Shown: positions 1-64,000 of the stretch, one piece after another
Layout: each line of letters starts with the position of its first letter
Numbering within the stretch: the stretch's first letter is position 1
DNA from: Phycisphaerae bacterium
Lineage (GTDB): Bacteria; Planctomycetota; Phycisphaerae; Phycisphaerales; UBA1924
DNA length: 64,000 nt
Direction of reading: 5' to 3'
NCBI GenBank assembly: GCA_030429705.1
Contig: JAUIES010000001.1
Span: 930,001 to 994,000 of the forward strand
Position numbers and translations under genes: made by a program
The notes under the pieces: model-generated
What the model was told of the DNA's origin: nothing
The model's input: the letters and a program-made list of their open reading frames with translations, nothing else
Database searches by the model: none

Positions 1-1
1 G

Positions 2-157
2 AAGTCACTTCCTGAAGACGAACGGGAAGCAGCGATTGAGCGCTTGCGCCAACGCCGACAGACCGATCGCCGAACCGATTTGGCCCCCCCTCAGCGGACC
101 AAAACCCCCCCAAGTGTGGAAGACCTCAACCTGCCCACACCCGACTCCGGGGGGTAA
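2..157 (+). CDS. C-terminal end of an unknown protein (partial)
   Basis: An open frame enters from the left edge and ends at a TAA at 155-157, giving the last 51 residues of a protein. The visible part is highly charged, beginning KSLPEDEREAAIERLRQRRQ, followed by a proline/threonine-rich tail ending in PDSGG. No family can be named from this. Codon use favours G/C in third positions, as in the neighbours, which supports real coding. The overlapping minus-strand frame looks less protein-like. What the missing N-terminal part encodes cannot be seen. Confidence 0.5.
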   Translation, partial: KSLPEDEREAAIERLRQRRQTDRRTDLAPPQRTKTPPSVEDLNLPTPDSGG

Positions 158-399
158 TACCCCCCCTTCGAGGCATCTCACGTGGACTTGAATTTCCCTT
201 TGGCATCCAGCGGACCCCCACCGATCCATCGACAGGGCTCTGCATATGCCACATTGTGGGTGTGTACAAATACCTAAAATACCATTCCTTTTCACGAAAC
301 TTGGAAGTTTCAACAAATTATCCCGTGCGGTCACCGAGACGAAACGCATGAACAGCCGACAAACCTCTATGATGGATTTGATCTCTCTCTCCTCCAGCG
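158..399. other. Intergenic stretch, no gene seen
   Basis: Together with the terminator and promoter region that follow it, this is about 350 bases without a convincing gene. Part of it (around 250-330) is more AT-rich than the surroundings and could hold a promoter or 3' UTR, but no clear -35/-10 pair was found. Confidence 0.4.
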
Positions 400-436
400 G
401 GGCGCCTTTGAACAAGGCGCCCTGCTTGTTTTTTGT
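400..436 (+). terminator. Rho-independent terminator-like hairpin
   Basis: A perfect 9-bp inverted repeat (GGGCGCCTT at 400-408, AAGGCGCCC at 414-422) with a 5-base loop is followed by TGCTTGTTTTTTG, a T-rich run. It is well formed for termination of plus-strand transcription arriving from upstream, about 80 bp before the epimerase gene. Confidence 0.7.
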
Positions 437-513
437 CCGTCACTCGCTCGTTCGGGTCATGGTCGTCTACAGTACTCACTTCTCTCTTGATTCGATCCAA
501 AGGCGGACCAGCG

Positions 514-1482
514 ATGACACAAAGAGTGCTCGTAACCGGTGCAGCAGGGTTCATCGGGTCACATGTCTGTGAAGCGTTCCTTCGGCGAGGGGCAGAAGTC
601 GTCGGGCTCGATAACTTTGACCCCTTCTATGACAGACGCTTCAAAGAGACCAATCTCGAGTCCATAGAGACGACCTCATCGAATAGCACCGGTTCGTTTC
701 AGTTCATCCATGGCGATTTCTGTGATGCCCAGACCGTTCAGCGCGCGTGCCAGCACGCCGACAGCATTATCCATCTGGGCGCCAAAGCCGGTGTCAGGCC
801 GAGTATCGAAGACCCGGTCGGGTATGTCCAGGCCAACTTGGTTGGCACCGCGTGCCTACTCCAACAGGCCCAGGCAGCGGGGGTCAAGCGAATCGTCGTG
901 GCGTCATCAAGTTCGGTCTATGGCAATACGCCGGCCACGCCCTTCTCTGAAGATGCACGCGCGACAGAACCTATTAGCCCATATGCTGCCACGAAACGAA
1001 GCACCGAATTGCTCGGGCACGCGCACTGGCATCTGACGCGCCAACCGATCGCCATGCTGCGGTTCTTCACTGTGTATGGTCCACGGCAACGACCAGATCT
1101 CGCCATCCGCCTCTTTATGGAGCGCATCGCGAACGGGCAGCCAATTCGGCTCTTCGGCGACGGGTCATCGAGCCGCGACTATACATTCATCGATGACATC
1201 GTTGCCGGTGTCATGGGTGCCCATGACTGTATCGATCAGTTCGGTTTTCGGATCTGGAATCTGGGCAGCGACCAACCGATTGCGCTCCATGACCTCGTCG
1301 AGACGATCGCGAGTACTGTCGGCAAAAAGCCAGTTATCGAACGCGCTCCGCTCCAGCCGGGCGATGTCGAACGAACTTGGGCCGATCTGACACGATCGAA
1401 ATCTGAGTTGTCGTACAACCCTTCGACTTCACTCGGCGATGGCGTGGCTGCACAGTGGGTTTGGCATCAGTCCGTCCAATAA
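514..1482 (+). CDS. NAD-dependent sugar-nucleotide epimerase (UDP-glucuronate 4-epimerase-like)
   Basis: A 322-residue extended short-chain dehydrogenase, probably interconverting UDP-glucuronate and UDP-galacturonate or a similar sugar nucleotide for surface glycans. The N-terminal Rossmann motif GAAGFIGSH is at residues 9-17. The catalytic Ser region ASSSSVYG lies near 130-137 and the YxxxK pair is Tyr157/Lys161 in SPYAATK. The FDPFYD segment after the NAD-binding strand and FTVYGPRQRPDLA near residues 185-197 are typical of the UDP-glucuronate 4-epimerase group. The ATG at 514 was chosen because the Rossmann motif follows directly and AGGCGG lies upstream; an upstream in-frame start would add 27 residues unlike the family. 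Exact substrate is inference. The polysaccharide cluster at 4.3-9.8 kb would be a natural consumer. Confidence 0.9.
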   Translation: MTQRVLVTGAAGFIGSHVCEAFLRRGAEVVGLDNFDPFYDRRFKETNLESIETTSSNSTGSFQFIHGDFCDAQTVQRACQHADSIIHLGAKAGVRPSIEDPVGYVQANLVGTACLLQQAQAAGVKRIVVASSSSVYGNTPATPFSEDARATEPISPYAATKRSTELLGHAHWHLTRQPIAMLRFFTVYGPRQRPDLAIRLFMERIANGQPIRLFGDGSSSRDYTFIDDIVAGVMGAHDCIDQFGFRIWNLGSDQPIALHDLVETIASTVGKKPVIERAPLQPGDVERTWADLTRSKSELSYNPSTSLGDGVAAQWVWHQSVQ

Positions 1483-1543
1483 ACGATTCTGATATTCGCA
1501 CCTGCATGATGCCGACTGTCTGATTGCGCGACACAGTTTGTGC

Positions 1544-1696
1544 TCAGCAAGCCAGGAACCAGGCAATATTGTGGATCCAGATGGCGATCATCAAGAGGGC
1601 CAGAACGACCTCAAAGGCCCAATCGTTCGTATGAATGTGAACGCAGTCCTTGCAACCGGCACAGTTTCACCTGATTTGCACCGTTGCGTTCTGCAT
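1544..1696 (-). other. Possible small membrane ORF with in-frame TGA (doubtful)
   Basis: On the minus strand a frame from ATG at 1696 to TGA at 1544 has 51 codons, with one internal TGA at codon 10. After that TGA comes a Cys-rich piece (NCAGCKDC) and a strongly hydrophobic helix (FEVVLALLMIAIWIHNIAWF) whose codons favour G/C in third positions. There is no good start codon downstream of the internal stop apart from an ATG inside the helix. It may be a decayed small gene, chance, or much less likely a selenocysteine codon. It is the only content noticed in the 288-bp gap between the epimerase and the hyaluronidase-like gene. Confidence 0.2.
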
Positions 1697-1770
1697 TGAG
1701 ATGATCCCCAGCGATTTGAATTGGAGAGTTCTTGGAGCATCGTTTATCTTGTTCACGAGAGGACATCAGT

Positions 1771-3246
1771 ATGAACCATCGCAACTCGAATCGAAACATC
1801 AAGGCTCTTATCGCCTGCCTCGCTGGCAGCGCAGCGTGCCTCATGCCGACATCGATTGCGCAAGCGCAGGATGTGGTCGATCATTTTCAGAACTTCGACC
1901 TCAATGGTGATGGCGTGACCAATCAAGCGGACATGCAAGCCTATCAAACGCTGGTTGATCAGCAAGACATCCGGGCCGACCTCGATCTGAACGGGAGCAT
2001 CAACGCGGCGGACATGCGGCTCGCGGAGCGCTCTGTCGCACACGGCGGCGATGCCGGCCCCTTCCAGTTCCATTGGAGTGTCCGTGAGATATGGCACCAA
2101 CCTGATCTTGGAGATGCACCGATCCTCCGCGATACTCAACTCTTTCCGCAGTTTGATTTCGGCAAGTACCCCGACGAGGGATACCAGCAGATGATGATTT
2201 CGCCCAACGGCAACATCACACGGTGGCGTCGAAACTATGACGATTGGATGGCTGCCCATCTTGAGAAGATCGAAGCCGATCTCATCGAGGCGCAGCAAAC
2301 GAACCCCGGCTTCCGATACGGTGCAATCGACTACGAAGCAGCCATGCCGGTCTGGTCGTGTATCCAGCGCTACAACTCAAGCCAGTACAGCACATGGCGT
2401 GCATTCGTGGCATCCCTACACAGAGATGAGTTTGATCAGCAGTTTCTGAACCGTGTCGGATTTACGCCCCCCGCTGGCGCGACGCAATGGCGCGATCTCG
2501 ATGCCTGGGGCCGCGTCAACCTGTGTGAAGCCTCATGGAATCACTTTGGGCAGGATTTCTACAACCGCACACTTGCCAAGTGCCGCGAGATCGCACCCGA
2601 TGTCAAATGGGGCATGTTTAACATGCCGAAGTTCGCCACCGGCATTCGTATCTGGAACGAACGCCGAGAGATTAACAATGATTTCGGCTGGCTCCTCGAA
2701 CAACTCGACTTCTACGCCCCCTCGTTCTACCGCGCTCCGTTTGTCACGACTGAGTCCGCACCGATTCAGTCACAAGATCCTCTCAAACTCATTCAATGGT
2801 ATCGTTCGAATGTTGAGGAACTGGAACGACTTCGTGACCGGTTCAACCCCGATGCAGAGATCTTCGGCTTCGTCTTCGCCCATTATCATCCTTCGACAGC
2901 AGCAGGACGCACCATGCCGGACGCAACGCTCACCGATGAAAATCTTCGAGCCGCACTCATGTACAGCCGGCTCTTTGGGACCGATGGCTTGATGATCTGG
3001 CATCCCCTCCCTCGCGTTCCCAATCCCGACAAGCCTTGGATGAACGCTGAGCAGTTGGGGCTGGAAATGAGCCAGCGCTGGTCACCGCTCATGCACGATT
3101 GGCAATCCGGTTTGGTAGACAGCGGCAGCGACGACGACAATAGCAGTCACACCGCGGACAACCTTGACGACGGGCCATCAAAAATGAATGATGGCAAGAC
3201 GATGCGGACCGCCGGCGTGTCAACAATCTCCGGTGGACGCGACTGA
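1771..3246 (+). CDS. Secreted hyaluronidase-like (GH56-like) protein with N-terminal dockerin
   Basis: A 491-residue exported protein. A basic N-terminus and hydrophobic stretch end near TSIAQAQ (residues 27-33), a likely Sec signal peptide. Next comes a classical type I dockerin pair: calcium loops DLNGDGVTNQAD (43-54) and DLDLNGSINAAD (70-81). The body looks like a TIM-barrel glycosidase. AIDYEAAMPVW, with Asp187 and Glu189, resembles the acid pair region of GH56 hyaluronidases, and later segments (WGMFNMPKF; LDFYAPSFYR; LMIWHPLP) fit barrel strands. Substrate is unknown. A tail rich in Asp/Ser (GSDDDNSSH) closes the protein. The start follows GAGAGGACATCAGT. The dockerin is N-terminal and of the classical kind, unlike the C-terminal GC-type modules at 21-38 kb. 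GH56 assignment is tentative. Confidence 0.75.
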   Translation: MNHRNSNRNIKALIACLAGSAACLMPTSIAQAQDVVDHFQNFDLNGDGVTNQADMQAYQTLVDQQDIRADLDLNGSINAADMRLAERSVAHGGDAGPFQFHWSVREIWHQPDLGDAPILRDTQLFPQFDFGKYPDEGYQQMMISPNGNITRWRRNYDDWMAAHLEKIEADLIEAQQTNPGFRYGAIDYEAAMPVWSCIQRYNSSQYSTWRAFVASLHRDEFDQQFLNRVGFTPPAGATQWRDLDAWGRVNLCEASWNHFGQDFYNRTLAKCREIAPDVKWGMFNMPKFATGIRIWNERREINNDFGWLLEQLDFYAPSFYRAPFVTTESAPIQSQDPLKLIQWYRSNVEELERLRDRFNPDAEIFGFVFAHYHPSTAAGRTMPDATLTDENLRAALMYSRLFGTDGLMIWHPLPRVPNPDKPWMNAEQLGLEMSQRWSPLMHDWQSGLVDSGSDDDNSSHTADNLDDGPSKMNDGKTMRTAGVSTISGGRD

Positions 3247-3262
3247 TCAACAGACCACCCGA

Positions 3263-4267
3263 GTGAACAAGGTGGCGACCCCACGCAAGCGATCACGCCG
3301 CACCCGGTTCATGCTGGGTGCGGCGTTGTTTTGTTGGGCCTTGCTGCCCTGGGCATCGAGGCTTCCCGGAACGCTCGGCTGGATTGCCAGTTTCTATGCG
3401 GTGATCGCTGTACCCGTCGCCATGTTCGCGCTCGTGTGCTGCGTCGGGCTGGTGCTGAAACGCTGCACGCAATGGGCTGTTGTTGTGGTCGCGATATCTG
3501 GTGTCACCATCGGAGTCCAGATCGTCAGGTCTTCATCACTGTCTCTGCCAACAGCAGATCACACAAGCACAACCGACACGGACCTGCGCGTGATGGTGCT
3601 GAACGCATCGCCAACCCTGCAAGACCTCCGTCCCTTGTTTGACGAGATCGATCGATGGAATCCGGATCTTGTCGTCTTCACCGAAGCATCTGCGCCGCTC
3701 GCGCGCGAAGCACGGCGTGGCAGCGTGTTGCCAATTCGATACCCGTTCGTCGCGGTCCAATCGCCAACGACAGATCTCAACGGCTGGATTCTCGTCCTGT
3801 CCAAGACTGAACTGTTCGATATCGATCGATCCGCAGCCGGAATGGTCGCTGCAAGGGTCGCGATCGACGAGGTGCGTTATTCAGTCGTCGGCTTCTATGC
3901 CGCGTCGCCAAGAACTTCGAAGAGATGGCACGCTGGCAACAAAGTTGTTGACACGGTTGCGACCTTCGCGCAAACCGAATTCGACCAGGGTCGCGCCGTC
4001 GTCGCGCTGGGTGATCTCAATGCGACGCGAGCGAGTGAGCGAGAACGGCGCATCAGATCGACCGACGCGTTGGGACGCGCCAAGCCTCTGCTGCGCGCTC
4101 GCGGGTCGTTTCCATCGGGTTGGCCATCACTGATCACGATTGCAATCGACGATGCCTGGCTCAGTCCTGACCTCGAAGCAACCACCTGGACGACGCTCCC
4201 GTCGATCGGGTCAGATCATCGGCTGATTCTCGTCGATCTCCGACGACGCACGCCGCACCAGAACTGA
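3263..4267 (+). CDS. Membrane-anchored endonuclease/exonuclease/phosphatase (EEP) family protein
   Basis: With the GTG start the protein has 334 residues: a basic N-terminus (KRSRRTR), about three membrane helices (roughly 16-35, 40-66, 70-90) and a C-terminal EEP fold. Family signatures are LRVMVLNAS (109-116), DLVVFTEAS with Glu141, GDLNATR (250-256) and GSDHRLILVDL (316-326), the metal and catalytic positions of the DNase I-like superfamily. Substrate could be nucleic acid, a phosphoester or a lipid; the catalytic domain would face the periplasm (inference). An in-frame ATG at 3188 would overlap the upstream gene by 59 bp; GTG at 3263 avoids overlap and puts the basic patch before the first helix. 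It ends 8 bp from the convergent O-antigen ligase gene. Confidence 0.8.
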   Translation: MNKVATPRKRSRRTRFMLGAALFCWALLPWASRLPGTLGWIASFYAVIAVPVAMFALVCCVGLVLKRCTQWAVVVVAISGVTIGVQIVRSSSLSLPTADHTSTTDTDLRVMVLNASPTLQDLRPLFDEIDRWNPDLVVFTEASAPLAREARRGSVLPIRYPFVAVQSPTTDLNGWILVLSKTELFDIDRSAAGMVAARVAIDEVRYSVVGFYAASPRTSKRWHAGNKVVDTVATFAQTEFDQGRAVVALGDLNATRASERERRIRSTDALGRAKPLLRARGSFPSGWPSLITIAIDDAWLSPDLEATTWTTLPSIGSDHRLILVDLRRRTPHQN

Positions 4268-4275
4268 AGAATCGA

Positions 4276-5607
4276 TCAGACAGCGAGTTCAGGCTCGCCA
4301 TACCCCTCCGCATACTCATACACCGGCGCTGCGTTCTTCATGCGATGGAAGTCGGGGTCGACTGAATAGTCGATCTTGTGAATCTGATCCATGAGACCCA
4401 CGCCGAATCCCATCATGAGTGCTGCGAGCGTACTCCCGGCCATGGATGCCGATTCGGCCACGCCATGAGCGAGCACCGCCACGACAAACGCACCCGCAAG
4501 ATAAGTCACGCTGAGTTTCAAGCCGCCTTCAACGAGCGCCCGGCGCCAGGCTGAGAGCCCGAGGTAGGCAAATGTGCAGATGGTCAGCATGAGCAGCGCA
4601 AACCCGATGATGCCGGTTTCAGCAAACACCTGAAAGTAAATCGAGTGCAGGTTCTGCGTCGTGGGTGTGCCTCGAGCGTTCATCCCGATGACCCAGCCGT
4701 GTCCCAAGATGGGCGCTTCCTGGATGTAGTTCATCGCGATCGCCCACGCCTTCTGCCGCGAGTCGAACGATAACTGTCCAAGTCTGGAGGTACTCTGCGT
4801 CGCAAACACCGACATGAGAATGTACAGGACGATCCCGCCAAAGCTCGCGATGGTCGCTGCCAGGAAAGGCCTCTTGAGCAGTGGGAACGCGAGTGCAAAT
4901 GAGCCGATCAAAGCCATCCCGAGACCGCCACGAGCGCCGGTGAGCATGATGAGAAACAGTGAAACCACGACCGTGGTGTACGCCATGATCTTCCAGTTTC
5001 GACGAGGATCATGCAACGCGACAAACGCTGCGATGATGGTCATGTTCGCCATCGTCTGAGCAGCCCGGTTCGTGTTCATGCCGAACGGTTCAAACCGACC
5101 GATGTGTGAGATCGAAGTCGGCACACGCAGCAACTCAACGAGCGTCACGAAAATAAAGGCAGACGACGCGAGCATGAGCACACGCATGGCTTGTCTCATG
5201 TCCTTCGCCGTCTTGATACTCATTGCCAGTGTGATTCCACTCAAGACCGTCGTCAGGTACAAGCCCTTCCAGGTCACCGCGGCTGTCACCATCGGTCCCC
5301 AGACCGCTGCAAACATGTAGAACCCGATGAACATCAACATCGTGATGCTTGCCGGGCCGTACCCATACGCTCGATACACCACAATGCCCAATCCGATGAT
5401 CAGAAGCGTGGTATAGACCCGGGCGTACTTGAGTACCTCAAAGAAGGGAACTTCCGTTGCAACCGAAAACGCTGCAAGAAACAGAAACCCACCGGTCAAT
5501 ATCGCAAGAGGGCGCACAAACAGCGCAGAAAACAACAGACCGACATGCGCCACAATGGCGATGATCACCATGATCAGGAGTTGAAATGTGTCAACTTGAT
5601 GCAACAT
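4276..5607 (-). CDS. O-antigen ligase / polymerase family membrane protein
   Basis: A 443-residue polytopic membrane protein with about ten to twelve hydrophobic helices. A longer soluble loop carries the conserved Wzy/WaaL-type region: GHGWVIGMNARG followed by LHSIYFQVFAETGIIGF, with the H-S-x-Y pattern and downstream ETGIIG typical of the O-antigen ligase family. Enzymes of this family join or polymerise lipid-linked glycans at the periplasmic face of the inner membrane. It is the last gene of a minus-strand cluster with three glycosyltransferases and a sulfotransferase, so it probably polymerises or transfers the surface polysaccharide made by them. Ligase versus polymerase cannot be decided from sequence alone. 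Confidence 0.88.
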   Translation of the reverse strand: MLHQVDTFQLLIMVIIAIVAHVGLLFSALFVRPLAILTGGFLFLAAFSVATEVPFFEVLKYARVYTTLLIIGLGIVVYRAYGYGPASITMLMFIGFYMFAAVWGPMVTAAVTWKGLYLTTVLSGITLAMSIKTAKDMRQAMRVLMLASSAFIFVTLVELLRVPTSISHIGRFEPFGMNTNRAAQTMANMTIIAAFVALHDPRRNWKIMAYTTVVVSLFLIMLTGARGGLGMALIGSFALAFPLLKRPFLAATIASFGGIVLYILMSVFATQSTSRLGQLSFDSRQKAWAIAMNYIQEAPILGHGWVIGMNARGTPTTQNLHSIYFQVFAETGIIGFALLMLTICTFAYLGLSAWRRALVEGGLKLSVTYLAGAFVVAVLAHGVAESASMAGSTLAALMMGFGVGLMDQIHKIDYSVDPDFHRMKNAAPVYEYAEGYGEPELAV

Positions 5608-5633
5608 CTGCGATCAGTGTCCTTTTTCCGGAT

Positions 5634-6506
5634 TCATGCGTATCCACCTTCACACTTATTTCGGTCGCCAGCAGAGTCAAGTTCGCCAAAGCAAGGCAGA
5701 TTCCGCAGGATTCGCTGATCTGATGCGACCTGTTCTCGGATCAATGCTTCAGTCTCCGCTGTCGGTGGTGGCGGGCGTGGTGGCGCTTTGGGGAGAACGG
5801 TCCGTGTCAGCCGTTCTTTCAGGCCCATCGGAAGCAAGGGCCGAATGTATCGACGATACACCGGATTGTGGCCGACCAACCGCCAAGGCCCGCGCATGAC
5901 CTGTTTCCCTTCCCCCTTGTTGAACACCTTGCCATCATCGATCAGATCAGGACGCGCCTCGATGCCTAAAAACTCACATACAGCCGAACTCATCGTTCGT
6001 CGATCTGACACATAGTCTTCAAAACGCACGATGCGAACACGCGCTTCGCCGAGCGCTTCGATCCAGGGCTCCACCTGCATCGCATATTTTGAATAGTTCA
6101 CCAACGCAGGATACTGCTCGACCGCCTCGTCAACCGAAGGCGGCATATTGCCACGAGTGTACTCGTGGTAGTGATGGCTGGCTGCCCGCTTGACAGGATC
6201 ACGCACAAGATAAATCACACGCAACTCAGGCCCGCAAACTTTCAAAGCCCGTGCAGCCATCCCATCGAAATCAGGACGCTTGGAGTATGCCGTCGAAGCC
6301 TCGGCGCACAACTGCTCGGATCGGGCTTTATCAAAAAGAGCGGCATACCTGGCTTGACCCGCTTCGGTCAGGACTTCGTCATGACACAGTGACTCTGGCT
6401 CTTTGTCGATCGGCAAGAACACCCGCGGATTGGTCATCAGATCGCGGAACAGCGTCGTGCTGCCACACTTCATGCCGCCGATGATGAGGAAATCCGGGAA
6501 CCGCAT
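5634..6506 (-). CDS. Sulfotransferase domain protein (PAPS-dependent)
   Basis: A 290-residue sulfotransferase. The 5'-phosphosulfate loop is at the N-terminus (IIGGMKCGSTTLFRDL, residues 8-23, Lys13). The 3'-phosphate site is VIYLVRDPVKRAASHHYHEY, with Arg102 and Ser110. PAPS is the usual donor, and the likely acceptor is a sugar of the polysaccharide made by neighbouring glycosyltransferases (inference from context). Its ATG overlaps the stop of the upstream glycosyltransferase by one base (TGATG), which suggests translational coupling. Sulfated surface glycans fit a marine planctomycete; a sulfatase lies at 17.7 kb. Confidence 0.9.
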   Translation of the reverse strand: MRFPDFLIIGGMKCGSTTLFRDLMTNPRVFLPIDKEPESLCHDEVLTEAGQARYAALFDKARSEQLCAEASTAYSKRPDFDGMAARALKVCGPELRVIYLVRDPVKRAASHHYHEYTRGNMPPSVDEAVEQYPALVNYSKYAMQVEPWIEALGEARVRIVRFEDYVSDRRTMSSAVCEFLGIEARPDLIDDGKVFNKGEGKQVMRGPWRLVGHNPVYRRYIRPLLPMGLKERLTRTVLPKAPPRPPPPTAETEALIREQVASDQRILRNLPCFGELDSAGDRNKCEGGYA

Positions 6507-7744
6507 CAGTCGGTTGCTCCCCAGGTCCGTGTCGCGTCGCGCGGACCACCCGTCGAAGTCGCTGGTGGCGGCGCGATATCGAGACCGGCATTGATCAAGG
6601 CTTTGCGATACCCGTCGACAGGATCTGTTGTGATCCCCCAGTCTTTGAGCACATCATCACTACCAGCCTTGAGCCGATCGATTGTGTCAGCATCCGTCGC
6701 GCGGCGCAAGGCATCGGTGAGCGCGTCAAGGTCACCGGTCTTGTAGCAATAGCCGTTCTGGTCGTTGCGCACCAACTCAACCGCCGCCCCCACCACATCA
6801 CTCGACACCATCGCAAGCCCGCATGCTGCCGCCTCATTGATCACCAACGCCCATGGCTCATAGGTGCTCGGCAAGCACAAGACATCGCACGCTTTGTAGA
6901 TCGCCGTGACACGCCGTTGTTCGTCAATAAACCCTGTCCAGATGATCCGATCCTGCAGATGCGCTGGCACGCGTGCTTTCAATTCGTCTTCGAGAACGCC
7001 CGACCCGACAATGACCACATCCCATTCGGGGCGCTCTTCCGCGATACGCGCAAATGCATCGATCAACATGTCGACGCGCTTCACATTGACCAATCGACCG
7101 GTGAACACAATTCGGCGACGACCCGCTGCCAATCCGTGCGCTCGTTTCTCAGACTCGACCTCATCTGTTCCGACAGAACGGATCTCGTCGTAGTCGGGCT
7201 CCTGCGGCACATAAAAGGTCGCATTCGCCTTTGACCCATATCGACGGAAGTACTGATCACCAAACTGGGCACAACACAAGATGCCCGTCGCCCTGTCGAT
7301 CACCCGTCGCAACACAATGGTTTTGAACACGCGCGCCATCCCGGTTGCCAGATCGCCGTGCACATTGCTGTCGCCGAAGACATAGTGGGGAATGCGGTTC
7401 TTGTGCAGGTAACGCAATATGCGAATGCGCGCCGCATCAGCAAAGCCAATGACCGACACGACATCGGGTTTCTCTCGTTTTAACCACTCAATGATTCGGC
7501 CGCCGCGCTTCCATTCTTTGATGAATCGCTTCGGGCTGCTGCGACCTTTCGCGTACTCGCCGGCTCCAAAAATCTGATGATTGATCGCGGGATCGAAGTC
7601 AAGTTTCCACGGAAACACATTGTACTCGTGCGTAAAAATGCTGTGCAGTTCCACCTCGGCGATCTCGTGCGCCAGCCGCTTGTGCTGATGCAGACGATAC
7701 GGACTCGGCGCATTGGCGATGATCGCCAGTTTTGGCTTACTCAC
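6506..7744 (-). CDS. Glycosyltransferase family 4
   Basis: A 412-residue GT-B enzyme of the GT4 type. The N-terminal half begins KPKLAIIANAPSPYRLH, a Rossmann strand and glycine/serine turn. The C-terminal half carries VFTGRLVNVKRVDMLI, which starts the nucleotide-sugar domain, and then LCLPSTYEPWALVINEAAACG, where the E-x7-E-like motif retains the donor. It probably adds a hexose during cytoplasmic assembly of the surface glycan. GTG at 7744 was chosen: it overlaps the upstream stop as GTGA and has a G-rich Shine-Dalgarno-like run before it. An ATG at 7759 would add five residues. It is co-directional and overlapping with the neighbouring GT4 gene and the sulfotransferase. Confidence 0.88.
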   Translation of the reverse strand: MSKPKLAIIANAPSPYRLHQHKRLAHEIAEVELHSIFTHEYNVFPWKLDFDPAINHQIFGAGEYAKGRSSPKRFIKEWKRGGRIIEWLKREKPDVVSVIGFADAARIRILRYLHKNRIPHYVFGDSNVHGDLATGMARVFKTIVLRRVIDRATGILCCAQFGDQYFRRYGSKANATFYVPQEPDYDEIRSVGTDEVESEKRAHGLAAGRRRIVFTGRLVNVKRVDMLIDAFARIAEERPEWDVVIVGSGVLEDELKARVPAHLQDRIIWTGFIDEQRRVTAIYKACDVLCLPSTYEPWALVINEAAACGLAMVSSDVVGAAVELVRNDQNGYCYKTGDLDALTDALRRATDADTIDRLKAGSDDVLKDWGITTDPVDGYRKALINAGLDIAPPPATSTGGPRDATRTWGATD

Positions 7745-8919
7745 GATGCCCCCCCGCACGCCTGGCTGTACATGTCTTCAAATCGAGATGCGATCGCATC
7801 GGGGTCAAGATAGTCAAGCACCCACGCCCGGCCCGAGTCACCCATCGCCTCTCGCCGGTCTGCATCGCCGAGCAGCGACTCGATCGCATCAGCAAAGGCA
7901 GACGGCGTTTGATCCACAATCACAGCCCCACCCGAGCCTTCAAGTTCTGGCCAGATATCGACACCCTTGGTCGTGACCACCGGTGTCCGGCACGCCATCG
8001 ATTCCGGGAACACAAACCCGAAGTTCTCCTGACTCGTCGGCAGTGCAAACACATCCGCCCGCTCATAGAGCGAAACTTTGGATTCGCCTGTCACAAGCCC
8101 CACCAGCCTCACTTCGTCGGTCAGGTCAATTTGTTTGATCAGTTGCTTCATCTCACGCACATACGGTTCGTCACCGGTACCAGCGATCAACATGCGGCAC
8201 GCGCAGCCGCGTTGCTTCAGTTCTTCCGCCGAACGAACAAGAACATCCACACCTTTCTTCATGTGGATGCGGCTGAGAAAGAGCACAACCGGTTTATCCG
8301 GATCGATATCACCCGTTCCAGTAGATCCAAACGCCGCCTCCGCGATCGCAGGGCCTGGCAGCGTCTTGTACGGCTCAAGATCAAAAATCAACGGCACGAC
8401 AATCCCGGTCCCGCGCGGATACCACTTGCGCGACTGCTCCAACTCCGCGCCGGCTGTGCAGTGCACCAACGCCGCCTTTTCCAGCGTGCGGCGACCACCA
8501 AGCGCGAGATACACACGCTTTTTCGGCATCTTCTGCGCCATGCACCAGTCATCGAGCATGCCATGCACGCTGAGTACATATGGAGTGCCGTGCTGTTGCG
8601 CCATGCGCGCCAGTTGATTGTTCGCTGTCGTCCAGCAGGCGTGCAAGTGAACAACATCGCTCGCGCGCACAAGATCGTTCATCGATTCGAGTTGTGATCT
8701 GGAAAAGAGCCCGAGCGGTCGAGCGGGAAAATCAATCAACCGCACGAGCGGGACACCGTCGCCGCCCGACTTCCAGGCATCTGGAACATCAGTGTCGTCG
8801 CAGGTGAGCACGGTCACCTCGTGCCCGCGCGATGCGAGCAGTTGACACATATCAAGCACGGCGCGCACGACACCACCATCAGCGAGATTGAATCGTGTCA
8901 GGAAGTGCAGGATGCGCAT
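7741..8919 (-). CDS. Glycosyltransferase family 4
   Basis: A 392-residue GT-B glycosyltransferase. The start MRILHFLTRFNLADGG and GGVVRAVLDMCQLLASRGHEV show the acceptor-side Rossmann domain. VLFLSRIHMKKGVDVLV opens the donor domain and FALPTSQENFGFVFPESMA provides the E-x7-E motif of GT4. Donor and acceptor are not determinable. It ends in a 4-base overlap with the next GT4 gene and is separated by 19 bases from the GT2 gene, so the three glycosyltransferases, sulfotransferase and O-antigen ligase form one likely operon. Confidence 0.9.
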   Translation of the reverse strand: MRILHFLTRFNLADGGVVRAVLDMCQLLASRGHEVTVLTCDDTDVPDAWKSGGDGVPLVRLIDFPARPLGLFSRSQLESMNDLVRASDVVHLHACWTTANNQLARMAQQHGTPYVLSVHGMLDDWCMAQKMPKKRVYLALGGRRTLEKAALVHCTAGAELEQSRKWYPRGTGIVVPLIFDLEPYKTLPGPAIAEAAFGSTGTGDIDPDKPVVLFLSRIHMKKGVDVLVRSAEELKQRGCACRMLIAGTGDEPYVREMKQLIKQIDLTDEVRLVGLVTGESKVSLYERADVFALPTSQENFGFVFPESMACRTPVVTTKGVDIWPELEGSGGAVIVDQTPSAFADAIESLLGDADRREAMGDSGRAWVLDYLDPDAIASRFEDMYSQACGGAS

Positions 8920-8938
8920 GAATGAACCAACTCTCCGG

Positions 8939-9772
8939 CTAACTCGGTGCCTCGCCTCGTTCGGCCCGGCGCATTTCTGCCATCTTCAGGCAGATCTCAT
9001 ATTCGTACAACGCCTGCAATGCGCAGTAAGTCATACCGGGTCGGCCATCAAGAAATCCCAGTTTCATGAAGTACAACAAGAAGAACTTGAGCGAAGGTCG
9101 CATCGGCATGCGAAATGAAATGTTCTTTGCCTCGAGCCGCCGCGTGTTGGCATCCGAAGAAAAAAGCGACTTCCAACTCACCGGCCGTTCACGCAGTGCG
9201 CGAATCTGCTCGATCGCTTCGTAGGTTGAATACCGATTGTGCCGATCGAGCCACTCCGAAATGCCTTTGCTGAAATTGTAATGAATGAAGTGCTCTTTGA
9301 GATACCCGTGCGGACCGTTGATAATCGGCGTCGGATTCACCAGCCGTTCAAACCGAATCGACTCAGGACGAAAGAAGCGCATGATGTACCCAGGCGGCAT
9401 GGACCGTTTGAGCCATCGGCCTCGGAACATGTTCTTTCGGCCACAGAAAAATGCCACCCGCTGTTCGCTGTCGTCCGACGCGATGCGGCTGATCTCTTCG
9501 TGCAACTCGGGGGTCATGTGCTCGTCTGCATCCAGATAAAACACCCACCGGTGCTTGAACTTGATGTTCTCCATCGCCCAGTTCTGGTGCGGGCCTCGCC
9601 CGTCGTATGGCCGTTTGAAGAAACGAACGCCCCGCTTCTCGCAGATTTCTTCGGTACCATCGGTGCTGAGCGAATCGAGCACGACGATGTCGTCTGACCA
9701 GCGCACACTATCCAGGCAACTCGGGAGGTTTTGCTCCTCGTTCAATGTCTGGATGAAAATAGATACACACAT
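8939..9772 (-). CDS. Glycosyltransferase family 2 (WaaE/KdtX-like)
   Basis: A 277-residue GT-A enzyme. It starts with SIFIQTLNEEQNLPSCLDSV; the donor site includes DDIVVLDSLSTDGTEEI, and the metal-binding D-x-D is in VFYLDADEHM. The pattern GRGPHQNWAMEN after it is typical of the LPS-core WaaE/KdtX branch (family knowledge). It probably begins or extends a glycan on lipid A core or a lipid carrier. ATG at 9772 is the true start because the frame upstream (to 10084) is not protein-like and runs into leuS. It is the first gene of the minus-strand polysaccharide operon, divergent from leuS. Confidence 0.88.
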   Translation of the reverse strand: MCVSIFIQTLNEEQNLPSCLDSVRWSDDIVVLDSLSTDGTEEICEKRGVRFFKRPYDGRGPHQNWAMENIKFKHRWVFYLDADEHMTPELHEEISRIASDDSEQRVAFFCGRKNMFRGRWLKRSMPPGYIMRFFRPESIRFERLVNPTPIINGPHGYLKEHFIHYNFSKGISEWLDRHNRYSTYEAIEQIRALRERPVSWKSLFSSDANTRRLEAKNISFRMPMRPSLKFFLLYFMKLGFLDGRPGMTYCALQALYEYEICLKMAEMRRAERGEAPS

Positions 9773-9906
9773 GTCGTTCTTGCTCTGATCGGATGATTGG
9801 GAGGGAAATATAGGGCCCACCCTTCGTAGTCTCGCGGTCCTCAGTAGTTCGGTCAGATCGAGGGTGTTTTCGAGCCGAATGCGCCAGCAAGGTGGTTTCA
9901 CGGCTC

Positions 9907-9912
9907 TATACT
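9907..9912 (+). promoter_or_regulatory. -10-like element upstream of leuS leader
   Basis: TATACT is a near-consensus -10 box in the 292-bp gap between the divergent GT2 gene and leuS. A good -35 was not found. Transcription from here would start near 9919 and include the small leader ORF and hairpin described next. Confidence 0.35.
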
Positions 9913-9922
9913 GTGCGACATC

Positions 9923-9964
9923 ATGCAAGCCCGGACATTTCAAATCGATGATCGACTTATTTAG
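9923..9964 (+). other. Possible leuS leader peptide
   Basis: A 13-codon frame (MQARTFQIDDRLI) begins shortly after the predicted start site and stops with TAG at 9962-9964, exactly where the following hairpin begins. It contains one leucine codon (CTT) three codons before the stop. A short ORF ending at a terminator hairpin ahead of a tRNA synthetase is the layout of attenuation, but one Leu codon is weak evidence and it may be chance. Confidence 0.25.
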
Positions 9965-9984
9965 CCCGATATTTCGGGCTTTTC
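9963..9984 (+). terminator. Hairpin with T run ahead of leuS (terminator or attenuator)
   Basis: Arms AGCCCGA (9963-9969) and TCGGGCT (9974-9980) with a TATT loop are followed by TTTT. An AAGCCCG copy about 35 bases upstream could compete for the 3' arm. It faces leuS, 80 bases upstream of its start, and no plus-strand gene lies before it, so regulation of leuS is possible. Confidence 0.5.
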
Positions 9985-10064
9985 CGTGGCGACCTGCTTT
10001 TTCAATCACGCATACACAGACTCCATGACCGAGGGGTCCTTTTCTGTTATCAGGCATATTCCCT

Positions 10065-12914
10065 ATGACGGACCAATCAAACATACCCGTAATCGACGAG
10101 AACCCCCATCGCTATTCGGCAGCCCTGGCGTACAGCCTTGAGCCGCAGTGGCAAGCGTGGTGGGAAGCGCAAGGCACTTATCAAGTCCCCAACCCCGGCG
10201 ATCCGGCGTTTGACTCGACTCGCCCAAAGTTCTTCTGCCTGGACATGTTTCCCTATCCGTCCGGAGCCGGGTTACATGTCGGGCATCCGGAGGGGTATAC
10301 CGCGACTGACATCATCAGCCGCATGAAGCGGATGCAGGGGTTCAATGTGCTTCACCCGATGGGGTGGGATGCGTTCGGCTTGCCCGCTGAACAGCACGCC
10401 ATCAACACCGGTGAGCACCCAGCTGCGTTCACCCGCAAGACAATCGATACCTTCCGCCGCCAGTTGCAACGATTCGGGTTCAGTTACGACTGGTCGCGCG
10501 AACTGGCCACGATCGACGAGGGGTATTACAAGTGGACGCAGTGGATCTTTCTCCAGATCTACAACGCGTGGTTTGACCCCGATCGTCAATCGGCACGGCC
10601 GATCTCGCAACTCGTTGGCGAGTTCGAATCGGGCATCCGCGAGGTTCGGCTGAACCCGCAGGCTGCCGAATACGCAGGAGCTGGCGACCTGCCGGGTGGC
10701 ACGCGTATCGGTGACTGGAGCACACTTGATCCTGACACCCGGCGCATGGTGATCGATTCGTACCGCCTCGCATATGTCGGCAAACAAACCGTCAACTGGT
10801 GCCCCAAACTCGGCACCGCGCTCGCGAACGAAGAGGTGATTGACGGCCGAAGCGAACGTGGGGGACACCCGGTCTTTCGCAAGCCAATGCGTCAGTGGAT
10901 GTTTCGCATCACCGCTTATGCCGATCGCTTGATCGACGGGCTACGCGATCTCGACTGGCCCAACTCGACCAAAACGCAACAAACTGAGTGGATCGGACGA
11001 TCAGAAGGCGCCGAGATCGATTTCCCAATTTTGGGCGTTGATGAACACCCTACAGGCGAATCACTGCGCGTCTTCACCACACGCCCAGACACCATTTTTG
11101 GCGCGACCTACATGGTTGTCGCACCCGAGCACCCGCTTGTCGACCAGGCACTCGAAGATGCGGGTCCAGAAACACCCGTCGACGAACTGCGGTCTTACAC
11201 ACAGGCAGCCCGCAACCGCACCGATGTCGAGCGGCAGGAAGCCAAGGAAAAAACCGGCGTATTCACTGGTATCTACGCCTGCAACCCCGCGACCGGCAAG
11301 CCCATTCCGATCTGGACAAGCGACTATGTCCTCATGGGCTATGGCACCGGCGCGATCATGGCTGTTCCGGCTCAGGATCAACGCGACTGGGATTTTGCCA
11401 CGAAGTTCAACCTGCCCATCGTCCGCACGATCGCCCCCCCGGACGACTTTGATGGCGAAGCGTACACCGGCGATGGACCTGCGATCAATTCAGGCTTCCT
11501 CGATGGCATGAGCGTTGACGAAGCCAAAGCCCGCATGATCATCTGGCTTGAAGACAAATCGCTCGGTATGAGCCGAATCACCTATCGCCTGCGCGATTGG
11601 CTGTTCAGCCGGCAGCGGTACTGGGGTGAGCCGTTCCCGATCGTGTGGGATGCCAAAGGCAATCATCACGCTGTTTCTGAAAGCCAACTGCCGGTTGTGT
11701 TGCCCGATATGGCCGACTACGAACCGATCGAGAGCGATGATCCGCAACCGCTATTGGGCAAGGCGACCGACTGGCTGGCGGTCACCGCTGGCGAGGTGGG
11801 GGTAGAAGACCTCAACGCCGACACCCCACTTACCCGCGAAACCAACACCATGCCCGGCTGGGCTGGGTCATGCTGGTACTATTTGCGATACTGCGACCCG
11901 CAGAACAACAGTGAGTTCATCAGCGTAGAGGCCGAGCAATATTGGATGGATGAGAAGGGTGTCGATCTGTACATCGGTGGCAATGAGCACGCCGTCCTCC
12001 ACCTGCTCTATGCACGCTTCTGGCACAAAGTCCTCTTCGATCTCGGGCATGTCTCGACAGATGAGCCCGTCCAGCGGCTGTTCCACCAAGGCATGATTGT
12101 GTCACAGGCATTTCAACGCGACAACGGCAGCCTCGTGGCAATCGACCTCGTGGACAACACCGGAACCGACGATCAACCCGTGTACATCGAGCGAGATTCT
12201 GGCGAAACTGTCAAGCAGATCACCGCCAAGATGTCCAAGAGCCTCAAGAATGTCGTCAACCCCGACGATGTCATCGCCGAATATGGAGCCGACACCTTCC
12301 GGCTTTACGAGATGTACATGGGCCCCCTCGAAGCGTCGAAGCCTTGGAACACGCGCGACATCGTCGGGCTGTACCGATTCATGCAGCGCGTGTGGCGGTT
12401 GCTGATCGACGAGCAAACCGGAGCCGTGCGCTCGGCCGAAACGGAAGACCTCGATACCGAGAAGAGACTGCATCGCACCATCGCCAAGGTCGGAAGCGAC
12501 ATCGAGCGGCTCGGGTTTAACACCGCGATCGCAGCGATGATCGAGTTTGTCAACGCATCAAAAGCACTGACCCTCGATCAGGCAGATCGTTTTGTAAGGC
12601 TGCTCGCACCGTTCACACCTCATGTCGCCGAAGAACTCTGGCACCGCCTCGGCCAGCAGAAAGCGCACGGCTCAGTCGCGGTGCAGCCTTGGCCGACCTT
12701 TGACGAAGCCATGCTCGTCGATGATGAAATCGAGGTGCCTGTGCAAATCCTTGGCAAGTTGCGCAGCAAGATCGTCGTACCCGCGGATGCGGATGAAACG
12801 GCAATGCGCGAAACTGCATTGGCTGACCCACGCATCGCAGAACTGATTGCGGGCAAGACGGTGCGCAAAGTCGTGGTGGTGCCGGGTCGTCTCGTCAATA
12901 TCGTGGCGAACTGA
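10065..12914 (+). CDS. leuS: Leucine-tRNA ligase
   Basis: Class Ia aminoacyl-tRNA synthetase of 949 residues that charges tRNA-Leu in the cytoplasm. The HIGH-type motif is HVGH (71-74) inside FPYPSGAGLHVGHPEGYTA-like sequence. The CP1 editing region includes TTRPDTIFGATYMVVAPEHP. LPVVLPDMADYEP and PGWAGSCWYYLRY are LeuRS-specific blocks, and KMSKS is at about 722-726, followed by an anticodon-binding helical domain and a C-terminal domain (GKTVRKVVVVPGRLVNIV). Length is normal for a bacterial LeuRS, with a modest insertion near residues 165-200. The start has no clear Shine-Dalgarno. A possible attenuator lies upstream. Confidence 0.98.
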   Translation: MTDQSNIPVIDENPHRYSAALAYSLEPQWQAWWEAQGTYQVPNPGDPAFDSTRPKFFCLDMFPYPSGAGLHVGHPEGYTATDIISRMKRMQGFNVLHPMGWDAFGLPAEQHAINTGEHPAAFTRKTIDTFRRQLQRFGFSYDWSRELATIDEGYYKWTQWIFLQIYNAWFDPDRQSARPISQLVGEFESGIREVRLNPQAAEYAGAGDLPGGTRIGDWSTLDPDTRRMVIDSYRLAYVGKQTVNWCPKLGTALANEEVIDGRSERGGHPVFRKPMRQWMFRITAYADRLIDGLRDLDWPNSTKTQQTEWIGRSEGAEIDFPILGVDEHPTGESLRVFTTRPDTIFGATYMVVAPEHPLVDQALEDAGPETPVDELRSYTQAARNRTDVERQEAKEKTGVFTGIYACNPATGKPIPIWTSDYVLMGYGTGAIMAVPAQDQRDWDFATKFNLPIVRTIAPPDDFDGEAYTGDGPAINSGFLDGMSVDEAKARMIIWLEDKSLGMSRITYRLRDWLFSRQRYWGEPFPIVWDAKGNHHAVSESQLPVVLPDMADYEPIESDDPQPLLGKATDWLAVTAGEVGVEDLNADTPLTRETNTMPGWAGSCWYYLRYCDPQNNSEFISVEAEQYWMDEKGVDLYIGGNEHAVLHLLYARFWHKVLFDLGHVSTDEPVQRLFHQGMIVSQAFQRDNGSLVAIDLVDNTGTDDQPVYIERDSGETVKQITAKMSKSLKNVVNPDDVIAEYGADTFRLYEMYMGPLEASKPWNTRDIVGLYRFMQRVWRLLIDEQTGAVRSAETEDLDTEKRLHRTIAKVGSDIERLGFNTAIAAMIEFVNASKALTLDQADRFVRLLAPFTPHVAEELWHRLGQQKAHGSVAVQPWPTFDEAMLVDDEIEVPVQILGKLRSKIVVPADADETAMRETALADPRIAELIAGKTVRKVVVVPGRLVNIVAN

Positions 12915-12979
12915 GTTTCCTGCGCACGAGAAAGACCGCGGGCATGCGTCGCGCGGCCCGTTGAGGCACAAATACTCGA

Positions 12980-13309
12980 TTAGCCAAAGACCTGACCAGA
13001 TTCAATGTCCTGCATCTTCCAACCGAGCGATCGACACAGACGCACGAGCACCGGCCACGCGACATCCTGATCGACGACGGTGAGAATGGCTTGCGTGATC
13101 TCGTCCTGCCCATCGGCGTATTCGATCGCAATCCCCGGCCCGTGCAGGATCTGCGTCCCGACAGTTCGCATGGGCGATCCATCAGGCGCGGTGTTGAACG
13201 GCGCGAGCGACGCGATGAACTCCCCTTCGGTGCCGAGCGATTGATTCGGGGCACCGGGTTCATCAGAGTCGCTCGGCAAAAACACAACCAGTTGACGCTT
13301 TCGAGCCAC
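12980..13309 (-). CDS. Conserved small protein of unknown function
   Basis: A 109-residue soluble protein with no signal peptide or membrane segment. It starts MARKRQLVVFLPSDSDE and ends WKMQDIESGQVFG. I do not recognise a family. It sits 14 bases upstream of the end of the response-regulator frame in the same minus-strand direction, so the two may be co-transcribed (regulator first). It is convergent with leuS. Codon use matches the neighbours, and the frame is intact, which supports a real gene. Confidence 0.7.
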   Translation of the reverse strand: MARKRQLVVFLPSDSDEPGAPNQSLGTEGEFIASLAPFNTAPDGSPMRTVGTQILHGPGIAIEYADGQDEITQAILTVVDQDVAWPVLVRLCRSLGWKMQDIESGQVFG

Positions 13310-13323
13310 GCGTGAGTCTCCCC

Positions 13324-13734
13324 TCAGTCCTCAGCCCCGGCTTCGAGGTCGCGGTTCTGAACCAGTCGATCAACCGTTTCGATCAACTTCATCAACGGCA
13401 CCGGCTTGAGCAGATACCCATCCACGCCGAGTGATTCAGCGTAGGCCTGATGTCGCTTGCCCTCGTTCGCGGTCACCATGACAACCAATGGGCTGTCTTC
13501 ATGCCCTTTGATTTTCTCGAGCGCCAAAAAGCCAGATCGACCGGGCAGCATCATGTCCAGAATCACGACATCCGGCTCGTGTTCATAGCACAACTTGACG
13601 GCTGTATTGCCGTCGGAGGCTGCGAAAGTCTCGGCACCTTCTGATGAAAACGCCACCGTCATCGATTCAAGCACATCGCGGTCGTCGTCAACGATCAGCA
13701 CGCGCACATCACTCAGTCGTTCATCGCTCGACAT
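13324..13734 (-). CDS. Response regulator receiver-domain protein
   Basis: A single-domain receiver of 136 residues without an output domain. The acidic cluster is Asp16-18 in VLIVDDDRD, the phospho-acceptor is Asp60 in VVILDMMLPG, the switch Thr is in VMVTANEG (Thr88), and the conserved Lys is Lys110 in YLLKPVPL. It would be phosphorylated by an unlinked histidine kinase and act by protein contact. The second ATG (13734) was chosen since GGAGG lies five bases before it; an ATG at 13758 would add eight residues. It follows the acyltransferase gene closely and may share its transcript. Confidence 0.92.
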   Translation of the reverse strand: MSSDERLSDVRVLIVDDDRDVLESMTVAFSSEGAETFAASDGNTAVKLCYEHEPDVVILDMMLPGRSGFLALEKIKGHEDSPLVVMVTANEGKRHQAYAESLGVDGYLLKPVPLMKLIETVDRLVQNRDLEAGAED

Positions 13735-13759
13735 TGGTTCCTCCGGCTGCAGCACCATC

Positions 13760-14884
13760 TTACGGCATGCGTGTGAGCCCGCGCTCTTTCAAAAACTGCA
13801 TATCTCGCTCACTCTGAGCACAAATATCATCAACTTCATCCACCCCCATCCACGGCAGACTCTGCAACTTGGTTCGCAGAGCGTCCGGAACGGGTCTTCC
13901 TAGGCGTTCATGCCGCGGCCGACTCTTCCAGATCCGGTGCATCCACAGGTATTGTTCCGGCGCAGCAATAATCATCTTCTCGATCGCACGCCGATAGCGA
14001 GCGGTCAGATAAAACAACGGATCAGGTTGGTCGGCCCAGTCGCCTGGCCTGATGACATCGGTGACTTCCATGCGATATCGAAAACCCTGTTCACGCGTCG
14101 CGGGCAAACGCTTCGCGTACGAGCACACCACATTCGCGTTGTGTCGAATCGCCAGAAGTCCGATCGTCTTATAGGTCGATGTCAGCCGCCCAAAAAAGGG
14201 CACGAACAACCCCTTGTCACCCGCGTTCTGATCTGCAACCACCCCGATCGGGACACCCGATTCGACGAGTGCTGGAAGTTCTCGAGACGCGCCGAACTTG
14301 TCGAGCAACACCACACCACGCCGGGCCCGTGTTCGACGCACCCAGGCATCCAATGGTTTCATATCGAGCGGCCGATACAGCGCCCGCATCGGGAAACCCA
14401 TCAGCGCCATCGTGGTGCACAGAACCTCCCAGTTGCCACAATGCCCTGTAAGCATCAGACTTGGGCGGCCGTCGAGCACGGCTTCGAGCGAACCTTCGAG
14501 CGGACCGAACTCAACATGGTTGATCCATGCATCGTCGCTGAGCAACCGATGGATGTATCCAAGTTCGACACCAAGCCGAAAGAGATGCTCGTATGACTGA
14601 TGGACGAGTGTTTGCGCTCGATCGTGCGATGTGTCAGGCAGAGCAAACTGCACGCGAGCTGTTGCTTTGGCGACTCTCGATCGATTGAACGGCGCCCGTG
14701 CGAAACCGAGACCCAACCCACCCGCAGCGTTTGATGCTGCGTGCACCCCCACCACCTGCGGAACCGTCGTCACCGATCTCATCACGCCATAGAGCGCAGG
14801 ATGTGTCCACGCTGGCAATCGGCGTTTGGCCTTCGCTCTTGGCGCTGCGTCATGAACCTCGGAAACCGGGGCTGCGGCCGTCAC
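13760..14884 (-). CDS. Lysophospholipid/lipid A acyltransferase (LpxL/HtrB family)
   Basis: A 374-residue member of the bacterial lipid A acyltransferase family. The catalytic HX4E motif is in TGHCGNWEVL (His148, Glu153). The following substrate blocks are ALYRPLDMKPLDAWVRRTRARRG, here cut by position, and PIGVVADQNAGDKGLFVPFFGR, where the family has a D-Q motif. WMHRIWKSRP near the C-terminus matches the W-x-H-x-R/K-W block. It would add a secondary acyl chain to lipid A or a related lipid at the inner membrane. LpxC and LpxD elsewhere in the window agree with lipid A synthesis. The gene lies two bases after the end of the coiled-coil/BRCT-like gene. Confidence 0.88.
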   Translation of the reverse strand: MTAAAPVSEVHDAAPRAKAKRRLPAWTHPALYGVMRSVTTVPQVVGVHAASNAAGGLGLGFARAPFNRSRVAKATARVQFALPDTSHDRAQTLVHQSYEHLFRLGVELGYIHRLLSDDAWINHVEFGPLEGSLEAVLDGRPSLMLTGHCGNWEVLCTTMALMGFPMRALYRPLDMKPLDAWVRRTRARRGVVLLDKFGASRELPALVESGVPIGVVADQNAGDKGLFVPFFGRLTSTYKTIGLLAIRHNANVVCSYAKRLPATREQGFRYRMEVTDVIRPGDWADQPDPLFYLTARYRRAIEKMIIAAPEQYLWMHRIWKSRPRHERLGRPVPDALRTKLQSLPWMGVDEVDDICAQSERDMQFLKERGLTRMP

Positions 14885-14886
14885 GA

Positions 14887-16251
14887 TTAGTCCGGGAAAG
14901 CCCCGATCAGCGTGTACAGGCGATTCTCGTTGAGCACTGGGATGGATGTCGCGACGGCTGTCTTGAACAGTTCGTCGTACTTGGCCACCATCCGTTGCAA
15001 ACGGACATATTCCTGAAGCACTTCAATCGGTGCGCCAGGACCAGGCTGAGGCGGAAGAAGAGGCTTGCGACCCATGACGAGGAAATCGACACCGCCGCTC
15101 AGGTCATCTTGGACAGTCCCGCCCCAGTTCTGAATCAGGGCTGCGAGTTCCGCCGTTTCAAGGCTGGTCGCCATGCCGTCCTGATTGGCATCAAACTGGC
15201 CATAGACCACGAAGGTGTATTCCTTCTTAGGGTCATAGACGGGGTTTGCAATGATGTCGCCTCGGACGATCGGGTTTCCTCGAGACTCGCGAACGATGCG
15301 GGCGCGAGAAGTATCAGGACGAATATCGACGATTTCGATCACGGCTTTACCGTCGTTGTATTCGCCGGAGTCAAGATCAGGACTCAAGGCTGCGCCATCA
15401 CGGTACACCGAGAATGTCTGGCCGAGCACCACTTTGTCACGACGGCCAAGATCAATCACGACCTCGCCCGCGGTCGGACGAATCTCGATGATGTTGCCGT
15501 CCACAAGTGCGAACTCATCCTTGGGCTTGAGTGCGTCTTCACTTGTGCCGCGCAAACGATCCAACTGGTCGATCGCGAGCAACAGTTCTTCTTGAAGCCT
15601 GGCGTTCTGAGAGGCAAGTGTCCGCTCACGCTCAGCAAAGTCGTCTGTCCGGCGATCGAGTTGGGCCTGCATTTTTTCTTCCAGACGATCGATCTGCGCC
15701 CGATACTCATCGACGCGACTCTGATAGTCGCTCACCTGCGCCTGCAACTCCTGCTGGGCAACTTTTGCGGCATCTTCAATACCCGCGACGCGTGCAATTG
15801 CGGTATCTGAGTCCTGCTTTGCCTGCGCTCGGGCTGCGTCCGCATCCGTTACCTGGCGATTCAGATCCTGAATCTCGGACTGAAGCGAACGGATCTTGCC
15901 GAACAACGACTCACCGGGCGAGAGCAAACCAGATGAAGTCTGATCAAACTCTTCGAGTTTCATGTCGGCTCGGCCGGAGACTGTTTGCATCATGCCGCTG
16001 TTGGTTTCCATCAAGTATGCAATCGCTGACTTCCCGCGAGCCTTGGTGATGACATCGCGCACGGCTTGCGATTCGCGTTCGTTGCTCTTGACAAAGGTGT
16101 TGTTCGCGTCTTCCAGCGTGTTCACCTGGCGAACGGCTGCAGCCTGCTGCGAATAGAAGACCATCGTCAACACAAAGAGTGCAGCGCAAAGCACTGCAAG
16201 AATTGTGATTGCGACTCCGACACCGACACCTGCGCTGGTCCGACCTGCCAT
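14887..16251 (-). CDS. Membrane-anchored coiled-coil protein with C-terminal BRCT-like fold
   Basis: A 454-residue protein, with a single N-terminal membrane helix (about 8-32) after MAGRTSAG. A long Gln/Glu/Arg/Ala-rich coiled coil spans roughly 75-245. A beta-rich region follows (DGNIIEIRPTAGEVVIDLG, GQTFSVYRDG, RGDIIANPVY; about 255-340), resembling small SH3-like domains seen in FlgT-type proteins. The C-terminal part reads like a BRCT domain: YTFVVYGQFD (about 345), IQNWGGTVQDDLSGGVDFLV (about 373-392), then KYDELFKTAVATSIPVLNEN (from about 424) and LIGAF. In ligase-type BRCT domains the same order occurs (GG turn, VDFLV strand, K-x2-A-x-GIPVL-E). ATG at 16251 gives a sensible N-in anchor; longer frames upstream do not look coding. 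Function unknown; probably periplasmic or cytoplasmic scaffold. Confidence 0.8.
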   Translation of the reverse strand: MAGRTSAGVGVGVAITILAVLCAALFVLTMVFYSQQAAAVRQVNTLEDANNTFVKSNERESQAVRDVITKARGKSAIAYLMETNSGMMQTVSGRADMKLEEFDQTSSGLLSPGESLFGKIRSLQSEIQDLNRQVTDADAARAQAKQDSDTAIARVAGIEDAAKVAQQELQAQVSDYQSRVDEYRAQIDRLEEKMQAQLDRRTDDFAERERTLASQNARLQEELLLAIDQLDRLRGTSEDALKPKDEFALVDGNIIEIRPTAGEVVIDLGRRDKVVLGQTFSVYRDGAALSPDLDSGEYNDGKAVIEIVDIRPDTSRARIVRESRGNPIVRGDIIANPVYDPKKEYTFVVYGQFDANQDGMATSLETAELAALIQNWGGTVQDDLSGGVDFLVMGRKPLLPPQPGPGAPIEVLQEYVRLQRMVAKYDELFKTAVATSIPVLNENRLYTLIGAFPD

Positions 16252-17049
16252 GGGTACGCTCCGCGTTGAATACCTGTCAACTTCATTCCGCAGGCTCGGC
16301 CGTGAGTCACGCAACCCACACACCGCTTCCCGAGAAACCCCACGGGGTTTTCGAGACCTGCTCCTTCGCGCTACGCCTGCGCGCACGCCGGGGTTGCATC
16401 TTTAGCCCCAGAGTTGCCCAAGTCTCGCATCACACCGCAAAGTCGTCAAGCCGACGAGGTTTCACCAGCTGTCCCCGACAGCCCATGGAACGACCGATAT
16501 CTCATCGAAATTGCGATCCGAATCGATCGGAGTGGCGGTGCATAGCACACAGGACTGGTCGGGCTGCACGCATGTACGGCTATCGTTTGGAACAGCAGAT
16601 GACTTGCCGATCGTACATTAATACATCCAAATTCAGGCGTGCAAGCGATCGGTCAACAGCACGGCCGATCCCGCAAGCAGAGTGGCGGTGCATTCGTGGC
16701 CGGTCAATTGTGCACAGAATCACAGACTGACTTGCCCTGTGCATCTTGACCCCTGGTTCCGGTGGTCAAAAAATCCGATTGTTCCTATCGCCTCGCTTCG
16801 GACGGTCGATCGCTGACCGGCCGCAACGCTCGTCGTCCTCTGACCTACTCTCAAAAGCGAGTAGCATCGCAAACTGATGATCATCTTGAGACTCAGGGGT
16901 GGAATCCCTAGGACCTCCCGGACGCAGGTAACACATCCGTCCACAGACTGTACACACGATGGGCGACCGATTCTCAGCACGATTCCTTCGTGCGAGCCCT
17001 CGAATGTTGCCGATAAAAGATGCTGTGGGCGTCTTCGTCCTTTTGCACT
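16252..17049. other. Long non-coding stretch with repeated motifs
   Basis: About 800 bases between divergent genes with no convincing gene on either strand. It holds two copies of GAGTGGCGGTGCAT (16530-16543 and 16680-16693, exactly 150 apart), each followed downstream by TGACTTGCC (16610 and 16728). There is a hairpin CTACTC/GAGTAG near 16850 and a G/C hairpin with GGACG/CGTCC near 16920-16942. No match to RNase P RNA, tmRNA, SRP RNA or a known riboswitch core could be read by eye. It may carry promoters for both flanking genes or an uncharacterised RNA. Confidence 0.45.
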
Positions 17050-17619
17050 ATGTCGACAGGTCTATTCATTATCGCAGAATCGTTGATCCCGAAGTCGCCG
17101 CTGAGCGAGATGGAAGTGGCATTCCGTCTGGGCGTGGCGGTCGTGTTTGCGATGGTGATCGGCATGGAGCGGGACAAGGCGGACAAGCCTGCAGATGCCC
17201 GAACCATGGCATTGATTTCTGCCAGTGCTGCTGGCTTCACGCTGCTCGGTGTCCAACTCGCAGCGAGTCTGCCCGAAGGAACAGCGAACATCAATCTCGA
17301 CCCGACGCGTGTCATTTCTTACATCATCTCAGGCGTCGGCTTTCTTGGAGCGGGCGCCATTCTTCACTCCAAACGATCTGTCAAAGGGCTCACAACCGCT
17401 GCCTCCATCTGGACGGCTGCTGCGATCGGAGCAGCAAGCGGGCTTGGCGCGTACACCATCGCAACGATGCTGTTCCTCGTGGCGTTCATCATGCTGTGGG
17501 GGCCTTGGATCAGAACGCGACTTGTCAACGGCCGCGCCGACAAACCTGCCGAACCGTCGGCTGAACGCGGGACACCCAAAGCGAACGACCCAACCGACCC
17601 TGTTTCCGCTGACTCTTGA
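17050..17619 (+). CDS. MgtC/SapB family membrane protein
   Basis: A 189-residue inner-membrane protein with about four to five helices. The family block VIGMERDKADKPADARTMAL (near residues 38-57; GxERExxxKxAGxRT in the family) is clear, then SYIISGVGFLGAGAIL and GLTTAASIWTAAAIGAASG, which match the hallmark region of MgtC/SapB proteins. Members contribute to magnesium or acid stress tolerance in some bacteria; the role here is unknown. The C-terminus ends in a polar tail instead of the extra soluble domain of virulence MgtC. ATG at 17050 (MSTGLF) was preferred over 17020. The long upstream non-coding region could carry its regulation. Confidence 0.88.
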   Translation: MSTGLFIIAESLIPKSPLSEMEVAFRLGVAVVFAMVIGMERDKADKPADARTMALISASAAGFTLLGVQLAASLPEGTANINLDPTRVISYIISGVGFLGAGAILHSKRSVKGLTTAASIWTAAAIGAASGLGAYTIATMLFLVAFIMLWGPWIRTRLVNGRADKPAEPSAERGTPKANDPTDPVSADS

Positions 17620-17651
17620 ATCAACCGCAACGCGTCGCCGATGTGCTTGTT

Positions 17652-19022
17652 TCAGTCTGGCAATCGTCGCTCATCGTCACGGGTTCGAACATCTTCACGA
17701 TGCTTTTTGATCTGGTTTTGCGTCCAGACTTCGCCTTCATGCCAGAGCGGCTCGGCGAGACCTGACTCCCAAACCTCCAACGACCGAGTCAGTTGCAACA
17801 CAAGCACCCGATGTTGGTCTGCGATGTTGGTGGTCTCACCCGGATCCTCACGAATGTTAAACAGCATGAGCGGGTTCGTCTCGACACGAATGAGTTTGTA
17901 GTCGCCCGAGCGCACAGCCGCTGCAACACCGCGTCTCCAAAAAAGCATTTCGTGGGGTGGCCCGTCCCTCTCGCCGTCGACAAACGGCAACAGGTTAACA
18001 CCATCGACCCCCGACCATGCGGCCGGTTCCGCGCCAGATGCAGCGAGGCAAGTGGGAAAAACATCAAGACTCGAAACCGGCGCGAGATATCGCGACCCGG
18101 CTGTCACCCGGCCACGCCAGCGCATGACAAATGGCACACGCACCCCCCCTTCAAATTTACTGCCTTTCATGCCACGAAACATGCCGTTTTCTGACGCATT
18201 CGTCGTGGCACCCCCGTTGTCATTGATGAAGAACACAAGCGAAGGCCTGATCTGCCGATCGGCAGCATCGAGAATCGTGCCGACCGCATCGTCGAGCGCC
18301 CGCGTCATCGCTGCGAGCGTGCGGCGTTTGGCAGGCTTGATACCCGAATCGACTTGATCGAGGTCGTCCTCCGTCGCGTGCATGGGTGTGTGGACTGCTG
18401 TAAAGGCGACATATAGAAACGATGGTTCGTCCGAGTGCCGATCGAGAAAATCGGCCGCCTCTTTGCCCAGTGTGTGGGTGACATATGAATCAGGCGGGTC
18501 TTGCTCAAAGGCATCGTTCCGCATGGGGCGGTGGGTCTGGCTCGGCTCGTCAATCGGGCGGTACGATCGTGAGCCGCCGAGGTAGCCATAGAACTCGTCA
18601 AACCCGCGCGAAAGCGGCCGATACGCTGCAGACTGCCCGAGATGCCACTTGCCAATCGCACCTGTCGCGTATCCCTGTTCGCGCATGGCATCTGCGATGG
18701 TTCGCGCGTCCGGGTCGAGCCCCAGTTCGCGCCCGGCCCCCCCGAGGTTGAACTCGTGCCCGAATCGCTGCTGATAGCACCCGGTTATCAACCCCGCCCG
18801 CGACGGTGAACAGACCGAGGCTGAGACATACCCCTGTTCAAAGATAACACCTTCAGCTGCCAATCGATCGATGTTGGGCGTTGCCCAGTCGGTGCATCCA
18901 GTAAACCCAAAGTCGGCATACCCCGCATCGTCTGAGATGATAATGATGACATTGGGCGACTCCTCCGCGTGAGCGCCAACCGTCAGGAAACACATGGCTG
19001 CGAGTAGGATTCGGATCAGCAT
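17652..19022 (-). CDS. Secreted sulfatase (formylglycine-dependent)
   Basis: A 456-residue alkaline-phosphatase-superfamily sulfatase. The N-terminal signal peptide ends near VGAHA (residue 19). The metal site begins at NVIIIISDDAGYADFGFTG, and the active-site signature CSPSRAGLITG starts at Cys71, the residue converted to formylglycine in the family. IGKWHLG (family motif GKWHLG) and FFINDNGGAT follow, completing the metal and sulfate sites. It probably removes sulfate esters from glycans in the periplasm or outside the cell. No maturase (anSME or FGE) gene is visible in this window. ATG at 19022 has GGAG seven bases upstream; the frame's earlier ATG adds only four residues. It is convergent with the MgtC-like gene. 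Confidence 0.95.
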   Translation of the reverse strand: MLIRILLAAMCFLTVGAHAEESPNVIIIISDDAGYADFGFTGCTDWATPNIDRLAAEGVIFEQGYVSASVCSPSRAGLITGCYQQRFGHEFNLGGAGRELGLDPDARTIADAMREQGYATGAIGKWHLGQSAAYRPLSRGFDEFYGYLGGSRSYRPIDEPSQTHRPMRNDAFEQDPPDSYVTHTLGKEAADFLDRHSDEPSFLYVAFTAVHTPMHATEDDLDQVDSGIKPAKRRTLAAMTRALDDAVGTILDAADRQIRPSLVFFINDNGGATTNASENGMFRGMKGSKFEGGVRVPFVMRWRGRVTAGSRYLAPVSSLDVFPTCLAASGAEPAAWSGVDGVNLLPFVDGERDGPPHEMLFWRRGVAAAVRSGDYKLIRVETNPLMLFNIREDPGETTNIADQHRVLVLQLTRSLEVWESGLAEPLWHEGEVWTQNQIKKHREDVRTRDDERRLPD

Positions 19023-19087
19023 GCCAATCTCCAATTCGAGCTAAACACTTATCAAAGGTGGAGTCATCGTGCGATTTCTGGAGGTCG

Positions 19088-20872
19088 CTACACACCTCGA
19101 TCGCTCGACCCCAGTTCGCTGAGTTCATCGCCATAATGCTCGCGGAGAGGCTCGATGACTTCTGCGATGAACCGCTCGGTCTGTTCAACCGCGCGCCCCA
19201 CATACTTCATCGGGTCGAGCAACTGGTCTTCGGTGAGCAGGTGGTGCACGGATGCGAAGGCCGGGTCTTGCCGCAGGCGTTCGATGAGGTCGTTGTCGAG
19301 CCCTTCCTGCTTGACACGCATACCGGCAGCCTGCGCATGAACACGGATCTTCTCGTGCAGGTCCTGGCGATCTCCCCCGAGTTTGACGGCTTCCATCATG
19401 ATGTTCTCGGTCGCCAGGAACGGGAGTTCGGCCATCAGGTTCTTGCGCACCATCGCCTCATTCACCACCAGCCCGCTCGCCACCTCGTGCATGAGATCGA
19501 GGGCCCCGTCGAGCGCGAGGAACGACTCGGGCAGTGACAGGCGGCGGTTCGACGAATCGTCGAGCGTGCGCTCGAGCCACTGCGTCGCAGCTGTGTCATA
19601 GGCGTTGCCGACGAGATTCATCACGAACCGCGTGAGGCCGCAAATGCGCTCGCACTTCATCGGGTTCCGCTTGTAAGGCATGGCTGACGAACCAATCTGG
19701 TTCTTGCCGAACGGCTCGTCGAGTTCCTTGCGGTTGGAAAGCAGGCGGATGTCGGTCGCGATCTTGTGAAGGACAGCAGCGACAGACGCGAGGTCGGCAA
19801 GGATGAATGTGTCGGTGACGCGTGGATAGGTCTGGCCTGTCAAGTCGAAGGTGTGGTAGCGAAGCATGGAGTCAGCTTGATCAGCGACATACTCCTCCTC
19901 TGTCGTGTTGGCTATTCGATCCAATCGTGCTCGAACCTTCGCTGCTTTCTCGGTTTCACCCATCCCTTCACTCATCGCCAGCATTCGGCGTTGACTAGCT
20001 GAAGCCTCTTCCTTCCACCTCTGGAAGTTGACCGCGTTGAACGGTCTGTTCTCAAGTAAGAGCAAGACTCTCCCCTCGAACTCGTCAACGACGCTTGAAT
20101 CAGCGTTGAATAACTGCAAGAACGATGCTTGGGTTCCTGTGGCGCCACGGAAGCCACGAAACATCTGCCAATCATTGAAAAATGTCTGAAACCTCTCAGA
20201 GCGAACGAGATCCAGATTCGCCGCCCATTCCCCAACTCGACGGCCAACAGTGGTGGGTTGCGCGGGCTGGTAGTGCGTGAACCCGAGTGTCGCCAAAGCG
20301 AGATGCTTCGCGGAGGTCTCACCCAGCGTGAGAATCGCGCGAGCAGCTTTGGCCTCGATCTGCTTATGAGCCGCGCGAAGAATAAGTAGATCCGCATTAC
20401 ACACCACATCCTGGCTCGTGCATCCCAGATGGATGATGGCCTTGGCCTTGGGGCATTGCTCGCCGAGGCAGTGGACATGGGCCATGACGTCGTGCCGCAG
20501 TTCGCGTTCGAGTTCACTCGCCCGCACCATCTCAGCGTCGGAGATCCCTCGTTCGACCACCGCCCGCAGTTCCTCGACCTGTTCCTTGGTTACCAGAGGC
20601 CCGGACGCGCCGTGATCCAACGAGCCCCGACCGTCAGGGAGGGGGTTCTTTGCGGACGATCCGATCGATTCGGCCCCCTCCCTCACGGTCGGGGTTCGTT
20701 GATCCGCTTCGCTCCCCCAGTCCTTGGTTACCTCGTACTGCGCCTCGGCCACTGCGAGCCAGATGCGCCGCCAGGTGTTGAACTTGTGCCGGGGTGACCA
20801 GAGCCGAAGCATCTCCGGGCTGGCGTTTCGGCTGGCGAGTGGGCTGGTGTAGGTGTCGTTGGGGTTGGTCAT
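19088..20872 (-). CDS. purB: Adenylosuccinate lyase with two unusual insertions
   Basis: Fumarase/aspartase-superfamily enzyme for two steps of purine synthesis (SAICAR to AICAR, adenylosuccinate to AMP). Key blocks: RHDVMAHVHCLGEQCPKAKA (126-145), GCTSQDVVCNADL (150-162), LGFTHYQPAQPTT (196-208) and the flexible signature loop GSSAMPYKRNP (394-404). The order and the ADSL-like HVHCLGEQCP block place it with the eukaryotic-type PurB group. At 594 residues it is about 100 longer than usual. Residues 58-85 are encoded by a palindromic element in frame, and residues about 269-340 are an extra Gln/Glu/Arg-rich piece in a place where the family has a short link. Both are described separately. The start (20872) begins MTNPNDTYTSPLASR, which suits the family; longer upstream frame overlaps the GNAT gene. 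Confidence 0.93.
   Translation of the reverse strand: MTNPNDTYTSPLASRNASPEMLRLWSPRHKFNTWRRIWLAVAEAQYEVTKDWGSEADQRTPTVREGAESIGSSAKNPLPDGRGSLDHGASGPLVTKEQVEELRAVVERGISDAEMVRASELERELRHDVMAHVHCLGEQCPKAKAIIHLGCTSQDVVCNADLLILRAAHKQIEAKAARAILTLGETSAKHLALATLGFTHYQPAQPTTVGRRVGEWAANLDLVRSERFQTFFNDWQMFRGFRGATGTQASFLQLFNADSSVVDEFEGRVLLLLENRPFNAVNFQRWKEEASASQRRMLAMSEGMGETEKAAKVRARLDRIANTTEEEYVADQADSMLRYHTFDLTGQTYPRVTDTFILADLASVAAVLHKIATDIRLLSNRKELDEPFGKNQIGSSAMPYKRNPMKCERICGLTRFVMNLVGNAYDTAATQWLERTLDDSSNRRLSLPESFLALDGALDLMHEVASGLVVNEAMVRKNLMAELPFLATENIMMEAVKLGGDRQDLHEKIRVHAQAAGMRVKQEGLDNDLIERLRQDPAFASVHHLLTEDQLLDPMKYVGRAVEQTERFIAEVIEPLREHYGDELSELGSSDRGV
20618..20701. repeat. In-frame palindromic element inside purB
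   Basis: Two 28-base arms (20618-20645 and 20674-20701) are inverted copies with two mismatches, built around CCCCGACCGTCAGGGAGGGGG, separated by a 28-base centre. The 84 bases equal 28 codons and sit exactly on codon boundaries (residues 58-85), adding a peptide that includes TPTVREG and PLPDGRGS. It does not break purB. Similar PDGRGS-type peptides are, as far as I recall, scattered in other planctomycete proteins; that needs a search. Confidence 0.85.
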
Positions 20873-20922
20873 GCATGAAGCGTAGGAAAGCGCAATTCGG
20901 GTATACCGACGATCGCCTGGGA

Positions 20923-21441
20923 CTATGACCAGTTCTCTCGGCGGAGTTCGTAGGTCGCGCACAGCACGCTGTAGTAGACATCGCTCAGGCCGGTCTGGGT
21001 GAATCCGGTTTTTTCGAGCACGCGCCGCGATGCGATGTTGTCGGGATAGGAGACCGCGACAAGGCGATCGAGGCCGACAGTGTTGAACGCGTAGTCGGCC
21101 GAAAGCCGCGCAATCTCGGTCGCGAACCCTTGGCCCCAGTGCGCTCGACCGAGTCGGTATCCCAGTTCGTACTCCGGGCCATTGAACGCGATCGGGACGA
21201 TGCCGCCCTGCCCGATGATCGTCCCATCCTTCAGCACAGCGGTGAAGAAGCACATTTTGTGTTCGAGAAATGCTCTGCCGGCGGCCTTGATGCGTTCGCG
21301 GGTCTTCTCGTGTGACCAGACATCACCCGACCCGATGTACCTCATCGTCACCGGGTCAGACCACAAGTCGGCAAGCGTCTCGAAGTCATCGAGCGTGGGC
21401 ACACGAAGGTGCACCCGGTCAGATTGGGCAATATTGGCCAT
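20923..21441 (-). CDS. GNAT family N-acetyltransferase (RimJ/RimL type)
   Basis: A 172-residue acetyltransferase. It begins with VHLRVPTLDDFETLADLWSD, the N-terminal strand and helix of the GNAT fold. ELGYRLGRAHWGQGFATEI is the acetyl-CoA-binding motif A region (Q/R-x2-G-x-G/A) and VAVSYPDNIASRRVLEKTGF is the motif B block of RimJ/RimL-type enzymes. Substrate may be a protein N-terminus or a small molecule. It lies 50 bases upstream of purB, same strand, and diverges from the first GC-dockerin gene, so the 94-base gap must hold promoters for both directions. Confidence 0.9.
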   Translation of the reverse strand: MANIAQSDRVHLRVPTLDDFETLADLWSDPVTMRYIGSGDVWSHEKTRERIKAAGRAFLEHKMCFFTAVLKDGTIIGQGGIVPIAFNGPEYELGYRLGRAHWGQGFATEIARLSADYAFNTVGLDRLVAVSYPDNIASRRVLEKTGFTQTGLSDVYYSVLCATYELRRENWS

Positions 21442-21535
21442 TGTTCATTCTTGGTGGCGTTTGTTCATGGTTCGATTCGTCACGATTTTGAATTTCGGAC
21501 TTGCTTCATAGGGCGAAGGACGCGAGGATGGCGAC

Positions 21536-22849
21536 ATGACTGTTCACACACCTTCCGCGTTCGTTCTGGCTGTCGGTCTCTCCGTTTCGCTCGCCCAAGC
21601 TGGCCCGGATGTGATTGTCGGCTCGATCACATCATCCAACCACTATGGCAGTGTCGGCGATATCCACGCCTATTCGCTCGGCACAATTACATGCAACATC
21701 GGCGACGAGCAACTCGACTTCTTTGCCAATACGCCCGACCATCCGGTCTTTGCGCAGAACATGTACCGCCTTGCCGACGGCCGATTTGAACAGATTGGCA
21801 TGAGTTGGCTATTGCACGGGTTCGCAGCATTGCAGCAAGCCCATTGCGGCACTTGTCAGCCCGCTCAAAATGTCCAGCATCTTGGTGTGATGTGTTCTGA
21901 CACAGTCGGTGCCGGGCTTGCGGGCGCTCAGTTTGGCATGGGGCCGCGGTCTGATGTCGATCCGACGACCGGCATTTTTCCATTTCCGCCGACAGACGGC
22001 GGGCAATCTGGCGACGCCATCTACAAGAGGCTGCAGGTGAAGGAAGCCGACCTGTCCACGCCTGACGCGCGGTTTTACTTTGAAGTCATGCATGTCGCGC
22101 CGGACGATGCGGCTGCAGGCAATGGATTGAACAACCCGAGTTGGCGAGAGGCGCAGGTCTTTGCCAATTTCAATACGGGCATGGTGGGGGAAGATCACCG
22201 CGAGCAGCCTGCGTTGTTTGCCTGGGCGCAGGCAGACCCGAGTGTCAGGCTTGACATGGTTGATATTCCCGGTGACGGCCGATACTGGATCGGGAGCCGA
22301 GCATCGGTCAATGGTGAGGGGGGCTGGGACTATGAGTACGCTGTCTTCAACCTGAACTCGAACCGTGCAGCCGGGGGGTTCCGCGTGCCGATTGGAACCG
22401 CTTCAGCGAGCGCCGTCGGGTTTCATGATGTGGACTACCACTCGGGTGAGCCTTACGACGGCACAGACTGGTTCCACTTTGTCGGGTCAGACGATGTCGC
22501 GTGGGCAACCGATTCGTTCTTTGCCAATCCCAACGCCAACGCATTACGCTGGGGCACGATGTACAACTTCCGATTCTCAGCGGATCAGGGCCCGGCTGTC
22601 GGATCGGTTGAACTTGCGATGTTTGCACCAGGTGCACCTGCGACGACTTTCTTGAGCGCCTGGGTACCTGAGTCGTCTGTCTGCCGTGCCGATTTCAACA
22701 TGGATGGCGATCTTGATTTCTTCGATGTTGCAGCGTTCCTGCAGGCATTCGCCGACATGAACCCACAAGCCGACTTCACGGGTGAAGGCCTGTTCGATTT
22801 CTTTGACGCGGCTGCATTCTTGCAGGCGTTCAGCGACGGATGCCCTTGA
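21536..22849 (+). CDS. Secreted protein of unknown function with C-terminal GC-type dockerin (array member 1)
   Basis: A 437-residue exported protein with a signal peptide ending near SLAQA (about residue 22). The body starts AGPDVIVGSI and contains CNIGDEQLDFFANT, HPVFAQNMYRL, GRFEQIGMSWLLHGF, an H-C-x2-C-like segment and PDDAAAGNGLNN. This pattern recurs in array member 6 (30.6-32.8 kb), so the two are paralogs of an uncharacterised conserved family. The C-terminus is a GC-type dockerin: CRADFNMDGDLDFFDVAAFL, then ADFTGEGLFDFFDAAAFLQA and the final GCP. The second half has DA instead of DV after FFD. Translation start follows GCGAGGA. Role unknown; probably displayed at the cell surface (inference). 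Confidence 0.85.
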   Translation: MTVHTPSAFVLAVGLSVSLAQAGPDVIVGSITSSNHYGSVGDIHAYSLGTITCNIGDEQLDFFANTPDHPVFAQNMYRLADGRFEQIGMSWLLHGFAALQQAHCGTCQPAQNVQHLGVMCSDTVGAGLAGAQFGMGPRSDVDPTTGIFPFPPTDGGQSGDAIYKRLQVKEADLSTPDARFYFEVMHVAPDDAAAGNGLNNPSWREAQVFANFNTGMVGEDHREQPALFAWAQADPSVRLDMVDIPGDGRYWIGSRASVNGEGGWDYEYAVFNLNSNRAAGGFRVPIGTASASAVGFHDVDYHSGEPYDGTDWFHFVGSDDVAWATDSFFANPNANALRWGTMYNFRFSADQGPAVGSVELAMFAPGAPATTFLSAWVPESSVCRADFNMDGDLDFFDVAAFLQAFADMNPQADFTGEGLFDFFDAAAFLQAFSDGCP

Positions 22850-23022
22850 ACTCGATTTGAATCTAGCACTGTCTCGAAGTGCAGATCTCATAACCGTGTG
22901 ACCGATGGGGTTGAAACACCTGGGCGCGCATATATCGGACGCGCGACGAGTCGTTCGATACTCAGTGTTTGGCGATATCGTCGAGAGACTGTACATTAAA
23001 CAAGTTCACTTTTTCGGCACCA

Positions 23023-23040
23023 GGTGGAGAGAGGTCCACC
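23023..23040 (+). other. Small hairpin before array member 2
   Basis: GGTGGA (23023-23028) and TCCACC (23035-23040) form a perfect 6-bp stem around GAGAGG, 20 bases before the GTG start and its Shine-Dalgarno. It could modulate translation; equally it may be chance. Confidence 0.3.
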
Positions 23041-23059
23041 GCCAACGAGGAGACCAACC

Positions 23060-25972
23060 GTGCGCACACACGCGACCGCTATCGCTGCCCTTTTGACCAT
23101 CGTCGGCTCGTCATCCGGACAGACCTCGTGGGATAACGCTGCGGGGGGACTGTGGAGTGTCGCCAGCAACTGGTCACCAGCCGATGTTCCAAACTCTCTC
23201 ACTGAGAGTGCTGTCCTTGGCAACCTGGGTGGAAACTATGCGGTTACATGCGACATTTCGACGACGATTCTCGGCTTGACGGTTCAGAGCGATGCACTGT
23301 TGGAGATCAATGGCGGGCAATTGCTCGGAGTTGACGCAGGTGGTGTCCTCAACAACGGCCACATTTTCATCAACAGGACCGGGTCAGGCTCGAACACCAT
23401 CGTTCAGTCAACGATGCCCATGTCGATTCTTGGCACTGGACTGATAGAGCTGAATTCTCAAGCGCTCGATTTGAACGATGCGTCACTCCAAGCACAAGCA
23501 GGTGCCGAGCTCACGATTGGCGCGGGGCAAACTGTGTCAGGCTCTGGCACAATGGCGGGCCCGGTGGTTCTCCTCGGCGTCGTTGATGCCGATCGTGATG
23601 GTCGAGATCTTCGCGTCATCGGAACCGTGGATATGACAGGTGGGGGCACGCTTCAAGGGACCAACAATGGTTCGATTCTGTTGCAGGGTCAGATCGAGGG
23701 CGGCACACTCAATGGCGGAATCGATGTCTCATTGGGAACCGCGACAATTAGTGGTTCGACAGCGACCGGCTCGAACGGCCTTCGCGCTGGCGCCACGCTC
23801 GACCTGATGTCGGGCGGCATGACCAACAACGGGGCATGGCTGATCAACACCGTCAGCAGCGGCTCGAACACCACCATGCGTGCGGGCGAAGCGGCAACAA
23901 TCGATGGCACGGGGACGATCGAGCTCAACGCAGCTGCAGCCGACCACAATGATGCGGCACTCGCAGGGCAGGTTGGCATTCCGTTGACTTTGGGAAGTGG
24001 ACAAACCGTGCACGGCTCCGGTCGGGTCATGGGGCCGATCGTCTTGATGGGAACCATTGATGCTGACCGTGACGGACGCGAACTGCGTGTCGATGGCGAG
24101 GTCGACGCTTCATTTGGTGGCGTGCTGCAGGGGACGAACAATGGAATCGTTCGGTTTGAAGCACAACTGACCGGTGGCACATTTGCTGGCGGCGTCGAAA
24201 GCGTCGGCGGTTTGTCAAGTGTCGACGGTACGACCGCGAGCGGTATGAACGCCATGCGAGGTGGATCAACCACAACCATCCTTGCAGGAGGGCTCACCAA
24301 CGACGGCTCCATCTTCGTCAACACCACAGGAAGCGGAAGCAACACAAGCCTTGTCGCTGGCACCAGCACGATTCTTGATGGCAACGGAACGATTGAACTC
24401 AACTCGGTCGCTGCAGACCCGAGCGATGCGGGTGTGTATTCAAACGGGGGGGCTGTTCTGACGATTGGCGCGATGCAAACGGTGACCGGTTCGGGCCGAA
24501 TGGATGGCGAGTTTGTCCTTGACGGAACCGCTGATGCTGATCGTTCGGGTCGCGACCTGCAACTCACCGGGTCGTTCGATATGACCGGCGGCGGGACGCT
24601 GATAGGCACAAACGGCGGCACGATCGCTCTCAATGCTGCGATCACAGGCGGATCGTTTGAAGGCGGCGTCGAGTCGTTCAGTGGCAACAGCAGCGTCGAT
24701 GGAACCATCGCCAATGAAGCGAATGGACTGCGTGCGGGTGCGACGCTGTCCGTCTTGTCGGGCGGCCTGACCAACAATGGCACGATCACCGTCAATACCG
24801 TGGGAGGAGGAAGCAATGCTGTGCTCATGGTGGCTGAGAGCGCAACGATTGACGGCAGCGGGACGATTGACCTGAATGCTGTTGCATCGGATCTCTTTGA
24901 CGCGCACCTCAATGTCGCAACAGATCAAACACTCACCATCGGCAGCCTCCAATCCATCACAGGATCCGGGCGTGTCTCTGGGACCATCGTCTCGAATGGC
25001 ACGATAAACGCCAATCGCGCCGGGCGCGACCTGTTGGTTGATGCCGATGTTGATATGTCCGGCGGCGGCATCATGCAAGGCACGAATGACGGTGCGTTGT
25101 CGCTTTCTGGTTCGGCAACTGGCGGTCAGTGGCTCGGAGGAGTCGAGGTCTCGGGCGGTCTAACTGCGGTCCGCGGAGTGACGATGAGCGGTGACAACGG
25201 CTTGCGATCTGGGGGAACCGCAATACTTGATGCAACCGGCATCACGGTCAATGGCACGCTTCTCGTCAACATCACCGCGGGGGGGAGCAACTCGCTCGTA
25301 ACCACCGCAGAATCGTGCACGATTGACGGCACGGGCATCGTTGAACTCAACGCCGAGGCTACATCGTTTGCTGACGCAGGCATTTCATCAACCGATGGCG
25401 CAGTCCTCACACTCGGTGAGAGTCTCACATTGGCTGGTCGCGGCCAACTCACTGGTGCCATTGACATCCTCGGCACGATCGATCCTGGTGACGCTGGCGA
25501 CGAGACAGACCCAATGAATATCTCCGGCACCATTTCGCTTGCTGACTCAACCACCACGCGCATGGGCATCGGCGGAACAGGATCGGGCGATCGAGACCGA
25601 TTCTCCGGCACCGGTACACTCGAACTCGATGGCACGCTTGAACTCGAACTGGTCGATGGATTTACGCCCGTGTTCAACTCTCGCTACGAGATTGCCAATG
25701 TGGGCTCGATTGTGGGCGACTTTGACACCGTCATCACGCCGACGGTGGGCCTCGGGATCTTCCGCCTTGCCATCACTGGGACGACGGTCGAAGCGGTCTG
25801 GACCTGCGATGCAGATGTCAACGCAGACGGCATACTTGATTTCTTCGATGTCCAGTTCTTCCTGAACGCCTTCGTTTCTGAAGCGTTGTACGGCGACTAC
25901 AACGAAGACGGCATGAACGATTTCTTTGATGTGCTCGCATTCCTCAACGACTTTGCAGCGGGGTGTCTGTAG
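23060..25972 (+). CDS. Secreted repeat (beta-helix-like) protein with GC-type dockerin (array member 2)
   Basis: A 970-residue exported protein. GTG at 23060 is preceded by GAGGAG eight bases upstream; a signal peptide follows (THATAIAALLTIVGSSSG). The start of the mature part (WDNAAGGLWSVASNWSP) is the N-terminal strand pattern of autotransporter-like passenger domains. The body is made of Gly/Thr/Asn-rich repeats of 158 residues, each holding GSGxMxGPVVLLG, DADRDGRDL, GGGTLQGTNNG, LRAGATL and GTIELN blocks; such sequence suggests a parallel beta-helix stalk or adhesin. It lacks an outer-membrane barrel. The end is a GC-type dockerin (CDADVNADGILDFFDVQFFL; YGDYNEDGMNDFFDVLAFL; GCL). GCL replaces the usual GCP. 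Function is probably adhesion or matrix structure (inference). Confidence 0.85.
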   Translation: MRTHATAIAALLTIVGSSSGQTSWDNAAGGLWSVASNWSPADVPNSLTESAVLGNLGGNYAVTCDISTTILGLTVQSDALLEINGGQLLGVDAGGVLNNGHIFINRTGSGSNTIVQSTMPMSILGTGLIELNSQALDLNDASLQAQAGAELTIGAGQTVSGSGTMAGPVVLLGVVDADRDGRDLRVIGTVDMTGGGTLQGTNNGSILLQGQIEGGTLNGGIDVSLGTATISGSTATGSNGLRAGATLDLMSGGMTNNGAWLINTVSSGSNTTMRAGEAATIDGTGTIELNAAAADHNDAALAGQVGIPLTLGSGQTVHGSGRVMGPIVLMGTIDADRDGRELRVDGEVDASFGGVLQGTNNGIVRFEAQLTGGTFAGGVESVGGLSSVDGTTASGMNAMRGGSTTTILAGGLTNDGSIFVNTTGSGSNTSLVAGTSTILDGNGTIELNSVAADPSDAGVYSNGGAVLTIGAMQTVTGSGRMDGEFVLDGTADADRSGRDLQLTGSFDMTGGGTLIGTNGGTIALNAAITGGSFEGGVESFSGNSSVDGTIANEANGLRAGATLSVLSGGLTNNGTITVNTVGGGSNAVLMVAESATIDGSGTIDLNAVASDLFDAHLNVATDQTLTIGSLQSITGSGRVSGTIVSNGTINANRAGRDLLVDADVDMSGGGIMQGTNDGALSLSGSATGGQWLGGVEVSGGLTAVRGVTMSGDNGLRSGGTAILDATGITVNGTLLVNITAGGSNSLVTTAESCTIDGTGIVELNAEATSFADAGISSTDGAVLTLGESLTLAGRGQLTGAIDILGTIDPGDAGDETDPMNISGTISLADSTTTRMGIGGTGSGDRDRFSGTGTLELDGTLELELVDGFTPVFNSRYEIANVGSIVGDFDTVITPTVGLGIFRLAITGTTVEAVWTCDADVNADGILDFFDVQFFLNAFVSEALYGDYNEDGMNDFFDVLAFLNDFAAGCL
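23066..25436 (+). repeat. Tandem 474-bp coding repeats
   Basis: The GSG codon block starting each unit occurs at 23540, 24014, 24488, 24962 and 25436, four intervals of exactly 474 bases (158 codons). The segment from 23066 to 23540 matches the second half of a unit. The copies are diverged in sequence but not in length, which points to strong selection on repeat length. Confidence 0.9.
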
Positions 25973-26005
25973 AAAATTTCGTCGAGCGCCTCGACCAAAA
26001 ATTTT
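25973..26005 (+). terminator. Terminator-like hairpin after array member 2
   Basis: Directly after the stop, AAAATTT and AAATTTT arms enclose a perfect GTCGAG-CGC-CTCGAC hairpin. The A-rich 5' side and T-rich 3' side would allow termination in either direction. Confidence 0.6.
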
Positions 26006-26014
26006 GAACTCCTG

Positions 26015-26071
26015 CTGAGAGATTGCTCATGCCCGAGCAGAGCACTTTCGGCACGGCTTCTTTTGTTGCTC
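26015..26071 (+). promoter_or_regulatory. Shared upstream element, copy 1 (before array member 3)
   Basis: CTGAGAGATT (26015-26024), CAGAGCACTTTCGGC (26038-26052) and TGTTGCTC (26064-26071). The first two blocks recur with the same 23-base phasing before array member 4. A CTGCT/AGCAG stem can enclose the first block. This could be a promoter, an operator or a structured leader. Confidence 0.4.
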
Positions 26072-26140
26072 ACGCCGGCCCGGACCGCCGAGCCTCGGCA
26101 TCCGACGGTCTGACTGCGCGCCGATCAGGAGTCAATAATC

Positions 26141-27553
26141 ATGAAACGCTCAACATTGGTCAACATCGCTTCAGGTTTCGCATTGACCCTCGCTTCAGTC
26201 GCTCCGGCTGACGACACAGCAGGATCAACAGTGAACATCACCGCCGATTTCCCGCTTGTATTTGGAGCCTGGGGTGATCTTGTCATGCGCGACACCAACT
26301 TAAACGGGTTGAATAGCGGCCCGGGCGAAGACCTCAACCCCGCGACCGCTCTTCCCATTGCCGGAAGCGCTGGACATTGGAGTTTCGATATCTGGTTTAC
26401 CAACAAAGGGTGGGATATGCCCGTGCAGCCGGGTGTCGTTGATGGATCACACGACACGCAAATCGGCATTCGCGGCTTCCACCATACGGCTCCGCACGAA
26501 CATGAAGCACCAGACAATGTGCTCCCTCCCGTCATCGGCGGGGAGCTTGTCAACGGCGTAAGCGTTCCGGCAGACATCCGGTTTGGAAGTGGTGCTTTCC
26601 TCGCAGCCTCATCCACGGTCTCGCACGGAGATCACAGCGATTGGTACGGCGTCAAGGCAAACACTTTTGCCCATGACCCAGTGATCAGCCCTTATGACGC
26701 AGCCGACCCGAATGAAGAACGACAACTGCGCGGTGCGTACATCGTCGGCGCGCGACACAACGATGATCCGTCTGGTCCGCCTCGCAAGAACTACACAACA
26801 CTTGGTTCAACGCCAGTACAAGGATCACTCTGCACCTTCGACCCGCACACCGGCATGTTGACCGTCATGATGGGCCAGGTTGATATTCTCGATGCGGAAG
26901 GAGGCCGAACGGGATCGATCGCGCCCGAGTTCGGTGATGACCCATTGGCCGGTATTACCGTTGAACCCATGCAGTTCGAGTTCCTCGGCTTCGACCCGGA
27001 AACCAACGCGTACCTGTTCGATGGACAAGAAATGCTCATTGCAAATGCCGATGCACAGGTTGCGATCGGTGGCGATATTGGTATCGTTCGTATGTCCCCC
27101 ACCGGCTCTGGCGGTATGGTCGAATATGCAACTTCATTCCCAAGCCTGTGGGTTATCGATGCCGGAGGCGTCGATGCGCCAATGTCGCATTGGGCGCAGC
27201 AGTTCGTGGAACAAGGGTGGTTTGGTGAAGGACTCTCAGACGAACAACGCGAACAAATCGCCTGGCCCGTCATCTCGTGGTGTGTCGAAATCGACCTTGT
27301 CGAAGCCACAGACGGGTTCACCCAGGCGATTGATCTCCCGGCAACGGTCCTCTTGACGATTCAGACCACTGATCATGATCACGACTGTCCTGTCGACCTG
27401 AATCACGACAGTGAACTGAACTTCTTCGATGTCCTCCTGTTTCTTGACCTGTTCACTTCTGGTGACATTGCAGCCGACTTTGCACAAGACGGCGAGTTGA
27501 ACTTCTTCGATGTCCTCGCGTATCTCGATGCCTTCGCTGCCGGCTGCCCGTAA
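26141..27553 (+). CDS. Secreted protein of unknown function with GC-type dockerin (array member 3)
   Basis: A 470-residue exported protein. The signal peptide is MKRSTLVNIASGFALTLASV with cleavage near residue 24. I do not recognise the body. It is rich in Gly, Asp and aromatic residues, with His-rich spots (HDTQIGIRGFHHTAPHEHE; VSHGDHSDWYG) that could bind metal, and segments such as FLGFDPETNAYLFDG that look like beta-sandwich strands. The C-terminal GC-type dockerin is CPVDLNHDSELNFFDVLLFL, then ADFAQDGELNFFDVLAYL and GCP. Both halves have Asn instead of Asp before FFDV, and the first loop has DSE where DG is usual, so calcium binding may be weakened. A Shine-Dalgarno-like CAGGAG lies upstream. 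Confidence 0.82.
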   Translation: MKRSTLVNIASGFALTLASVAPADDTAGSTVNITADFPLVFGAWGDLVMRDTNLNGLNSGPGEDLNPATALPIAGSAGHWSFDIWFTNKGWDMPVQPGVVDGSHDTQIGIRGFHHTAPHEHEAPDNVLPPVIGGELVNGVSVPADIRFGSGAFLAASSTVSHGDHSDWYGVKANTFAHDPVISPYDAADPNEERQLRGAYIVGARHNDDPSGPPRKNYTTLGSTPVQGSLCTFDPHTGMLTVMMGQVDILDAEGGRTGSIAPEFGDDPLAGITVEPMQFEFLGFDPETNAYLFDGQEMLIANADAQVAIGGDIGIVRMSPTGSGGMVEYATSFPSLWVIDAGGVDAPMSHWAQQFVEQGWFGEGLSDEQREQIAWPVISWCVEIDLVEATDGFTQAIDLPATVLLTIQTTDHDHDCPVDLNHDSELNFFDVLLFLDLFTSGDIAADFAQDGELNFFDVLAYLDAFAAGCP

Positions 27554-27579
27554 TCCCGAATAAACAATCACAACTCACC

Positions 27580-27623
27580 CGAGCCGGGCGCGTCGACAGT
27601 GTGTGCCCGGCTCGTTCTGCTTC
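27580..27623 (+). terminator. Terminator-like hairpin after array member 3
   Basis: Perfect 10-bp stem CGAGCCGGGC (27580-27589) / GCCCGGCTCG (27605-27614) with a 15-base loop, followed by TTCTGCTTC, 26 bases after the stop codon. Confidence 0.65.
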
Positions 27624-27659
27624 AACGAAGTCCCGTTTTCTGAAAATCTGACAGTTCTC

Positions 27660-27732
27660 CTGAGAGATTCGGTGCCATCAAACAGAGCACCTTCAGCGAC
27701 ACCCATCACAATTATGAATCGAGGTGTTGCTC
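27660..27732 (+). promoter_or_regulatory. Shared upstream element, copy 2 (before array member 4)
   Basis: CTGAGAGATT (27660-27669) and CAGAGCACCTTCAGC (27683-27697) match copy 1 with the same 23-base spacing; TGTTGCTC follows at 27725-27732. The element starts 135 bases before the start codon. In copy 1 the distance is 126 bases. Confidence 0.4.
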
Positions 27733-27794
27733 GTCAACGCAGTCCGCATCGGTCGCTGCTGCGACGGCTCCAATGACCGACCCAGGAGACACGC

Positions 27795-29042
27795 ATGTCA
27801 CGCATCATCCAGAATCACGCAGCCTTCTTGATTGCAACTTCACTCATGACCCATGCAGTTTTGGCGCAGGGCGGCTCGACGAATGGCTCATATCTCGTTG
27901 AACACAGCTTCGACTTCCAGCCAGCTGGCGATGTCGTGGCGGTGACCGGGTATGAGTTCCGCCACGCCTGGATTCAGCGTACCGGCGCGGCTCCGGTCTA
28001 TGGCGTTGAAGCCGCCATGCAGAATCCCGGCTTTGACAACTTCGGAACCGAAGGCTGGGGGACAGGAGCGGGTGGTCTCCCCAGCGCGTTCAACTCCGGC
28101 ACCAATGGCACCGGCGTGCAGTGCGTCTACAACAGTTTTCCGATTCTCCCGGCGGGCATCAACGGTGGCTCATGCCTGACGGTCGACTCAAGCCCGTCCG
28201 TGGCCATCGCCTGCACAGACTTCTTCGTCCATCCGTTCAGCGCAACCGGGCCGTACCGCATCCAGGGCCGCATCTCATCATCGGGCAATGCACACGCGGC
28301 GCTGCACGGCCGAGGTGCCGCGTTTGCCTACGCGTACAGTTCTGCAGCGATCAATGTGCGCGGCGGCATTCGACTGGCCAACGGATTCATCCAGTGGAGC
28401 CCTATCATCATGAGCGATATCGTGGGTGGGGGCAACGGTGACTCTGCGCTGCAAGATCCGGTGCATTTCGTCGCAACAAACCTCATCACCGGCGACACCA
28501 TCGAGACTTCACTGCTCGACTTCAACTTCGACACCGATGGCACCGGCATCGTCAACTGGGCTGGCGGCATCTTTGAAACGGATCTCGATGAACTCGAATT
28601 TGTCATGGACATTCCGCCCACGCATGTCGACCCAGGTCAGGCAGGCCGAATTGAACTCCGTATTGAAAACGGGCGCGTGACCGTCGCCAATGACGGCGGC
28701 CAGTTCGCGGGCACATTGCCGCCTGTCGGTTCGAGCGTTCCCCTTTCTTTTGCGCTACCGAATGACTTCGATCTCAACTTCGATCTGGGTCTCGACCAGA
28801 CGGTTCCCTGGGATGTCACAGCTGATTTCTCCGGCGGGGGCGGTATGAACTCGGCGTTTGAAGACCCAAACTGCCCGACCGACATCAATCAGGACGGTGT
28901 GCTCGATTTCTTCGATGTTTTGCTGTTCCTCGAACTGTTCTCCGAAGGCAGCCCTAATGCCGACTTTACCGGCGAAGGCGAACTCGACTTCTTTGATGTC
29001 CTCGGATTCCTCGATGCTTTCGCAGCCGGCTGCATCGATTGA
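27795..29042 (+). CDS. Secreted protein of unknown function with GC-type dockerin (array member 4)
   Basis: A 415-residue exported protein. The signal peptide runs MSRIIQNHAAFLIATSLMTH with cleavage near VLAQG (residue 24). The body is Gly/Ala-rich with predicted beta strands (VAVTGYEFRHAWIQRTG, IVNWAGGIFETDLDELEFVM) and no motif I can name. It has a few Cys pairs (CVYNSF; CLTVDSS; IACTDFF) that could form disulfides outside the cytoplasm. The C-terminus is a GC-type dockerin with near-ideal loops: CPTDINQDGVLDFFDVLLFL and ADFTGEGELDFFDVLGFL. It ends GCID instead of GCP. CAGGAG precedes the start. It is followed by a strong terminator. Confidence 0.82.
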   Translation: MSRIIQNHAAFLIATSLMTHAVLAQGGSTNGSYLVEHSFDFQPAGDVVAVTGYEFRHAWIQRTGAAPVYGVEAAMQNPGFDNFGTEGWGTGAGGLPSAFNSGTNGTGVQCVYNSFPILPAGINGGSCLTVDSSPSVAIACTDFFVHPFSATGPYRIQGRISSSGNAHAALHGRGAAFAYAYSSAAINVRGGIRLANGFIQWSPIIMSDIVGGGNGDSALQDPVHFVATNLITGDTIETSLLDFNFDTDGTGIVNWAGGIFETDLDELEFVMDIPPTHVDPGQAGRIELRIENGRVTVANDGGQFAGTLPPVGSSVPLSFALPNDFDLNFDLGLDQTVPWDVTADFSGGGGMNSAFEDPNCPTDINQDGVLDFFDVLLFLELFSEGSPNADFTGEGELDFFDVLGFLDAFAAGCID

Positions 29043-29068
29043 TAAAACGCAGTCACCGACCACGCTCG

Positions 29069-29098
29069 AACGGATCTCATTCGTGAGATCCGTTTTTT
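29069..29098 (+). terminator. Strong terminator after array member 4
   Basis: An 11-bp stem AACGGATCTCA (29069-29079) / TGAGATCCGTT (29084-29094) closed by a TTCG tetraloop, then a T run to 29098. A textbook intrinsic terminator. Confidence 0.9.
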
Positions 29099-29238
29099 CG
29101 CGTCTGACGAACACCGCGTTCCTTCCAATTTGTCCTGCCCATTTGGACATGCTGTTGGTATGCTGCAGACCCGGCTGCCACTGAGGTTCAGAATCGACCG
29201 CATGTCCTGATGGCAGAATCCGTGAAGGAGAGGAAAGA

Positions 29239-30348
29239 ATGCCGAAGCGTCCCAGTGCTCAACGATGCTCGATCGCCCTTTTAACAGCCGCAGTTTCATC
29301 CACCGGGATTTCATCGCTGGCATCTGCCCAGTACTTTGGCGATTCAGGGATCGACCTCAACTGGACCACGATTCAGACGGCGTATACCTACGAAACGCCG
29401 TCCGGCGCGGTGCTCTGCGAAGAGTCTTGGAACGCACAATGGGATTACATCGGTGAGTCTCTGGTTATAGATGACACACTTGATAACTTGGCAGGTGGGT
29501 GCCCGTTGGTTTCACTGGGCCGAGTTGGCAACGCAAGCGCCGATGCCGTCGCCCACTTTTCCGCGACGCTGCATTTGCTGTTGCGAATTGAAGCCGCGGC
29601 CATTTCAGAAATTTCACGCTACGGCGCTGCAGCAGGCAATATGACGGGGACGGGAACCGCGTGGGTCGAGGTGGATCAGTGGATCACAGCCGATCTTTTG
29701 CTGCGATTCATTGCTGATGCTGCGCGCGAAAACGCACTCACCAATCTGGATGCTGTGTTCACAGGCCCGATCGATCCGCAGTCAGGCGATGGTGTCCTTG
29801 TGCATGAGTCGTGGACTGGTTCTTCGCGCATCATTCTCGACTTGGATGGTCACCTGCTCGCGCCCGGCCGATATGAACTCAGAGCCATGCCGATGGGCGA
29901 GTTTCGTCAGTTGCAAGTCAATCGATTCACCGCCCAAGCATCCGGCTATGCACTGTTGAACAACCCCGCCGCTGCGAATCCGCCTGTAGCGTGGGACATC
30001 AATGGCGATGGATCAGTCGACTTAGATGACGGGTGTCTTTGGGCAGATAGTCCATCAGATGTTGATGACAATGGCGTGGTGAACCAGCAGGATCTCTCCT
30101 TTCTTCTGGCTTTGGCGCGCGCGGCTGGTCATGATGCGACCGATAACAACTTGGATGGTGTACCCGATCAATGTGACGACGGGTGCCCCGCCGACTTCAA
30201 CCAGGACGGAAATGCTGACTTCTTTGATGTCCAGGCGTATTTAGGGGCCTTTGTGTCCGAAAACCCATCGGCTGACCTGAATAACGATGAGGTGTTCGAC
30301 TTCTTTGATGTCCTTGAGTTTCTAAATATTTTCGCACAAGGCTGTTAG
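29239..30348 (+). CDS. Secreted protein with EF-hand pair, TSP3-like motif and GC-type dockerin (array member 5)
   Basis: A 369-residue exported protein with a strong Shine-Dalgarno (GAAGGAGAGG) and a signal peptide ending near LASAQ (about residue 30). The N-terminal 240 residues are of unknown fold. Near residues 253-300 there is a separate dockerin-like EF-hand region (WDINGDGSVDLDDGC; DVDDNGVVNQQDLSFLLAL). Next comes a thrombospondin type 3-like stretch, DNNLDGVPDQCDD, and the final GC-type dockerin CPADFNQDGNADFFDVQAYL plus ADLNNDEVFDFFDVLEFL and a bare terminal GC. Having two kinds of calcium-binding module in one tail is unusual among the array members. Function unknown. Confidence 0.82.
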   Translation: MPKRPSAQRCSIALLTAAVSSTGISSLASAQYFGDSGIDLNWTTIQTAYTYETPSGAVLCEESWNAQWDYIGESLVIDDTLDNLAGGCPLVSLGRVGNASADAVAHFSATLHLLLRIEAAAISEISRYGAAAGNMTGTGTAWVEVDQWITADLLLRFIADAARENALTNLDAVFTGPIDPQSGDGVLVHESWTGSSRIILDLDGHLLAPGRYELRAMPMGEFRQLQVNRFTAQASGYALLNNPAAANPPVAWDINGDGSVDLDDGCLWADSPSDVDDNGVVNQQDLSFLLALARAAGHDATDNNLDGVPDQCDDGCPADFNQDGNADFFDVQAYLGAFVSENPSADLNNDEVFDFFDVLEFLNIFAQGC

Positions 30349-30524
30349 GTCCTGTAATAAATTCCCACCCGGTTCAAGTGGAACGATCATGCTCATGTGC
30401 AGTTGTTTCTTGAGACCGGACAAAACGGGGTTGGCGCAGCCCAACGGGCGCGGTACACTCAAATCAAGAGCGGTCTCAGCGCGAGGCCGTGCATTATCAT
30501 CATTACTCGGGGTAGAGCTCAATC

Positions 30525-30540
30525 ACCCAATAGATTGGGT
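30525..30540. promoter_or_regulatory. Perfect palindrome upstream of array member 6
   Basis: ACCCAAT-AG-ATTGGGT, 28 bases before the ATG. A 7-base dyad with 2-base centre is the size expected for a dimeric repressor site, or it forms a small hairpin in the leader just before the GAGGGAG ribosome-binding sequence. Confidence 0.4.
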
Positions 30541-30567
30541 CGTTGTGGCTCGAGGGAGAAATGACTC

Positions 30568-32781
30568 ATGAAGAAACGAACTCGACACGGCCGTATTGCG
30601 GTCGGAACACTGTCCGTCGGCGTGCTGCTCGGCGTGGCTGGCGCTGGCCCGGATGTGATCGTCGGCGATTTGCCGTCGGTTGCTCATTACGGCGCCATCG
30701 GCGGCATTCGTGCCTATTCAGTCGGCACGACCTCGTGCAACATCGGTGACGAAAACCTGCTCTGGATCGCCAATCAGAACTTGCACCCAGTCATCGGGCA
30801 GAACATGTTCCGCATCGTCGATGGTCGCATCGATCAGATCGGACAGTCATGGCTCAAGCACGGCTTCGTCGCGCTGACACAAAGCCTCTGCGACACCTGT
30901 AACGGACAGGGGGGGAGCGTTCTCGGTGTTGGTTGCTCTGACCCGTACGGCGCCGGTCTGAACGGAAGCCACAGCGGCCTCGGCCCGCGCTTCGAAGTCA
31001 ACGCATTCACAGGTGCGTACCCATACCCCTATTCAAATCCCAACGGAGCGAGCGGCAACGCTATCTTCAAGCGTCTGCAAGTTGCCCAGACCGATCTTGA
31101 TATCCCGGGCTCGCGCTTCTTCGTTGAAGGTCACTATGTGACACCCGATGATGCTGCTGCCGGTAACGGTTACAACAACGCGTCATATCGCCGCGTCAAC
31201 AAGAACGGCGACAACTCGATGACCACCGCCGGCCCGACCGTGCGCGAGTTGCCAGGCATCTACGCCTGGCGCGACCACGGTCTTGGAACCAATGTGCCGG
31301 ATCCGGATGTCACGATCATCACTGTTGACGCTCCTGATGACGGCCGATTCTTCATCGGTTTCAAGACGGTCGACAACGGCGACGACACCTTCACCTACAC
31401 CTATGCCATTCAAAACCTCAACTGCGACCAGAGTGGTGCAGCACTTCGCATTCCGTTGGGCGCAGCTGCCCTTGCAGAAGACACTTACTTCAACGGGCCG
31501 CACTACCACTCCGGTGAGCCGTATGACGGAACTGACTGGGTGTTCGCGAACAATGTCGACACCATCGAGTGGCACAGCCCCGAGACTTATGCTGAGAATG
31601 TGAACTCCAACGCACTGCGCTGGGGCACCATGTACACCTTCCAGTTCACTTCAGATGGTGCGCCCGAAGACGGCACGATCGAACTCGATCTGTTCAAGCC
31701 AGGCACCGCCAGCTCCGTGACCTTCACCGGTCCGGTTCCCGGTGATGTCGGCCCACCCCCGGTCCGCATCAACCAGATCGACGACATCGCTGAGAGCGTC
31801 GAACCCAACACGCCCTTCTCATTCGATGTGCGTATTACCCCGGGTGCTGACACCATCATCAATGGGTCGATGGTCCTCAACTACCGCTTCGATGGCGGCG
31901 TGTTCAACAACATTCCGCTCGTTGCTGCTGGTGGCGATATCTACACCGCAACCGTCCCCGGCGCCGCGTGCGTCGATATGCCCGAGTTCTATGTCTCAGC
32001 AGAAGGTGTCACCACCGGTGTCGTGACTGAACCCGACCTCGGCCCGGCTGGACCTTGGAGCTACATCGTCGGTGTTGATTCCAACCCGTTCTACGACGAT
32101 GCCGAAGCAGACCTCGGTTACACCGTCACCGGCAACGCCACTGACGGCCAATGGGACCGCGGCGTGCCGATCGGCGGCGGTGATCGCGGCGATCCGAGCG
32201 AAGACGCCGATGGATCAGGCTCATGCTGGTTGACTGACAATGTTGATGGCAACTCAGACATCGACGGCGGCAGCACCATCTTGACCACACCAGCGATCGA
32301 TGGCTCAGCCCCTGGTGCCGTGATTTCATACCACAGGTGGTTCCACAACGCAGCAGGTGCCTCAGCGAATGAGGACATCATGCTCGTTGAGATCTCCAAC
32401 GGCGACGGCAACTGGGTCGAACTCGAAACCGTTGGCCCGAGCGATTCAGGGTCAAATGGCGGCTGGATCCAAGCCAGCTTCACGATCGCTGACTTCGTCA
32501 CCCCCACCTCAACCATCTTCCTTCGCTTTAACGCGCAGGATCTCGGCAACGCTTCAGTCGTTGAAGCCGGTGTGGACGCGGTCCGTGTGGATGCGTTCTC
32601 CTGCGACGATAGTGGTTGTATCGCAGACTGGAACAACGACACGGTCGTCGACTTCTTCGATGTTCAGGACTTCCTCGGCGATTTCTCAGCCCAGGATCCT
32701 TCGGCGAACATCAATGGTGACGGCTCCATCGACTTCTTCGATGTGCTCGCGTTCCTTGACCTGTTCTCACAGGGTTGCTAA
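30568..32781 (+). CDS. Secreted protein, paralog of member 1 plus beta-sandwich region and GC-type dockerin (array member 6)
   Basis: A 737-residue exported protein. After the signal peptide (GVLLGVAGA) the first about 390 residues repeat the family seen in array member 1: GPDVIVGDLPSVAHYG, CNIGDENLLWIANQN, HPVIGQNMFRI, GQSWLKHGFVALTQ, PDDAAAGNGYNN, NSNALRWGTMYTFQFTSDG. About 290 extra residues follow. They first resemble an Ig-like segment (SVEPNTPFSFDVRI) and then a jellyroll of the MAM or choice-of-anchor type (YDDAEADLGYTVTGNATDG; TPAIDGSAPGAVISYHRWF). The end is a GC-type dockerin, CIADWNNDTVVDFFDVQDFL, then ANINGDGSIDFFDVLAFL and GC. The function of the conserved first domain is unknown. 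A strong terminator follows. Confidence 0.87.
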   Translation: MKKRTRHGRIAVGTLSVGVLLGVAGAGPDVIVGDLPSVAHYGAIGGIRAYSVGTTSCNIGDENLLWIANQNLHPVIGQNMFRIVDGRIDQIGQSWLKHGFVALTQSLCDTCNGQGGSVLGVGCSDPYGAGLNGSHSGLGPRFEVNAFTGAYPYPYSNPNGASGNAIFKRLQVAQTDLDIPGSRFFVEGHYVTPDDAAAGNGYNNASYRRVNKNGDNSMTTAGPTVRELPGIYAWRDHGLGTNVPDPDVTIITVDAPDDGRFFIGFKTVDNGDDTFTYTYAIQNLNCDQSGAALRIPLGAAALAEDTYFNGPHYHSGEPYDGTDWVFANNVDTIEWHSPETYAENVNSNALRWGTMYTFQFTSDGAPEDGTIELDLFKPGTASSVTFTGPVPGDVGPPPVRINQIDDIAESVEPNTPFSFDVRITPGADTIINGSMVLNYRFDGGVFNNIPLVAAGGDIYTATVPGAACVDMPEFYVSAEGVTTGVVTEPDLGPAGPWSYIVGVDSNPFYDDAEADLGYTVTGNATDGQWDRGVPIGGGDRGDPSEDADGSGSCWLTDNVDGNSDIDGGSTILTTPAIDGSAPGAVISYHRWFHNAAGASANEDIMLVEISNGDGNWVELETVGPSDSGSNGGWIQASFTIADFVTPTSTIFLRFNAQDLGNASVVEAGVDAVRVDAFSCDDSGCIADWNNDTVVDFFDVQDFLGDFSAQDPSANINGDGSIDFFDVLAFLDLFSQGC

Positions 32782-32817
32782 GTCATTCCTCAAGATTGAC
32801 CACGCATAACATCACAC

Positions 32818-32847
32818 GCCCCTCCCACTTGGGAGGGGCTTTTTTTT
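32818..32847 (+). terminator. Strong terminator after array member 6
   Basis: Stem GCCCCTCCC (32818-32826) / GGGAGGGGC (32831-32839), loop ACTT, then eight T. Very well formed. Confidence 0.93.
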
Positions 32848-32941
32848 GCATCAAGATTGCTGCGGAACGACTGGTTTTTACTTCATTGATGCGCCCCGAT
32901 GCGATATCGTGCACCCTGTGGGCACGCAATGGAGGTCTCTC

Positions 32942-34279
32942 ATGCGAATCAGTTCGTTGGTTTTGGCGTTCGTCATCGGGAACGCCGCTGCGATGGGGAT
33001 GCCACCACCTGAGGAATGGACCTTCCAGCTGCAGTGCCGATCTTCGCTCGACGCGGGCACGCCAGCGTTCAATCTACCGATCGGAAGTTCATTGTCGAGC
33101 CAATCGGTTGCTCTCGACGACGCGGGCGGCATCGCTATCCGCGTCGTGCTCGGCATCCCAGGTGCAACGGAGGGTATTTTCTACGGTCAGAACGGTTCAG
33201 GCGGTCTCATTCACACCGTCAATAATGGCGATCCTGTCTATTCGTCCAGCCTTGCGCTGCGCAACGGCCGCATCGCGTTGTCGTTCCTGCTCAATCCGAC
33301 ACAGGGCGCCGAAACACGAGACATTGCCGGCACCTTGCTCGACAGTTTTCCCGTTGGTGGCTCTGAAGGAGTCAGCAGTTTTTCAGCCATCGATCTCACC
33401 AGCGCCGGGGCGATCGGGTATCGCGGCAACTTTGGGTCGGCGAAGAAGAACATCATTGACGAATATATTGACGGCTCACGCGTGCAGACGCAGATCGCCA
33501 ACACCTTCGACGGGCAATACTCGTTTTTGTTCAGTCCAAATCTCAACGATGCACGCCAGGTTGCTGGCAAAGTCTTTCCACAGGCCGGCGGACAGGCAGT
33601 CGTCCTCTGGGAACCCGACGGCACAACACGCACGATCGCTTCGACCGATGCCATCTACAACGCATTCGTCAACAGCACAGCACTCGCCCAGAACGGGCTT
33701 GTCGGCTACTCGGGCCGACGAAGTGCGGACAGCATCTGGCAGATCGCGTACGCGGATGGCACCAGCGAAACCGTTGTCGCGCAAGGCGGTGACCTCGGGA
33801 TCGTCAGCAGTTCTGTTGCAAACTTCCCCCCCGTATTGAACAGCAACGGTTGGATGGCCATGCGGCCGAGCGATTCGACCTCCACAGCGTTGTATGTTGG
33901 TGACGGTGAATCGCTCGTCAAACTCATTGAGTACAACCAGATGATTGACACCGATCTCGGGCCGTTGCCGCTCGGGTTTGATTTCGGCAGCGGCACCGGC
34001 AAGCAGGTGATGAACGGAAACATCGCGATCAATGATGCGGGACAAGTCGCATTTGCTGCTTTCCTGCGCAACGGGACCATCGGTGTCTTCGTCGCAACAC
34101 CAGTCGCTGCGTGTTTAGCCGACTTCAACAGCGACGACGCTGTCAACTTTTTTGATGTTCAGGCGTACCTCGCTGCGTTCTCTAGCCAAGACCCCCGAGC
34201 AGACTTGATCGACGACAATGTGTTCGATTTCTTTGATGTTCAACGATTCCTGTCCCTGTTTGCGAAAGGCTGTCCGTAA
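32942..34279 (+). CDS. Secreted protein with choice-of-anchor-type repeats and GC-type dockerin (array member 7)
   Basis: A 445-residue exported protein. ATG at 32942 has GGAGG six bases upstream; the signal peptide is MRISSLVLAFVIGNAAAMG. The body has repeated strand-loop units with an N-x2-G-x2-AF-type pattern (DDAGGIAIRVVLG; TSAGAIGYRGNFG; NDARQVAGKVF; NDAGQVAFAAFLRNG), as found in planctomycete choice-of-anchor tandem-repeat proteins with a propeller-like organisation (family knowledge). The C-terminal GC-type dockerin is CLADFNSDDAVNFFDVQAYL, then ADLIDDNVFDFFDVQRFL and GCP. The second loop (DLIDDNVFD) departs from the usual calcium loop. Binding partner and function unknown. Confidence 0.84.
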   Translation: MRISSLVLAFVIGNAAAMGMPPPEEWTFQLQCRSSLDAGTPAFNLPIGSSLSSQSVALDDAGGIAIRVVLGIPGATEGIFYGQNGSGGLIHTVNNGDPVYSSSLALRNGRIALSFLLNPTQGAETRDIAGTLLDSFPVGGSEGVSSFSAIDLTSAGAIGYRGNFGSAKKNIIDEYIDGSRVQTQIANTFDGQYSFLFSPNLNDARQVAGKVFPQAGGQAVVLWEPDGTTRTIASTDAIYNAFVNSTALAQNGLVGYSGRRSADSIWQIAYADGTSETVVAQGGDLGIVSSSVANFPPVLNSNGWMAMRPSDSTSTALYVGDGESLVKLIEYNQMIDTDLGPLPLGFDFGSGTGKQVMNGNIAINDAGQVAFAAFLRNGTIGVFVATPVAACLADFNSDDAVNFFDVQAYLAAFSSQDPRADLIDDNVFDFFDVQRFLSLFAKGCP

Positions 34280-34290
34280 AGACCGATAAA

Positions 34291-34333
34291 CTGTTCTATT
34301 GAACAGAGATGCGCGAAGTTCTCGCATCATTTT
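34291..34333 (+). terminator. Two hairpins after array member 7, probable terminator
   Basis: CTGTTC/GAACAG (34291-34306, loop TATT) is followed by GATGCGCGA/TCTCGCATC (34308-34328, one mismatch) and ATTTTG. The second hairpin with its short T run is the likely termination signal. Confidence 0.5.
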
Positions 34334-34432
34334 GACCATCCGAGCCGTAAGGGCTCATACGCTTTCATGCCGATCAGCGAAGTGCCGATCTGTACCAAAT
34401 ATCACTGTTTTCGCCCTGGGAGGGGATCAGAT

Positions 34433-35800
34433 ATGAAGAAGCAGAATCTTGCTGCCATTGGGTTGTCCGCATTGTGCATCGCAGCGGGGACCTCATTCGC
34501 TCGCCAATCACCAGTCACCACAGAGCGCATCGTTACGGGCCTCGTTCGACCGATCGGCGTGTTCCATGCACCCGGCGATACCGACCGCATTTTCGTGATC
34601 GAAAAGCAAGGTCGAATTCGCATCATTGATATCAACACCAACACGCTGATCGCGACACCGTTCCTCGATGTCGATTCGATTACCGGAGGCGGCACCAGCA
34701 ACTTCTCCGAGCAGGGGCTGCTCGGCCTTGCTTTCCACCCCGACTACGCCAACAACGGCTTGTTCTACATCAACCACACCACCACCGCCGGTCACACCCG
34801 TATCGCTGAGTACCAGGTGTCGGCGAACCCGGACATCGCTGATGCTTCATCACGCCGTGTCATCTTGGCGATCACCCAGCCATTCTCAAATCACAACGGC
34901 GGCTGGATCGACTTCGGGCCTGACGGATTCCTCTATGTCTCTACCGGCGACGGCGGCTCGGCCAACGACCCCGGCAACCGCGCTCAGGACATCACCAACC
35001 AACTCCTCGGCAAAATGCTTCGTATCGATATCGACGGCGACGACTTCCCCGGCGACACTCAACGCAACTACGCCATCCCGCCATCAAACCCGTTCGTCGG
35101 CATCACCGGCGATGACGAGATCTGGTCATATGGCTTGCGCAACGCTTGGCGAAACTCATTCGACCGCGAAACCGGAGACCTCTGGATCGCCGATGTCGGA
35201 CAGAATGCATGGGAAGAAATCGACTTCCAACCCGCAGCATCGTCCGGCGGCGAAAACTACGGCTGGCGCTGCTACGAAGGAAACAACAACTTCAACCTAT
35301 CAGGCTGTGCACCCGCAAACACCATGGTCTTCCCCATTCAGACATACTCCCACGGCTCGGGGTGCTCGGTCACCGGCGGCTATGTCTATCGCGGCTGCAA
35401 GATGCCCGAAAACCACGGCGAATACTTCTACGCCGACTACTGCTCGAACATCATCTGGTCGCTTCGCTATGACGGCAACGCCGTCAGCGACTTCCAGGTC
35501 CGCACGGGAGACCTCGCACCGAGCGTCGGCAGCATTAGTTCGATCACTTCATTCGGCGAAGATGCCAACGGCGAAATCTACATCTGCGATCAGTCCGGTG
35601 GCGAAATCTTCAAGATCATTCCGCAATCCGGCACCATCGCCGACTGGAACGACGACGGCGAACTCGACTTCTTTGATGTCCAAGGTTACCTCGGCGCATT
35701 CTCATCAGGCAGCCCTCTTGCTGACCTGAACGATGACGGCAGCCTCGATTTCTTTGATGTCCTCGAGTTCCTTGATATCTTCAGCCAAGCCTGCCCATAA
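34433..35800 (+). CDS. Secreted PQQ-type sugar dehydrogenase-like protein with GC-type dockerin (array member 8)
   Basis: A 455-residue exported protein of the glucose/sorbosone dehydrogenase (GSDH) beta-propeller family, which uses PQQ to oxidise sugars. The signal peptide ends near TSFARQ (about 24). Family blocks: GLVRPIGVFHAPGD, SEQGLLGLAFHPDYANNGLFY, FSNHNGGWIDFGPDGFLYVS with TGDGGSANDPGNRAQD, GKMLRIDIDGDD, WSYGLRNAWRNSFDRETGDL, ADVGQNAWEEID, GGENYGWRCYEG. PQQ binding itself cannot be proven here. The final dockerin is ADWNDDGELDFFDVQGYL plus ADLNDDGSLDFFDVLEFL. It has Thr where other members have the first Cys, and ends ACP instead of GCP. A strong Shine-Dalgarno (GGGAGGGG) supports the start at 34433. 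Confidence 0.9.
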   Translation: MKKQNLAAIGLSALCIAAGTSFARQSPVTTERIVTGLVRPIGVFHAPGDTDRIFVIEKQGRIRIIDINTNTLIATPFLDVDSITGGGTSNFSEQGLLGLAFHPDYANNGLFYINHTTTAGHTRIAEYQVSANPDIADASSRRVILAITQPFSNHNGGWIDFGPDGFLYVSTGDGGSANDPGNRAQDITNQLLGKMLRIDIDGDDFPGDTQRNYAIPPSNPFVGITGDDEIWSYGLRNAWRNSFDRETGDLWIADVGQNAWEEIDFQPAASSGGENYGWRCYEGNNNFNLSGCAPANTMVFPIQTYSHGSGCSVTGGYVYRGCKMPENHGEYFYADYCSNIIWSLRYDGNAVSDFQVRTGDLAPSVGSISSITSFGEDANGEIYICDQSGGEIFKIIPQSGTIADWNDDGELDFFDVQGYLGAFSSGSPLADLNDDGSLDFFDVLEFLDIFSQACP

Positions 35801-35831
35801 GACCGCGAAACAACTGAAACCGACCACCAAG

Positions 35832-35860
35832 CCCGGAAGCACACGCTTCCGGGTTTTTTC
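35832..35860 (+). terminator. Strong terminator after array member 8
   Basis: Stem CCCGGAAGC (35832-35840) / GCTTCCGGG (35845-35853), loop ACAC, then TTTTTTC. Confidence 0.93.
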
Positions 35861-35971
35861 TTGCGCCAATCTGCAGCGCAGATTCTGCACCCCCTGTTGC
35901 GCCTCGCGGCCAACTGTCACGGCATGTGTCCATCCGCCGATGCCCTTGGTGACAAACCAAGGAGACCACCC

Positions 35972-37675
35972 ATGCGCCGACCTTTGATCTGGGCTAGTCT
36001 GGCAGCCGCCATGACCTCGGCACTCGCAGCCGCAGGTGACCCGCTCACCATAATTTATGTCGACGATGACGCACCCGAAGGTGGGGATGGCTCGACCTGG
36101 TTCACCGCCTACAGAGACCTGCAAGATGCACTCGATGCAGCCCGATGTCTCGACCCCGTCGAAATCCGGGTCGCGGACGGCACTTACATTCCCAGTGGAG
36201 CCGATGGCACGCCACGCGACCGATTCCTCGTCGATGCACTCCGAGGCGGCTGCGGACTTTTGCTCGATCCCGCCAGTCAACCGAGATTCATGGAATCGCC
36301 TATGCCCGAGTGGCGTGACGAAGGCACGATGCGAAGCCATCCAAATTTAAGCAGCATCGTCTTCTCGATACGCGGCGCATTCGCTGGACTGCTCAGCCCC
36401 GACAACCCCAACCTTCAAGATCCACAGCTGTTCACTTCTGTTCTTTCAGGTGATCGGGATCAGGACGATGAGCCGAACTTTCGCAATCGCGGGGACAACT
36501 GTCCGCGTGTCCTGGAAGTCCACAGTCGTCTAGGGCGAGATACTCTGTTGATTGAACACTTTACCATTCAAGGTGGATGTAGTGACGGCTCGGCTGCTGG
36601 TGTGTTTTTATCACCGACGACGGGTGCAATATCGCTCAACCATTGCGTGATTGAAGAGAATGATGCGAATGAATGGGGTGCCGGAGCAACTGTTGCCGGA
36701 GACTCAATCGCACAACTCTACAAGTGCAATATTAGAAATAACCGAAGTGCGTTTGGAGGTGGTCTCGGCGTCCTTTCATTTGCACGAGTCAATGGCTGCG
36801 TGTTCCGTTATAACCAAGGGGGGAATGGTGGCGCGGTTGCATCCGTTGGCACACTGATCTGTAGCAGTTCAGCATTTGCCGACAACCAATCCGTGAAGGG
36901 AGGAGCAATCTACTCGCAACTCGGTTTTTCTCGCATTTTCGGATCATTCTTTCAACAGAATCATTCGATTGAAGGCGATGCTGTCTGGTCCGCTACTTGG
37001 ACCCAGATGATCAACTGTACCATGATTCAAAACCCGAATCCTGCTGCTGATGTTTGGCTTGAAAATTCACCAGCATCACTGCTGAACTGTATCGTCTTCC
37101 GTATGGAACACAGTCCGATGGTGCAAATGATGGGCGAAGTACACAATGGCCTGACCTTTGAATCGAGTTTGATCAACGATGATACAGGTGCGTTTGTATT
37201 AAATGATAATCCGCTGCGTTGGATTGCGTCCACCATTGCCCCCCCTCGTTTTTTAGATCCAGTTGGAGCAGATGGCGACCATGCCACATGGGCCGACAAT
37301 GACTATCGGCCGGGACCAGGTTCAGATGCCATCGATGCCGCCCAGTCTACTCGTTCGGGCAATTGTGATCTGGATGCGATTGATGTGTATGGCGCAGTTC
37401 GTGCCATTGACGCTTTTAACTACATAGATGTCGGCGATCCATGCCGTCGTCCCGCCGCTGTCATGGACATTGGAGCGTTTGAAGCCCCCGCCGACACACC
37501 ACGCCTCTGCGCCGCTGATTGGAATGCAGATGAGATTGTCGATGTCAGCGACACGATCGCGTTTCTCAGCGAACTTGCAAGCGAGACCCTTGGTGCCGAC
37601 CTCAACCGGGACGACAAATGGGACTTTTTTGATGTACAGCTGTTTCTACGAGACTTCGCGGTCGGTTGCCCTTGA
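35972..37675 (+). CDS. Secreted parallel beta-helix protein with partly degenerate GC-type dockerin (array member 9)
   Basis: A 567-residue exported protein. ATG at 35972 has AAGGAGA upstream; signal peptide to about residue 22 (SALAAAG). The mature start IIYVDDDAPEGGDGSTWFTA and YRDLQDALDAAR are the usual opening of planctomycete right-handed beta-helix (pectate-lyase-like) proteins. A TSP3-like spot is GDRDQDDEPNFRNRGDNCP, and repeated short coils follow (GGGLGVLSFARVNGCVFRYN; GGAVASVGTLICSSSAFADN; KGGAIYSQLGFSRIFGSFF). The C-terminal module is half degenerate: CAADWNADEIVDVSDTIAFL lacks FFDV, while ADLNRDDKWDFFDVQLFL and GCP are normal. From about 36540 to 37440 the DNA is visibly more AT-rich with A/T-ending codons than neighbouring genes. 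Function unknown; carbohydrate binding or cleavage is possible. Confidence 0.84.
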   Translation: MRRPLIWASLAAAMTSALAAAGDPLTIIYVDDDAPEGGDGSTWFTAYRDLQDALDAARCLDPVEIRVADGTYIPSGADGTPRDRFLVDALRGGCGLLLDPASQPRFMESPMPEWRDEGTMRSHPNLSSIVFSIRGAFAGLLSPDNPNLQDPQLFTSVLSGDRDQDDEPNFRNRGDNCPRVLEVHSRLGRDTLLIEHFTIQGGCSDGSAAGVFLSPTTGAISLNHCVIEENDANEWGAGATVAGDSIAQLYKCNIRNNRSAFGGGLGVLSFARVNGCVFRYNQGGNGGAVASVGTLICSSSAFADNQSVKGGAIYSQLGFSRIFGSFFQQNHSIEGDAVWSATWTQMINCTMIQNPNPAADVWLENSPASLLNCIVFRMEHSPMVQMMGEVHNGLTFESSLINDDTGAFVLNDNPLRWIASTIAPPRFLDPVGADGDHATWADNDYRPGPGSDAIDAAQSTRSGNCDLDAIDVYGAVRAIDAFNYIDVGDPCRRPAAVMDIGAFEAPADTPRLCAADWNADEIVDVSDTIAFLSELASETLGADLNRDDKWDFFDVQLFLRDFAVGCP

Positions 37676-37694
37676 ATGGACCCCCCGCTCGATC

Positions 37695-37731
37695 ACAAAA
37701 CAAAACCCGCTCGAGAATAACCCGAGCGGGT
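37695..37731 (-). terminator. Terminator of the transketolase gene (minus strand)
   Basis: Arms ACCCGCTCG (37705-37713) and CGAGCGGGT (37723-37731) with a 9-base loop; read on the minus strand it is followed by TTTTGTTTTG. It lies 26 bases beyond the transketolase stop. Confidence 0.85.
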
Positions 37732-37756
37732 GACAGGTCATCTTGATGATTCTGGT

Positions 37757-39727
37757 TCACACCACCTGAAGCAGTTGCATCGCCTTCTTCACGATGTCTT
37801 CCGCGGTCAGGTTGCACATCTGTAGCATCTCTTCGGGTGTGCGGGCACTCTTGGGGATGCGCTTGACGAACATCTGTTCGAGGGTGAATGCGTCGCCACT
37901 GGTGGTCAGGGCGTCAGAGACCGCCGAACCGAGTGAGCCGCCGTAGTTGTCTTCAATGCTGATCGCATACCCATTGTTTTCCGAGATGATGTCGAGCAAC
38001 TTGTCTTCATCGAACGGGATCGAGTACATGTCGACCAGCGTCGCGCTGATTCCGGCCTTATCGAGCAGTTCGACAGCCTTGTTCGCTTCGTGCACCATGT
38101 AGCCGCACGCAAGCAGCGCCACATCGCGGCCTTCGCTGAGGACTTCGAGCCCCCCCAGGTTGAACACCTGATCATCCGAATACAGGAACTCCGTCTCGGC
38201 CCGCAGGGTGCGCATGTACACGAGCCCTTCGTAGTCGGCCATGACACCGGTCAAGGCATATGCGGCGTACGCATCGCTCGGCTGAAGCACATAACAACCG
38301 GGGTTGCCGTTGTGGTCGGTCGTGGTCGCGAGTGATCGGAACCACGCAACATCGGGCAATGACATCTGGCTCGGCCCATCGGCAGCCAGCGTGATGCCTG
38401 AGTGCGACCCGACTATCTTCAGATTGGCGCCGCTGTTCATTGCCATTTCGATCTGGTCATACGCCCGCGTGATAAACTTGGCGAACGAACAGGCGAACGG
38501 GATCTTGCCCGCAGCCGAAACGCCAGCACCGACCGAGATCATGTTCTGCTCTGCGATCTTGCACTCGATGAACCGATCGCTCGAAACCTTGTCGCGAGCA
38601 AACATCTCGGAATAGGTCGAGTTGCTCACATCGGCATCGAGCACATACACATCGTCGTTGACCTGGCCGAGTGCTCGCAGCGCGAGCCCGAACGCACGGC
38701 GGGTCGCCATACGCCCCGATGACAACATCGATTCCATATCAAGTGACTTCATCGTCACCGTCAGGGGTGCAATCTCGCAGGTGCTCTCTTGTGCTGCTGG
38801 TGCCTGAGCGGGCGGCTGAATCGTGAACTGATCGGTGCTGACCAGCGCACTCGTGATTTCAACCCGTTGTTCGTCGAGTTCGGCGAGCGCCTTCTCAAGC
38901 GACGCACCACTCGGCACCTTGCCGTGCCATCCCCCGCCCTGGAGCGAAGGCGAACCCCAGCCCTTCACGGTCTTCGCTACGACTGCCAAAGGCCTGGCAT
39001 CCGCCGAAGTCGAGTTGGCTGCGAACCGATCGAACGCATCCTTGATTTGTGTCGGACTGTGCCCATCGATCGTGATCGGGTCATACCCAAAGGCGGTCAA
39101 CTTGGCTGCCAGAGTCTCAGGCGACTGTTGAGCAGAAACACGACCCGCCTGCCCGTAGTCGTTGCAGTTAAAGATCGGCAGCACATTGGTCAGTTTGTGA
39201 TCGACGATGAAATCGAGCGCCTCGACGATCTGCCCTTCGCGCGATTCGCCGTCGCCGATGATGCAGTAAAAACGGCGGTCGTTCTCTTCGCGGCGGGCTA
39301 CAAACCCAAGACCGGCAGCCACACTCAGGCCCTGCCCGAGTGATCCGGTCGCAGCGTCGAAGAACGGGAACCCCTCCATCGGGTTGGGATGCCCATCGAG
39401 CACGCTGTCCCAGTCACGCAAGGTGGTCAACTGGCTCGGCTCGAGTTTGGTTCGGTTCTCTGGATCGCGACCGACCTTCACACCCAGGATGGCTCCGGCT
39501 GCATAGACCGCGGGCACTGCGTGCCCTTCGCTGAGAATCAGACGGTCGCTCGTCGGGTAATCAGGGAAGTCCGGACTCCAACGCATGGACTGAAACATGA
39601 GGACGGTCACGAGGTGCCCGATACTGGCTGCTGAGGTTGGGTGCCCACTCCCGGCTGCCGAGCACATTTCGAGTGACAGCCTGTCAATGTCGATCGCTTG
39701 GGCGTGTACGGCGGCTTCAAATGACAT
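37757..39727 (-). CDS. tkt: Transketolase
   Basis: Thiamine-diphosphate enzyme of the non-oxidative pentose phosphate and Calvin pathways, 656 residues. Residues His29 (GSGHP) and His69 (SEGHA) line the active site. The ThDP motif is IIGDGESREGQIVEA (156-170) with FNCNDYGQ near 186-193. The pyrimidine domain contains RFIECKIAEQNMISVGAGVSA-type sequence with the catalytic Glu, then the transketolase C-terminal domain (LEVLSEGRDVALLACGYMV). The pattern is that of transketolase rather than DXS. ATG at 39727 follows GAAAGGAAGG; the longer frame would add a 27-residue non-homologous tail. It diverges from dnaN across 260 bp. Confidence 0.95.
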   Translation of the reverse strand: MSFEAAVHAQAIDIDRLSLEMCSAAGSGHPTSAASIGHLVTVLMFQSMRWSPDFPDYPTSDRLILSEGHAVPAVYAAGAILGVKVGRDPENRTKLEPSQLTTLRDWDSVLDGHPNPMEGFPFFDAATGSLGQGLSVAAGLGFVARREENDRRFYCIIGDGESREGQIVEALDFIVDHKLTNVLPIFNCNDYGQAGRVSAQQSPETLAAKLTAFGYDPITIDGHSPTQIKDAFDRFAANSTSADARPLAVVAKTVKGWGSPSLQGGGWHGKVPSGASLEKALAELDEQRVEITSALVSTDQFTIQPPAQAPAAQESTCEIAPLTVTMKSLDMESMLSSGRMATRRAFGLALRALGQVNDDVYVLDADVSNSTYSEMFARDKVSSDRFIECKIAEQNMISVGAGVSAAGKIPFACSFAKFITRAYDQIEMAMNSGANLKIVGSHSGITLAADGPSQMSLPDVAWFRSLATTTDHNGNPGCYVLQPSDAYAAYALTGVMADYEGLVYMRTLRAETEFLYSDDQVFNLGGLEVLSEGRDVALLACGYMVHEANKAVELLDKAGISATLVDMYSIPFDEDKLLDIISENNGYAISIEDNYGGSLGSAVSDALTTSGDAFTLEQMFVKRIPKSARTPEEMLQMCNLTAEDIVKKAMQLLQVV

Positions 39728-39987
39728 GCGGGCCTTCCTTTCACCAGGCTGCGTCTGCACCCTATACCTCGGGCCAGCCCCACAGCGTGCCGGTTTCAGG
39801 GTTGCCAACGCAGCCGAAATGCCGAATCTATCGCGATTGAGAGCATAGCCCCGCCCGCCCGCGCGCGCGGCTCTGAATCTCCCAGAACCCCCTATTTCCC
39901 CGGCACAATATCCGATTCCTCAACCACACCCCAACGCCACATGTTGGGTACACTCATGCTCAGTAATCTATACAGAGGGAACACCAC
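39728..39987. promoter_or_regulatory. Divergent promoter region between tkt and dnaN
   Basis: 260 bases without a gene. A 6-bp hairpin CCCAAC/GTTGGG (near 39930-39948) and an AT-richer stretch (CAGTAATCTATACAGAGGG) lie just before dnaN; the AGAGGGA serves as Shine-Dalgarno. No DnaA boxes were seen, so this does not look like the replication origin. Confidence 0.4.
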
Positions 39988-41163
39988 ATGAAGGTCATAT
40001 GCGATCGCGCAGCCTTGCTCGATGCCGTTTCGCTTGTTTCGGGTGTTGTCAACGCCAGAACACCGAGACCACAACTCCAGTGCATCAAACTCGAAGCAAC
40101 GCTCGAAGGGGGTGCCGGAGAACTCGCACTCGCAGCAACCGATGCCGACGCATCGATCGTCGTCCGCATCGGACGCGTCGATGTGGAAGAACCGGGGACA
40201 GCCCTGGTCATGGCTGACAAATTAGGGCAGATCATCCGCGCAGAAGACAACGACCCAACCCTCACCATCGAGACCGATGGCGATCTCTGCCACATCAGAG
40301 GCTCTGACGCACATTTCCAATTGCATGGATATGACCCCGGCGATTTCCCGCCGATGCCAGATTTCCAGCGCATCGCCAAAGGAAGTGCCGAGCAGAATCC
40401 CGCTCGCACCATCTTCTCTCACCGAGCAGCCTCGATGACAGGTCTCATTGCACGCACTGCGTTCGCAACCGCCCGTGAAAACTCGCGTTACGCGATCAAC
40501 GGTGTGCTCTTCAAGAGAGACGGCAAGAAGCTCGAACTCGTGGCGACCGATGGCCGACGCCTCGCGCTTGCACGCGACACGATCACCGATTCTGGGGGTG
40601 ATGAACCTGTCAGTTGCATCATTCCAACCAAGGCGCTTTCGCTTCTGAGCAAACTCGTTGAAGATCCTGACGAACCTATCAATATCGCGATCACCGACAA
40701 TCAGGTCGTCTTCGCATTCGGCCCGCTCGATGACCAGAGCCGAGCGGTCCTTGCGACGAATCTTGTCGAAGGGACCTTCCCGCCTTATGAAGATGTCGTC
40801 CCCAAGGACCACGACATCAAGGTGATCTTCGATCGCGATGTGCTTGCATCCGCTGTTCGTCGAGCTGCCCTTCTCACGAACGAAGAATCTCGAGGCGTGC
40901 GACTGGCATTCACTGGTGCTGATAAACAGGTTGAACTTTCAAGTCGAGCCCCCGAAATGGGTGAGGCCTGTGTCACAGTCGATCTCACCAGCTTCGATGG
41001 TGATGACATGGAAATCGGGTTCAACCCAGTGTTTATCACTGATGCGCTCAAAGTCATCGATCAGCCTGAGGTGCTTCTCGAACTCAAGGGACCAAACAAG
41101 CCGGGGCTGTTTCGCTCGGGCAACGAGTTCCTGTATGTCGTCATGCCGGTGACTCTCGGATAG
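39988..41163 (+). CDS. dnaN: DNA polymerase III beta subunit (sliding clamp)
   Basis: A 391-residue ring-forming clamp that tethers the replicative polymerase to DNA. Domain 1 begins MKVICDRAALLDAVSLVSGV and contains the typical ATDADASIVVRIG. Domain 2 has the block RTAFATARENSRYAINGVLF and LVATDGRRLALAR. Domain 3 has VRRAALLTNEESRGVRLAF, IGFNPVFITDALKVI and the C-terminal FLYVVMPVTLG, which matches the clamp ending MP(M/V)xL. The gene is 92 bases upstream of bamA and not beside dnaA, so the classical dnaA-dnaN linkage is absent here. AGAGGGA is upstream. Confidence 0.97.
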   Translation: MKVICDRAALLDAVSLVSGVVNARTPRPQLQCIKLEATLEGGAGELALAATDADASIVVRIGRVDVEEPGTALVMADKLGQIIRAEDNDPTLTIETDGDLCHIRGSDAHFQLHGYDPGDFPPMPDFQRIAKGSAEQNPARTIFSHRAASMTGLIARTAFATARENSRYAINGVLFKRDGKKLELVATDGRRLALARDTITDSGGDEPVSCIIPTKALSLLSKLVEDPDEPINIAITDNQVVFAFGPLDDQSRAVLATNLVEGTFPPYEDVVPKDHDIKVIFDRDVLASAVRRAALLTNEESRGVRLAFTGADKQVELSSRAPEMGEACVTVDLTSFDGDDMEIGFNPVFITDALKVIDQPEVLLELKGPNKPGLFRSGNEFLYVVMPVTLG

Positions 41164-41255
41164 GCTTGACCCGATCGTGCTGAGTCCATCTGGAGATCGG
41201 CGGGCATCAGTCCCATTTGTCGCTGTGCTCGCTGGCGGTTAAGGTTCTCTTCCTT

Positions 41256-43700
41256 GTGATTCGACCAACACAGACAACTCGATTGCTTCTTGCTGGTGTG
41301 GCAATCGGTATGGGTCTCTGTGCGCCAGCCTCGGTGACGCACGCGCAGTCAACACCCGCGACAGAACCTGATGCCGACCTTGGGGTGTACGAAGGGCGAC
41401 CGATCCGCGATATCGTGCTGCAGGGATTGCCCGGACCCGATGGGACTGCACAAGCACTCCCGACAGACCTGACCCAGATGGCGACCAACAACATTCGTTC
41501 GGCTGTCGGTGGCGCGTTTCGCGTCATCACGGTGCGCGAAGATGTCGCCAGGCTCAACCGCTTGAATGTCTTCGGGAGTGTTGACAGCGCGGTTCAACTC
41601 CTTGACGACGGCAGTGTGCGTTTGATTTTCTCGCTTGCCGAGCAACCCGTGATCGTCGCGGTGCAGGTCTCGGGCAATCTGAAGATGACTGACCAGAAGA
41701 TCTATGACGCGATCGATCTGGTCATCGGCGCGCCCGTCGATCGATTCCAGATTGACCGTGCAGCCCGCAAGATTGAAAACCTCTATCGAGAAAAAGGCTA
41801 CTACTTCGCACGCGTCAGTTTCGACCGATCCGAACTCGAAGAGAACGGACTCGCGGTCTTTCAGATTCGTGAAGGCGAGCGGGTCAAGATCACCGCGATT
41901 CAGTTTGAAGGCAACAACTCATTCGAGCCCCGCGAGTTACGACGCGAAGTCGAAACAACGACATCCAGCCTGTTCAAGAAGGGCCAGATCGACGACAATG
42001 AACTCGACACCGATGTCGGCAAGTTGATTCAGTTCTACCGCAACAACGGTTTCCTCGATGTGCGTGCGGGGTATCGCATTCAGCCTGCACCAAACGGTAA
42101 AGAAGCGATCATCATCTACCTCGTCGAAGAGGGTTCGCTTTTTACGCTCCGTGATGTCCGCGTCGAGTACACCGATACGGAACCGGGTCGGCAACTTTTC
42201 GATGTGCTGCAGATGCAAGGCCTCCTCGAGATCAAGCGCGGCGATGTGTACAGCGTGCGGCGTGTCGAGGCTGCGATCAAACGAGCAACAACCGCTTTTG
42301 GTATTCAAGGGTACTACGACGCGCAGATCGTTCGCCAGGAACTGCGTGACCCGGATCGACCGGAAGTGGATCTGTTGCTGCGCATTCGTCAGGGTCAGCC
42401 GTACAAAACCGGATTGGTCATTACAGCGGGCAACGACATCACGCGTAAAGACATCCTGATGCGCGAACTCGAGCTTTTGCCCGGTCGCCCGCTTGACACA
42501 GTGGCGATGGAAGAATCGAACCGAAGACTACGGCAGGTCAATATCTTTGCGCCCGGTTCGATCAAGATCACGCCTCAGCCGCCAGACTCACTCGACCAGG
42601 CATTCCGCGACATTCTTGTCGAAGTGCAAGAGACGAATACCGGCGAACTGACCTTCGGCGGGTCTGTTTCGAGCGACGCGGGCGTTTCAGGGCGTATCGC
42701 GCTGGTGCAGCGGAACTTTGACCTGATGGATTGGCCGGACACTCCGGGCGAACTGTTCAGTGGCCGAGCGTTCCGCGGCGGCGGACAAACCTTCCGGGCG
42801 GAAGTCTTGCCTGGTAACCGCATTGAGACTTACGCAATCAGTCTCTCTGAACCCCATCTGGCTGACACCAACTACACCGGCTCAGCGCAGTTGTTCTATC
42901 GATCACGCGACTATGTCGAGTTTGATGAGCAGCGGTACGGAACCAGGCTGAGTCTCGGTCGACGGTTTGGCACGAGATGGGCTGGCGCGATCAATGTTCG
43001 TGCGGAATCCATCGATCTCACCGATGTCGCACCGGACCGGCCAACGGATGTCTTTGCCGTCGCTGATCAGAACTTCTTGACCGGTGTTGGTTTCACGCTG
43101 ACGCGCACGAGCATTGACGATCGGTTCCGACCCACACGCGGATCGACCACAGCCATCACGATCGAACAGGTCGGGGCGATCGGCGGCGACTTCAACTTCA
43201 CGAAGTTCAGTGCTGACCACTCGGTGTTCATCCCGATCTTTGAAGATTATCTCGACCGTCGCACCGTGCTCAGTTTCACGACGAAGATCGGATACATACC
43301 ACAAGGCCGGGGAGATGTGCCGACCTACGAACGGTTCTATCTGGGCGGGCAGGACTTCCGCGGGTTCCAGTTTCGTACGGTCAGCCCGAAGGGCATTCGC
43401 AATGACAACGGCATGCCTTCGTCTGATTCGGTCGGCGGCAACTTCCAGTTCTTCGCGGGTGCTCAGATCCAACGCCCGATTTTCGAGGAACTCTTTAGCG
43501 TTGTCGGGTTTATCGACTCGGGAACGGTGACATTTAACCCAGGATTCGACGACTATCGCGTCAGTGCAGGATTTGGATTCAGGTTCTTTCTGCCCCAGTT
43601 GAGCCCGGCTCCGCTCGCATTTGACTTTGGATTCCCGTTACTCAGCGAAGAACTCGATGAGAAGCGTTTATTCACCTTCTCCATCGATCTGCCCTTTTAG
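41256..43700 (+). CDS. bamA: Outer-membrane protein assembly factor BamA
   Basis: An 814-residue Omp85 protein that inserts beta-barrel proteins in the outer membrane. GTG at 41256 gives a clean signal peptide (RLLLAGVAIGMGLCAPASV, cleavage near THA-Q); the frame extends to a TTG at 41217. About five POTRA repeats follow, visible as AIDLVIGAPVDRFQIDRAAR with NLYREKGYYFARVSF, AIQFEGNNSFEPRELRREV, LIQFYRNNGFLDVRAGY and RRVEAAIKRATTAFGIQGYY. The barrel ends in the bacterial surface antigen region: the FRGF loop motif near residue 702, then FVGFIDSGTV-like strands and the final aromatic TFSIDLPF. It shows the organism has a true outer membrane. It heads a run of envelope genes. Confidence 0.95.
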   Translation: MIRPTQTTRLLLAGVAIGMGLCAPASVTHAQSTPATEPDADLGVYEGRPIRDIVLQGLPGPDGTAQALPTDLTQMATNNIRSAVGGAFRVITVREDVARLNRLNVFGSVDSAVQLLDDGSVRLIFSLAEQPVIVAVQVSGNLKMTDQKIYDAIDLVIGAPVDRFQIDRAARKIENLYREKGYYFARVSFDRSELEENGLAVFQIREGERVKITAIQFEGNNSFEPRELRREVETTTSSLFKKGQIDDNELDTDVGKLIQFYRNNGFLDVRAGYRIQPAPNGKEAIIIYLVEEGSLFTLRDVRVEYTDTEPGRQLFDVLQMQGLLEIKRGDVYSVRRVEAAIKRATTAFGIQGYYDAQIVRQELRDPDRPEVDLLLRIRQGQPYKTGLVITAGNDITRKDILMRELELLPGRPLDTVAMEESNRRLRQVNIFAPGSIKITPQPPDSLDQAFRDILVEVQETNTGELTFGGSVSSDAGVSGRIALVQRNFDLMDWPDTPGELFSGRAFRGGGQTFRAEVLPGNRIETYAISLSEPHLADTNYTGSAQLFYRSRDYVEFDEQRYGTRLSLGRRFGTRWAGAINVRAESIDLTDVAPDRPTDVFAVADQNFLTGVGFTLTRTSIDDRFRPTRGSTTAITIEQVGAIGGDFNFTKFSADHSVFIPIFEDYLDRRTVLSFTTKIGYIPQGRGDVPTYERFYLGGQDFRGFQFRTVSPKGIRNDNGMPSSDSVGGNFQFFAGAQIQRPIFEELFSVVGFIDSGTVTFNPGFDDYRVSAGFGFRFFLPQLSPAPLAFDFGFPLLSEELDEKRLFTFSIDLPF

Positions 43701-43769
43701 ACGCACATCGGCTACGCTTCGGTCAGCCCGACCGGCTGGTTCGCGGCTCAATCGTGTACCCTCAGAACC

Positions 43770-44453
43770 ATGCAACCCATTCGGAGAACTGGCATGAACT
43801 CGCCCAAGACGCTGCACACTCGTTTCTCGCGTTTCACATTCGTTGTCGCGCTCGGCGCACTCGTCCTCGGCTCGACCGCGTGGCATGCCGGTGCGACCGC
43901 GGCTGCCAAACGCCCGCCCGCAACACCGACCGCCGTCGCGGTCGTCAACCTCCCGTCCATCCTGACTCGGCTCGCCGAGCGGACCGTTCGCCAGACAGAA
44001 CTCGATGACTCTGCCAAGACCCGCCAGGCGCAATTGGATGTACTCACAGAACGCATCAAGGCGGTCGAAGCCGACCTCCACCCTGAGAACGGCACCGTCA
44101 AACCCGGCACCAAAGAGTACCGCGAGAAGGTCATCGAACTGCGCGAACTGCAGGTCAGTGTTGAAGCCCGTTTCAAACTGCTGAACCAAGTGCTCAGCTT
44201 TGAACGCGGGGCGGTGCTGCGTGACTTGTATCTGAAGATCGAGGTTGCGGTGGACAAGATCGCAGAGCGCGACGGATATGACATTGTCCTGTTGGATGAC
44301 ACCGACTTCGAGATTCCGCAGGAAGCAGGGCAAGACGACATGAACCGTGCGATCCTCTCGCGCAGCATGCTGTACGCCCACGAGAGCGTCGATATCTCCG
44401 ACCAGATCGTCAGGCTTCTCAACAACGAGTTCCAAGCCGGTTCGACACCCTGA
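43770..44453 (+). CDS. OmpH/Skp family periplasmic chaperone
   Basis: A 227-residue exported protein. The N-terminus has a signal peptide (FTFVVALGALVLGSTAWHAG). The Skp fold is seen in VAVVNLPSILTRLAERT, then a long charged coiled coil (about 75-170; ARTRQAQLDVL-like heptads, VSVEARFKLLNQVL) and a closing strand DGYDIVLLDDTDFEIP. Skp trimers carry unfolded outer-membrane proteins to the BAM complex. Its place directly between bamA and lpxD is the classical order in diderm bacteria. A second ATG at 43794 is an alternative start. Confidence 0.88.
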   Translation: MQPIRRTGMNSPKTLHTRFSRFTFVVALGALVLGSTAWHAGATAAAKRPPATPTAVAVVNLPSILTRLAERTVRQTELDDSAKTRQAQLDVLTERIKAVEADLHPENGTVKPGTKEYREKVIELRELQVSVEARFKLLNQVLSFERGAVLRDLYLKIEVAVDKIAERDGYDIVLLDDTDFEIPQEAGQDDMNRAILSRSMLYAHESVDISDQIVRLLNNEFQAGSTP

Positions 44454-44471
44454 CCTTGCTGCGCGGTCCGC

Positions 44472-45515
44472 ATGACGCTCCCTTCGCTTACGACCGGGCA
44501 GATTGCCGAACTCGTCAATGCCGATTTGCAAGGCCGCGACGATGTGGTCATCGTGCGCCTGTCGGGTCTGCATGAAGCCGTTGCAGGCGACTTGTGTTTT
44601 ATCCGTTCGAGCGAATTCGCGGATCAATGGAAAAACAGCAACGCGTCGGCCGCGTTGGTGACCAGAGATGTCGAGGTCACGCCTCGGCCCGACACAACGC
44701 TGTTGATCGTTGACGATGCTGATCGGGCAATGATAATGCTCCTCGATCGCGTTGCGGCGACGCAGACCAAGATTCAAGTTGGTGTGCATCCGACCGCCAT
44801 CGTTGATCCGAGCGCAGTCATCGCGCCCGATGCTTACATCGGACCGCACTGTGTCATTGGTGCCAGCGTGACGATCGCAGCCCGCGTTCAACTGCTGTCG
44901 CGCGTCTGTGTGGGCAACGAATGCACGATCGGTGAGGCGACCATTCTCCACCCGGGTGTGGTGCTGTATGACCGCACGGTGATCGGCGAGCGATGCCTCT
45001 TGCACGGGAATGTCGTGATCGGTGCCGATGGCTTCGGCTTTCGTCCGGACCCATCGGGAACCGGGCTCATCAAAGTGCCGCACATCGGACATGTCGACAT
45101 CGGCGATGATGTCGAGATCGGGGCAGGCAGCTGCGTTGACCGCGGTAAGTTTGGCGCAACCACAATCGGCACCGGGACCAAGATCGACAACCTGGTTCAG
45201 ATCGGGCATAACTGTGCGATCGGTGCCCACTGTGTGATCTGTGGCCACACCGGCATCGGTGGGTCAACAACGCTCGGTGACGGGGTCACGCTCGGCGGCA
45301 AGGTCGGATTGCCCGACAACCTGACCGTCGGCGCAGGCGCCACACTCGGTGGCGGTTCGCTCGCACATGAAGACATCCCCCCCGGAGAGGTGTGGATCGG
45401 TGTCCCGGCGCAACGCGCACGCGATGCCATGGCCTGTCACGCCGTCTTCCGGAAACTGCCCCAACTGTCACGAACTGTCAAGAAACTCGCAAAGCAACTT
45501 GAGAACACATCATGA
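44472..45515 (+). CDS. lpxD: UDP-3-O-acylglucosamine N-acyltransferase
   Basis: A 347-residue left-handed beta-helix acyltransferase for the third step of lipid A synthesis. An N-terminal uridine-binding domain (TGQIAELVNADLQG; FADQWKNSNASAALVT) is followed by hexapeptide repeats (VHPTAIVDPSAVIAPDAYIG onward). Conserved family blocks are NVVIGADGFGF, KVPHIGHVDIGDDVEIGAGS with CVDRG, and QIGHNCAIGAHC, which carry the catalytic and substrate histidines. A C-terminal helix (LPQLSRTVKKLAKQL) is typical. Its stop overlaps the lpxC start as ATGA, implying coupled translation. Confidence 0.95.
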   Translation: MTLPSLTTGQIAELVNADLQGRDDVVIVRLSGLHEAVAGDLCFIRSSEFADQWKNSNASAALVTRDVEVTPRPDTTLLIVDDADRAMIMLLDRVAATQTKIQVGVHPTAIVDPSAVIAPDAYIGPHCVIGASVTIAARVQLLSRVCVGNECTIGEATILHPGVVLYDRTVIGERCLLHGNVVIGADGFGFRPDPSGTGLIKVPHIGHVDIGDDVEIGAGSCVDRGKFGATTIGTGTKIDNLVQIGHNCAIGAHCVICGHTGIGGSTTLGDGVTLGGKVGLPDNLTVGAGATLGGGSLAHEDIPPGEVWIGVPAQRARDAMACHAVFRKLPQLSRTVKKLAKQLENTS

Positions 45516-46387
45516 TGACAGCACAAACACTCGCCAAGTCATTCACACTCAGCGGTCTCGGCTTATTCACCGAGTCGCCATGCTCTGTCACGATCGGACC
45601 AGGCACCGTCGATCAGGGCATTGTCTTCCGCAGGGGTGAAGCATCTGTTAGTGCACATGTCGAGCACCGGTCCGGCAAACCCGCGCACATCATCTTCCAG
45701 TCCATGCAGCCTCGGAATACGAGTCTGGATCTTTCTGATGGATCGCCTGTGATGACGGTCGAGCATGTCATGGCCGCGCTCGCCGGACTTGGTGTCACCG
45801 CAGCAACCATCGAAGTTGAAGGGCCAGAAATACCAATCGGCGATGGTTCTGCAAAGGCGATCGTTGAAGGCATGCTCGATGCCGGGTTGACTGACCTGAA
45901 ACAACCCGTGTCAGTCCCACCGAGTCCTCAAGAGACGATCATCGTGGGCGACCCGCAGGGGGCGCATATCCGCGCCACGCCAGCAGAGCGATTGTCGTAT
46001 ACCTACAACCTCGATTATGGACCAAAGAGCCCGATTCGACCACAGACCGCGCATTGGCAGGGTGATACCGCATCGTTCATCCGCGATATTGCGCCGGCCA
46101 GAACCTATAGCCTGCAATCGGAAGCAGAATCCATGCACGCTCTGGGTCTCTTTCAGACTTTTACGCCGCGCGATCTGCTCGTGATTGGTCGCGACGGCCC
46201 GGTTGATAACGCATTGCGCTTTGACAACGAGCCTGCCCGCCACAAACTGCTCGACCTCATCGGCGATACTGCACTGGCGGGCATTCCGCTTCCACCCGTC
46301 AAGATCGAAGCATTTGGAACGGGTCACGCATTGAATATACAACTCGCCCGCCTTCTCGCGCCGAGCCCGGTACAGTCTCAGCAATGA
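45512..46387 (+). CDS. lpxC: UDP-3-O-acyl-N-acetylglucosamine deacetylase
   Basis: A 291-residue zinc deacetylase, the committed step of lipid A synthesis. Zinc ligands and catalytic residues are all visible: Glu84-His85 in MTVEHVMAALAGLGV, His244 and Asp248 in ARHKLLDLIGD, and His272 in FGTGHALN. The second half has EIPIGDGSAKAIVE where many LpxCs have EIPIMDGSA. In several bacteria LpxC is fused to FabZ; here it is a single domain. It overlaps lpxD upstream and the PEGA lipoprotein gene downstream, each by four bases (ATGA), so the three are translated together. Confidence 0.95.
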   Translation: MMTAQTLAKSFTLSGLGLFTESPCSVTIGPGTVDQGIVFRRGEASVSAHVEHRSGKPAHIIFQSMQPRNTSLDLSDGSPVMTVEHVMAALAGLGVTAATIEVEGPEIPIGDGSAKAIVEGMLDAGLTDLKQPVSVPPSPQETIIVGDPQGAHIRATPAERLSYTYNLDYGPKSPIRPQTAHWQGDTASFIRDIAPARTYSLQSEAESMHALGLFQTFTPRDLLVIGRDGPVDNALRFDNEPARHKLLDLIGDTALAGIPLPPVKIEAFGTGHALNIQLARLLAPSPVQSQQ

Positions 46388-46803
46388 TGCGCACCGTGCT
46401 CATACTGATCTTGCTCATGACCGCAGGGTGTGTGCATCGTCGCATTCGTGTGACCTCCGAACCGCCGGGGGCGATCGTGTGGCTCAACGACACCGAAATC
46501 GGACGAACCCCGGCTGAAGCCGAGTTTACTTTCTATGGCTCGTACGATGTACGACTCGAACTGGAAGGGTATGAACCGGTACACGAAGCCCGGCGCACCA
46601 AAGCCCCGTTTTATGAGTATCCGGGTCCTGATCTGATTGCAGAAGCCCTGCCGATGAACTTCAACTCGCTCATCGAATGGCACTTTGACCTTGAGCCGAA
46701 CATAGAAAGCACCGGTCCAGTTGAACAAGTTGAAGCCGACCTGATTGAGCGGGCGCGCAGAATGCGCAGACAAACGGAACGCACCGAAGCCGACGACGAT
46801 TGA
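46384..46803 (+). CDS. PEGA-domain lipoprotein
   Basis: A 139-residue lipoprotein. The N-terminal hydrophobic stretch ends in the lipobox LMTAGC, with Cys16 as the lipidated residue. The next part, VTSEPPGAIVWLNDTEIGRT, is a PEGA domain (named for the P-E-G-A-like strand), followed by YDVRLELEGYEP. The C-terminal 50 residues are a charged helix (EADLIERARRMRRQTER). PEGA domains are found in surface or periplasmic proteins of unclear role. Four-base overlap with lpxC suggests a function in outer-membrane building. It is convergent with the acyltransferase gene, separated by two bases. Confidence 0.88.
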   Translation: MMRTVLILILLMTAGCVHRRIRVTSEPPGAIVWLNDTEIGRTPAEAEFTFYGSYDVRLELEGYEPVHEARRTKAPFYEYPGPDLIAEALPMNFNSLIEWHFDLEPNIESTGPVEQVEADLIERARRMRRQTERTEADDD

Positions 46804-46805
46804 GA

Positions 46806-47432
46806 TCAGGATTTTGCTGGGATACCAACGACGCGTCGCCCATCAGACACATCGCGTGTGACAACTGCACCAGCGCCAATCACGCAACCGACACCAATCG
46901 TCACACCCGGAAGCACGCGGCTACCGAGCCCGATGAGGGTGTCTCGACCGATGCGCACGCGGCCGCCGAGGATCGCTCCCGGAGCGACATGCACATTTTC
47001 GTCGACTTCACACTCGTGTTCGACAATGGCGCCAGTGTTGATGATGCAGTGCGGGCCGACAGTGGCTGCAGCCTGCACCACCGCACCCGCAGCGACCAGA
47101 CCGCCTGGACCGAGCGACGCCGGTTCGACGATGATGGCTGACGGATCGATGAATTCGACAAGGTTGATCGGATGAGCCTGATGCTGATCAAGAATCGCAC
47201 GGCGAATCGTGAGGTTGCCGATCGCAATATGACCGCGGCGACCCTCCAAGACACTGATTGCGTGGAGCCCGCCCAACCAGGGCGGCGCATCCGTCAGACT
47301 GCCGATCGCAGCATCTTTGTTGTCATCAAGGAACCCGCAAACATCGATATCCGCTCGTCGGGCGGCTGCCAATGCGACGATCGCATGGCCCCCACCCCCG
47401 ATCAAAACGACCTCTTGATCACAAACACCCAT
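46806..47432 (-). CDS. NeuD/PglD-type sugar O- or N-acyltransferase
   Basis: A 208-residue left-handed beta-helix acetyltransferase. The N-terminal Rossmann-like domain starts EVVLIGGGGHAIVALAAARR, typical of NeuD/PglD/HpaII-like enzymes. Hexapeptide repeats follow (VEFIDPSAIIVEPASLGPGG, VGPHCIINTGAIVEHECEV, VHVAPGAILGGRVRIGRDT); the His of INTGAIVEHEC is the usual catalytic position. It would use acetyl-CoA to acetylate a sugar nucleotide or glycan. It is 15 bases downstream of the pilB-like gene, same strand, possibly co-transcribed although functionally unrelated; surface-glycan modification of pili is a speculation. Confidence 0.88.
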   Translation of the reverse strand: MGVCDQEVVLIGGGGHAIVALAAARRADIDVCGFLDDNKDAAIGSLTDAPPWLGGLHAISVLEGRRGHIAIGNLTIRRAILDQHQAHPINLVEFIDPSAIIVEPASLGPGGLVAAGAVVQAAATVGPHCIINTGAIVEHECEVDENVHVAPGAILGGRVRIGRDTLIGLGSRVLPGVTIGVGCVIGAGAVVTRDVSDGRRVVGIPAKS

Positions 47433-47447
47433 GTGGGCAGTGTAGGG

Positions 47448-49448
47448 TCAATGGGTCGAGTCGGTCACGCGGATGATCTCCTGAACGGTCGTCAAGCCTT
47501 CGATGGTCTTGTTCATGCCGTCTTGCCGGAGCGTGACCATCCCGCGCTCGATACACATGCGTCGGAACTCGGTGACATTCGGATTGCGTGCGATGACATC
47601 ACGCAATGCGTCATCGACCGTCAGTAACTCATACAACCCCACTCGACCGGCGTACCCCGTGCTACGACACTTGTCGCATCCTTGCGGACCCCACATCTTC
47701 GTACCGCTCATGCCTTGCAACTCGAGAAACTCGGACATCTCCTCAGAGACCGGCTCCTCGATGCGACAGGCGTTGCACAGTTTTCTGACCAGTCGCTGGG
47801 CAAGCACCGCATTGAGCGCCGCACCAACCAGGAACGGCTCGAGGCCGATGTTCACCAGACGCGTCACACTCGAAGGTGCGTCGTTGGTATGCAGCGTACT
47901 AAGCACGAGGTGGCCGGTGAGTGATGCCTGCACCGCAATATGGGCAGTCTCATGATCGCGAATTTCGCCAAGCATGATGACATCAGGGTCTTGTCGCAAC
48001 AGCGCCTTGAGCGCCTTTGCAAAGGTCATGCCGATTTTCTCGTGCATCTGCGTTTGCGTCACGCCATCAAGGTGGTATTCGACCGGATCTTCGACCGTCG
48101 AGATATTCAACTTGTTCTTGTCGAGTTGTCGCAAGGACGAGTACAAAGTGGTCGTCTTGCCTGAACCGGTCGGCCCGGTCACAAGTACAATCCCGTGAGG
48201 CTCATCGATCGCCGCTCGCCAGATTTGCAGGGCGTGTTCGCTGAACCCAAGGTCTTCGAGTTGCACATTGATTGACCGCGTATCGAGAATACGCATGACC
48301 GTCTTCTCACCATACGACGATGGCAGGGTCGACATACGCAGATCGAGTTTGCGGCCTTGCACCGTGCAGCGGATGCGCCCGTCCTGTGGTATGCGTCGTT
48401 CTGAAATATCAAGATTTGCCATGATCTTGAGGCGACTTGTAATCGCCGGAGCCATAGACGCGGGCGGGTTCATCATTTCGAACAGGATGCCGTCAATGCG
48501 GAAGCGAACCTTGAGTTTTTTCTCGCCGGGCTCGATATGAATGTCACTCGCGCCTTCTTTGACGGCGGTCTGGATGATGTAGTTCACATAGCGAATGACC
48601 GGACTCTCGCCGGCCTGCTGTTCGAGATCAACCGCATCAGATTCGCTTTCGCCCGCGCTGAGTTCAACATCGCCCTCGTCAACATCTGACAGAATCTCAG
48701 ATAGATCGACTTCTTCGTCTTCGCCCCCACCGACCAGTTCGAGCGCAGCCTGAAGATCGAATGAGGTAATGAGGACAAGTTTGACGCCGCTCACGCCCAG
48801 AAGACCTCGAATCTCATCAAGCATGAACACATCGTCAGGCCGGATCGCACCAATGACAGTTCGTGAGCCCTCGGTTCGCAGCGGGAGGACTGCATTTTGC
48901 TTGCAGAAATCAGTTCCTAATCGCTGAAGCATCTTGCCATCGAATCCGCCGTCGAGCCCGGCATCGATATCGACGCGCTCGAATGGCACCCCCGCGATGT
49001 TAGCGGCTGCACACTGGACATCCTCTTCGTTGGCACCCTGCTCGACAAGGACATCCGCCATACGGCGACCGGGGCTCTGCTTGATGACGCCTTCAGCGGC
49101 TGCGAGTTGTTCGCGTGTGATTTTCCCGCGTTGAACGAGCAGGTCACCAAGTTCGGGAACGCCACCGGAAGTTTGATTGCCGGGATCGAAGACATGGTCT
49201 TTGCCGGTCGAATCGAGTGTTGCATCGCTCGGCGCTTTGTCCGTTGTCTCGTGAGAGACAACTTCCTCCTGCCCAAAACGACGCTGACCCGAAGGGACGG
49301 ATGGCAACGGACTGAACGACGCTTCGCTTTTGTCGATGGTGTGCTGGCGATCAGATTTGGCGCGGGGCTTGCGCGCAGGCGCACTCTCTGCTTGCTCGTC
49401 GGCCCCGAGTTGACTCAGAATGTCGTCAATATTGATCTTGCCTGCCAT
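47448..49448 (-). CDS. PilB/GspE-type secretion/pilus assembly ATPase
   Basis: A 666-residue cytoplasmic ATPase. The N-terminal 90 residues are low-complexity and charged. A GspE N-terminal domain follows (LGDLLVQRGKITREQLAAAE; GRRMADVLVEQGANEEDVQ). A second linker rich in Asp/Glu (EDEEVDLSEILSDVDEGDVE) leads to the ATPase core: SDIHIEPGEKKLKVRFRIDG, Walker A GPTGSGKTTT (about 422-431), the Asp box LNISTVEDPVEY, Walker B DVIMLGEIRDHETA (about 486) and the His box GHLVLSTLHTNDAPSS. A CxxC pair (CNAC and CDKC) is the zinc site of this family. Type IV pilus extension and type II secretion ATPases cannot be separated by this; the PilMNO genes upstream favour a pilus or a related system. Confidence 0.95.
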   Translation of the reverse strand: MAGKINIDDILSQLGADEQAESAPARKPRAKSDRQHTIDKSEASFSPLPSVPSGQRRFGQEEVVSHETTDKAPSDATLDSTGKDHVFDPGNQTSGGVPELGDLLVQRGKITREQLAAAEGVIKQSPGRRMADVLVEQGANEEDVQCAAANIAGVPFERVDIDAGLDGGFDGKMLQRLGTDFCKQNAVLPLRTEGSRTVIGAIRPDDVFMLDEIRGLLGVSGVKLVLITSFDLQAALELVGGGEDEEVDLSEILSDVDEGDVELSAGESESDAVDLEQQAGESPVIRYVNYIIQTAVKEGASDIHIEPGEKKLKVRFRIDGILFEMMNPPASMAPAITSRLKIMANLDISERRIPQDGRIRCTVQGRKLDLRMSTLPSSYGEKTVMRILDTRSINVQLEDLGFSEHALQIWRAAIDEPHGIVLVTGPTGSGKTTTLYSSLRQLDKNKLNISTVEDPVEYHLDGVTQTQMHEKIGMTFAKALKALLRQDPDVIMLGEIRDHETAHIAVQASLTGHLVLSTLHTNDAPSSVTRLVNIGLEPFLVGAALNAVLAQRLVRKLCNACRIEEPVSEEMSEFLELQGMSGTKMWGPQGCDKCRSTGYAGRVGLYELLTVDDALRDVIARNPNVTEFRRMCIERGMVTLRQDGMNKTIEGLTTVQEIIRVTDSTH

Positions 49449-49472
49449 CGACCGGTTCCTTTCACACGGCTC

Positions 49473-50183
49473 TCACGACCCGTTCGATTTGCCCGCCAGG
49501 ACAAGCGTGTACCGTTCGCCGTCGCATTCGAGGATGACCGCGCGCGGCTGAATCTCAACAACCTGAAAAAGGTCCGCCACGATGTCTCCCTTGCGGACAA
49601 CGCTCATGTTGATTCGTGCTGCCGGATTGCGTCCACCAACAACAGCAAACAACTTCATGGTGCCGAGTTTCTCATCGATCAACATGCGCCGGGCCTCTGC
49701 CGCTCGCTCGGCAGCCTCGGCTGCAAGACGAAGGGCACGCGCCTCATCCGACTCGGAGTTGACATCGGTTGCGACTTCCGTGACATCCACCTCGAGCTCG
49801 AACGGGCTCTTGCGATTCAGTTTGGAAGTCGGGATTTGAACCGGCCGATCGCCTCGCTCGAGTTCGGCCATCAACGCGTCGAATTTGCCCGCTGCGATTG
49901 CTGGTTGACTCTCGCGTTCGAGATCAATCGGGACTTCTGCTGCTGCGTGGCGAACACCAAGTCCGAGCGTGCGCATGCCATAGATCCCACCCGCAGCAAG
50001 GACCAACATAAAGCCGATCACAGCCGTATGTGAAGACTTGAGAAACTTCGCTCTGCCCACCTCGGCGCGCACAGGCACAGCGCCTGCGCCAGCCCCGAGA
50101 TCGACGAACAATCTCCCAGACTCACTTGATGGAGCGTTACCCGATTCATCTATTGCCGTTTCGTCAAAAACATCATGACTCAT
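49473..50183 (-). CDS. Membrane protein of the pilus/T2SS operon (PilP/GspC-like)
   Basis: A 236-residue protein with one membrane helix (SSHTAVIGFMLVLAAGGIYG, about 50-69). A Gln/Glu/Ala-rich linker (ARALRLAAEAAERAAEARRM) precedes a small C-terminal beta domain (MKLFAVVGGRNPAARINMSV; DLFQVVEIQPRAVILECDGE) of the HR domain type found in GspC and PilP, which links the inner-membrane complex to the secretin. Its place after pilO with a 4-base overlap (ATGA) and before the ATPase gene supports this. Sequence similarity to known families is weak, so the name is an inference from fold and context. Confidence 0.75.
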   Translation of the reverse strand: MSHDVFDETAIDESGNAPSSESGRLFVDLGAGAGAVPVRAEVGRAKFLKSSHTAVIGFMLVLAAGGIYGMRTLGLGVRHAAAEVPIDLERESQPAIAAGKFDALMAELERGDRPVQIPTSKLNRKSPFELEVDVTEVATDVNSESDEARALRLAAEAAERAAEARRMLIDEKLGTMKLFAVVGGRNPAARINMSVVRKGDIVADLFQVVEIQPRAVILECDGERYTLVLAGKSNGS

Positions 50184-50731
50184 TCGGCCACCTCCGTCTC
50201 ATCCTGGAAGTAGATGCTGAGTGTAAACTTGACCGAGATCTCAGGATCGTCGTCTGTCGCTGCGCCTCGTTTGATTTCCATGCTCACAATGCGCGTGATA
50301 CGAGGCAGTCGCTCCATGCGACGAAGAAACTCGTAGAAACCTTTGAAAGTCCCCGCGGTTGTCATCTCGAGCGGTTGCTCACGATACATCGCGGCTTCGA
50401 GCGGCTTGAGGCTTTTCAAACTTGGCGCTTCAAGCCCGGAGTCAACCGCAAGAGCCGACACCTGTCGAACGATGCGATCCACACCTTTTGATGAAGGCAG
50501 CCGCGCCTCATCTTTTTCGATTCGTTCAGCAATCAGCGCGTTCGCTTCACGCAGATCCGCGTTCTTTGCAGTCTCTTGTTGCAGGCGATTGAGCACATCG
50601 CGTTTGTGCGCGATCTCCGCCAACGCGTTGTCGATCTCGGTGTTCTGCGGCCGAAACACAACAGCAAAACTCAGCAGCGGAATCATCAACACAATGGCAA
50701 CTGTGAGAAACTCGCGTGGTCCTAACTTCAT
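50180..50731 (-). CDS. pilO: PilO-like pilus assembly protein
   Basis: A 183-residue bitopic membrane protein. One N-terminal helix (FLTVAIVLMIPLLSFAVVF) is followed by a coiled coil (EIAHKRDVLNRLQQETAKNA) and a ferredoxin-like domain (TTAGTFKGFYEFLRRMERLP with RITRIVSMEIKRG, then VKFTLSIYFQ), the classic PilO layout. It pairs with PilN in the inner-membrane alignment complex. The TGATG overlap with pilN and ATGA overlap with the next gene imply one translationally coupled unit. Confidence 0.87.
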   Translation of the reverse strand: MKLGPREFLTVAIVLMIPLLSFAVVFRPQNTEIDNALAEIAHKRDVLNRLQQETAKNADLREANALIAERIEKDEARLPSSKGVDRIVRQVSALAVDSGLEAPSLKSLKPLEAAMYREQPLEMTTAGTFKGFYEFLRRMERLPRITRIVSMEIKRGAATDDDPEISVKFTLSIYFQDETEVAE

Positions 50732-51540
50732 CAGTCACCTCCACCGATGTTCAAAAATCCCGAGAGAAATGACCCCGATGAACCTGCACCGTTTGATGCT
50801 GATTCGTCAAACAACTCTGTTTCTTCTGCTTGTTCAACATCAGACGCGCGAGCCGTCGGATCAAGGCGGGCGGTGATCTTGAACTTGCGCAGTTGCTGTT
50901 TCTCCAGCACGGTTTCACTGATAAACTGCAGTTCCACATCGATCAACAGTGGTGATTCTTTCAGGTTTGCCAGATAGTCTGCCACCTGATCGTTCTCTTC
51001 CGCGACACCCTCGATGGTCAGACTGTGCCGAAACTCTGGGGGGGCCACATGTTTGGGCTCGACCGGTTCTCCCTCTGCCGGAGTGGTCTTGCCTCCCCGA
51101 AGCGAGGCCACTGCACCTTGTGAACCGGTGGTCGATGCTGGTTTCGGCGGCTTCACACGCTCGCCCTCAAGTTCGACGACCGTCAGCGTCGCCGACTCCG
51201 GCTTCGCACGCCACAACTCAGCCATCAACAACGAACGCGGCACTCGGTCTCGAAGCGCAGCGACAATCGATGCTTTGTCCATCATCTCAACACGCTGCGC
51301 TTCGAGCTCTTCGAGTGCGGTGATCTTGATGGCTTCCTCCTTGAACTGGGCTCCGATGGTTTCCTGTTCAACACGCACTTCCTGCCAGCGACGATTGGTC
51401 AAGACGAATGCGGACACAACCGCAACCATGACCACGCCGAAGAGCAACAGGGAAATGATGTTCCAACGCGCTTCGTCCTTGCCGCGGACATAGTCCTCGG
51501 GCATGAAACTCGCGTGATTTGTAACTGGACTCTGACTCAT
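50731..51540 (-). CDS. pilN: PilN-like pilus assembly protein
   Basis: A 269-residue protein with a membrane helix at about 30-50 (WNIISLLLFGVVMVAVVSAF), a coiled coil (ETIGAQFKEEAIKITALEEL) and a periplasmic domain (FRHSLTIEGVAEENDQVADY; KESPLLIDVELQFISETVLE) of PilN type. It contains a longer Pro/Gly linker (about 130-165) than typical PilN, and a Ser/Gly-rich tail (NGAGSSGSFLSG). The ATG at 51540 has GGAGG upstream; an earlier start adds six residues. In other bacteria PilN binds PilM in the cytoplasm through an N-terminal INLLP-type motif, which is not clear here. Confidence 0.85.
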   Translation of the reverse strand: MSQSPVTNHASFMPEDYVRGKDEARWNIISLLLFGVVMVAVVSAFVLTNRRWQEVRVEQETIGAQFKEEAIKITALEELEAQRVEMMDKASIVAALRDRVPRSLLMAELWRAKPESATLTVVELEGERVKPPKPASTTGSQGAVASLRGGKTTPAEGEPVEPKHVAPPEFRHSLTIEGVAEENDQVADYLANLKESPLLIDVELQFISETVLEKQQLRKFKITARLDPTARASDVEQAEETELFDESASNGAGSSGSFLSGFLNIGGGD

Positions 51541-51554
51541 TCGGCGTTCCTCCT

Positions 51555-52838
51555 TCACAGATCAGTCGGACTCAGACACGCACCCAGTGCTGGCACCCAG
51601 CCTGGTTGTGCTTTACCCAAGTCCACGCCGCGTAACTTCGCATCCGCACGGTCAAGGCTCGAAAGTGGATCACCGACCTGCAGGGACAGCCGAAGCCCGC
51701 GCGCCAGCGCCTGGCAAAGCCAAACCTGCCTCGATTCACCACCAACCAGAACTGCCCGCTCGATCGGAATGTTTGGGAAGAGTGCCTTGTGGTACCGCAT
51801 ACACATAGCCACTTCATCCGAGAGAATCTCGAGCGATTCACTCAGATCCACACCCTCAGGATATTGTGGTGCGGTCGATGCCGGAGCAATCTGACTGCTC
51901 AAGCCGGGCACCGGAGCCCCTTCGCGCCGGTCTTCCTCTTCGGCAACTGCAGCGCCGGGGCGAGTGGGTTCGAGCACCGGTCCATCATCCGGATTCTCTT
52001 TGGCGATAGCGGCCTGCAGCATGGCAAGACCGCTCCCCCCGCCAGACTCAACGGGCGACGGTGCTGAATCAACATTCGGCATTGCCGGGATCGCCCAACG
52101 CATCTGCCTGGCGTCTTCGACCGGAACACCCAACTGCGAACAGATCGCCTCGTCAAGATGCCGCCCCCCTAGATCCACGGTACGAGCAAACACCAGATCC
52201 TTCCCATTGGCAATCATGACATTGGTCCCGTCGTACCCGATATCGATGTACATCGTCGACAGCGATGCGTCAGACTCTCGGCGTTTGATTTGATCGAACG
52301 CACGCAACACCGTGTGAAACGGACTGTGAACACCGACCGGTTCGAGTTTCGCATTCTTCAGGGCCGCCATCAAACGACCGACCAGATCGCGGCTCGCAGC
52401 CATACAGATAATCTCGGTCTTGCCGGACTTGTTCGAGCCAGGGATCTCGTGATGCCGACAGACCAGTGTCTCGTAGGCACACCCGATCTGTGACGGCAAG
52501 GTCGCTGCGATCATCGATTCGGCATCAACGCCCTCGCCCAGTTGTAGCCGCATGTGCTTACAGAACATGTTGTTGGCCGGAAGCACGAAAACAGCACGCT
52601 TGGTTGAGAAACCACCTTTGCGGATCATCTTTGGGAGTGCACCGATTTGAAACCGAAGTCGGGCTGCCGGATCGCCCGCGATCTCATCGGGTGTGTCCAG
52701 ACAACTCGCAGCGATGACGCGTGGGTTATCACCCGCACTGATTTGGAGAATCTTGAGTGAGTTGGCTCCAAAATCGATCGCGATGGGCGGCGGCCCGGCG
52801 CTGACCGAAGGGAGTGATGTGACTTTTTTGACGCGCAT
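51555..52838 (-). CDS. pilM: PilM-like actin-fold ATPase of pilus assembly
   Basis: A 427-residue cytoplasmic protein of the actin/FtsA-like superfamily. PIAIDFGANSLKILQIS (about 17-33) is the phosphate-1 loop, and TMYIDIGYDGTNVMIANGKD is phosphate-2. RTVDLGGRHLDEAIC is the connecting block, and LVGGESRQVWLCQALARGL is near the adenosine site. A Pro/Glu-rich insertion (about 285-340) separates the lobes and is longer than in standard PilM. GGAGGAGGG lies upstream of ATG at 52838; an earlier ATG adds 19 residues. It is the first gene of the pil-type operon. Confidence 0.9.
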   Translation of the reverse strand: MRVKKVTSLPSVSAGPPPIAIDFGANSLKILQISAGDNPRVIAASCLDTPDEIAGDPAARLRFQIGALPKMIRKGGFSTKRAVFVLPANNMFCKHMRLQLGEGVDAESMIAATLPSQIGCAYETLVCRHHEIPGSNKSGKTEIICMAASRDLVGRLMAALKNAKLEPVGVHSPFHTVLRAFDQIKRRESDASLSTMYIDIGYDGTNVMIANGKDLVFARTVDLGGRHLDEAICSQLGVPVEDARQMRWAIPAMPNVDSAPSPVESGGGSGLAMLQAAIAKENPDDGPVLEPTRPGAAVAEEEDRREGAPVPGLSSQIAPASTAPQYPEGVDLSESLEILSDEVAMCMRYHKALFPNIPIERAVLVGGESRQVWLCQALARGLRLSLQVGDPLSSLDRADAKLRGVDLGKAQPGWVPALGACLSPTDL

Positions 52839-52997
52839 CGAGCGGACCCTCCTCCAAACAACACGGTGAAACATGCCATTCACCCCATCGTCCATCGGAA
52901 GTCTTCAGCCCGTGGTCCACCCAAGTCAGGGTGACTGGCGTGTCCGAAACGGTGCCGCTCGCCGAATCGCTCCAGACGCACTCACCGGACGGTCCGA

Positions 52998-53672
52998 TCA
53001 TGCATGCACAATCTGTTCGAACAGGTCGCGCATCCTTCGGAGCGCTGTATCCATCGCCCACCGCTGACCGTCGCGGTCCCCGGTGGTGTTGCTGATTACT
53101 CGGATCTCGACGAACCGCAACCTGAGTCGGTCGGCGACCAGTCCGACGGCAGCGCCCTCCATCGCTTCAACACTCGCATTTGTTCGTAGCGCAGTCGCCT
53201 CTGCCGATGCATTGGTGCCGGAACAGGTCGATACGGTGGCGATGCGGACCGGCGCACAGCCGATGCAGGTCGCTGTCTCAATGAGAGACGCATCGCCGTC
53301 GACGCCATCACCCTGCATCGCCGGCGAAAAACCCAAGTCGTCAAGCGAAGTAAACCCGCTCGGTGTCAAGAGTCCTTCGTCCGAGAATACACTCCGGGTC
53401 GCCACCACCGCCGCACCGAGATCGAGCGACGATCCGGGCAGGGAACCACCAATCCCAATGTTCAGGAGGGTCCGATCATTGTCTGAATCGGCGAACCGCG
53501 CGATGGCACCAGCTGCGTTGGCTTTGCCTGCACCAGTCAGGACGACATCGAGACCCGGGCGGACAGACACGCGCTGCCAAGGGTTGCACGATCGTTCTGG
53601 CATGATGGCATCGAATTCGAGCCTCGAAGCCACCGCGACGAGCACACAACCATCATCCGACGCAAATTTCAT
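52998..53672 (-). CDS. Futalosine hydrolase / nucleoside phosphorylase-like protein
   Basis: A 224-residue protein of the PNP/UDP nucleosidase superfamily. VLTGAGKANAAGAIARF (about 45-61), LLNIGIGGSLPGSSLDLGAA and EGLLTPSGFTSLDDLGFSPA match futalosine hydrolase (MqnB) more than MTA/SAH nucleosidase. VEAMEGAAVGLVADRLRLRF holds the nucleoside-binding E-x-ME-G region, then VRVISNTTGDRDGQRW, where the catalytic Asp is found. MqnB acts in the futalosine route of menaquinone synthesis. No other mqn gene is in the window, so the pathway role is inferred. The ATG at 53672 was chosen; GTG at 53684 is an alternative. Confidence 0.8.
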   Translation of the reverse strand: MKFASDDGCVLVAVASRLEFDAIMPERSCNPWQRVSVRPGLDVVLTGAGKANAAGAIARFADSDNDRTLLNIGIGGSLPGSSLDLGAAVVATRSVFSDEGLLTPSGFTSLDDLGFSPAMQGDGVDGDASLIETATCIGCAPVRIATVSTCSGTNASAEATALRTNASVEAMEGAAVGLVADRLRLRFVEIRVISNTTGDRDGQRWAMDTALRRMRDLFEQIVHA

Positions 53673-53775
53673 AGTCGATCTCACCGGAAGTCGTCATAAA
53701 CGAATAATTTGAGGAATCTTTGGTTCAGTGCCATAGTATTCAATGAGTGGGGGCATGCTGAAGAAAGAGGTCATG

Positions 53776-55422
53776 ATGAGCACCAATCTGTCGAATCTGC
53801 CAGCGCGTACACGCCCGGGGAATACCGCCTTGGTTGTTGTCGTCTCGCTCGTCATCCTCCTCGGTCTGGGCGTCGGCGGTGTCATGCTCTATCAGGGCGA
53901 TGGCGACGGCTCGACGAAGGAAGCGTCAACCACCGCTGAACTGGCGAGTGTTGAACTCAGTGATTTCGATATCAGCACGCTCGCGATGGGCGAACTCGAA
54001 GCCAAGAACCGCATCGAGATTCGCAATCGCATGGATGGCATGGCAACCATCATCGAAATCGTGCCAGAAGGCACCACCGTCGCAGAAGGCGACTTGCTCG
54101 TAAAACTCAACGCCGATGCCATTGAAGATGAAATCGCTTCCGAAGAACTGGCACTCGATGAAGCCAAAGCCCAGTTGTTGGCAGCCGAGACTGATCTCGA
54201 GATCCAGAAAAGTGAAAACGATTCGAGAACGCGCAAAGCAAAACTCCAGATCGATCTTGCGGACCTCGCGCTCAAGCAGTGGCGTGAAGGCGATCTAGTC
54301 AAGACGCTGAATGATCAGAAACTGTCGATCGAGCAAGCGGAACGACAGGTCGAGCGCCTCAGCGACAAATGTGAGAAGAATGTCGAACTGCTCGAAAAGC
54401 AATTTATCAGCAAAGACCAATTCGACCTCGACAACATCGCACTGATTGATGCACAAGCATCGCTGACGCGAGCGAATCTGACGGCATTGGTCTACGAAAA
54501 ATACCAACAACCACGCGACGAAAAGCAGAAACTGTCTGACCTTGAAGAAGCCAAAGCCGAACTTGAACGAGTCGAACAGGAAAACGACATTAACTCGACG
54601 AGTAAGCAAGCAGCGGTGACCAATCGGCGTCGACAGGCTGAACGCAGACAGCAACGACTTGACGAGTTCCGCGAGCAATTGGCGTACTCAACCGTGACTG
54701 CTCCGTCACCCGGCTTGGTGGTTTATGGCACGACAGTCCAGTCGGACAACTGGCGTATGTCGAACGATGGCCCGCTCCAGGTCGGTCGCCAAGTCGGCCC
54801 CAACGACCTATTGATTGTTCTCCCTGACACATCGCAAATGATGGCGAAGGTCAAAGTCCACGAGAGCCTTGCCGGTCGCATCCGCCCGGGTCAGCCCGCG
54901 ACGGTCAAAGTCGAAGCGGTCGGTACAACCTACCAAGGGACAGTTGACAGTGTTGGTGTCATGGCTGAAGGGGGAGGCTGGCGCGATCCCAACCTGCGCG
55001 AGTATTCTGTTCGAATTGCACTTGATGACGGCCAGGAAACGACTGGTCTCAAACCGTCCATGCGGGCCGAATCGAACATCTTGCTCGGCAATGTTGAACA
55101 AGCACTCAATGTGCCGATTCAGGCCGTCTTTATCGATGGCCCTGTGACCTATGTCTACATGCCCGAGGGCACACGATTTGTGCGGAAGCCCATCCAACTC
55201 GGTCGACGCTCTGACACACGGGCTGAGATTCTTGCCGGGCTCGATGTTGGTGATCTCGTGTTGCTGAGAACGCCGACACCTGGCGAAGTTGTTTCAGAGC
55301 CTTGGGATGAACAGGAACTTCAGGTTGCCGGGTACTCGCTCGATGAAGAAGGCAATCCGATGGCTCCACCTCGCAGCCGAGGCGGAGGCCCCCGCGGGCG
55401 TTCGCCACAGGCATCGGGTTAA
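53776..55422 (+). CDS. HlyD/RND-type membrane fusion (periplasmic adaptor) protein, orphan
   Basis: A 548-residue adaptor with one N-terminal membrane helix (NTALVVVVSLVILLGLGVGG). The lipoyl half-motif ALNRIEIRNRMDGMATIIEI-like region and EGTTVAEGDLLVKLNADAIE begin the barrel-sandwich. A long coiled coil spans about 115-295, very rich in Glu, Lys, Gln and Arg. The second lipoyl half is AYSTVTAPSPGLVVYGTTVQ, followed by beta-barrel and membrane-proximal domains (VKVHESLAGRIRPGQPATVK; VKVEAVGTTYQGTVDSVG). The C-terminus is Gly/Arg/Pro-rich (RSRGGGPRGRSPQASG). No ABC transporter or outer-membrane channel gene is adjacent, so the partner is unknown. The second of two ATGs (53776) has the better Shine-Dalgarno spacing. 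Confidence 0.88.
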   Translation: MSTNLSNLPARTRPGNTALVVVVSLVILLGLGVGGVMLYQGDGDGSTKEASTTAELASVELSDFDISTLAMGELEAKNRIEIRNRMDGMATIIEIVPEGTTVAEGDLLVKLNADAIEDEIASEELALDEAKAQLLAAETDLEIQKSENDSRTRKAKLQIDLADLALKQWREGDLVKTLNDQKLSIEQAERQVERLSDKCEKNVELLEKQFISKDQFDLDNIALIDAQASLTRANLTALVYEKYQQPRDEKQKLSDLEEAKAELERVEQENDINSTSKQAAVTNRRRQAERRQQRLDEFREQLAYSTVTAPSPGLVVYGTTVQSDNWRMSNDGPLQVGRQVGPNDLLIVLPDTSQMMAKVKVHESLAGRIRPGQPATVKVEAVGTTYQGTVDSVGVMAEGGGWRDPNLREYSVRIALDDGQETTGLKPSMRAESNILLGNVEQALNVPIQAVFIDGPVTYVYMPEGTRFVRKPIQLGRRSDTRAEILAGLDVGDLVLLRTPTPGEVVSEPWDEQELQVAGYSLDEEGNPMAPPRSRGGGPRGRSPQASG

Positions 55423-55431
55423 AACGCCAAG

Positions 55432-56244
55432 TTAGCGGTCTTTCTTCCGAATCCACCCGGTCAGTTTTTGTGAAATCGACGGATCTTCCGGATCTGGTTT
55501 TGCAACTGCAGGAGTGGGTTTGGATGAATCATCAGTTGCTGCTGGCATACTCATCAGCGTCGTTGCTGTAAATGTCATGCCATCTTCAGCATCAGGATCG
55601 GCTCGCCAAGACGGCCCAGTCGCCACAGGCCGACCCGTTGACTCCCCGTTCGAACCGATCTCCGTTGCAAACCCGTCAGAGAACTTGACGAATCGCATGA
55701 CCGATTTACCGGCAAGGATCTCGTCGCCGTGCCCGAGAGGCATCGGTGCAGTCACCTTGGCACCATTGATGAATGTCCCCCACCGGCTGCCAAGATCTTC
55801 AATCATGTGTCGGCCTGCTCGCACAACGATGCGTACATGCCGTCGCGACACATGTTCATCATCGAGCACGATATCGTTCTTGCGACCACTTCGGCCGACG
55901 AGAATGTCGGACCCTTCGTCGACGGGCAGCACGAGTCGCAGCCGTCGAACCGCTCCGTCACTCGGGGTTGAAATCAGCAATTCGGGCTTGGTCCAGTCGG
56001 CGGTATTCGCAGCACCCGTTTCATCGCGGTCGGCGTGGTCTTTAACACGCACCCGTAGGCCTTCGATCTCGACCCACTCGCCAGACTCAAGCCGCCGGCC
56101 TCCACCAAACTCGTCGCCGCCAGCGAGCACGCCTCGCGGCCCAAACCGCAGCGCGACCTCGGGCACCTTCGGACCCTCCGCTGGCTGCTGGATTTCAACC
56201 GAATAATGCCGTTTGCCGTGATCCACCAACGCCGCTCCAGACAC
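55432..56244 (-). CDS. FHA-domain protein
   Basis: A 270-residue protein with a GTG start. Residues 1-95 are of unknown fold. An FHA domain follows (about 105-190): DILVGRSGRKNDIVLDDEHV, VSRRHVRIVVRAGRHMIEDL, SRWGTFINGAKVTAPMPLGH, with the GR, S-x2-H and N-G residues that read phosphothreonine. The C-terminus is a Ser/Thr/Pro-rich tail (ATDDSSKPTPAVAKPDPEDP) and a basic end (GWIRKKDR). It sits 110 bases downstream of the FHA-kinase gene on the same strand and is probably its binding partner or substrate (inference). It is convergent with the HlyD-type gene. Confidence 0.88.
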   Translation of the reverse strand: MSGAALVDHGKRHYSVEIQQPAEGPKVPEVALRFGPRGVLAGGDEFGGGRRLESGEWVEIEGLRVRVKDHADRDETGAANTADWTKPELLISTPSDGAVRRLRLVLPVDEGSDILVGRSGRKNDIVLDDEHVSRRHVRIVVRAGRHMIEDLGSRWGTFINGAKVTAPMPLGHGDEILAGKSVMRFVKFSDGFATEIGSNGESTGRPVATGPSWRADPDAEDGMTFTATTLMSMPAATDDSSKPTPAVAKPDPEDPSISQKLTGWIRKKDR

Positions 56245-56249
56245 CTAAA

Positions 56250-56310
56250 CCACTGATATCTATTAGGATATACGCCGAATTATGATATCGGCTCCATGAA
56301 CCTTGTTCCA
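56250..56310 (-). promoter_or_regulatory. AT-rich promoter-like segment before the FHA gene
   Basis: A locally AT-rich stretch with CATAAT and TATATC/TAATAG-type hexamers in the 111-bp gap between the kinase stop and the FHA-protein start. It could provide a separate promoter for the FHA gene; no convincing -35 was seen. Confidence 0.3.
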
Positions 56311-56355
56311 TGATGATTCATCGACCGAGTTTGTCGCGGTTGACGCGACTCAATC

Positions 56356-58590
56356 TCAGGGCAGGAACGGGATCCGCCCCTTCTTGTCAAGCCCTGACTC
56401 GACTCGAATCCACCCTCGGAGCGATTCGGCCATATCCGAGCATCGATTGAACCGGTCGTCGGGCCGCCTGGCCATGGCTTTGAGGCATATTGCACCGAGT
56501 GACTCAGGCACACTCCAAACCAGCGTCGCCGGTGCCTGCGGCTCTTCGGTCGTGATGCCACGCAAGACCTCTGCCACCGTCCCCTTGTAGGCCGGTCGAT
56601 AACAGAGAAACTCATACAGCACAGCACCAAGGCTCCAGATGTCCGCCCGCGCGTCACCAGCCTGCACTTCATCTGAAAAACTCGCCCAGTCGGCGACGCG
56701 CTCAGGCGACAGGTATCGTGGTGTGCCCACACGAGCACGACCATTCCCCTGACGATCGGCTGGCTTGGTCGCGAGCCCGAAGTCAGTGATCATCATGCGG
56801 CCGTCCTCAGACATCAGCAAGTTGCTCGGCTTGATGTCTCGGTGCAGCACACCTTCGACATGGGCACGCTCGAGACCGTCGGCTACACCCGCAATCCAAC
56901 TCGCCACCAGCAGGTAGTACGGTGTTTTGTCGTGCCCGACCAACTCGCGCAGTTCGGCAGGGCTTCTCCTGGGATCGACCCGCGCGGTTTCAAGAATCTG
57001 GTCGCCGCGCAACTGATGAGTGCCCGCAGACTCAAACGCCTTGATGACTTTTGAACCATCCATCCCGCGGACAAACTGCATGACAAAGTACCCACCGCGA
57101 CCGAGTCTCTCAAACTGATACACCTGCACAATGTTCGGGTGTTCAAGCCTCGCCGCAGCCCGCGCTTCTTGCTGAAGCAACTCCTGCGCTTCCGGATCGA
57201 CCGAACGAAGTACCTTGATCGCGACATCCTTATCAAGTTGATGATCATGCGCGAGGAAGACACGACCCATGCCGCCCGCGCCGATCTCCTCTTTCAATGT
57301 GAATCCACTGATGTCCGGCATGACATCGGCACCCTCTGAGGCATCTGGTGGGGGCGGCGGCGTGCCGCGCGTGGCATGCGTTGCTGCAGAAAGATCCGCT
57401 GCCGTTTCATCAGCATCACTCAACGCAGCAAGACTTGGATCAGGAGCCGCAATACTCGGAGGTGGCGCAACCGGGGCCGCAGGTGTCGACCAACGAGATG
57501 CGGGTCGAGCCGACTTCGAGCCAGTCCGCTCACTCGCCAAGCGGGTCGCTATCTTCACGGCACGATCAATGCGTTGTGTTGGCGATCGACGAGCATGTCC
57601 GAGCGTCAACCACACATCTTCGGTGTCCGGGTTTCGCCCGTCGAGTTCATCATCGAGCATGATCATACATCGAAGCAGTTGATACACATGCGCATCTTCT
57701 TCGAGACCATGCCCACGGGCACGCTCGACGCCTCGCGCGATCAATGCCCGCAACTGGTCCGCGTCTTTCGACCCGGTTTCTTCAGGAAACTCTTCGCGCA
57801 GATCAACTTCAATACGATCGACCAGATCGCCTTCGGCACCGTAAGTGACGCGACGACCCCACGAACGACTGGTGCCAGAATCACTCACGGAAGAAGCATC
57901 GCTTGATGGTTCGTGCGTGCCGCTCAGATCGACCTGTGCATCGTCAGCGGCCGCTAATTGTTGCTCTTCCGGACTGACCTCTTCAGTGCCGCTTGGCTCG
58001 AGCCCCGTCGCAGGTGGGATATGCCCGCGCTCAGGCCACATCGATTCGTCGCGCGTTCGAGCACTCGTCGAAGATCCAGATGACGAACCGGATGATGAAG
58101 ATGAAACAGCATCCTCCTGACTCATGATGAGCCCTGAAGAAGTTGAATCATCATCCGTGTCGATTTCTCCATCAGACGACGGCGTGACCTCTGGTGAAGC
58201 TGGTGCTTCGTCAGCATCGGCAACAGACTCGGTTTCAAGCAGAACCGACCGATCAGCAGGTGCATCCGTCGTGCTGAATTCCGACTTCAATCTGACCCGC
58301 AACGCCGTTGCCCCAACCAGCAACTCGGCACCATCTTCGACAGCCATGGGTTCAGCGACAAAATCGCCATTGAGACAGGTCCCGATCTCATCATCGAGAT
58401 TTTCGACGAACACTTGATCATCGCTGATATACAACCGGCAGTGCCGATCGGCAGCCATGTCGTCTGCAATGCGAATGACACAGTTTGCAGCCCGCCCGAT
58501 GACGCATTCTGAGCCTGGTCCATCGAGCGACGCTTCGAACCGGCCGTCCGAACCCGAACCATCTGTTGTGTTGAGTTCAATGCGAATCAA
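56356..58590 (-). CDS. FHA-domain Ser/Thr protein kinase
   Basis: A 744-residue kinase. An N-terminal FHA domain (about 20-100; SECVIGRAANCVIRIADD, RHCRLYISDDQVFVENLDDE, GTCLNGDF) is followed by a long acidic, Ser-rich linker (SSSGSSSGSSTSARTRDES and EVSPEEQQLAAADD; to about 390). The Hanks-type kinase domain has the Gly loop EEIGAGGMGRVFLA (about 436), the catalytic Lys in KDVAIKVLRS (about 457), HRDIKPSN (about 580), DFGLATKP (about 600) and SPERVADW in place of APE. No membrane helix or extracellular domain is present, so it is a cytoplasmic kinase that could recognise phosphothreonine on its targets or on itself. Downstream lies the FHA protein. Confidence 0.94.
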   Translation of the reverse strand: MIRIELNTTDGSGSDGRFEASLDGPGSECVIGRAANCVIRIADDMAADRHCRLYISDDQVFVENLDDEIGTCLNGDFVAEPMAVEDGAELLVGATALRVRLKSEFSTTDAPADRSVLLETESVADADEAPASPEVTPSSDGEIDTDDDSTSSGLIMSQEDAVSSSSSGSSSGSSTSARTRDESMWPERGHIPPATGLEPSGTEEVSPEEQQLAAADDAQVDLSGTHEPSSDASSVSDSGTSRSWGRRVTYGAEGDLVDRIEVDLREEFPEETGSKDADQLRALIARGVERARGHGLEEDAHVYQLLRCMIMLDDELDGRNPDTEDVWLTLGHARRSPTQRIDRAVKIATRLASERTGSKSARPASRWSTPAAPVAPPPSIAAPDPSLAALSDADETAADLSAATHATRGTPPPPPDASEGADVMPDISGFTLKEEIGAGGMGRVFLAHDHQLDKDVAIKVLRSVDPEAQELLQQEARAAARLEHPNIVQVYQFERLGRGGYFVMQFVRGMDGSKVIKAFESAGTHQLRGDQILETARVDPRRSPAELRELVGHDKTPYYLLVASWIAGVADGLERAHVEGVLHRDIKPSNLLMSEDGRMMITDFGLATKPADRQGNGRARVGTPRYLSPERVADWASFSDEVQAGDARADIWSLGAVLYEFLCYRPAYKGTVAEVLRGITTEEPQAPATLVWSVPESLGAICLKAMARRPDDRFNRCSDMAESLRGWIRVESGLDKKGRIPFLP

Positions 58591-58690
58591 ACCAACCCTC
58601 GCGACCCAGAAGCCTTCAATCGGAAACGATAACCGGGTTCTTCACTATACCGAGCCCTGAGCGTCCAAGCCCTCGATCCGAGCCGATCAA

Positions 58691-59860
58691 TCATCGAACT
58701 TTGATCGTCGCGAGCCCAATGACCGCAAACAGGATGGTCACAATCCAAAGCCGTGCAACGACCTGCTGTTCAGCCCAACCGCCAAGATGAAGGTGGTGGT
58801 GATAGGGCGCACACCGAAAAATCCGCTTGCCGCCGGTTGATTTGAAGTACCCAACCTGCAACACCACCGAACCGATCTCGATCAGACAGACACCGCACAG
58901 AATCAACGCGACGATCTCCTGCCGAACCACGACCGCGATGTACGCGATCAAGCCGCCGATCGCGAGTGAACCGGTATCACCCATAAACACCATCGCTGGC
59001 GCGCAGTTCCACCACAGGAACCCGAGACAGGCACCAGCCATAGCTCCCGCGATCACCGCGAGTTCGTTGGACCCGACGACATGTGGCACGAGCAGGTAAT
59101 GGGCCCAGGTATCCGTGCCGGCGACCAGCGCCAACACCAGCAGCGCCAGACAGACTGTGCCGCCGATGCCAGAGACCAAACCATCCATGCCATCCGTGAT
59201 ATTGACTGCATTACTCAGCCCGGCGACCATCAGTGTCGACAGTAAGACGAACGCACCGAGCCCGAGAAAAATCAGCCCGCCGGCAACGCCACCAATCTGG
59301 GATACATAAGTCTTCTGAAATGGCAGATTCACGACATGAGCAATGTCCTGCGCCGCGTCTGTGTTGCCTTCGCGATAGACAAATACACCAACCAGAGCGC
59401 CGATGCCGAGTTGGAAAATGAGTTTCTCCCAGGCGTACAGCCCCTGCCGACCGTCGCCGCGCCTCGCTGCGGTGAGTTTGAGGAAATCATCAACCCCCCC
59501 GAGAACTGCCAACCAGACCAGGACAACCAGCCCGAGCAAGATGTAAAAATTCTCCAGGTCTGCCAACAGCAACGTCGTCAACCCGATCGCGCCGCAGATC
59601 AGGACGCCGCCCATCGTGGGTGTATTGGCGCGGCTGACGGCGTTCTCGCGCAGCGCTTCAGCATCGGTGAGCCCTGAGTCACCGATCTTCATTCTTGTTA
59701 GAATGCTGATCGTGGGTCGACCTGCAAGAAGGACAAGAAAGAACGCCAGCCCGATTGCTGCCAGCGCACGAAATTGCACTTCGTCAAGCGGGCTGAAGAT
59801 CGAATACAACCCATTGGCGACGAGCCATTCTCGCAAGGTCTGATGGATCAAGTAGAGCAT
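58691..59860 (-). CDS. mraY: Phospho-N-acetylmuramoyl-pentapeptide-transferase
   Basis: A 389-residue polytopic enzyme that makes lipid I by moving phospho-MurNAc-pentapeptide to undecaprenyl phosphate. Diagnostic blocks are RANTPTMGGVLICGAIGLTT, DDFLKLTAARRGDGRQGLYA, SNAVNITDGMDGLVSGIGGT and VFMGDTGSLAIGGLIAYIAV, with the catalytic Asp residues of the family. The C-terminus RCAPYHHHLHLGGW and VVARLWIVTILFAVIGLATI is standard MraY. It is slightly longer than the usual 360 residues, in a loop after helix 5 (YREGNTDAAQDIAHVV). It is three bases after murF. Confidence 0.96.
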   Translation of the reverse strand: MLYLIHQTLREWLVANGLYSIFSPLDEVQFRALAAIGLAFFLVLLAGRPTISILTRMKIGDSGLTDAEALRENAVSRANTPTMGGVLICGAIGLTTLLLADLENFYILLGLVVLVWLAVLGGVDDFLKLTAARRGDGRQGLYAWEKLIFQLGIGALVGVFVYREGNTDAAQDIAHVVNLPFQKTYVSQIGGVAGGLIFLGLGAFVLLSTLMVAGLSNAVNITDGMDGLVSGIGGTVCLALLVLALVAGTDTWAHYLLVPHVVGSNELAVIAGAMAGACLGFLWWNCAPAMVFMGDTGSLAIGGLIAYIAVVVRQEIVALILCGVCLIEIGSVVLQVGYFKSTGGKRIFRCAPYHHHLHLGGWAEQQVVARLWIVTILFAVIGLATIKVR

Positions 59861-59863
59861 GCG

Positions 59864-61258
59864 TTAGTGCAACTGTTCGACATCCTTCGGTTTCGCCGAG
59901 CCCGATTCGAATCGATCTACGAGCGCTGACGCGACGCGTTCCAGTGCCACGCCGCGAGAACCCTTCAATAACACGATATCCCCCGGTTCGACCAAAGCCA
60001 CGATTTCAGCAATCGCAGCGTCATCAGAACGAGGAAAACGATGTGTCAGACCCGTGGTGATGCTGCCCGCGTGGGCGCCGACGCCGATCACGATCTCCGC
60101 GATCGGTTCGCGATCGATCGATTCGCCGAGCGCCTGGTGTTCAGCCTTACAACTGGAGCCGAGTTCCAACATGTCACCCAGGACGGCCACGCGTCTCCCG
60201 CCGGTGATACCAGCAAGCGTTCGTATTGCTGCCCGCATCGAGTCAGGGTTTGCGTTGTACGCATCGTTGATGATCGTCACAGCCCCGACTTTTCGCATTT
60301 CCAAACGCATTGCCGGAGCAGCAGCCGTCGCGAGCCCTTCTGCGATCTCTGAATCTCGCAATCCAAATCGACGACCAACAACAACCGCGCAGGCTGCGTT
60401 CAGTGCATTGTGAGAACCGATGAGTCCAACCCGATACGCACCTCGATCATTGATCGAAAACAAAGTGCCGTCACCGGTAGAAGTAATCCCGGTCACGCGT
60501 ACATCGGACGCGGGGTCAAGCCCGAAGGACACCAGTCGATCTCTTGGAATACTCCGCAAGAACGGCTCAAGCGTCGGTGCGTCAGCCGGAACGACGCCGA
60601 GACCGCCCGCCCGTAGATGGACCATGAGCTGCGCTTTTTCACATGCCACGCCTTCAATCGAACCGAGCCCTTCGAGATGCGCCCGCCCGATACTCGTGAT
60701 GACCGCAACATCCGGATCACAAATGCGCGCCAGCCGTTCGATCTCGCCCGGGCTGCTCGTCCCGACCTCACACACCACATAGTGATGACCAAGCGGCACA
60801 TTCAAGAGTGTCAGTGGCACGCCGATGTCGTTGTTGAACGATTTGATCGATGCCGAGCCGGTGAACCTGCGACCAAGAACCGCGTCGATCAACCGAACGG
60901 TCGTTGTCTTCCCACAACTACCGGTCACCGCGACCACCTTCAGCGACTTCGCCTCGGCTCGATACGCGGTCGCAAGCCGAACGAGCGCTTCGCGTGGACA
61001 CGGTACCTGCAGCACGCCCATGTCATGCGGGATTGTCACCTCTCCCGAGCCGACAATCGCGACCGGGCTTCCCGCTGCACGAGCCTGCTCCAAAAACGCG
61101 CGGCCATCGGTGCGTTCACCCGGCAGTGCCACGAATATCTGCCCGGGCACGATGGATCGAGAATCGATCGACACGCCGAATGCCTCGTCGTGAGCAGGTT
61201 TGGACAGCCATACCCCCCCAGTGATTGTTCGCAACCGTTGTGCATTCCAAAAACTCAT
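59864..61258 (-). CDS. murF: UDP-N-acetylmuramoyl-tripeptide-D-alanyl-D-alanine ligase
   Basis: A 464-residue Mur ligase that adds D-Ala-D-Ala to the precursor. VSIDSRSIVPGQIFVALPGE is the N-terminal Mur signature, the P-loop is VVAVTGSCGKTTTVRLI, and SFNNDIGVPLTLLNVP and CEVGTSSPGEIERLARI are MurF specific. NDAYNANPDSMRAAIRTLA is the conserved C-terminal-domain block. P-loop and metal residues are intact. Its start overlaps the murE stop as ATGA. With MurE and MraY it shows that the organism can make peptidoglycan precursors. Confidence 0.96.
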   Translation of the reverse strand: MSFWNAQRLRTITGGVWLSKPAHDEAFGVSIDSRSIVPGQIFVALPGERTDGRAFLEQARAAGSPVAIVGSGEVTIPHDMGVLQVPCPREALVRLATAYRAEAKSLKVVAVTGSCGKTTTVRLIDAVLGRRFTGSASIKSFNNDIGVPLTLLNVPLGHHYVVCEVGTSSPGEIERLARICDPDVAVITSIGRAHLEGLGSIEGVACEKAQLMVHLRAGGLGVVPADAPTLEPFLRSIPRDRLVSFGLDPASDVRVTGITSTGDGTLFSINDRGAYRVGLIGSHNALNAACAVVVGRRFGLRDSEIAEGLATAAAPAMRLEMRKVGAVTIINDAYNANPDSMRAAIRTLAGITGGRRVAVLGDMLELGSSCKAEHQALGESIDREPIAEIVIGVGAHAGSITTGLTHRFPRSDDAAIAEIVALVEPGDIVLLKGSRGVALERVASALVDRFESGSAKPKDVEQLH

Positions 61259-62790
61259 GAAGTCATGCTCGCTCTCACCTCTCGCCGACGCGCCAATGCG
61301 TCGCGCGCATGTTTGCCGTCATCAAAGCGTCGCTCAACCACGCGATCAGGGTGCGCCGGATCTGGCAATATCTGTACGCGTTCGTGCCCTTTACCCGCAA
61401 GAATAATCACATCACCCAGGTCGGCATCTTCAATGGCTGTACAAATCGCGACGGCGCGATCGATGTGCACCTCCGCCCTCGACCGCACAATGTGCGGCAT
61501 CCCCGCCAGAATCTCCGCCACGATGGCCGACGGCGATTCGCGCCGCGGATTGTCGCTCGTGACGATGACCCGATCGGCCCCTTCGCCGGCAACCGCACCC
61601 ATCAGAGCGCGCTTGTCACGATCACGATCGCCGCCACAACCAAACACGACACAGACTCGCCGTGTCCCCGAGACCGCACCCTGTACCGCGTCGAGGATGC
61701 TCCGCAACGCATCGGGCGTGTGGGCAAAATCGACAAACACATCAACATCATCGGCTTCGGTCGAAACACGCATCAACCGACCCGGTGGTCCTTGCAAGTT
61801 CTGCAACGATCGATTCAGTTTCGACGCAGCGTCATCGCTCCCAAGTCGTCTGAGAATCTCCCGACTCGCCAGAAAAGCCTGCAGCACATTCATCGCGTTA
61901 AACGCACCAAACAATGCTGTGGTCGCGTGAATCGCTGTCGTTCCTCGAATGAGACGAAGTGACATCCCGGACAACCCGGCTTGATCGATCGTGAAGGACC
62001 ATTCGTGGTCTGTTGCACCGAGCGATCGGCACCGTTCCAGGCGATCGGCGCTGAAAGCCTCCCAAGCAGGGTCATCGCAGTTCACGATGCCGAGCCCATC
62101 CGGCTTGAGCAACGAAAACAACCGTCGTTTAGCCTGCAGGTAGGCCTCGCGGGTCGGGTGATAGTCGCCATGATCAGGGGTCAGGTTCGTGAACACGCCC
62201 GCGTCAAACCGAACACCATCGGTTCGGCGTTGGTCGAGCGCGTGACTCGAAACTTCCATGACCACCGCCCGGCACCCGGTCTCAACCATCGTTGCCAGCG
62301 TTCGACTCAACTCGATCGCAGGCGGTGTCGTCATCGAAGCCAACGCTTCTTCACGCCCATCGTCAATCACGACCGTACCGATGAGCCCGCAGCGGACCCC
62401 GGCTCGATTCAACATTTGATGCACGAGGTGCGCGATCGTCGTTTTTCCGTTTGTGCCCGTAATGCCCACAGAAGCAAGCTGTGTGCCCGGCGAGCTGTAA
62501 AAACGCTCAGCGATCGCTGCGGTTGTGGCTGGAATGTCATCACAAACACACAGAGGAACATCGGACTTCAGCGTCACTTGTTCATCATCAGTCAAAACTG
62601 CGCATGCACCAGATCGAACCGCGTCATCAATGAACTGCCGACCGTCAAGTTGCACGCCGCGTTTGGCTATGAAGAGTGAACCAGGGAACACCGATCGGCT
62701 GTCTTCGGTGAGGTCGCAAATGCGGGTTCGGCCGCCCTCGCCGCCTGACACGCGCACACCCAATCCCTCAACCAGTTCACCAAGATTCAC
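61255..62790 (-). CDS. murE: UDP-N-acetylmuramoyl-tripeptide synthetase (meso-DAP type)
   Basis: A 511-residue Mur ligase adding the third amino acid of the stem peptide. The GTG at 62790 (VNLGELVEGLGVRVSG) has GGAG upstream; the longer frame adds a Cys-rich non-family stretch from a TTG. The P-loop is VGITGTNGKTTIAHLVH, and the metal block is VMEVSSHALDQRRTDGVRFD. VIVTSDNPRRESPSAIVAEI contains DNPR, the signature of enzymes that add meso-diaminopimelate (lysine-adding MurEs differ there). First gene of the murE-murF-mraY unit, 82 bases downstream of queA. Confidence 0.95.
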   Translation of the reverse strand: MNLGELVEGLGVRVSGGEGGRTRICDLTEDSRSVFPGSLFIAKRGVQLDGRQFIDDAVRSGACAVLTDDEQVTLKSDVPLCVCDDIPATTAAIAERFYSSPGTQLASVGITGTNGKTTIAHLVHQMLNRAGVRCGLIGTVVIDDGREEALASMTTPPAIELSRTLATMVETGCRAVVMEVSSHALDQRRTDGVRFDAGVFTNLTPDHGDYHPTREAYLQAKRRLFSLLKPDGLGIVNCDDPAWEAFSADRLERCRSLGATDHEWSFTIDQAGLSGMSLRLIRGTTAIHATTALFGAFNAMNVLQAFLASREILRRLGSDDAASKLNRSLQNLQGPPGRLMRVSTEADDVDVFVDFAHTPDALRSILDAVQGAVSGTRRVCVVFGCGGDRDRDKRALMGAVAGEGADRVIVTSDNPRRESPSAIVAEILAGMPHIVRSRAEVHIDRAVAICTAIEDADLGDVIILAGKGHERVQILPDPAHPDRVVERRFDDGKHARDALARRREVRASMTS

Positions 62791-62872
62791 AGCCAATGCT
62801 CCACAACGACACCCACACAATCATCGGCACGCCGAGGCCAATTGCCACACCAACATCACACGATCAATCGCG

Positions 62873-63976
62873 TCAGGGCAGAATCAGCATCGCGTCACCA
62901 TAACTGTAAAACCGATACGAGCGTTCAATCGCATCAGCGTACACATCTTTCAACTGCTCGATGCCACCGGGCAGAAACGCTGCAACCATCAGAAGCAGGG
63001 TCGATCGCGGCAAATGAAAGTTGGTCAAGAGAGCACCGACCCGCTGCCAGTGATAGCCGGGTGCGATCATGAGTTTCGTCTCAAGCCAAGCCGGCGTGGC
63101 ACCATCACGCGCTGCCTCGGCTGCGTAACTTTCGAGCGTCCGAGCCGTTGTTGATCCGACCGCGAGCACAAGTTTGGATGTGTCCATCACCCACCCGCTC
63201 TCACCAAGAGAGCACCATTCTGCATGCATTGGATGATCTGCGACTGATTCAGATTCGATGGGCTTGAATGTCCCAGCCCCGACATCGAGCATCACCTCCG
63301 CTCGTTCAACGCCCCGGCCATCAAGTGCGTGCAGCGCGTCGGGCGAAAAGTGCAGCCCCGCAGTCGGAGCCGCAACCGACCAGTGCCCCGGTGTCGCAGC
63401 ATCCGCAGCATAGACCGTTTGATAGTCACGCCGATCGTCCGCATCTCCGATCGACAGCCCGGCTTTTTTACGCGCGCCACGAATGTACGGCGGCAATGGT
63501 GTGAACCCAACCGCGTGCAAGATCTCTGGCGTCGTTCGCCCGTTCGCATCGTCAACAGCCAACGCCCATACGCCATCGTCACCAACTCGCTCGCGAAGCG
63601 TCAGCACAACGCCCGAGTCCGCGCCATGTTCATCCACCAGCGTGAGTGATCGACCGGCACGAAGTCGGCGCGCACGCACAAAGGCACGCCATGACAAAGG
63701 ATCGACCGACGCGTCCTTGAGCCAAAGCCCCTCGGTTCGGCCTCCGGTCTCACGATTGACACCAATGAATCGCGCGGGTAGCACACGCGTCTTATTAAAC
63801 ACAGCGACCGCGTCACTGGGCACAAGACATGGCAAATCAGCAACGGTGCAATGCTCGACCAATCCTGGATCTGACCGACGCAGGACCATCAGCCGCGCAC
63901 TTTCACGAGGTTCGGCCGGTCGCATGGCGATCAGACGGTCAGGCAACTCATATTCAAGAGCCGAGGTGAGCAGCAT
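62873..63976 (-). CDS. queA: S-adenosylmethionine:tRNA ribosyltransferase-isomerase
   Basis: A 367-residue enzyme that transfers the ribose moiety of SAM to preQ1-modified tRNA to form epoxyqueuosine. Family blocks are YELPDRLIAMRPAEPRESAR near the start, FNKTRVLPARFIG, GFTPLPPYIRGARK, YQTVYAADAATPGHWSVAAP with TAGLHFS, and LLTNFHLPRSTLLLMVAAFL near the end. ATG at 63976 gives the family start; another in-frame ATG lies at the very edge of the window, so a slightly longer N-terminus cannot be excluded. It is slightly longer than usual through a loop after LRAGRSL. Queuosine synthesis in this lineage fits. Confidence 0.94.
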   Translation of the reverse strand: MLLTSALEYELPDRLIAMRPAEPRESARLMVLRRSDPGLVEHCTVADLPCLVPSDAVAVFNKTRVLPARFIGVNRETGGRTEGLWLKDASVDPLSWRAFVRARRLRAGRSLTLVDEHGADSGVVLTLRERVGDDGVWALAVDDANGRTTPEILHAVGFTPLPPYIRGARKKAGLSIGDADDRRDYQTVYAADAATPGHWSVAAPTAGLHFSPDALHALDGRGVERAEVMLDVGAGTFKPIESESVADHPMHAEWCSLGESGWVMDTSKLVLAVGSTTARTLESYAAEAARDGATPAWLETKLMIAPGYHWQRVGALLTNFHLPRSTLLLMVAAFLPGGIEQLKDVYADAIERSYRFYSYGDAMLILP

Positions 63977-64000
63977 CGTTGATCGTAGACGACATGCCAT

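Follow-up and report, generated by a model that had tools for sequence, protein, structure and literature searches.

A REP-like palindromic dimer, probably inserted in frame, in a loop of planctomycete adenylosuccinate lyase

The purB gene is essential for purine synthesis, and in the window (the whole stretch of 64,000 nucleotides of Phycisphaerae DNA that was analysed) its coding sequence contains an 84-bp inverted repeat that leaves the reading frame open. The question is whether this repeat is a mobile palindrome of the kind that enters genes without destroying them, as an earlier note on this DNA proposed, and if so to which type of element it belongs, what could have moved it, and why it lies where it does.

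The palindrome and the peptide it encodes

The purB gene lies on the minus strand at 19088–20872 and specifies a protein of 594 residues, named adenylosuccinate lyase by NCBIfam (TIGR00928, above cut-off). The open frame spans 19088–21253; the start was placed at 20872 (MTNPNDTYTSPL), the position inferred from relatives. Two search matches to purB in the window's genome are two pieces of one gene, the only one found. A search of the whole window for inverted repeats (arms of at least 18 nt, spacing up to 200 bases) listed four, of which that in purB was the longest and most complementary. Its arms, at 20618–20645 and 20674–20701, measure 28 nt each and enclose a 28-nt spacer (20646–20673), just as the earlier note had it; they are 93% complementary. 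The first arm, read on the plus strand, is a REP-like unit with a CAACGAG foot followed by the hairpin CCCC-GA-CC-GTCA-GG-GA-GGGG; the second is an inverted copy, on the minus strand. Folded as single-stranded DNA, the palindrome yielded –34.5 kcal/mol, compared with –15.5 (sd 2.6) for 200 shuffled sequences (z = –7.4). A weaker inverted repeat was seen at 58073–58173, with arms of 26 nt, 73% complementary and 49 nt apart.

With the start at 20872, the 84 bases correspond to codons 58–85 (Q58–L85), reading QRTPTVREG...NPLPDGRGSL. The earlier note had described an exact fit to codon boundaries and a gain of 28 residues. Both descriptions apply to the palindrome itself, but relative to other PurB proteins the extra stretch amounts to ∼37 residues (a loop of 47 instead of 10), roughly residues 55–91, or positions 20600–20710 on the minus strand, with approximate boundaries. 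Judged from this alignment, the 84 bases are the recognisable part of a longer insertion, and because the latter exceeds 84 bases the codon-boundary fit is partly fortuitous. The palindrome is flanked by two copies of a 12-bp direct repeat, TCCTTGGTTACC, also read on the minus strand (20583–20594, LVTK codons, and 20721–20732, EVTK codons). They are poor evidence of a target-site duplication, and this reading of them was rejected: the EVTK/LVTK protein repeat is more or less present in relatives that lack the insert, so the 12-bp repeat is largely older coding sequence. The exact empty site was not seen, since the genomes listed include no second member of the window's genus.

The structure predicted for PurB (52 sequences used, pTM 0.89) matches solved adenylosuccinate lyases. 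Residues 67–86, inside the insert, form its sole run of three or more residues with pLDDT below 50, and fall between helices 27–49 and 96–108; alignment with solved homologues leaves a gap at residues 47–92. The insert is thus predicted to fill a disordered loop in an otherwise confident model. The peptide would be harmless to the enzyme, judging from the open frame and from purB having been found once. A second PurB region, just before TGQTYPR (window 19853–20071, approximately residues 268–340), is hypervariable in length and sequence among the aligned Phycisphaerales; unlike the REP loop it is predicted to be largely helical, with pLDDT values mostly from the high 70s to the low 90s.

Copies of the unit, their hairpin and the genes they enter

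When the 84-mer was used as a query against both strands of the window's genome (3.49 Mb, 8 contigs), 53 matches were obtained at E ≤ 10, the weakest of them chance-like. The core CGACCGTSAGGGAGG, allowing up to two mismatches, rendered 52 matches (27 + 25), compared with three for the reversed control. Those with at most one mismatch (32 of the 52) clustered at 26 sites; removal of two doubtful ones, C4:140418, whose foot is weak, and C4:1424617, which lacks REP context and lies within a carboxymuconolactone decarboxylase family gene, left ∼24. Single units are common, while five sites are close inverted pairs resembling that in purB. These copies support the proposal that a mobile palindrome had been inserted in frame. 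In a set of 120 genomes of the same family-level group (Phycisphaerales, Planctomycetota), an exact CGACCGTSAGGGAG was found in 49, its control in none, and 30 held at least five copies of the family that bears it.

The unit has the layout foot-CCCC-GA-CC-GTSA-GG-GA-GGGG, which is read here as a stem that includes a tandem G.A step and is capped by a loop of four bases. Among 71 distinct units from fetched loci, the outer four stem pairs were standard in 92–100%, with C-G/G-C exchanges at the second (50/20) and fourth (36/29) pairs, both forms occurring in the window's own genome. Since these units had been picked by their core, only the outer pairs test the hairpin, and the exchanges may reflect a few lineages. 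Avoidance of stop codons beyond the effect of composition, as a pre-adaptation, was not supported: units had 4.87 open frames and shuffled sequences 5.08.

REPs have been described as palindromes of 20–40 nt, single or in inverted dimers, mostly intergenic, with dimers or groups inside genes encoding 20–30 residues (Di Nocera et al. 2013, PMC3733652, main text); the PVC group is among the bacteria in which they are recorded there. The window family is alike in size (an imperfect 28-nt palindrome with a compensated outer stem), in being dispersed in many copies (24 sites, five of them pairs) and in lying mostly outside genes, with five sites in named genes. It differs in its foot, CAACGAG, which ends in CGAG rather than being GTAG or CGTC; the unit is therefore REP-like by structure but outside both tagged superfamilies. 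GCAG or GTAG feet do occur in relatives such as G088, G113 and G141.

Of the 32 copies with no more than one mismatch, 30 were inspected for the ORFs around them. The five sites in named genes are all in frame, in purB, ispH, carB, lipA and the gene for topoisomerase VI subunit B, a number far below that expected from random placement in a genome assumed to be ∼85% coding. The peptide search suggested by the earlier note thus found the same peptides in other genes: ispH carries two tandem units (QRAPAVREG...QRAPTVREG), lipA reads QTPTIREG, topoisomerase VI subunit B TSPDREGG and carB TSPDHEGGG, so that the unit is read in two different frames. Compared with solved homologues, the inserts fall in gaps at residues 275–307 of LipA, at 255–296 of IspH (where the match beyond is weak), in one of 10–12 residues in CarB, and at 233–289 of topoisomerase VI B, the last far longer than the unit. 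A Pfam scan of ten further ORFs over copies left seven without a match; in the three with one, the copy was near the N-terminal end in two and was itself a chance match to the unit in the other. In genome G129 (loci L192 and L195) the same REP family was seen in frame in leuS and in an rluD-like gene, both named by eye, the latter running on, also by eye, into methyltransferase-like sequence.

Insertion in frame in several unrelated genes, with the addition of a peptide, is also what is described for the Rickettsia palindromic elements (Ogata et al. 2000, 2002, as summarised in PMC10969869), of ∼150 bp and known from Rickettsia. The likeness drawn by the earlier note stands in this respect, though not in anatomy: the element of the window is an 84-bp pair of REP-like units, occurs in a planctomycete, and is linked to a transposase in relatives. 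The comparison is one of descriptions.

The purB loop across the family

A purB match was found in 113 of the 120 genomes, 112 of which were examined (G095 was left out because its match was fragmentary). The loop measured 5 residues in 68 genomes, 10 in 22, 15–18 in five, and 26–58 in 16, the window's included; it was a single residue in G122, where the frame seems to change within the loop and which was counted as not long. In this last genome (locus L314, G122:C23) two N-terminal purB pieces in different frames overlap in the loop, which appears to reflect an assembly error or an out-of-frame change. The insert is therefore present in some relatives and absent from others, and the pattern that would have spoken against a mobile palindrome, the peptide in all PurB orthologues and no palindrome elsewhere, was not what was observed.

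For 11 of the 16 long inserts, further members of the palindrome family are scattered through the genome that carries the insert; four families account for these cases. The window family had 18 exact cores in the window's genome (G000), 8 in G032 and 30 in G128. For the AACGAGCCCCTCGCGC family, matches on both strands, which exceed the number of places since each strand is counted, were 41 in G132, 32 in G139 and 19 in G078, with 12 in the also long-looped G117; there were one and three in G023 and G106, short-loop congeners of G132, and none in G000, G032 or G134. The GGTGGCACAGGC family had 77 matches in G102 and 29 in G018, and none in G012 and G129, congeners of G102, or in G014, G130 and G103; by this query no dispersal was found for the insert of G103. 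With up to three mismatches, the GAGCCCCGAGCGCAAGCTCGGG family had 24 matches in each of G121 and G123 and 20 in G126 (control, 0–1), one and none in the congeners G084 and G097, and 10 and 5 in G090 and G143, short-loop congeners of G123. The long-looped genomes outside the eleven are G103, G107, G109, G117 and G013.

Inverted repeats were sought in 20 of the loops, each compared with 60 mononucleotide shuffles. Twelve of the 16 long loops beat every shuffle and that of G123 tied, whereas those of G126, G013 and G109 did not; none of the four shorter loops tested beat all of its shuffles. Eight genera (g7, g33, g24, g13, g15, g87, g94 and g81) combine a long loop with a congener whose loop is of 5 or 10 residues; the corresponding length in g34 is 15, and in g75 all three members are long-looped. 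A rapidly built tree of the N-terminal region, from which the loop had been excluded, was weakly supported (7 of 109 inner branches starred). On it the 16 long loops require at least 13 changes and the window family three for its three carriers (G000, G032 and G128), these being changes in which gain and loss are not separable. Given four dispersed families in the same place, and short-loop congeners in eight genera, one PurB loop seems to have taken up different palindromes again and again, apparently in separate events. A precedent is recB, in which two Xanthomonas species carry different REPs at about one site (PMC3733652); here there are four families in one loop, in many genera, with short-loop congeners for comparison. 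The word adenylosuccinate is absent from the main text of that paper, tables aside.

A candidate mobiliser and the origin of the insert

In genome G088, units occur in groups on both sides of a gene of at most 170 residues bearing the motifs NHVH and Y----Q. These motifs, and flanking by atypical hairpins that are sometimes present in high copy number, are those given for the class-3 Y1 transposases (TnpA Y1), found principally in Planctomycetes, Acidobacteria and Proteobacteria (PMC6006769); the passages of that study on this class give the hairpin foot as CnGA and make no mention of genic insertion. A search with 157 residues of the G088 protein detected a class-3 gene in 57 of the 120 genomes. 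The best-matching locus was examined in 30 of these 57: the REP core (up to two mismatches) lay on both sides of the gene in eight, on one side in two and on neither in 20, and five loci had units with a GCG/CGC stem and the AACGAG-type foot seen in the window. The motif pattern caught NHVH (NHIH in one case) together with Y----Q in 18 of the 30, while the narrower consensus tabulated in PMC6006769 (W[TA], YV[VI][AENY]EQ) fitted some loci only. On a tree of 30 sequences, kept after removal of four duplicates, nine of the ten REP-flanked transposases formed one clade (support 80/91); the tenth has a diverged unit. Two other families showed the same association, class-3 genes being flanked on either side by AACGAGCCCCTCGCGC matches in G132, G078 and G139 and by GAGCCCCGAGCGC matches in G123.

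At least five copies were present in 10 of the 12 genomes with a close transposase (E < 1e-44) and in 20 of the other 108 (Fisher P = 1.2e-5), or in 10 of 16 versus 20 of 104 at a cut of 1e-40 (P = 7e-4), with cuts picked after the list had been seen and tests that ignore kinship. A merely distant class-3 gene showed no tie to copy number (8 of 41 versus 12 of 63; P = 1). In the window's genome, which is 96% complete, the search detected no class-3 transposase, and units were not seen flanking a Y1 gene, the arrangement of a REPtron found at 10 of the 30 loci of relatives; it is one of 12 copy-rich genomes, out of 30, with no class-3 gene. The copies in the window's genome may accordingly be relics or owe their movement to a gene that the genome no longer has. 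Taken together, the clade of REP-flanked class-3 transposases is the likely mobiliser of the window family.

The two PF01797 (Y1) transposases of the window's genome were rejected as mobilisers, the unit being absent from their loci (up to three mismatches, ∼1.5 kb), as were PF01797 genes in general, which are above cut-off in 92 of the 120 genomes whereas the REP is patchy. On visual inspection, a palindrome other than the window's unit borders each of the two, ACCGAAGTCCG... at G000:C4:1845448 (L182) and GGTGGCATGGTC... at G000:C8:265589 (L183), so further REP-like families may exist in this genome.

In seven genomes, which belong to six genera (G088, G083, G113, G117, G078, G130 and G101; loci L196, L197, L198, L201, L204, L209 and L210), a class-3 gene adjoins purB at a distance of 0.13–0.31 kb, upstream in six and downstream in one, and on the same strand in four and the opposite one in three. 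The estimate for chance adjacency was ∼0.1 (4 kb in 3.5 Mb, ∼100 matches). The seven need at least four changes on the transposase tree, which fits either repeated arrival or an old site with losses. Adjacency alone does not predict insertion, as only two of the seven genomes (G117 and G078) are long-looped. It is a tentative idea, which we hold to be possible rather than probable, that purB is a preferred home of class-3 REPtrons, from which several hairpin families have been repeatedly delivered, the loop being targeted, or even selected, as a landing site rather than simply tolerant.

The reading that best accounts for these results, to which we assign a probability of roughly 0.88 as a whole, is that a REP-like, BIME-like dimer of two inverted 28-nt units was inserted near residue 55, in the interhelix loop of PurB, and would be translated into an extension predicted to be disordered. 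The units would spread as single-stranded hairpins by means of a class-3 Y1 (HUH) transposase, since lost from the window's genome or acting from elsewhere; insertions in genes would persist only if their length preserves the frame and a disordered loop can be accommodated by the protein, and the PurB loop would be such a tolerant site, hit repeatedly by whichever family was active in a lineage. That the loop is instead old and native, its codons palindromic by chance and no mobile DNA involved, is hardly credible: the same DNA unit lies at ∼23 other sites of the window's genome, other genera carry in this loop different palindromes that are scattered through their respective genomes, and the congeners of carriers have short loops. 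G013, G032 and G107, of other genera, nevertheless have long loops there too, and since these loops end in SGPLV, part of the loop length may predate the palindrome.

A classical MITE, moved by a DDE transposase with target-site duplication and not by an HUH enzyme, would explain an inverted-repeat dimer with 12-bp direct repeats nearby, but is improbable given the abundance of single units, the older coding origin of those repeats, and the units that flank HUH transposase genes in relatives. Rather more room, though still a minor share, is left for one ancestral insertion that G000, G032 and possibly G013 have in common and that was subsequently retained, degraded or homogenised. G000 and G032 do share the family, the place and similar flanks, and G013 could by eye be an eroded copy; yet G108 and G134, congeners of G032, have 10-residue loops, and on the weakly supported tree, blind to gain versus loss, the changes counted are as many as the carriers for the window family and 13 for the 16 long loops.

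Earlier publications already describe intragenic REPs, Rickettsia palindromic elements lying in frame and, in Planctomycetes, class-3 transposases flanked by hairpins. So far as literature searches show, the window family, its class-3 link and the presence of several families in one loop are new; searches of the open-licence PMC literature, supplementary tables aside, yielded no description of the family, its peptides or palindromes in purB, and a similar case may be listed in tables of intragenic REPs. One review regards what the Rickettsia elements contribute to protein evolution as unexplored, and class-3 Y1 transposases are said to need experimental work (PMC6006769). In the purB loop, different selfish palindromes form a natural series at a single site of an essential enzyme, which can be compared with short-looped relatives; the class-3 Y1 transposases, sometimes encoded next to purB itself, provide a candidate mobiliser. 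Such a series lets one ask whether these insertions are tolerated noise, the outcome of transposase targeting, or a source of new protein loops.
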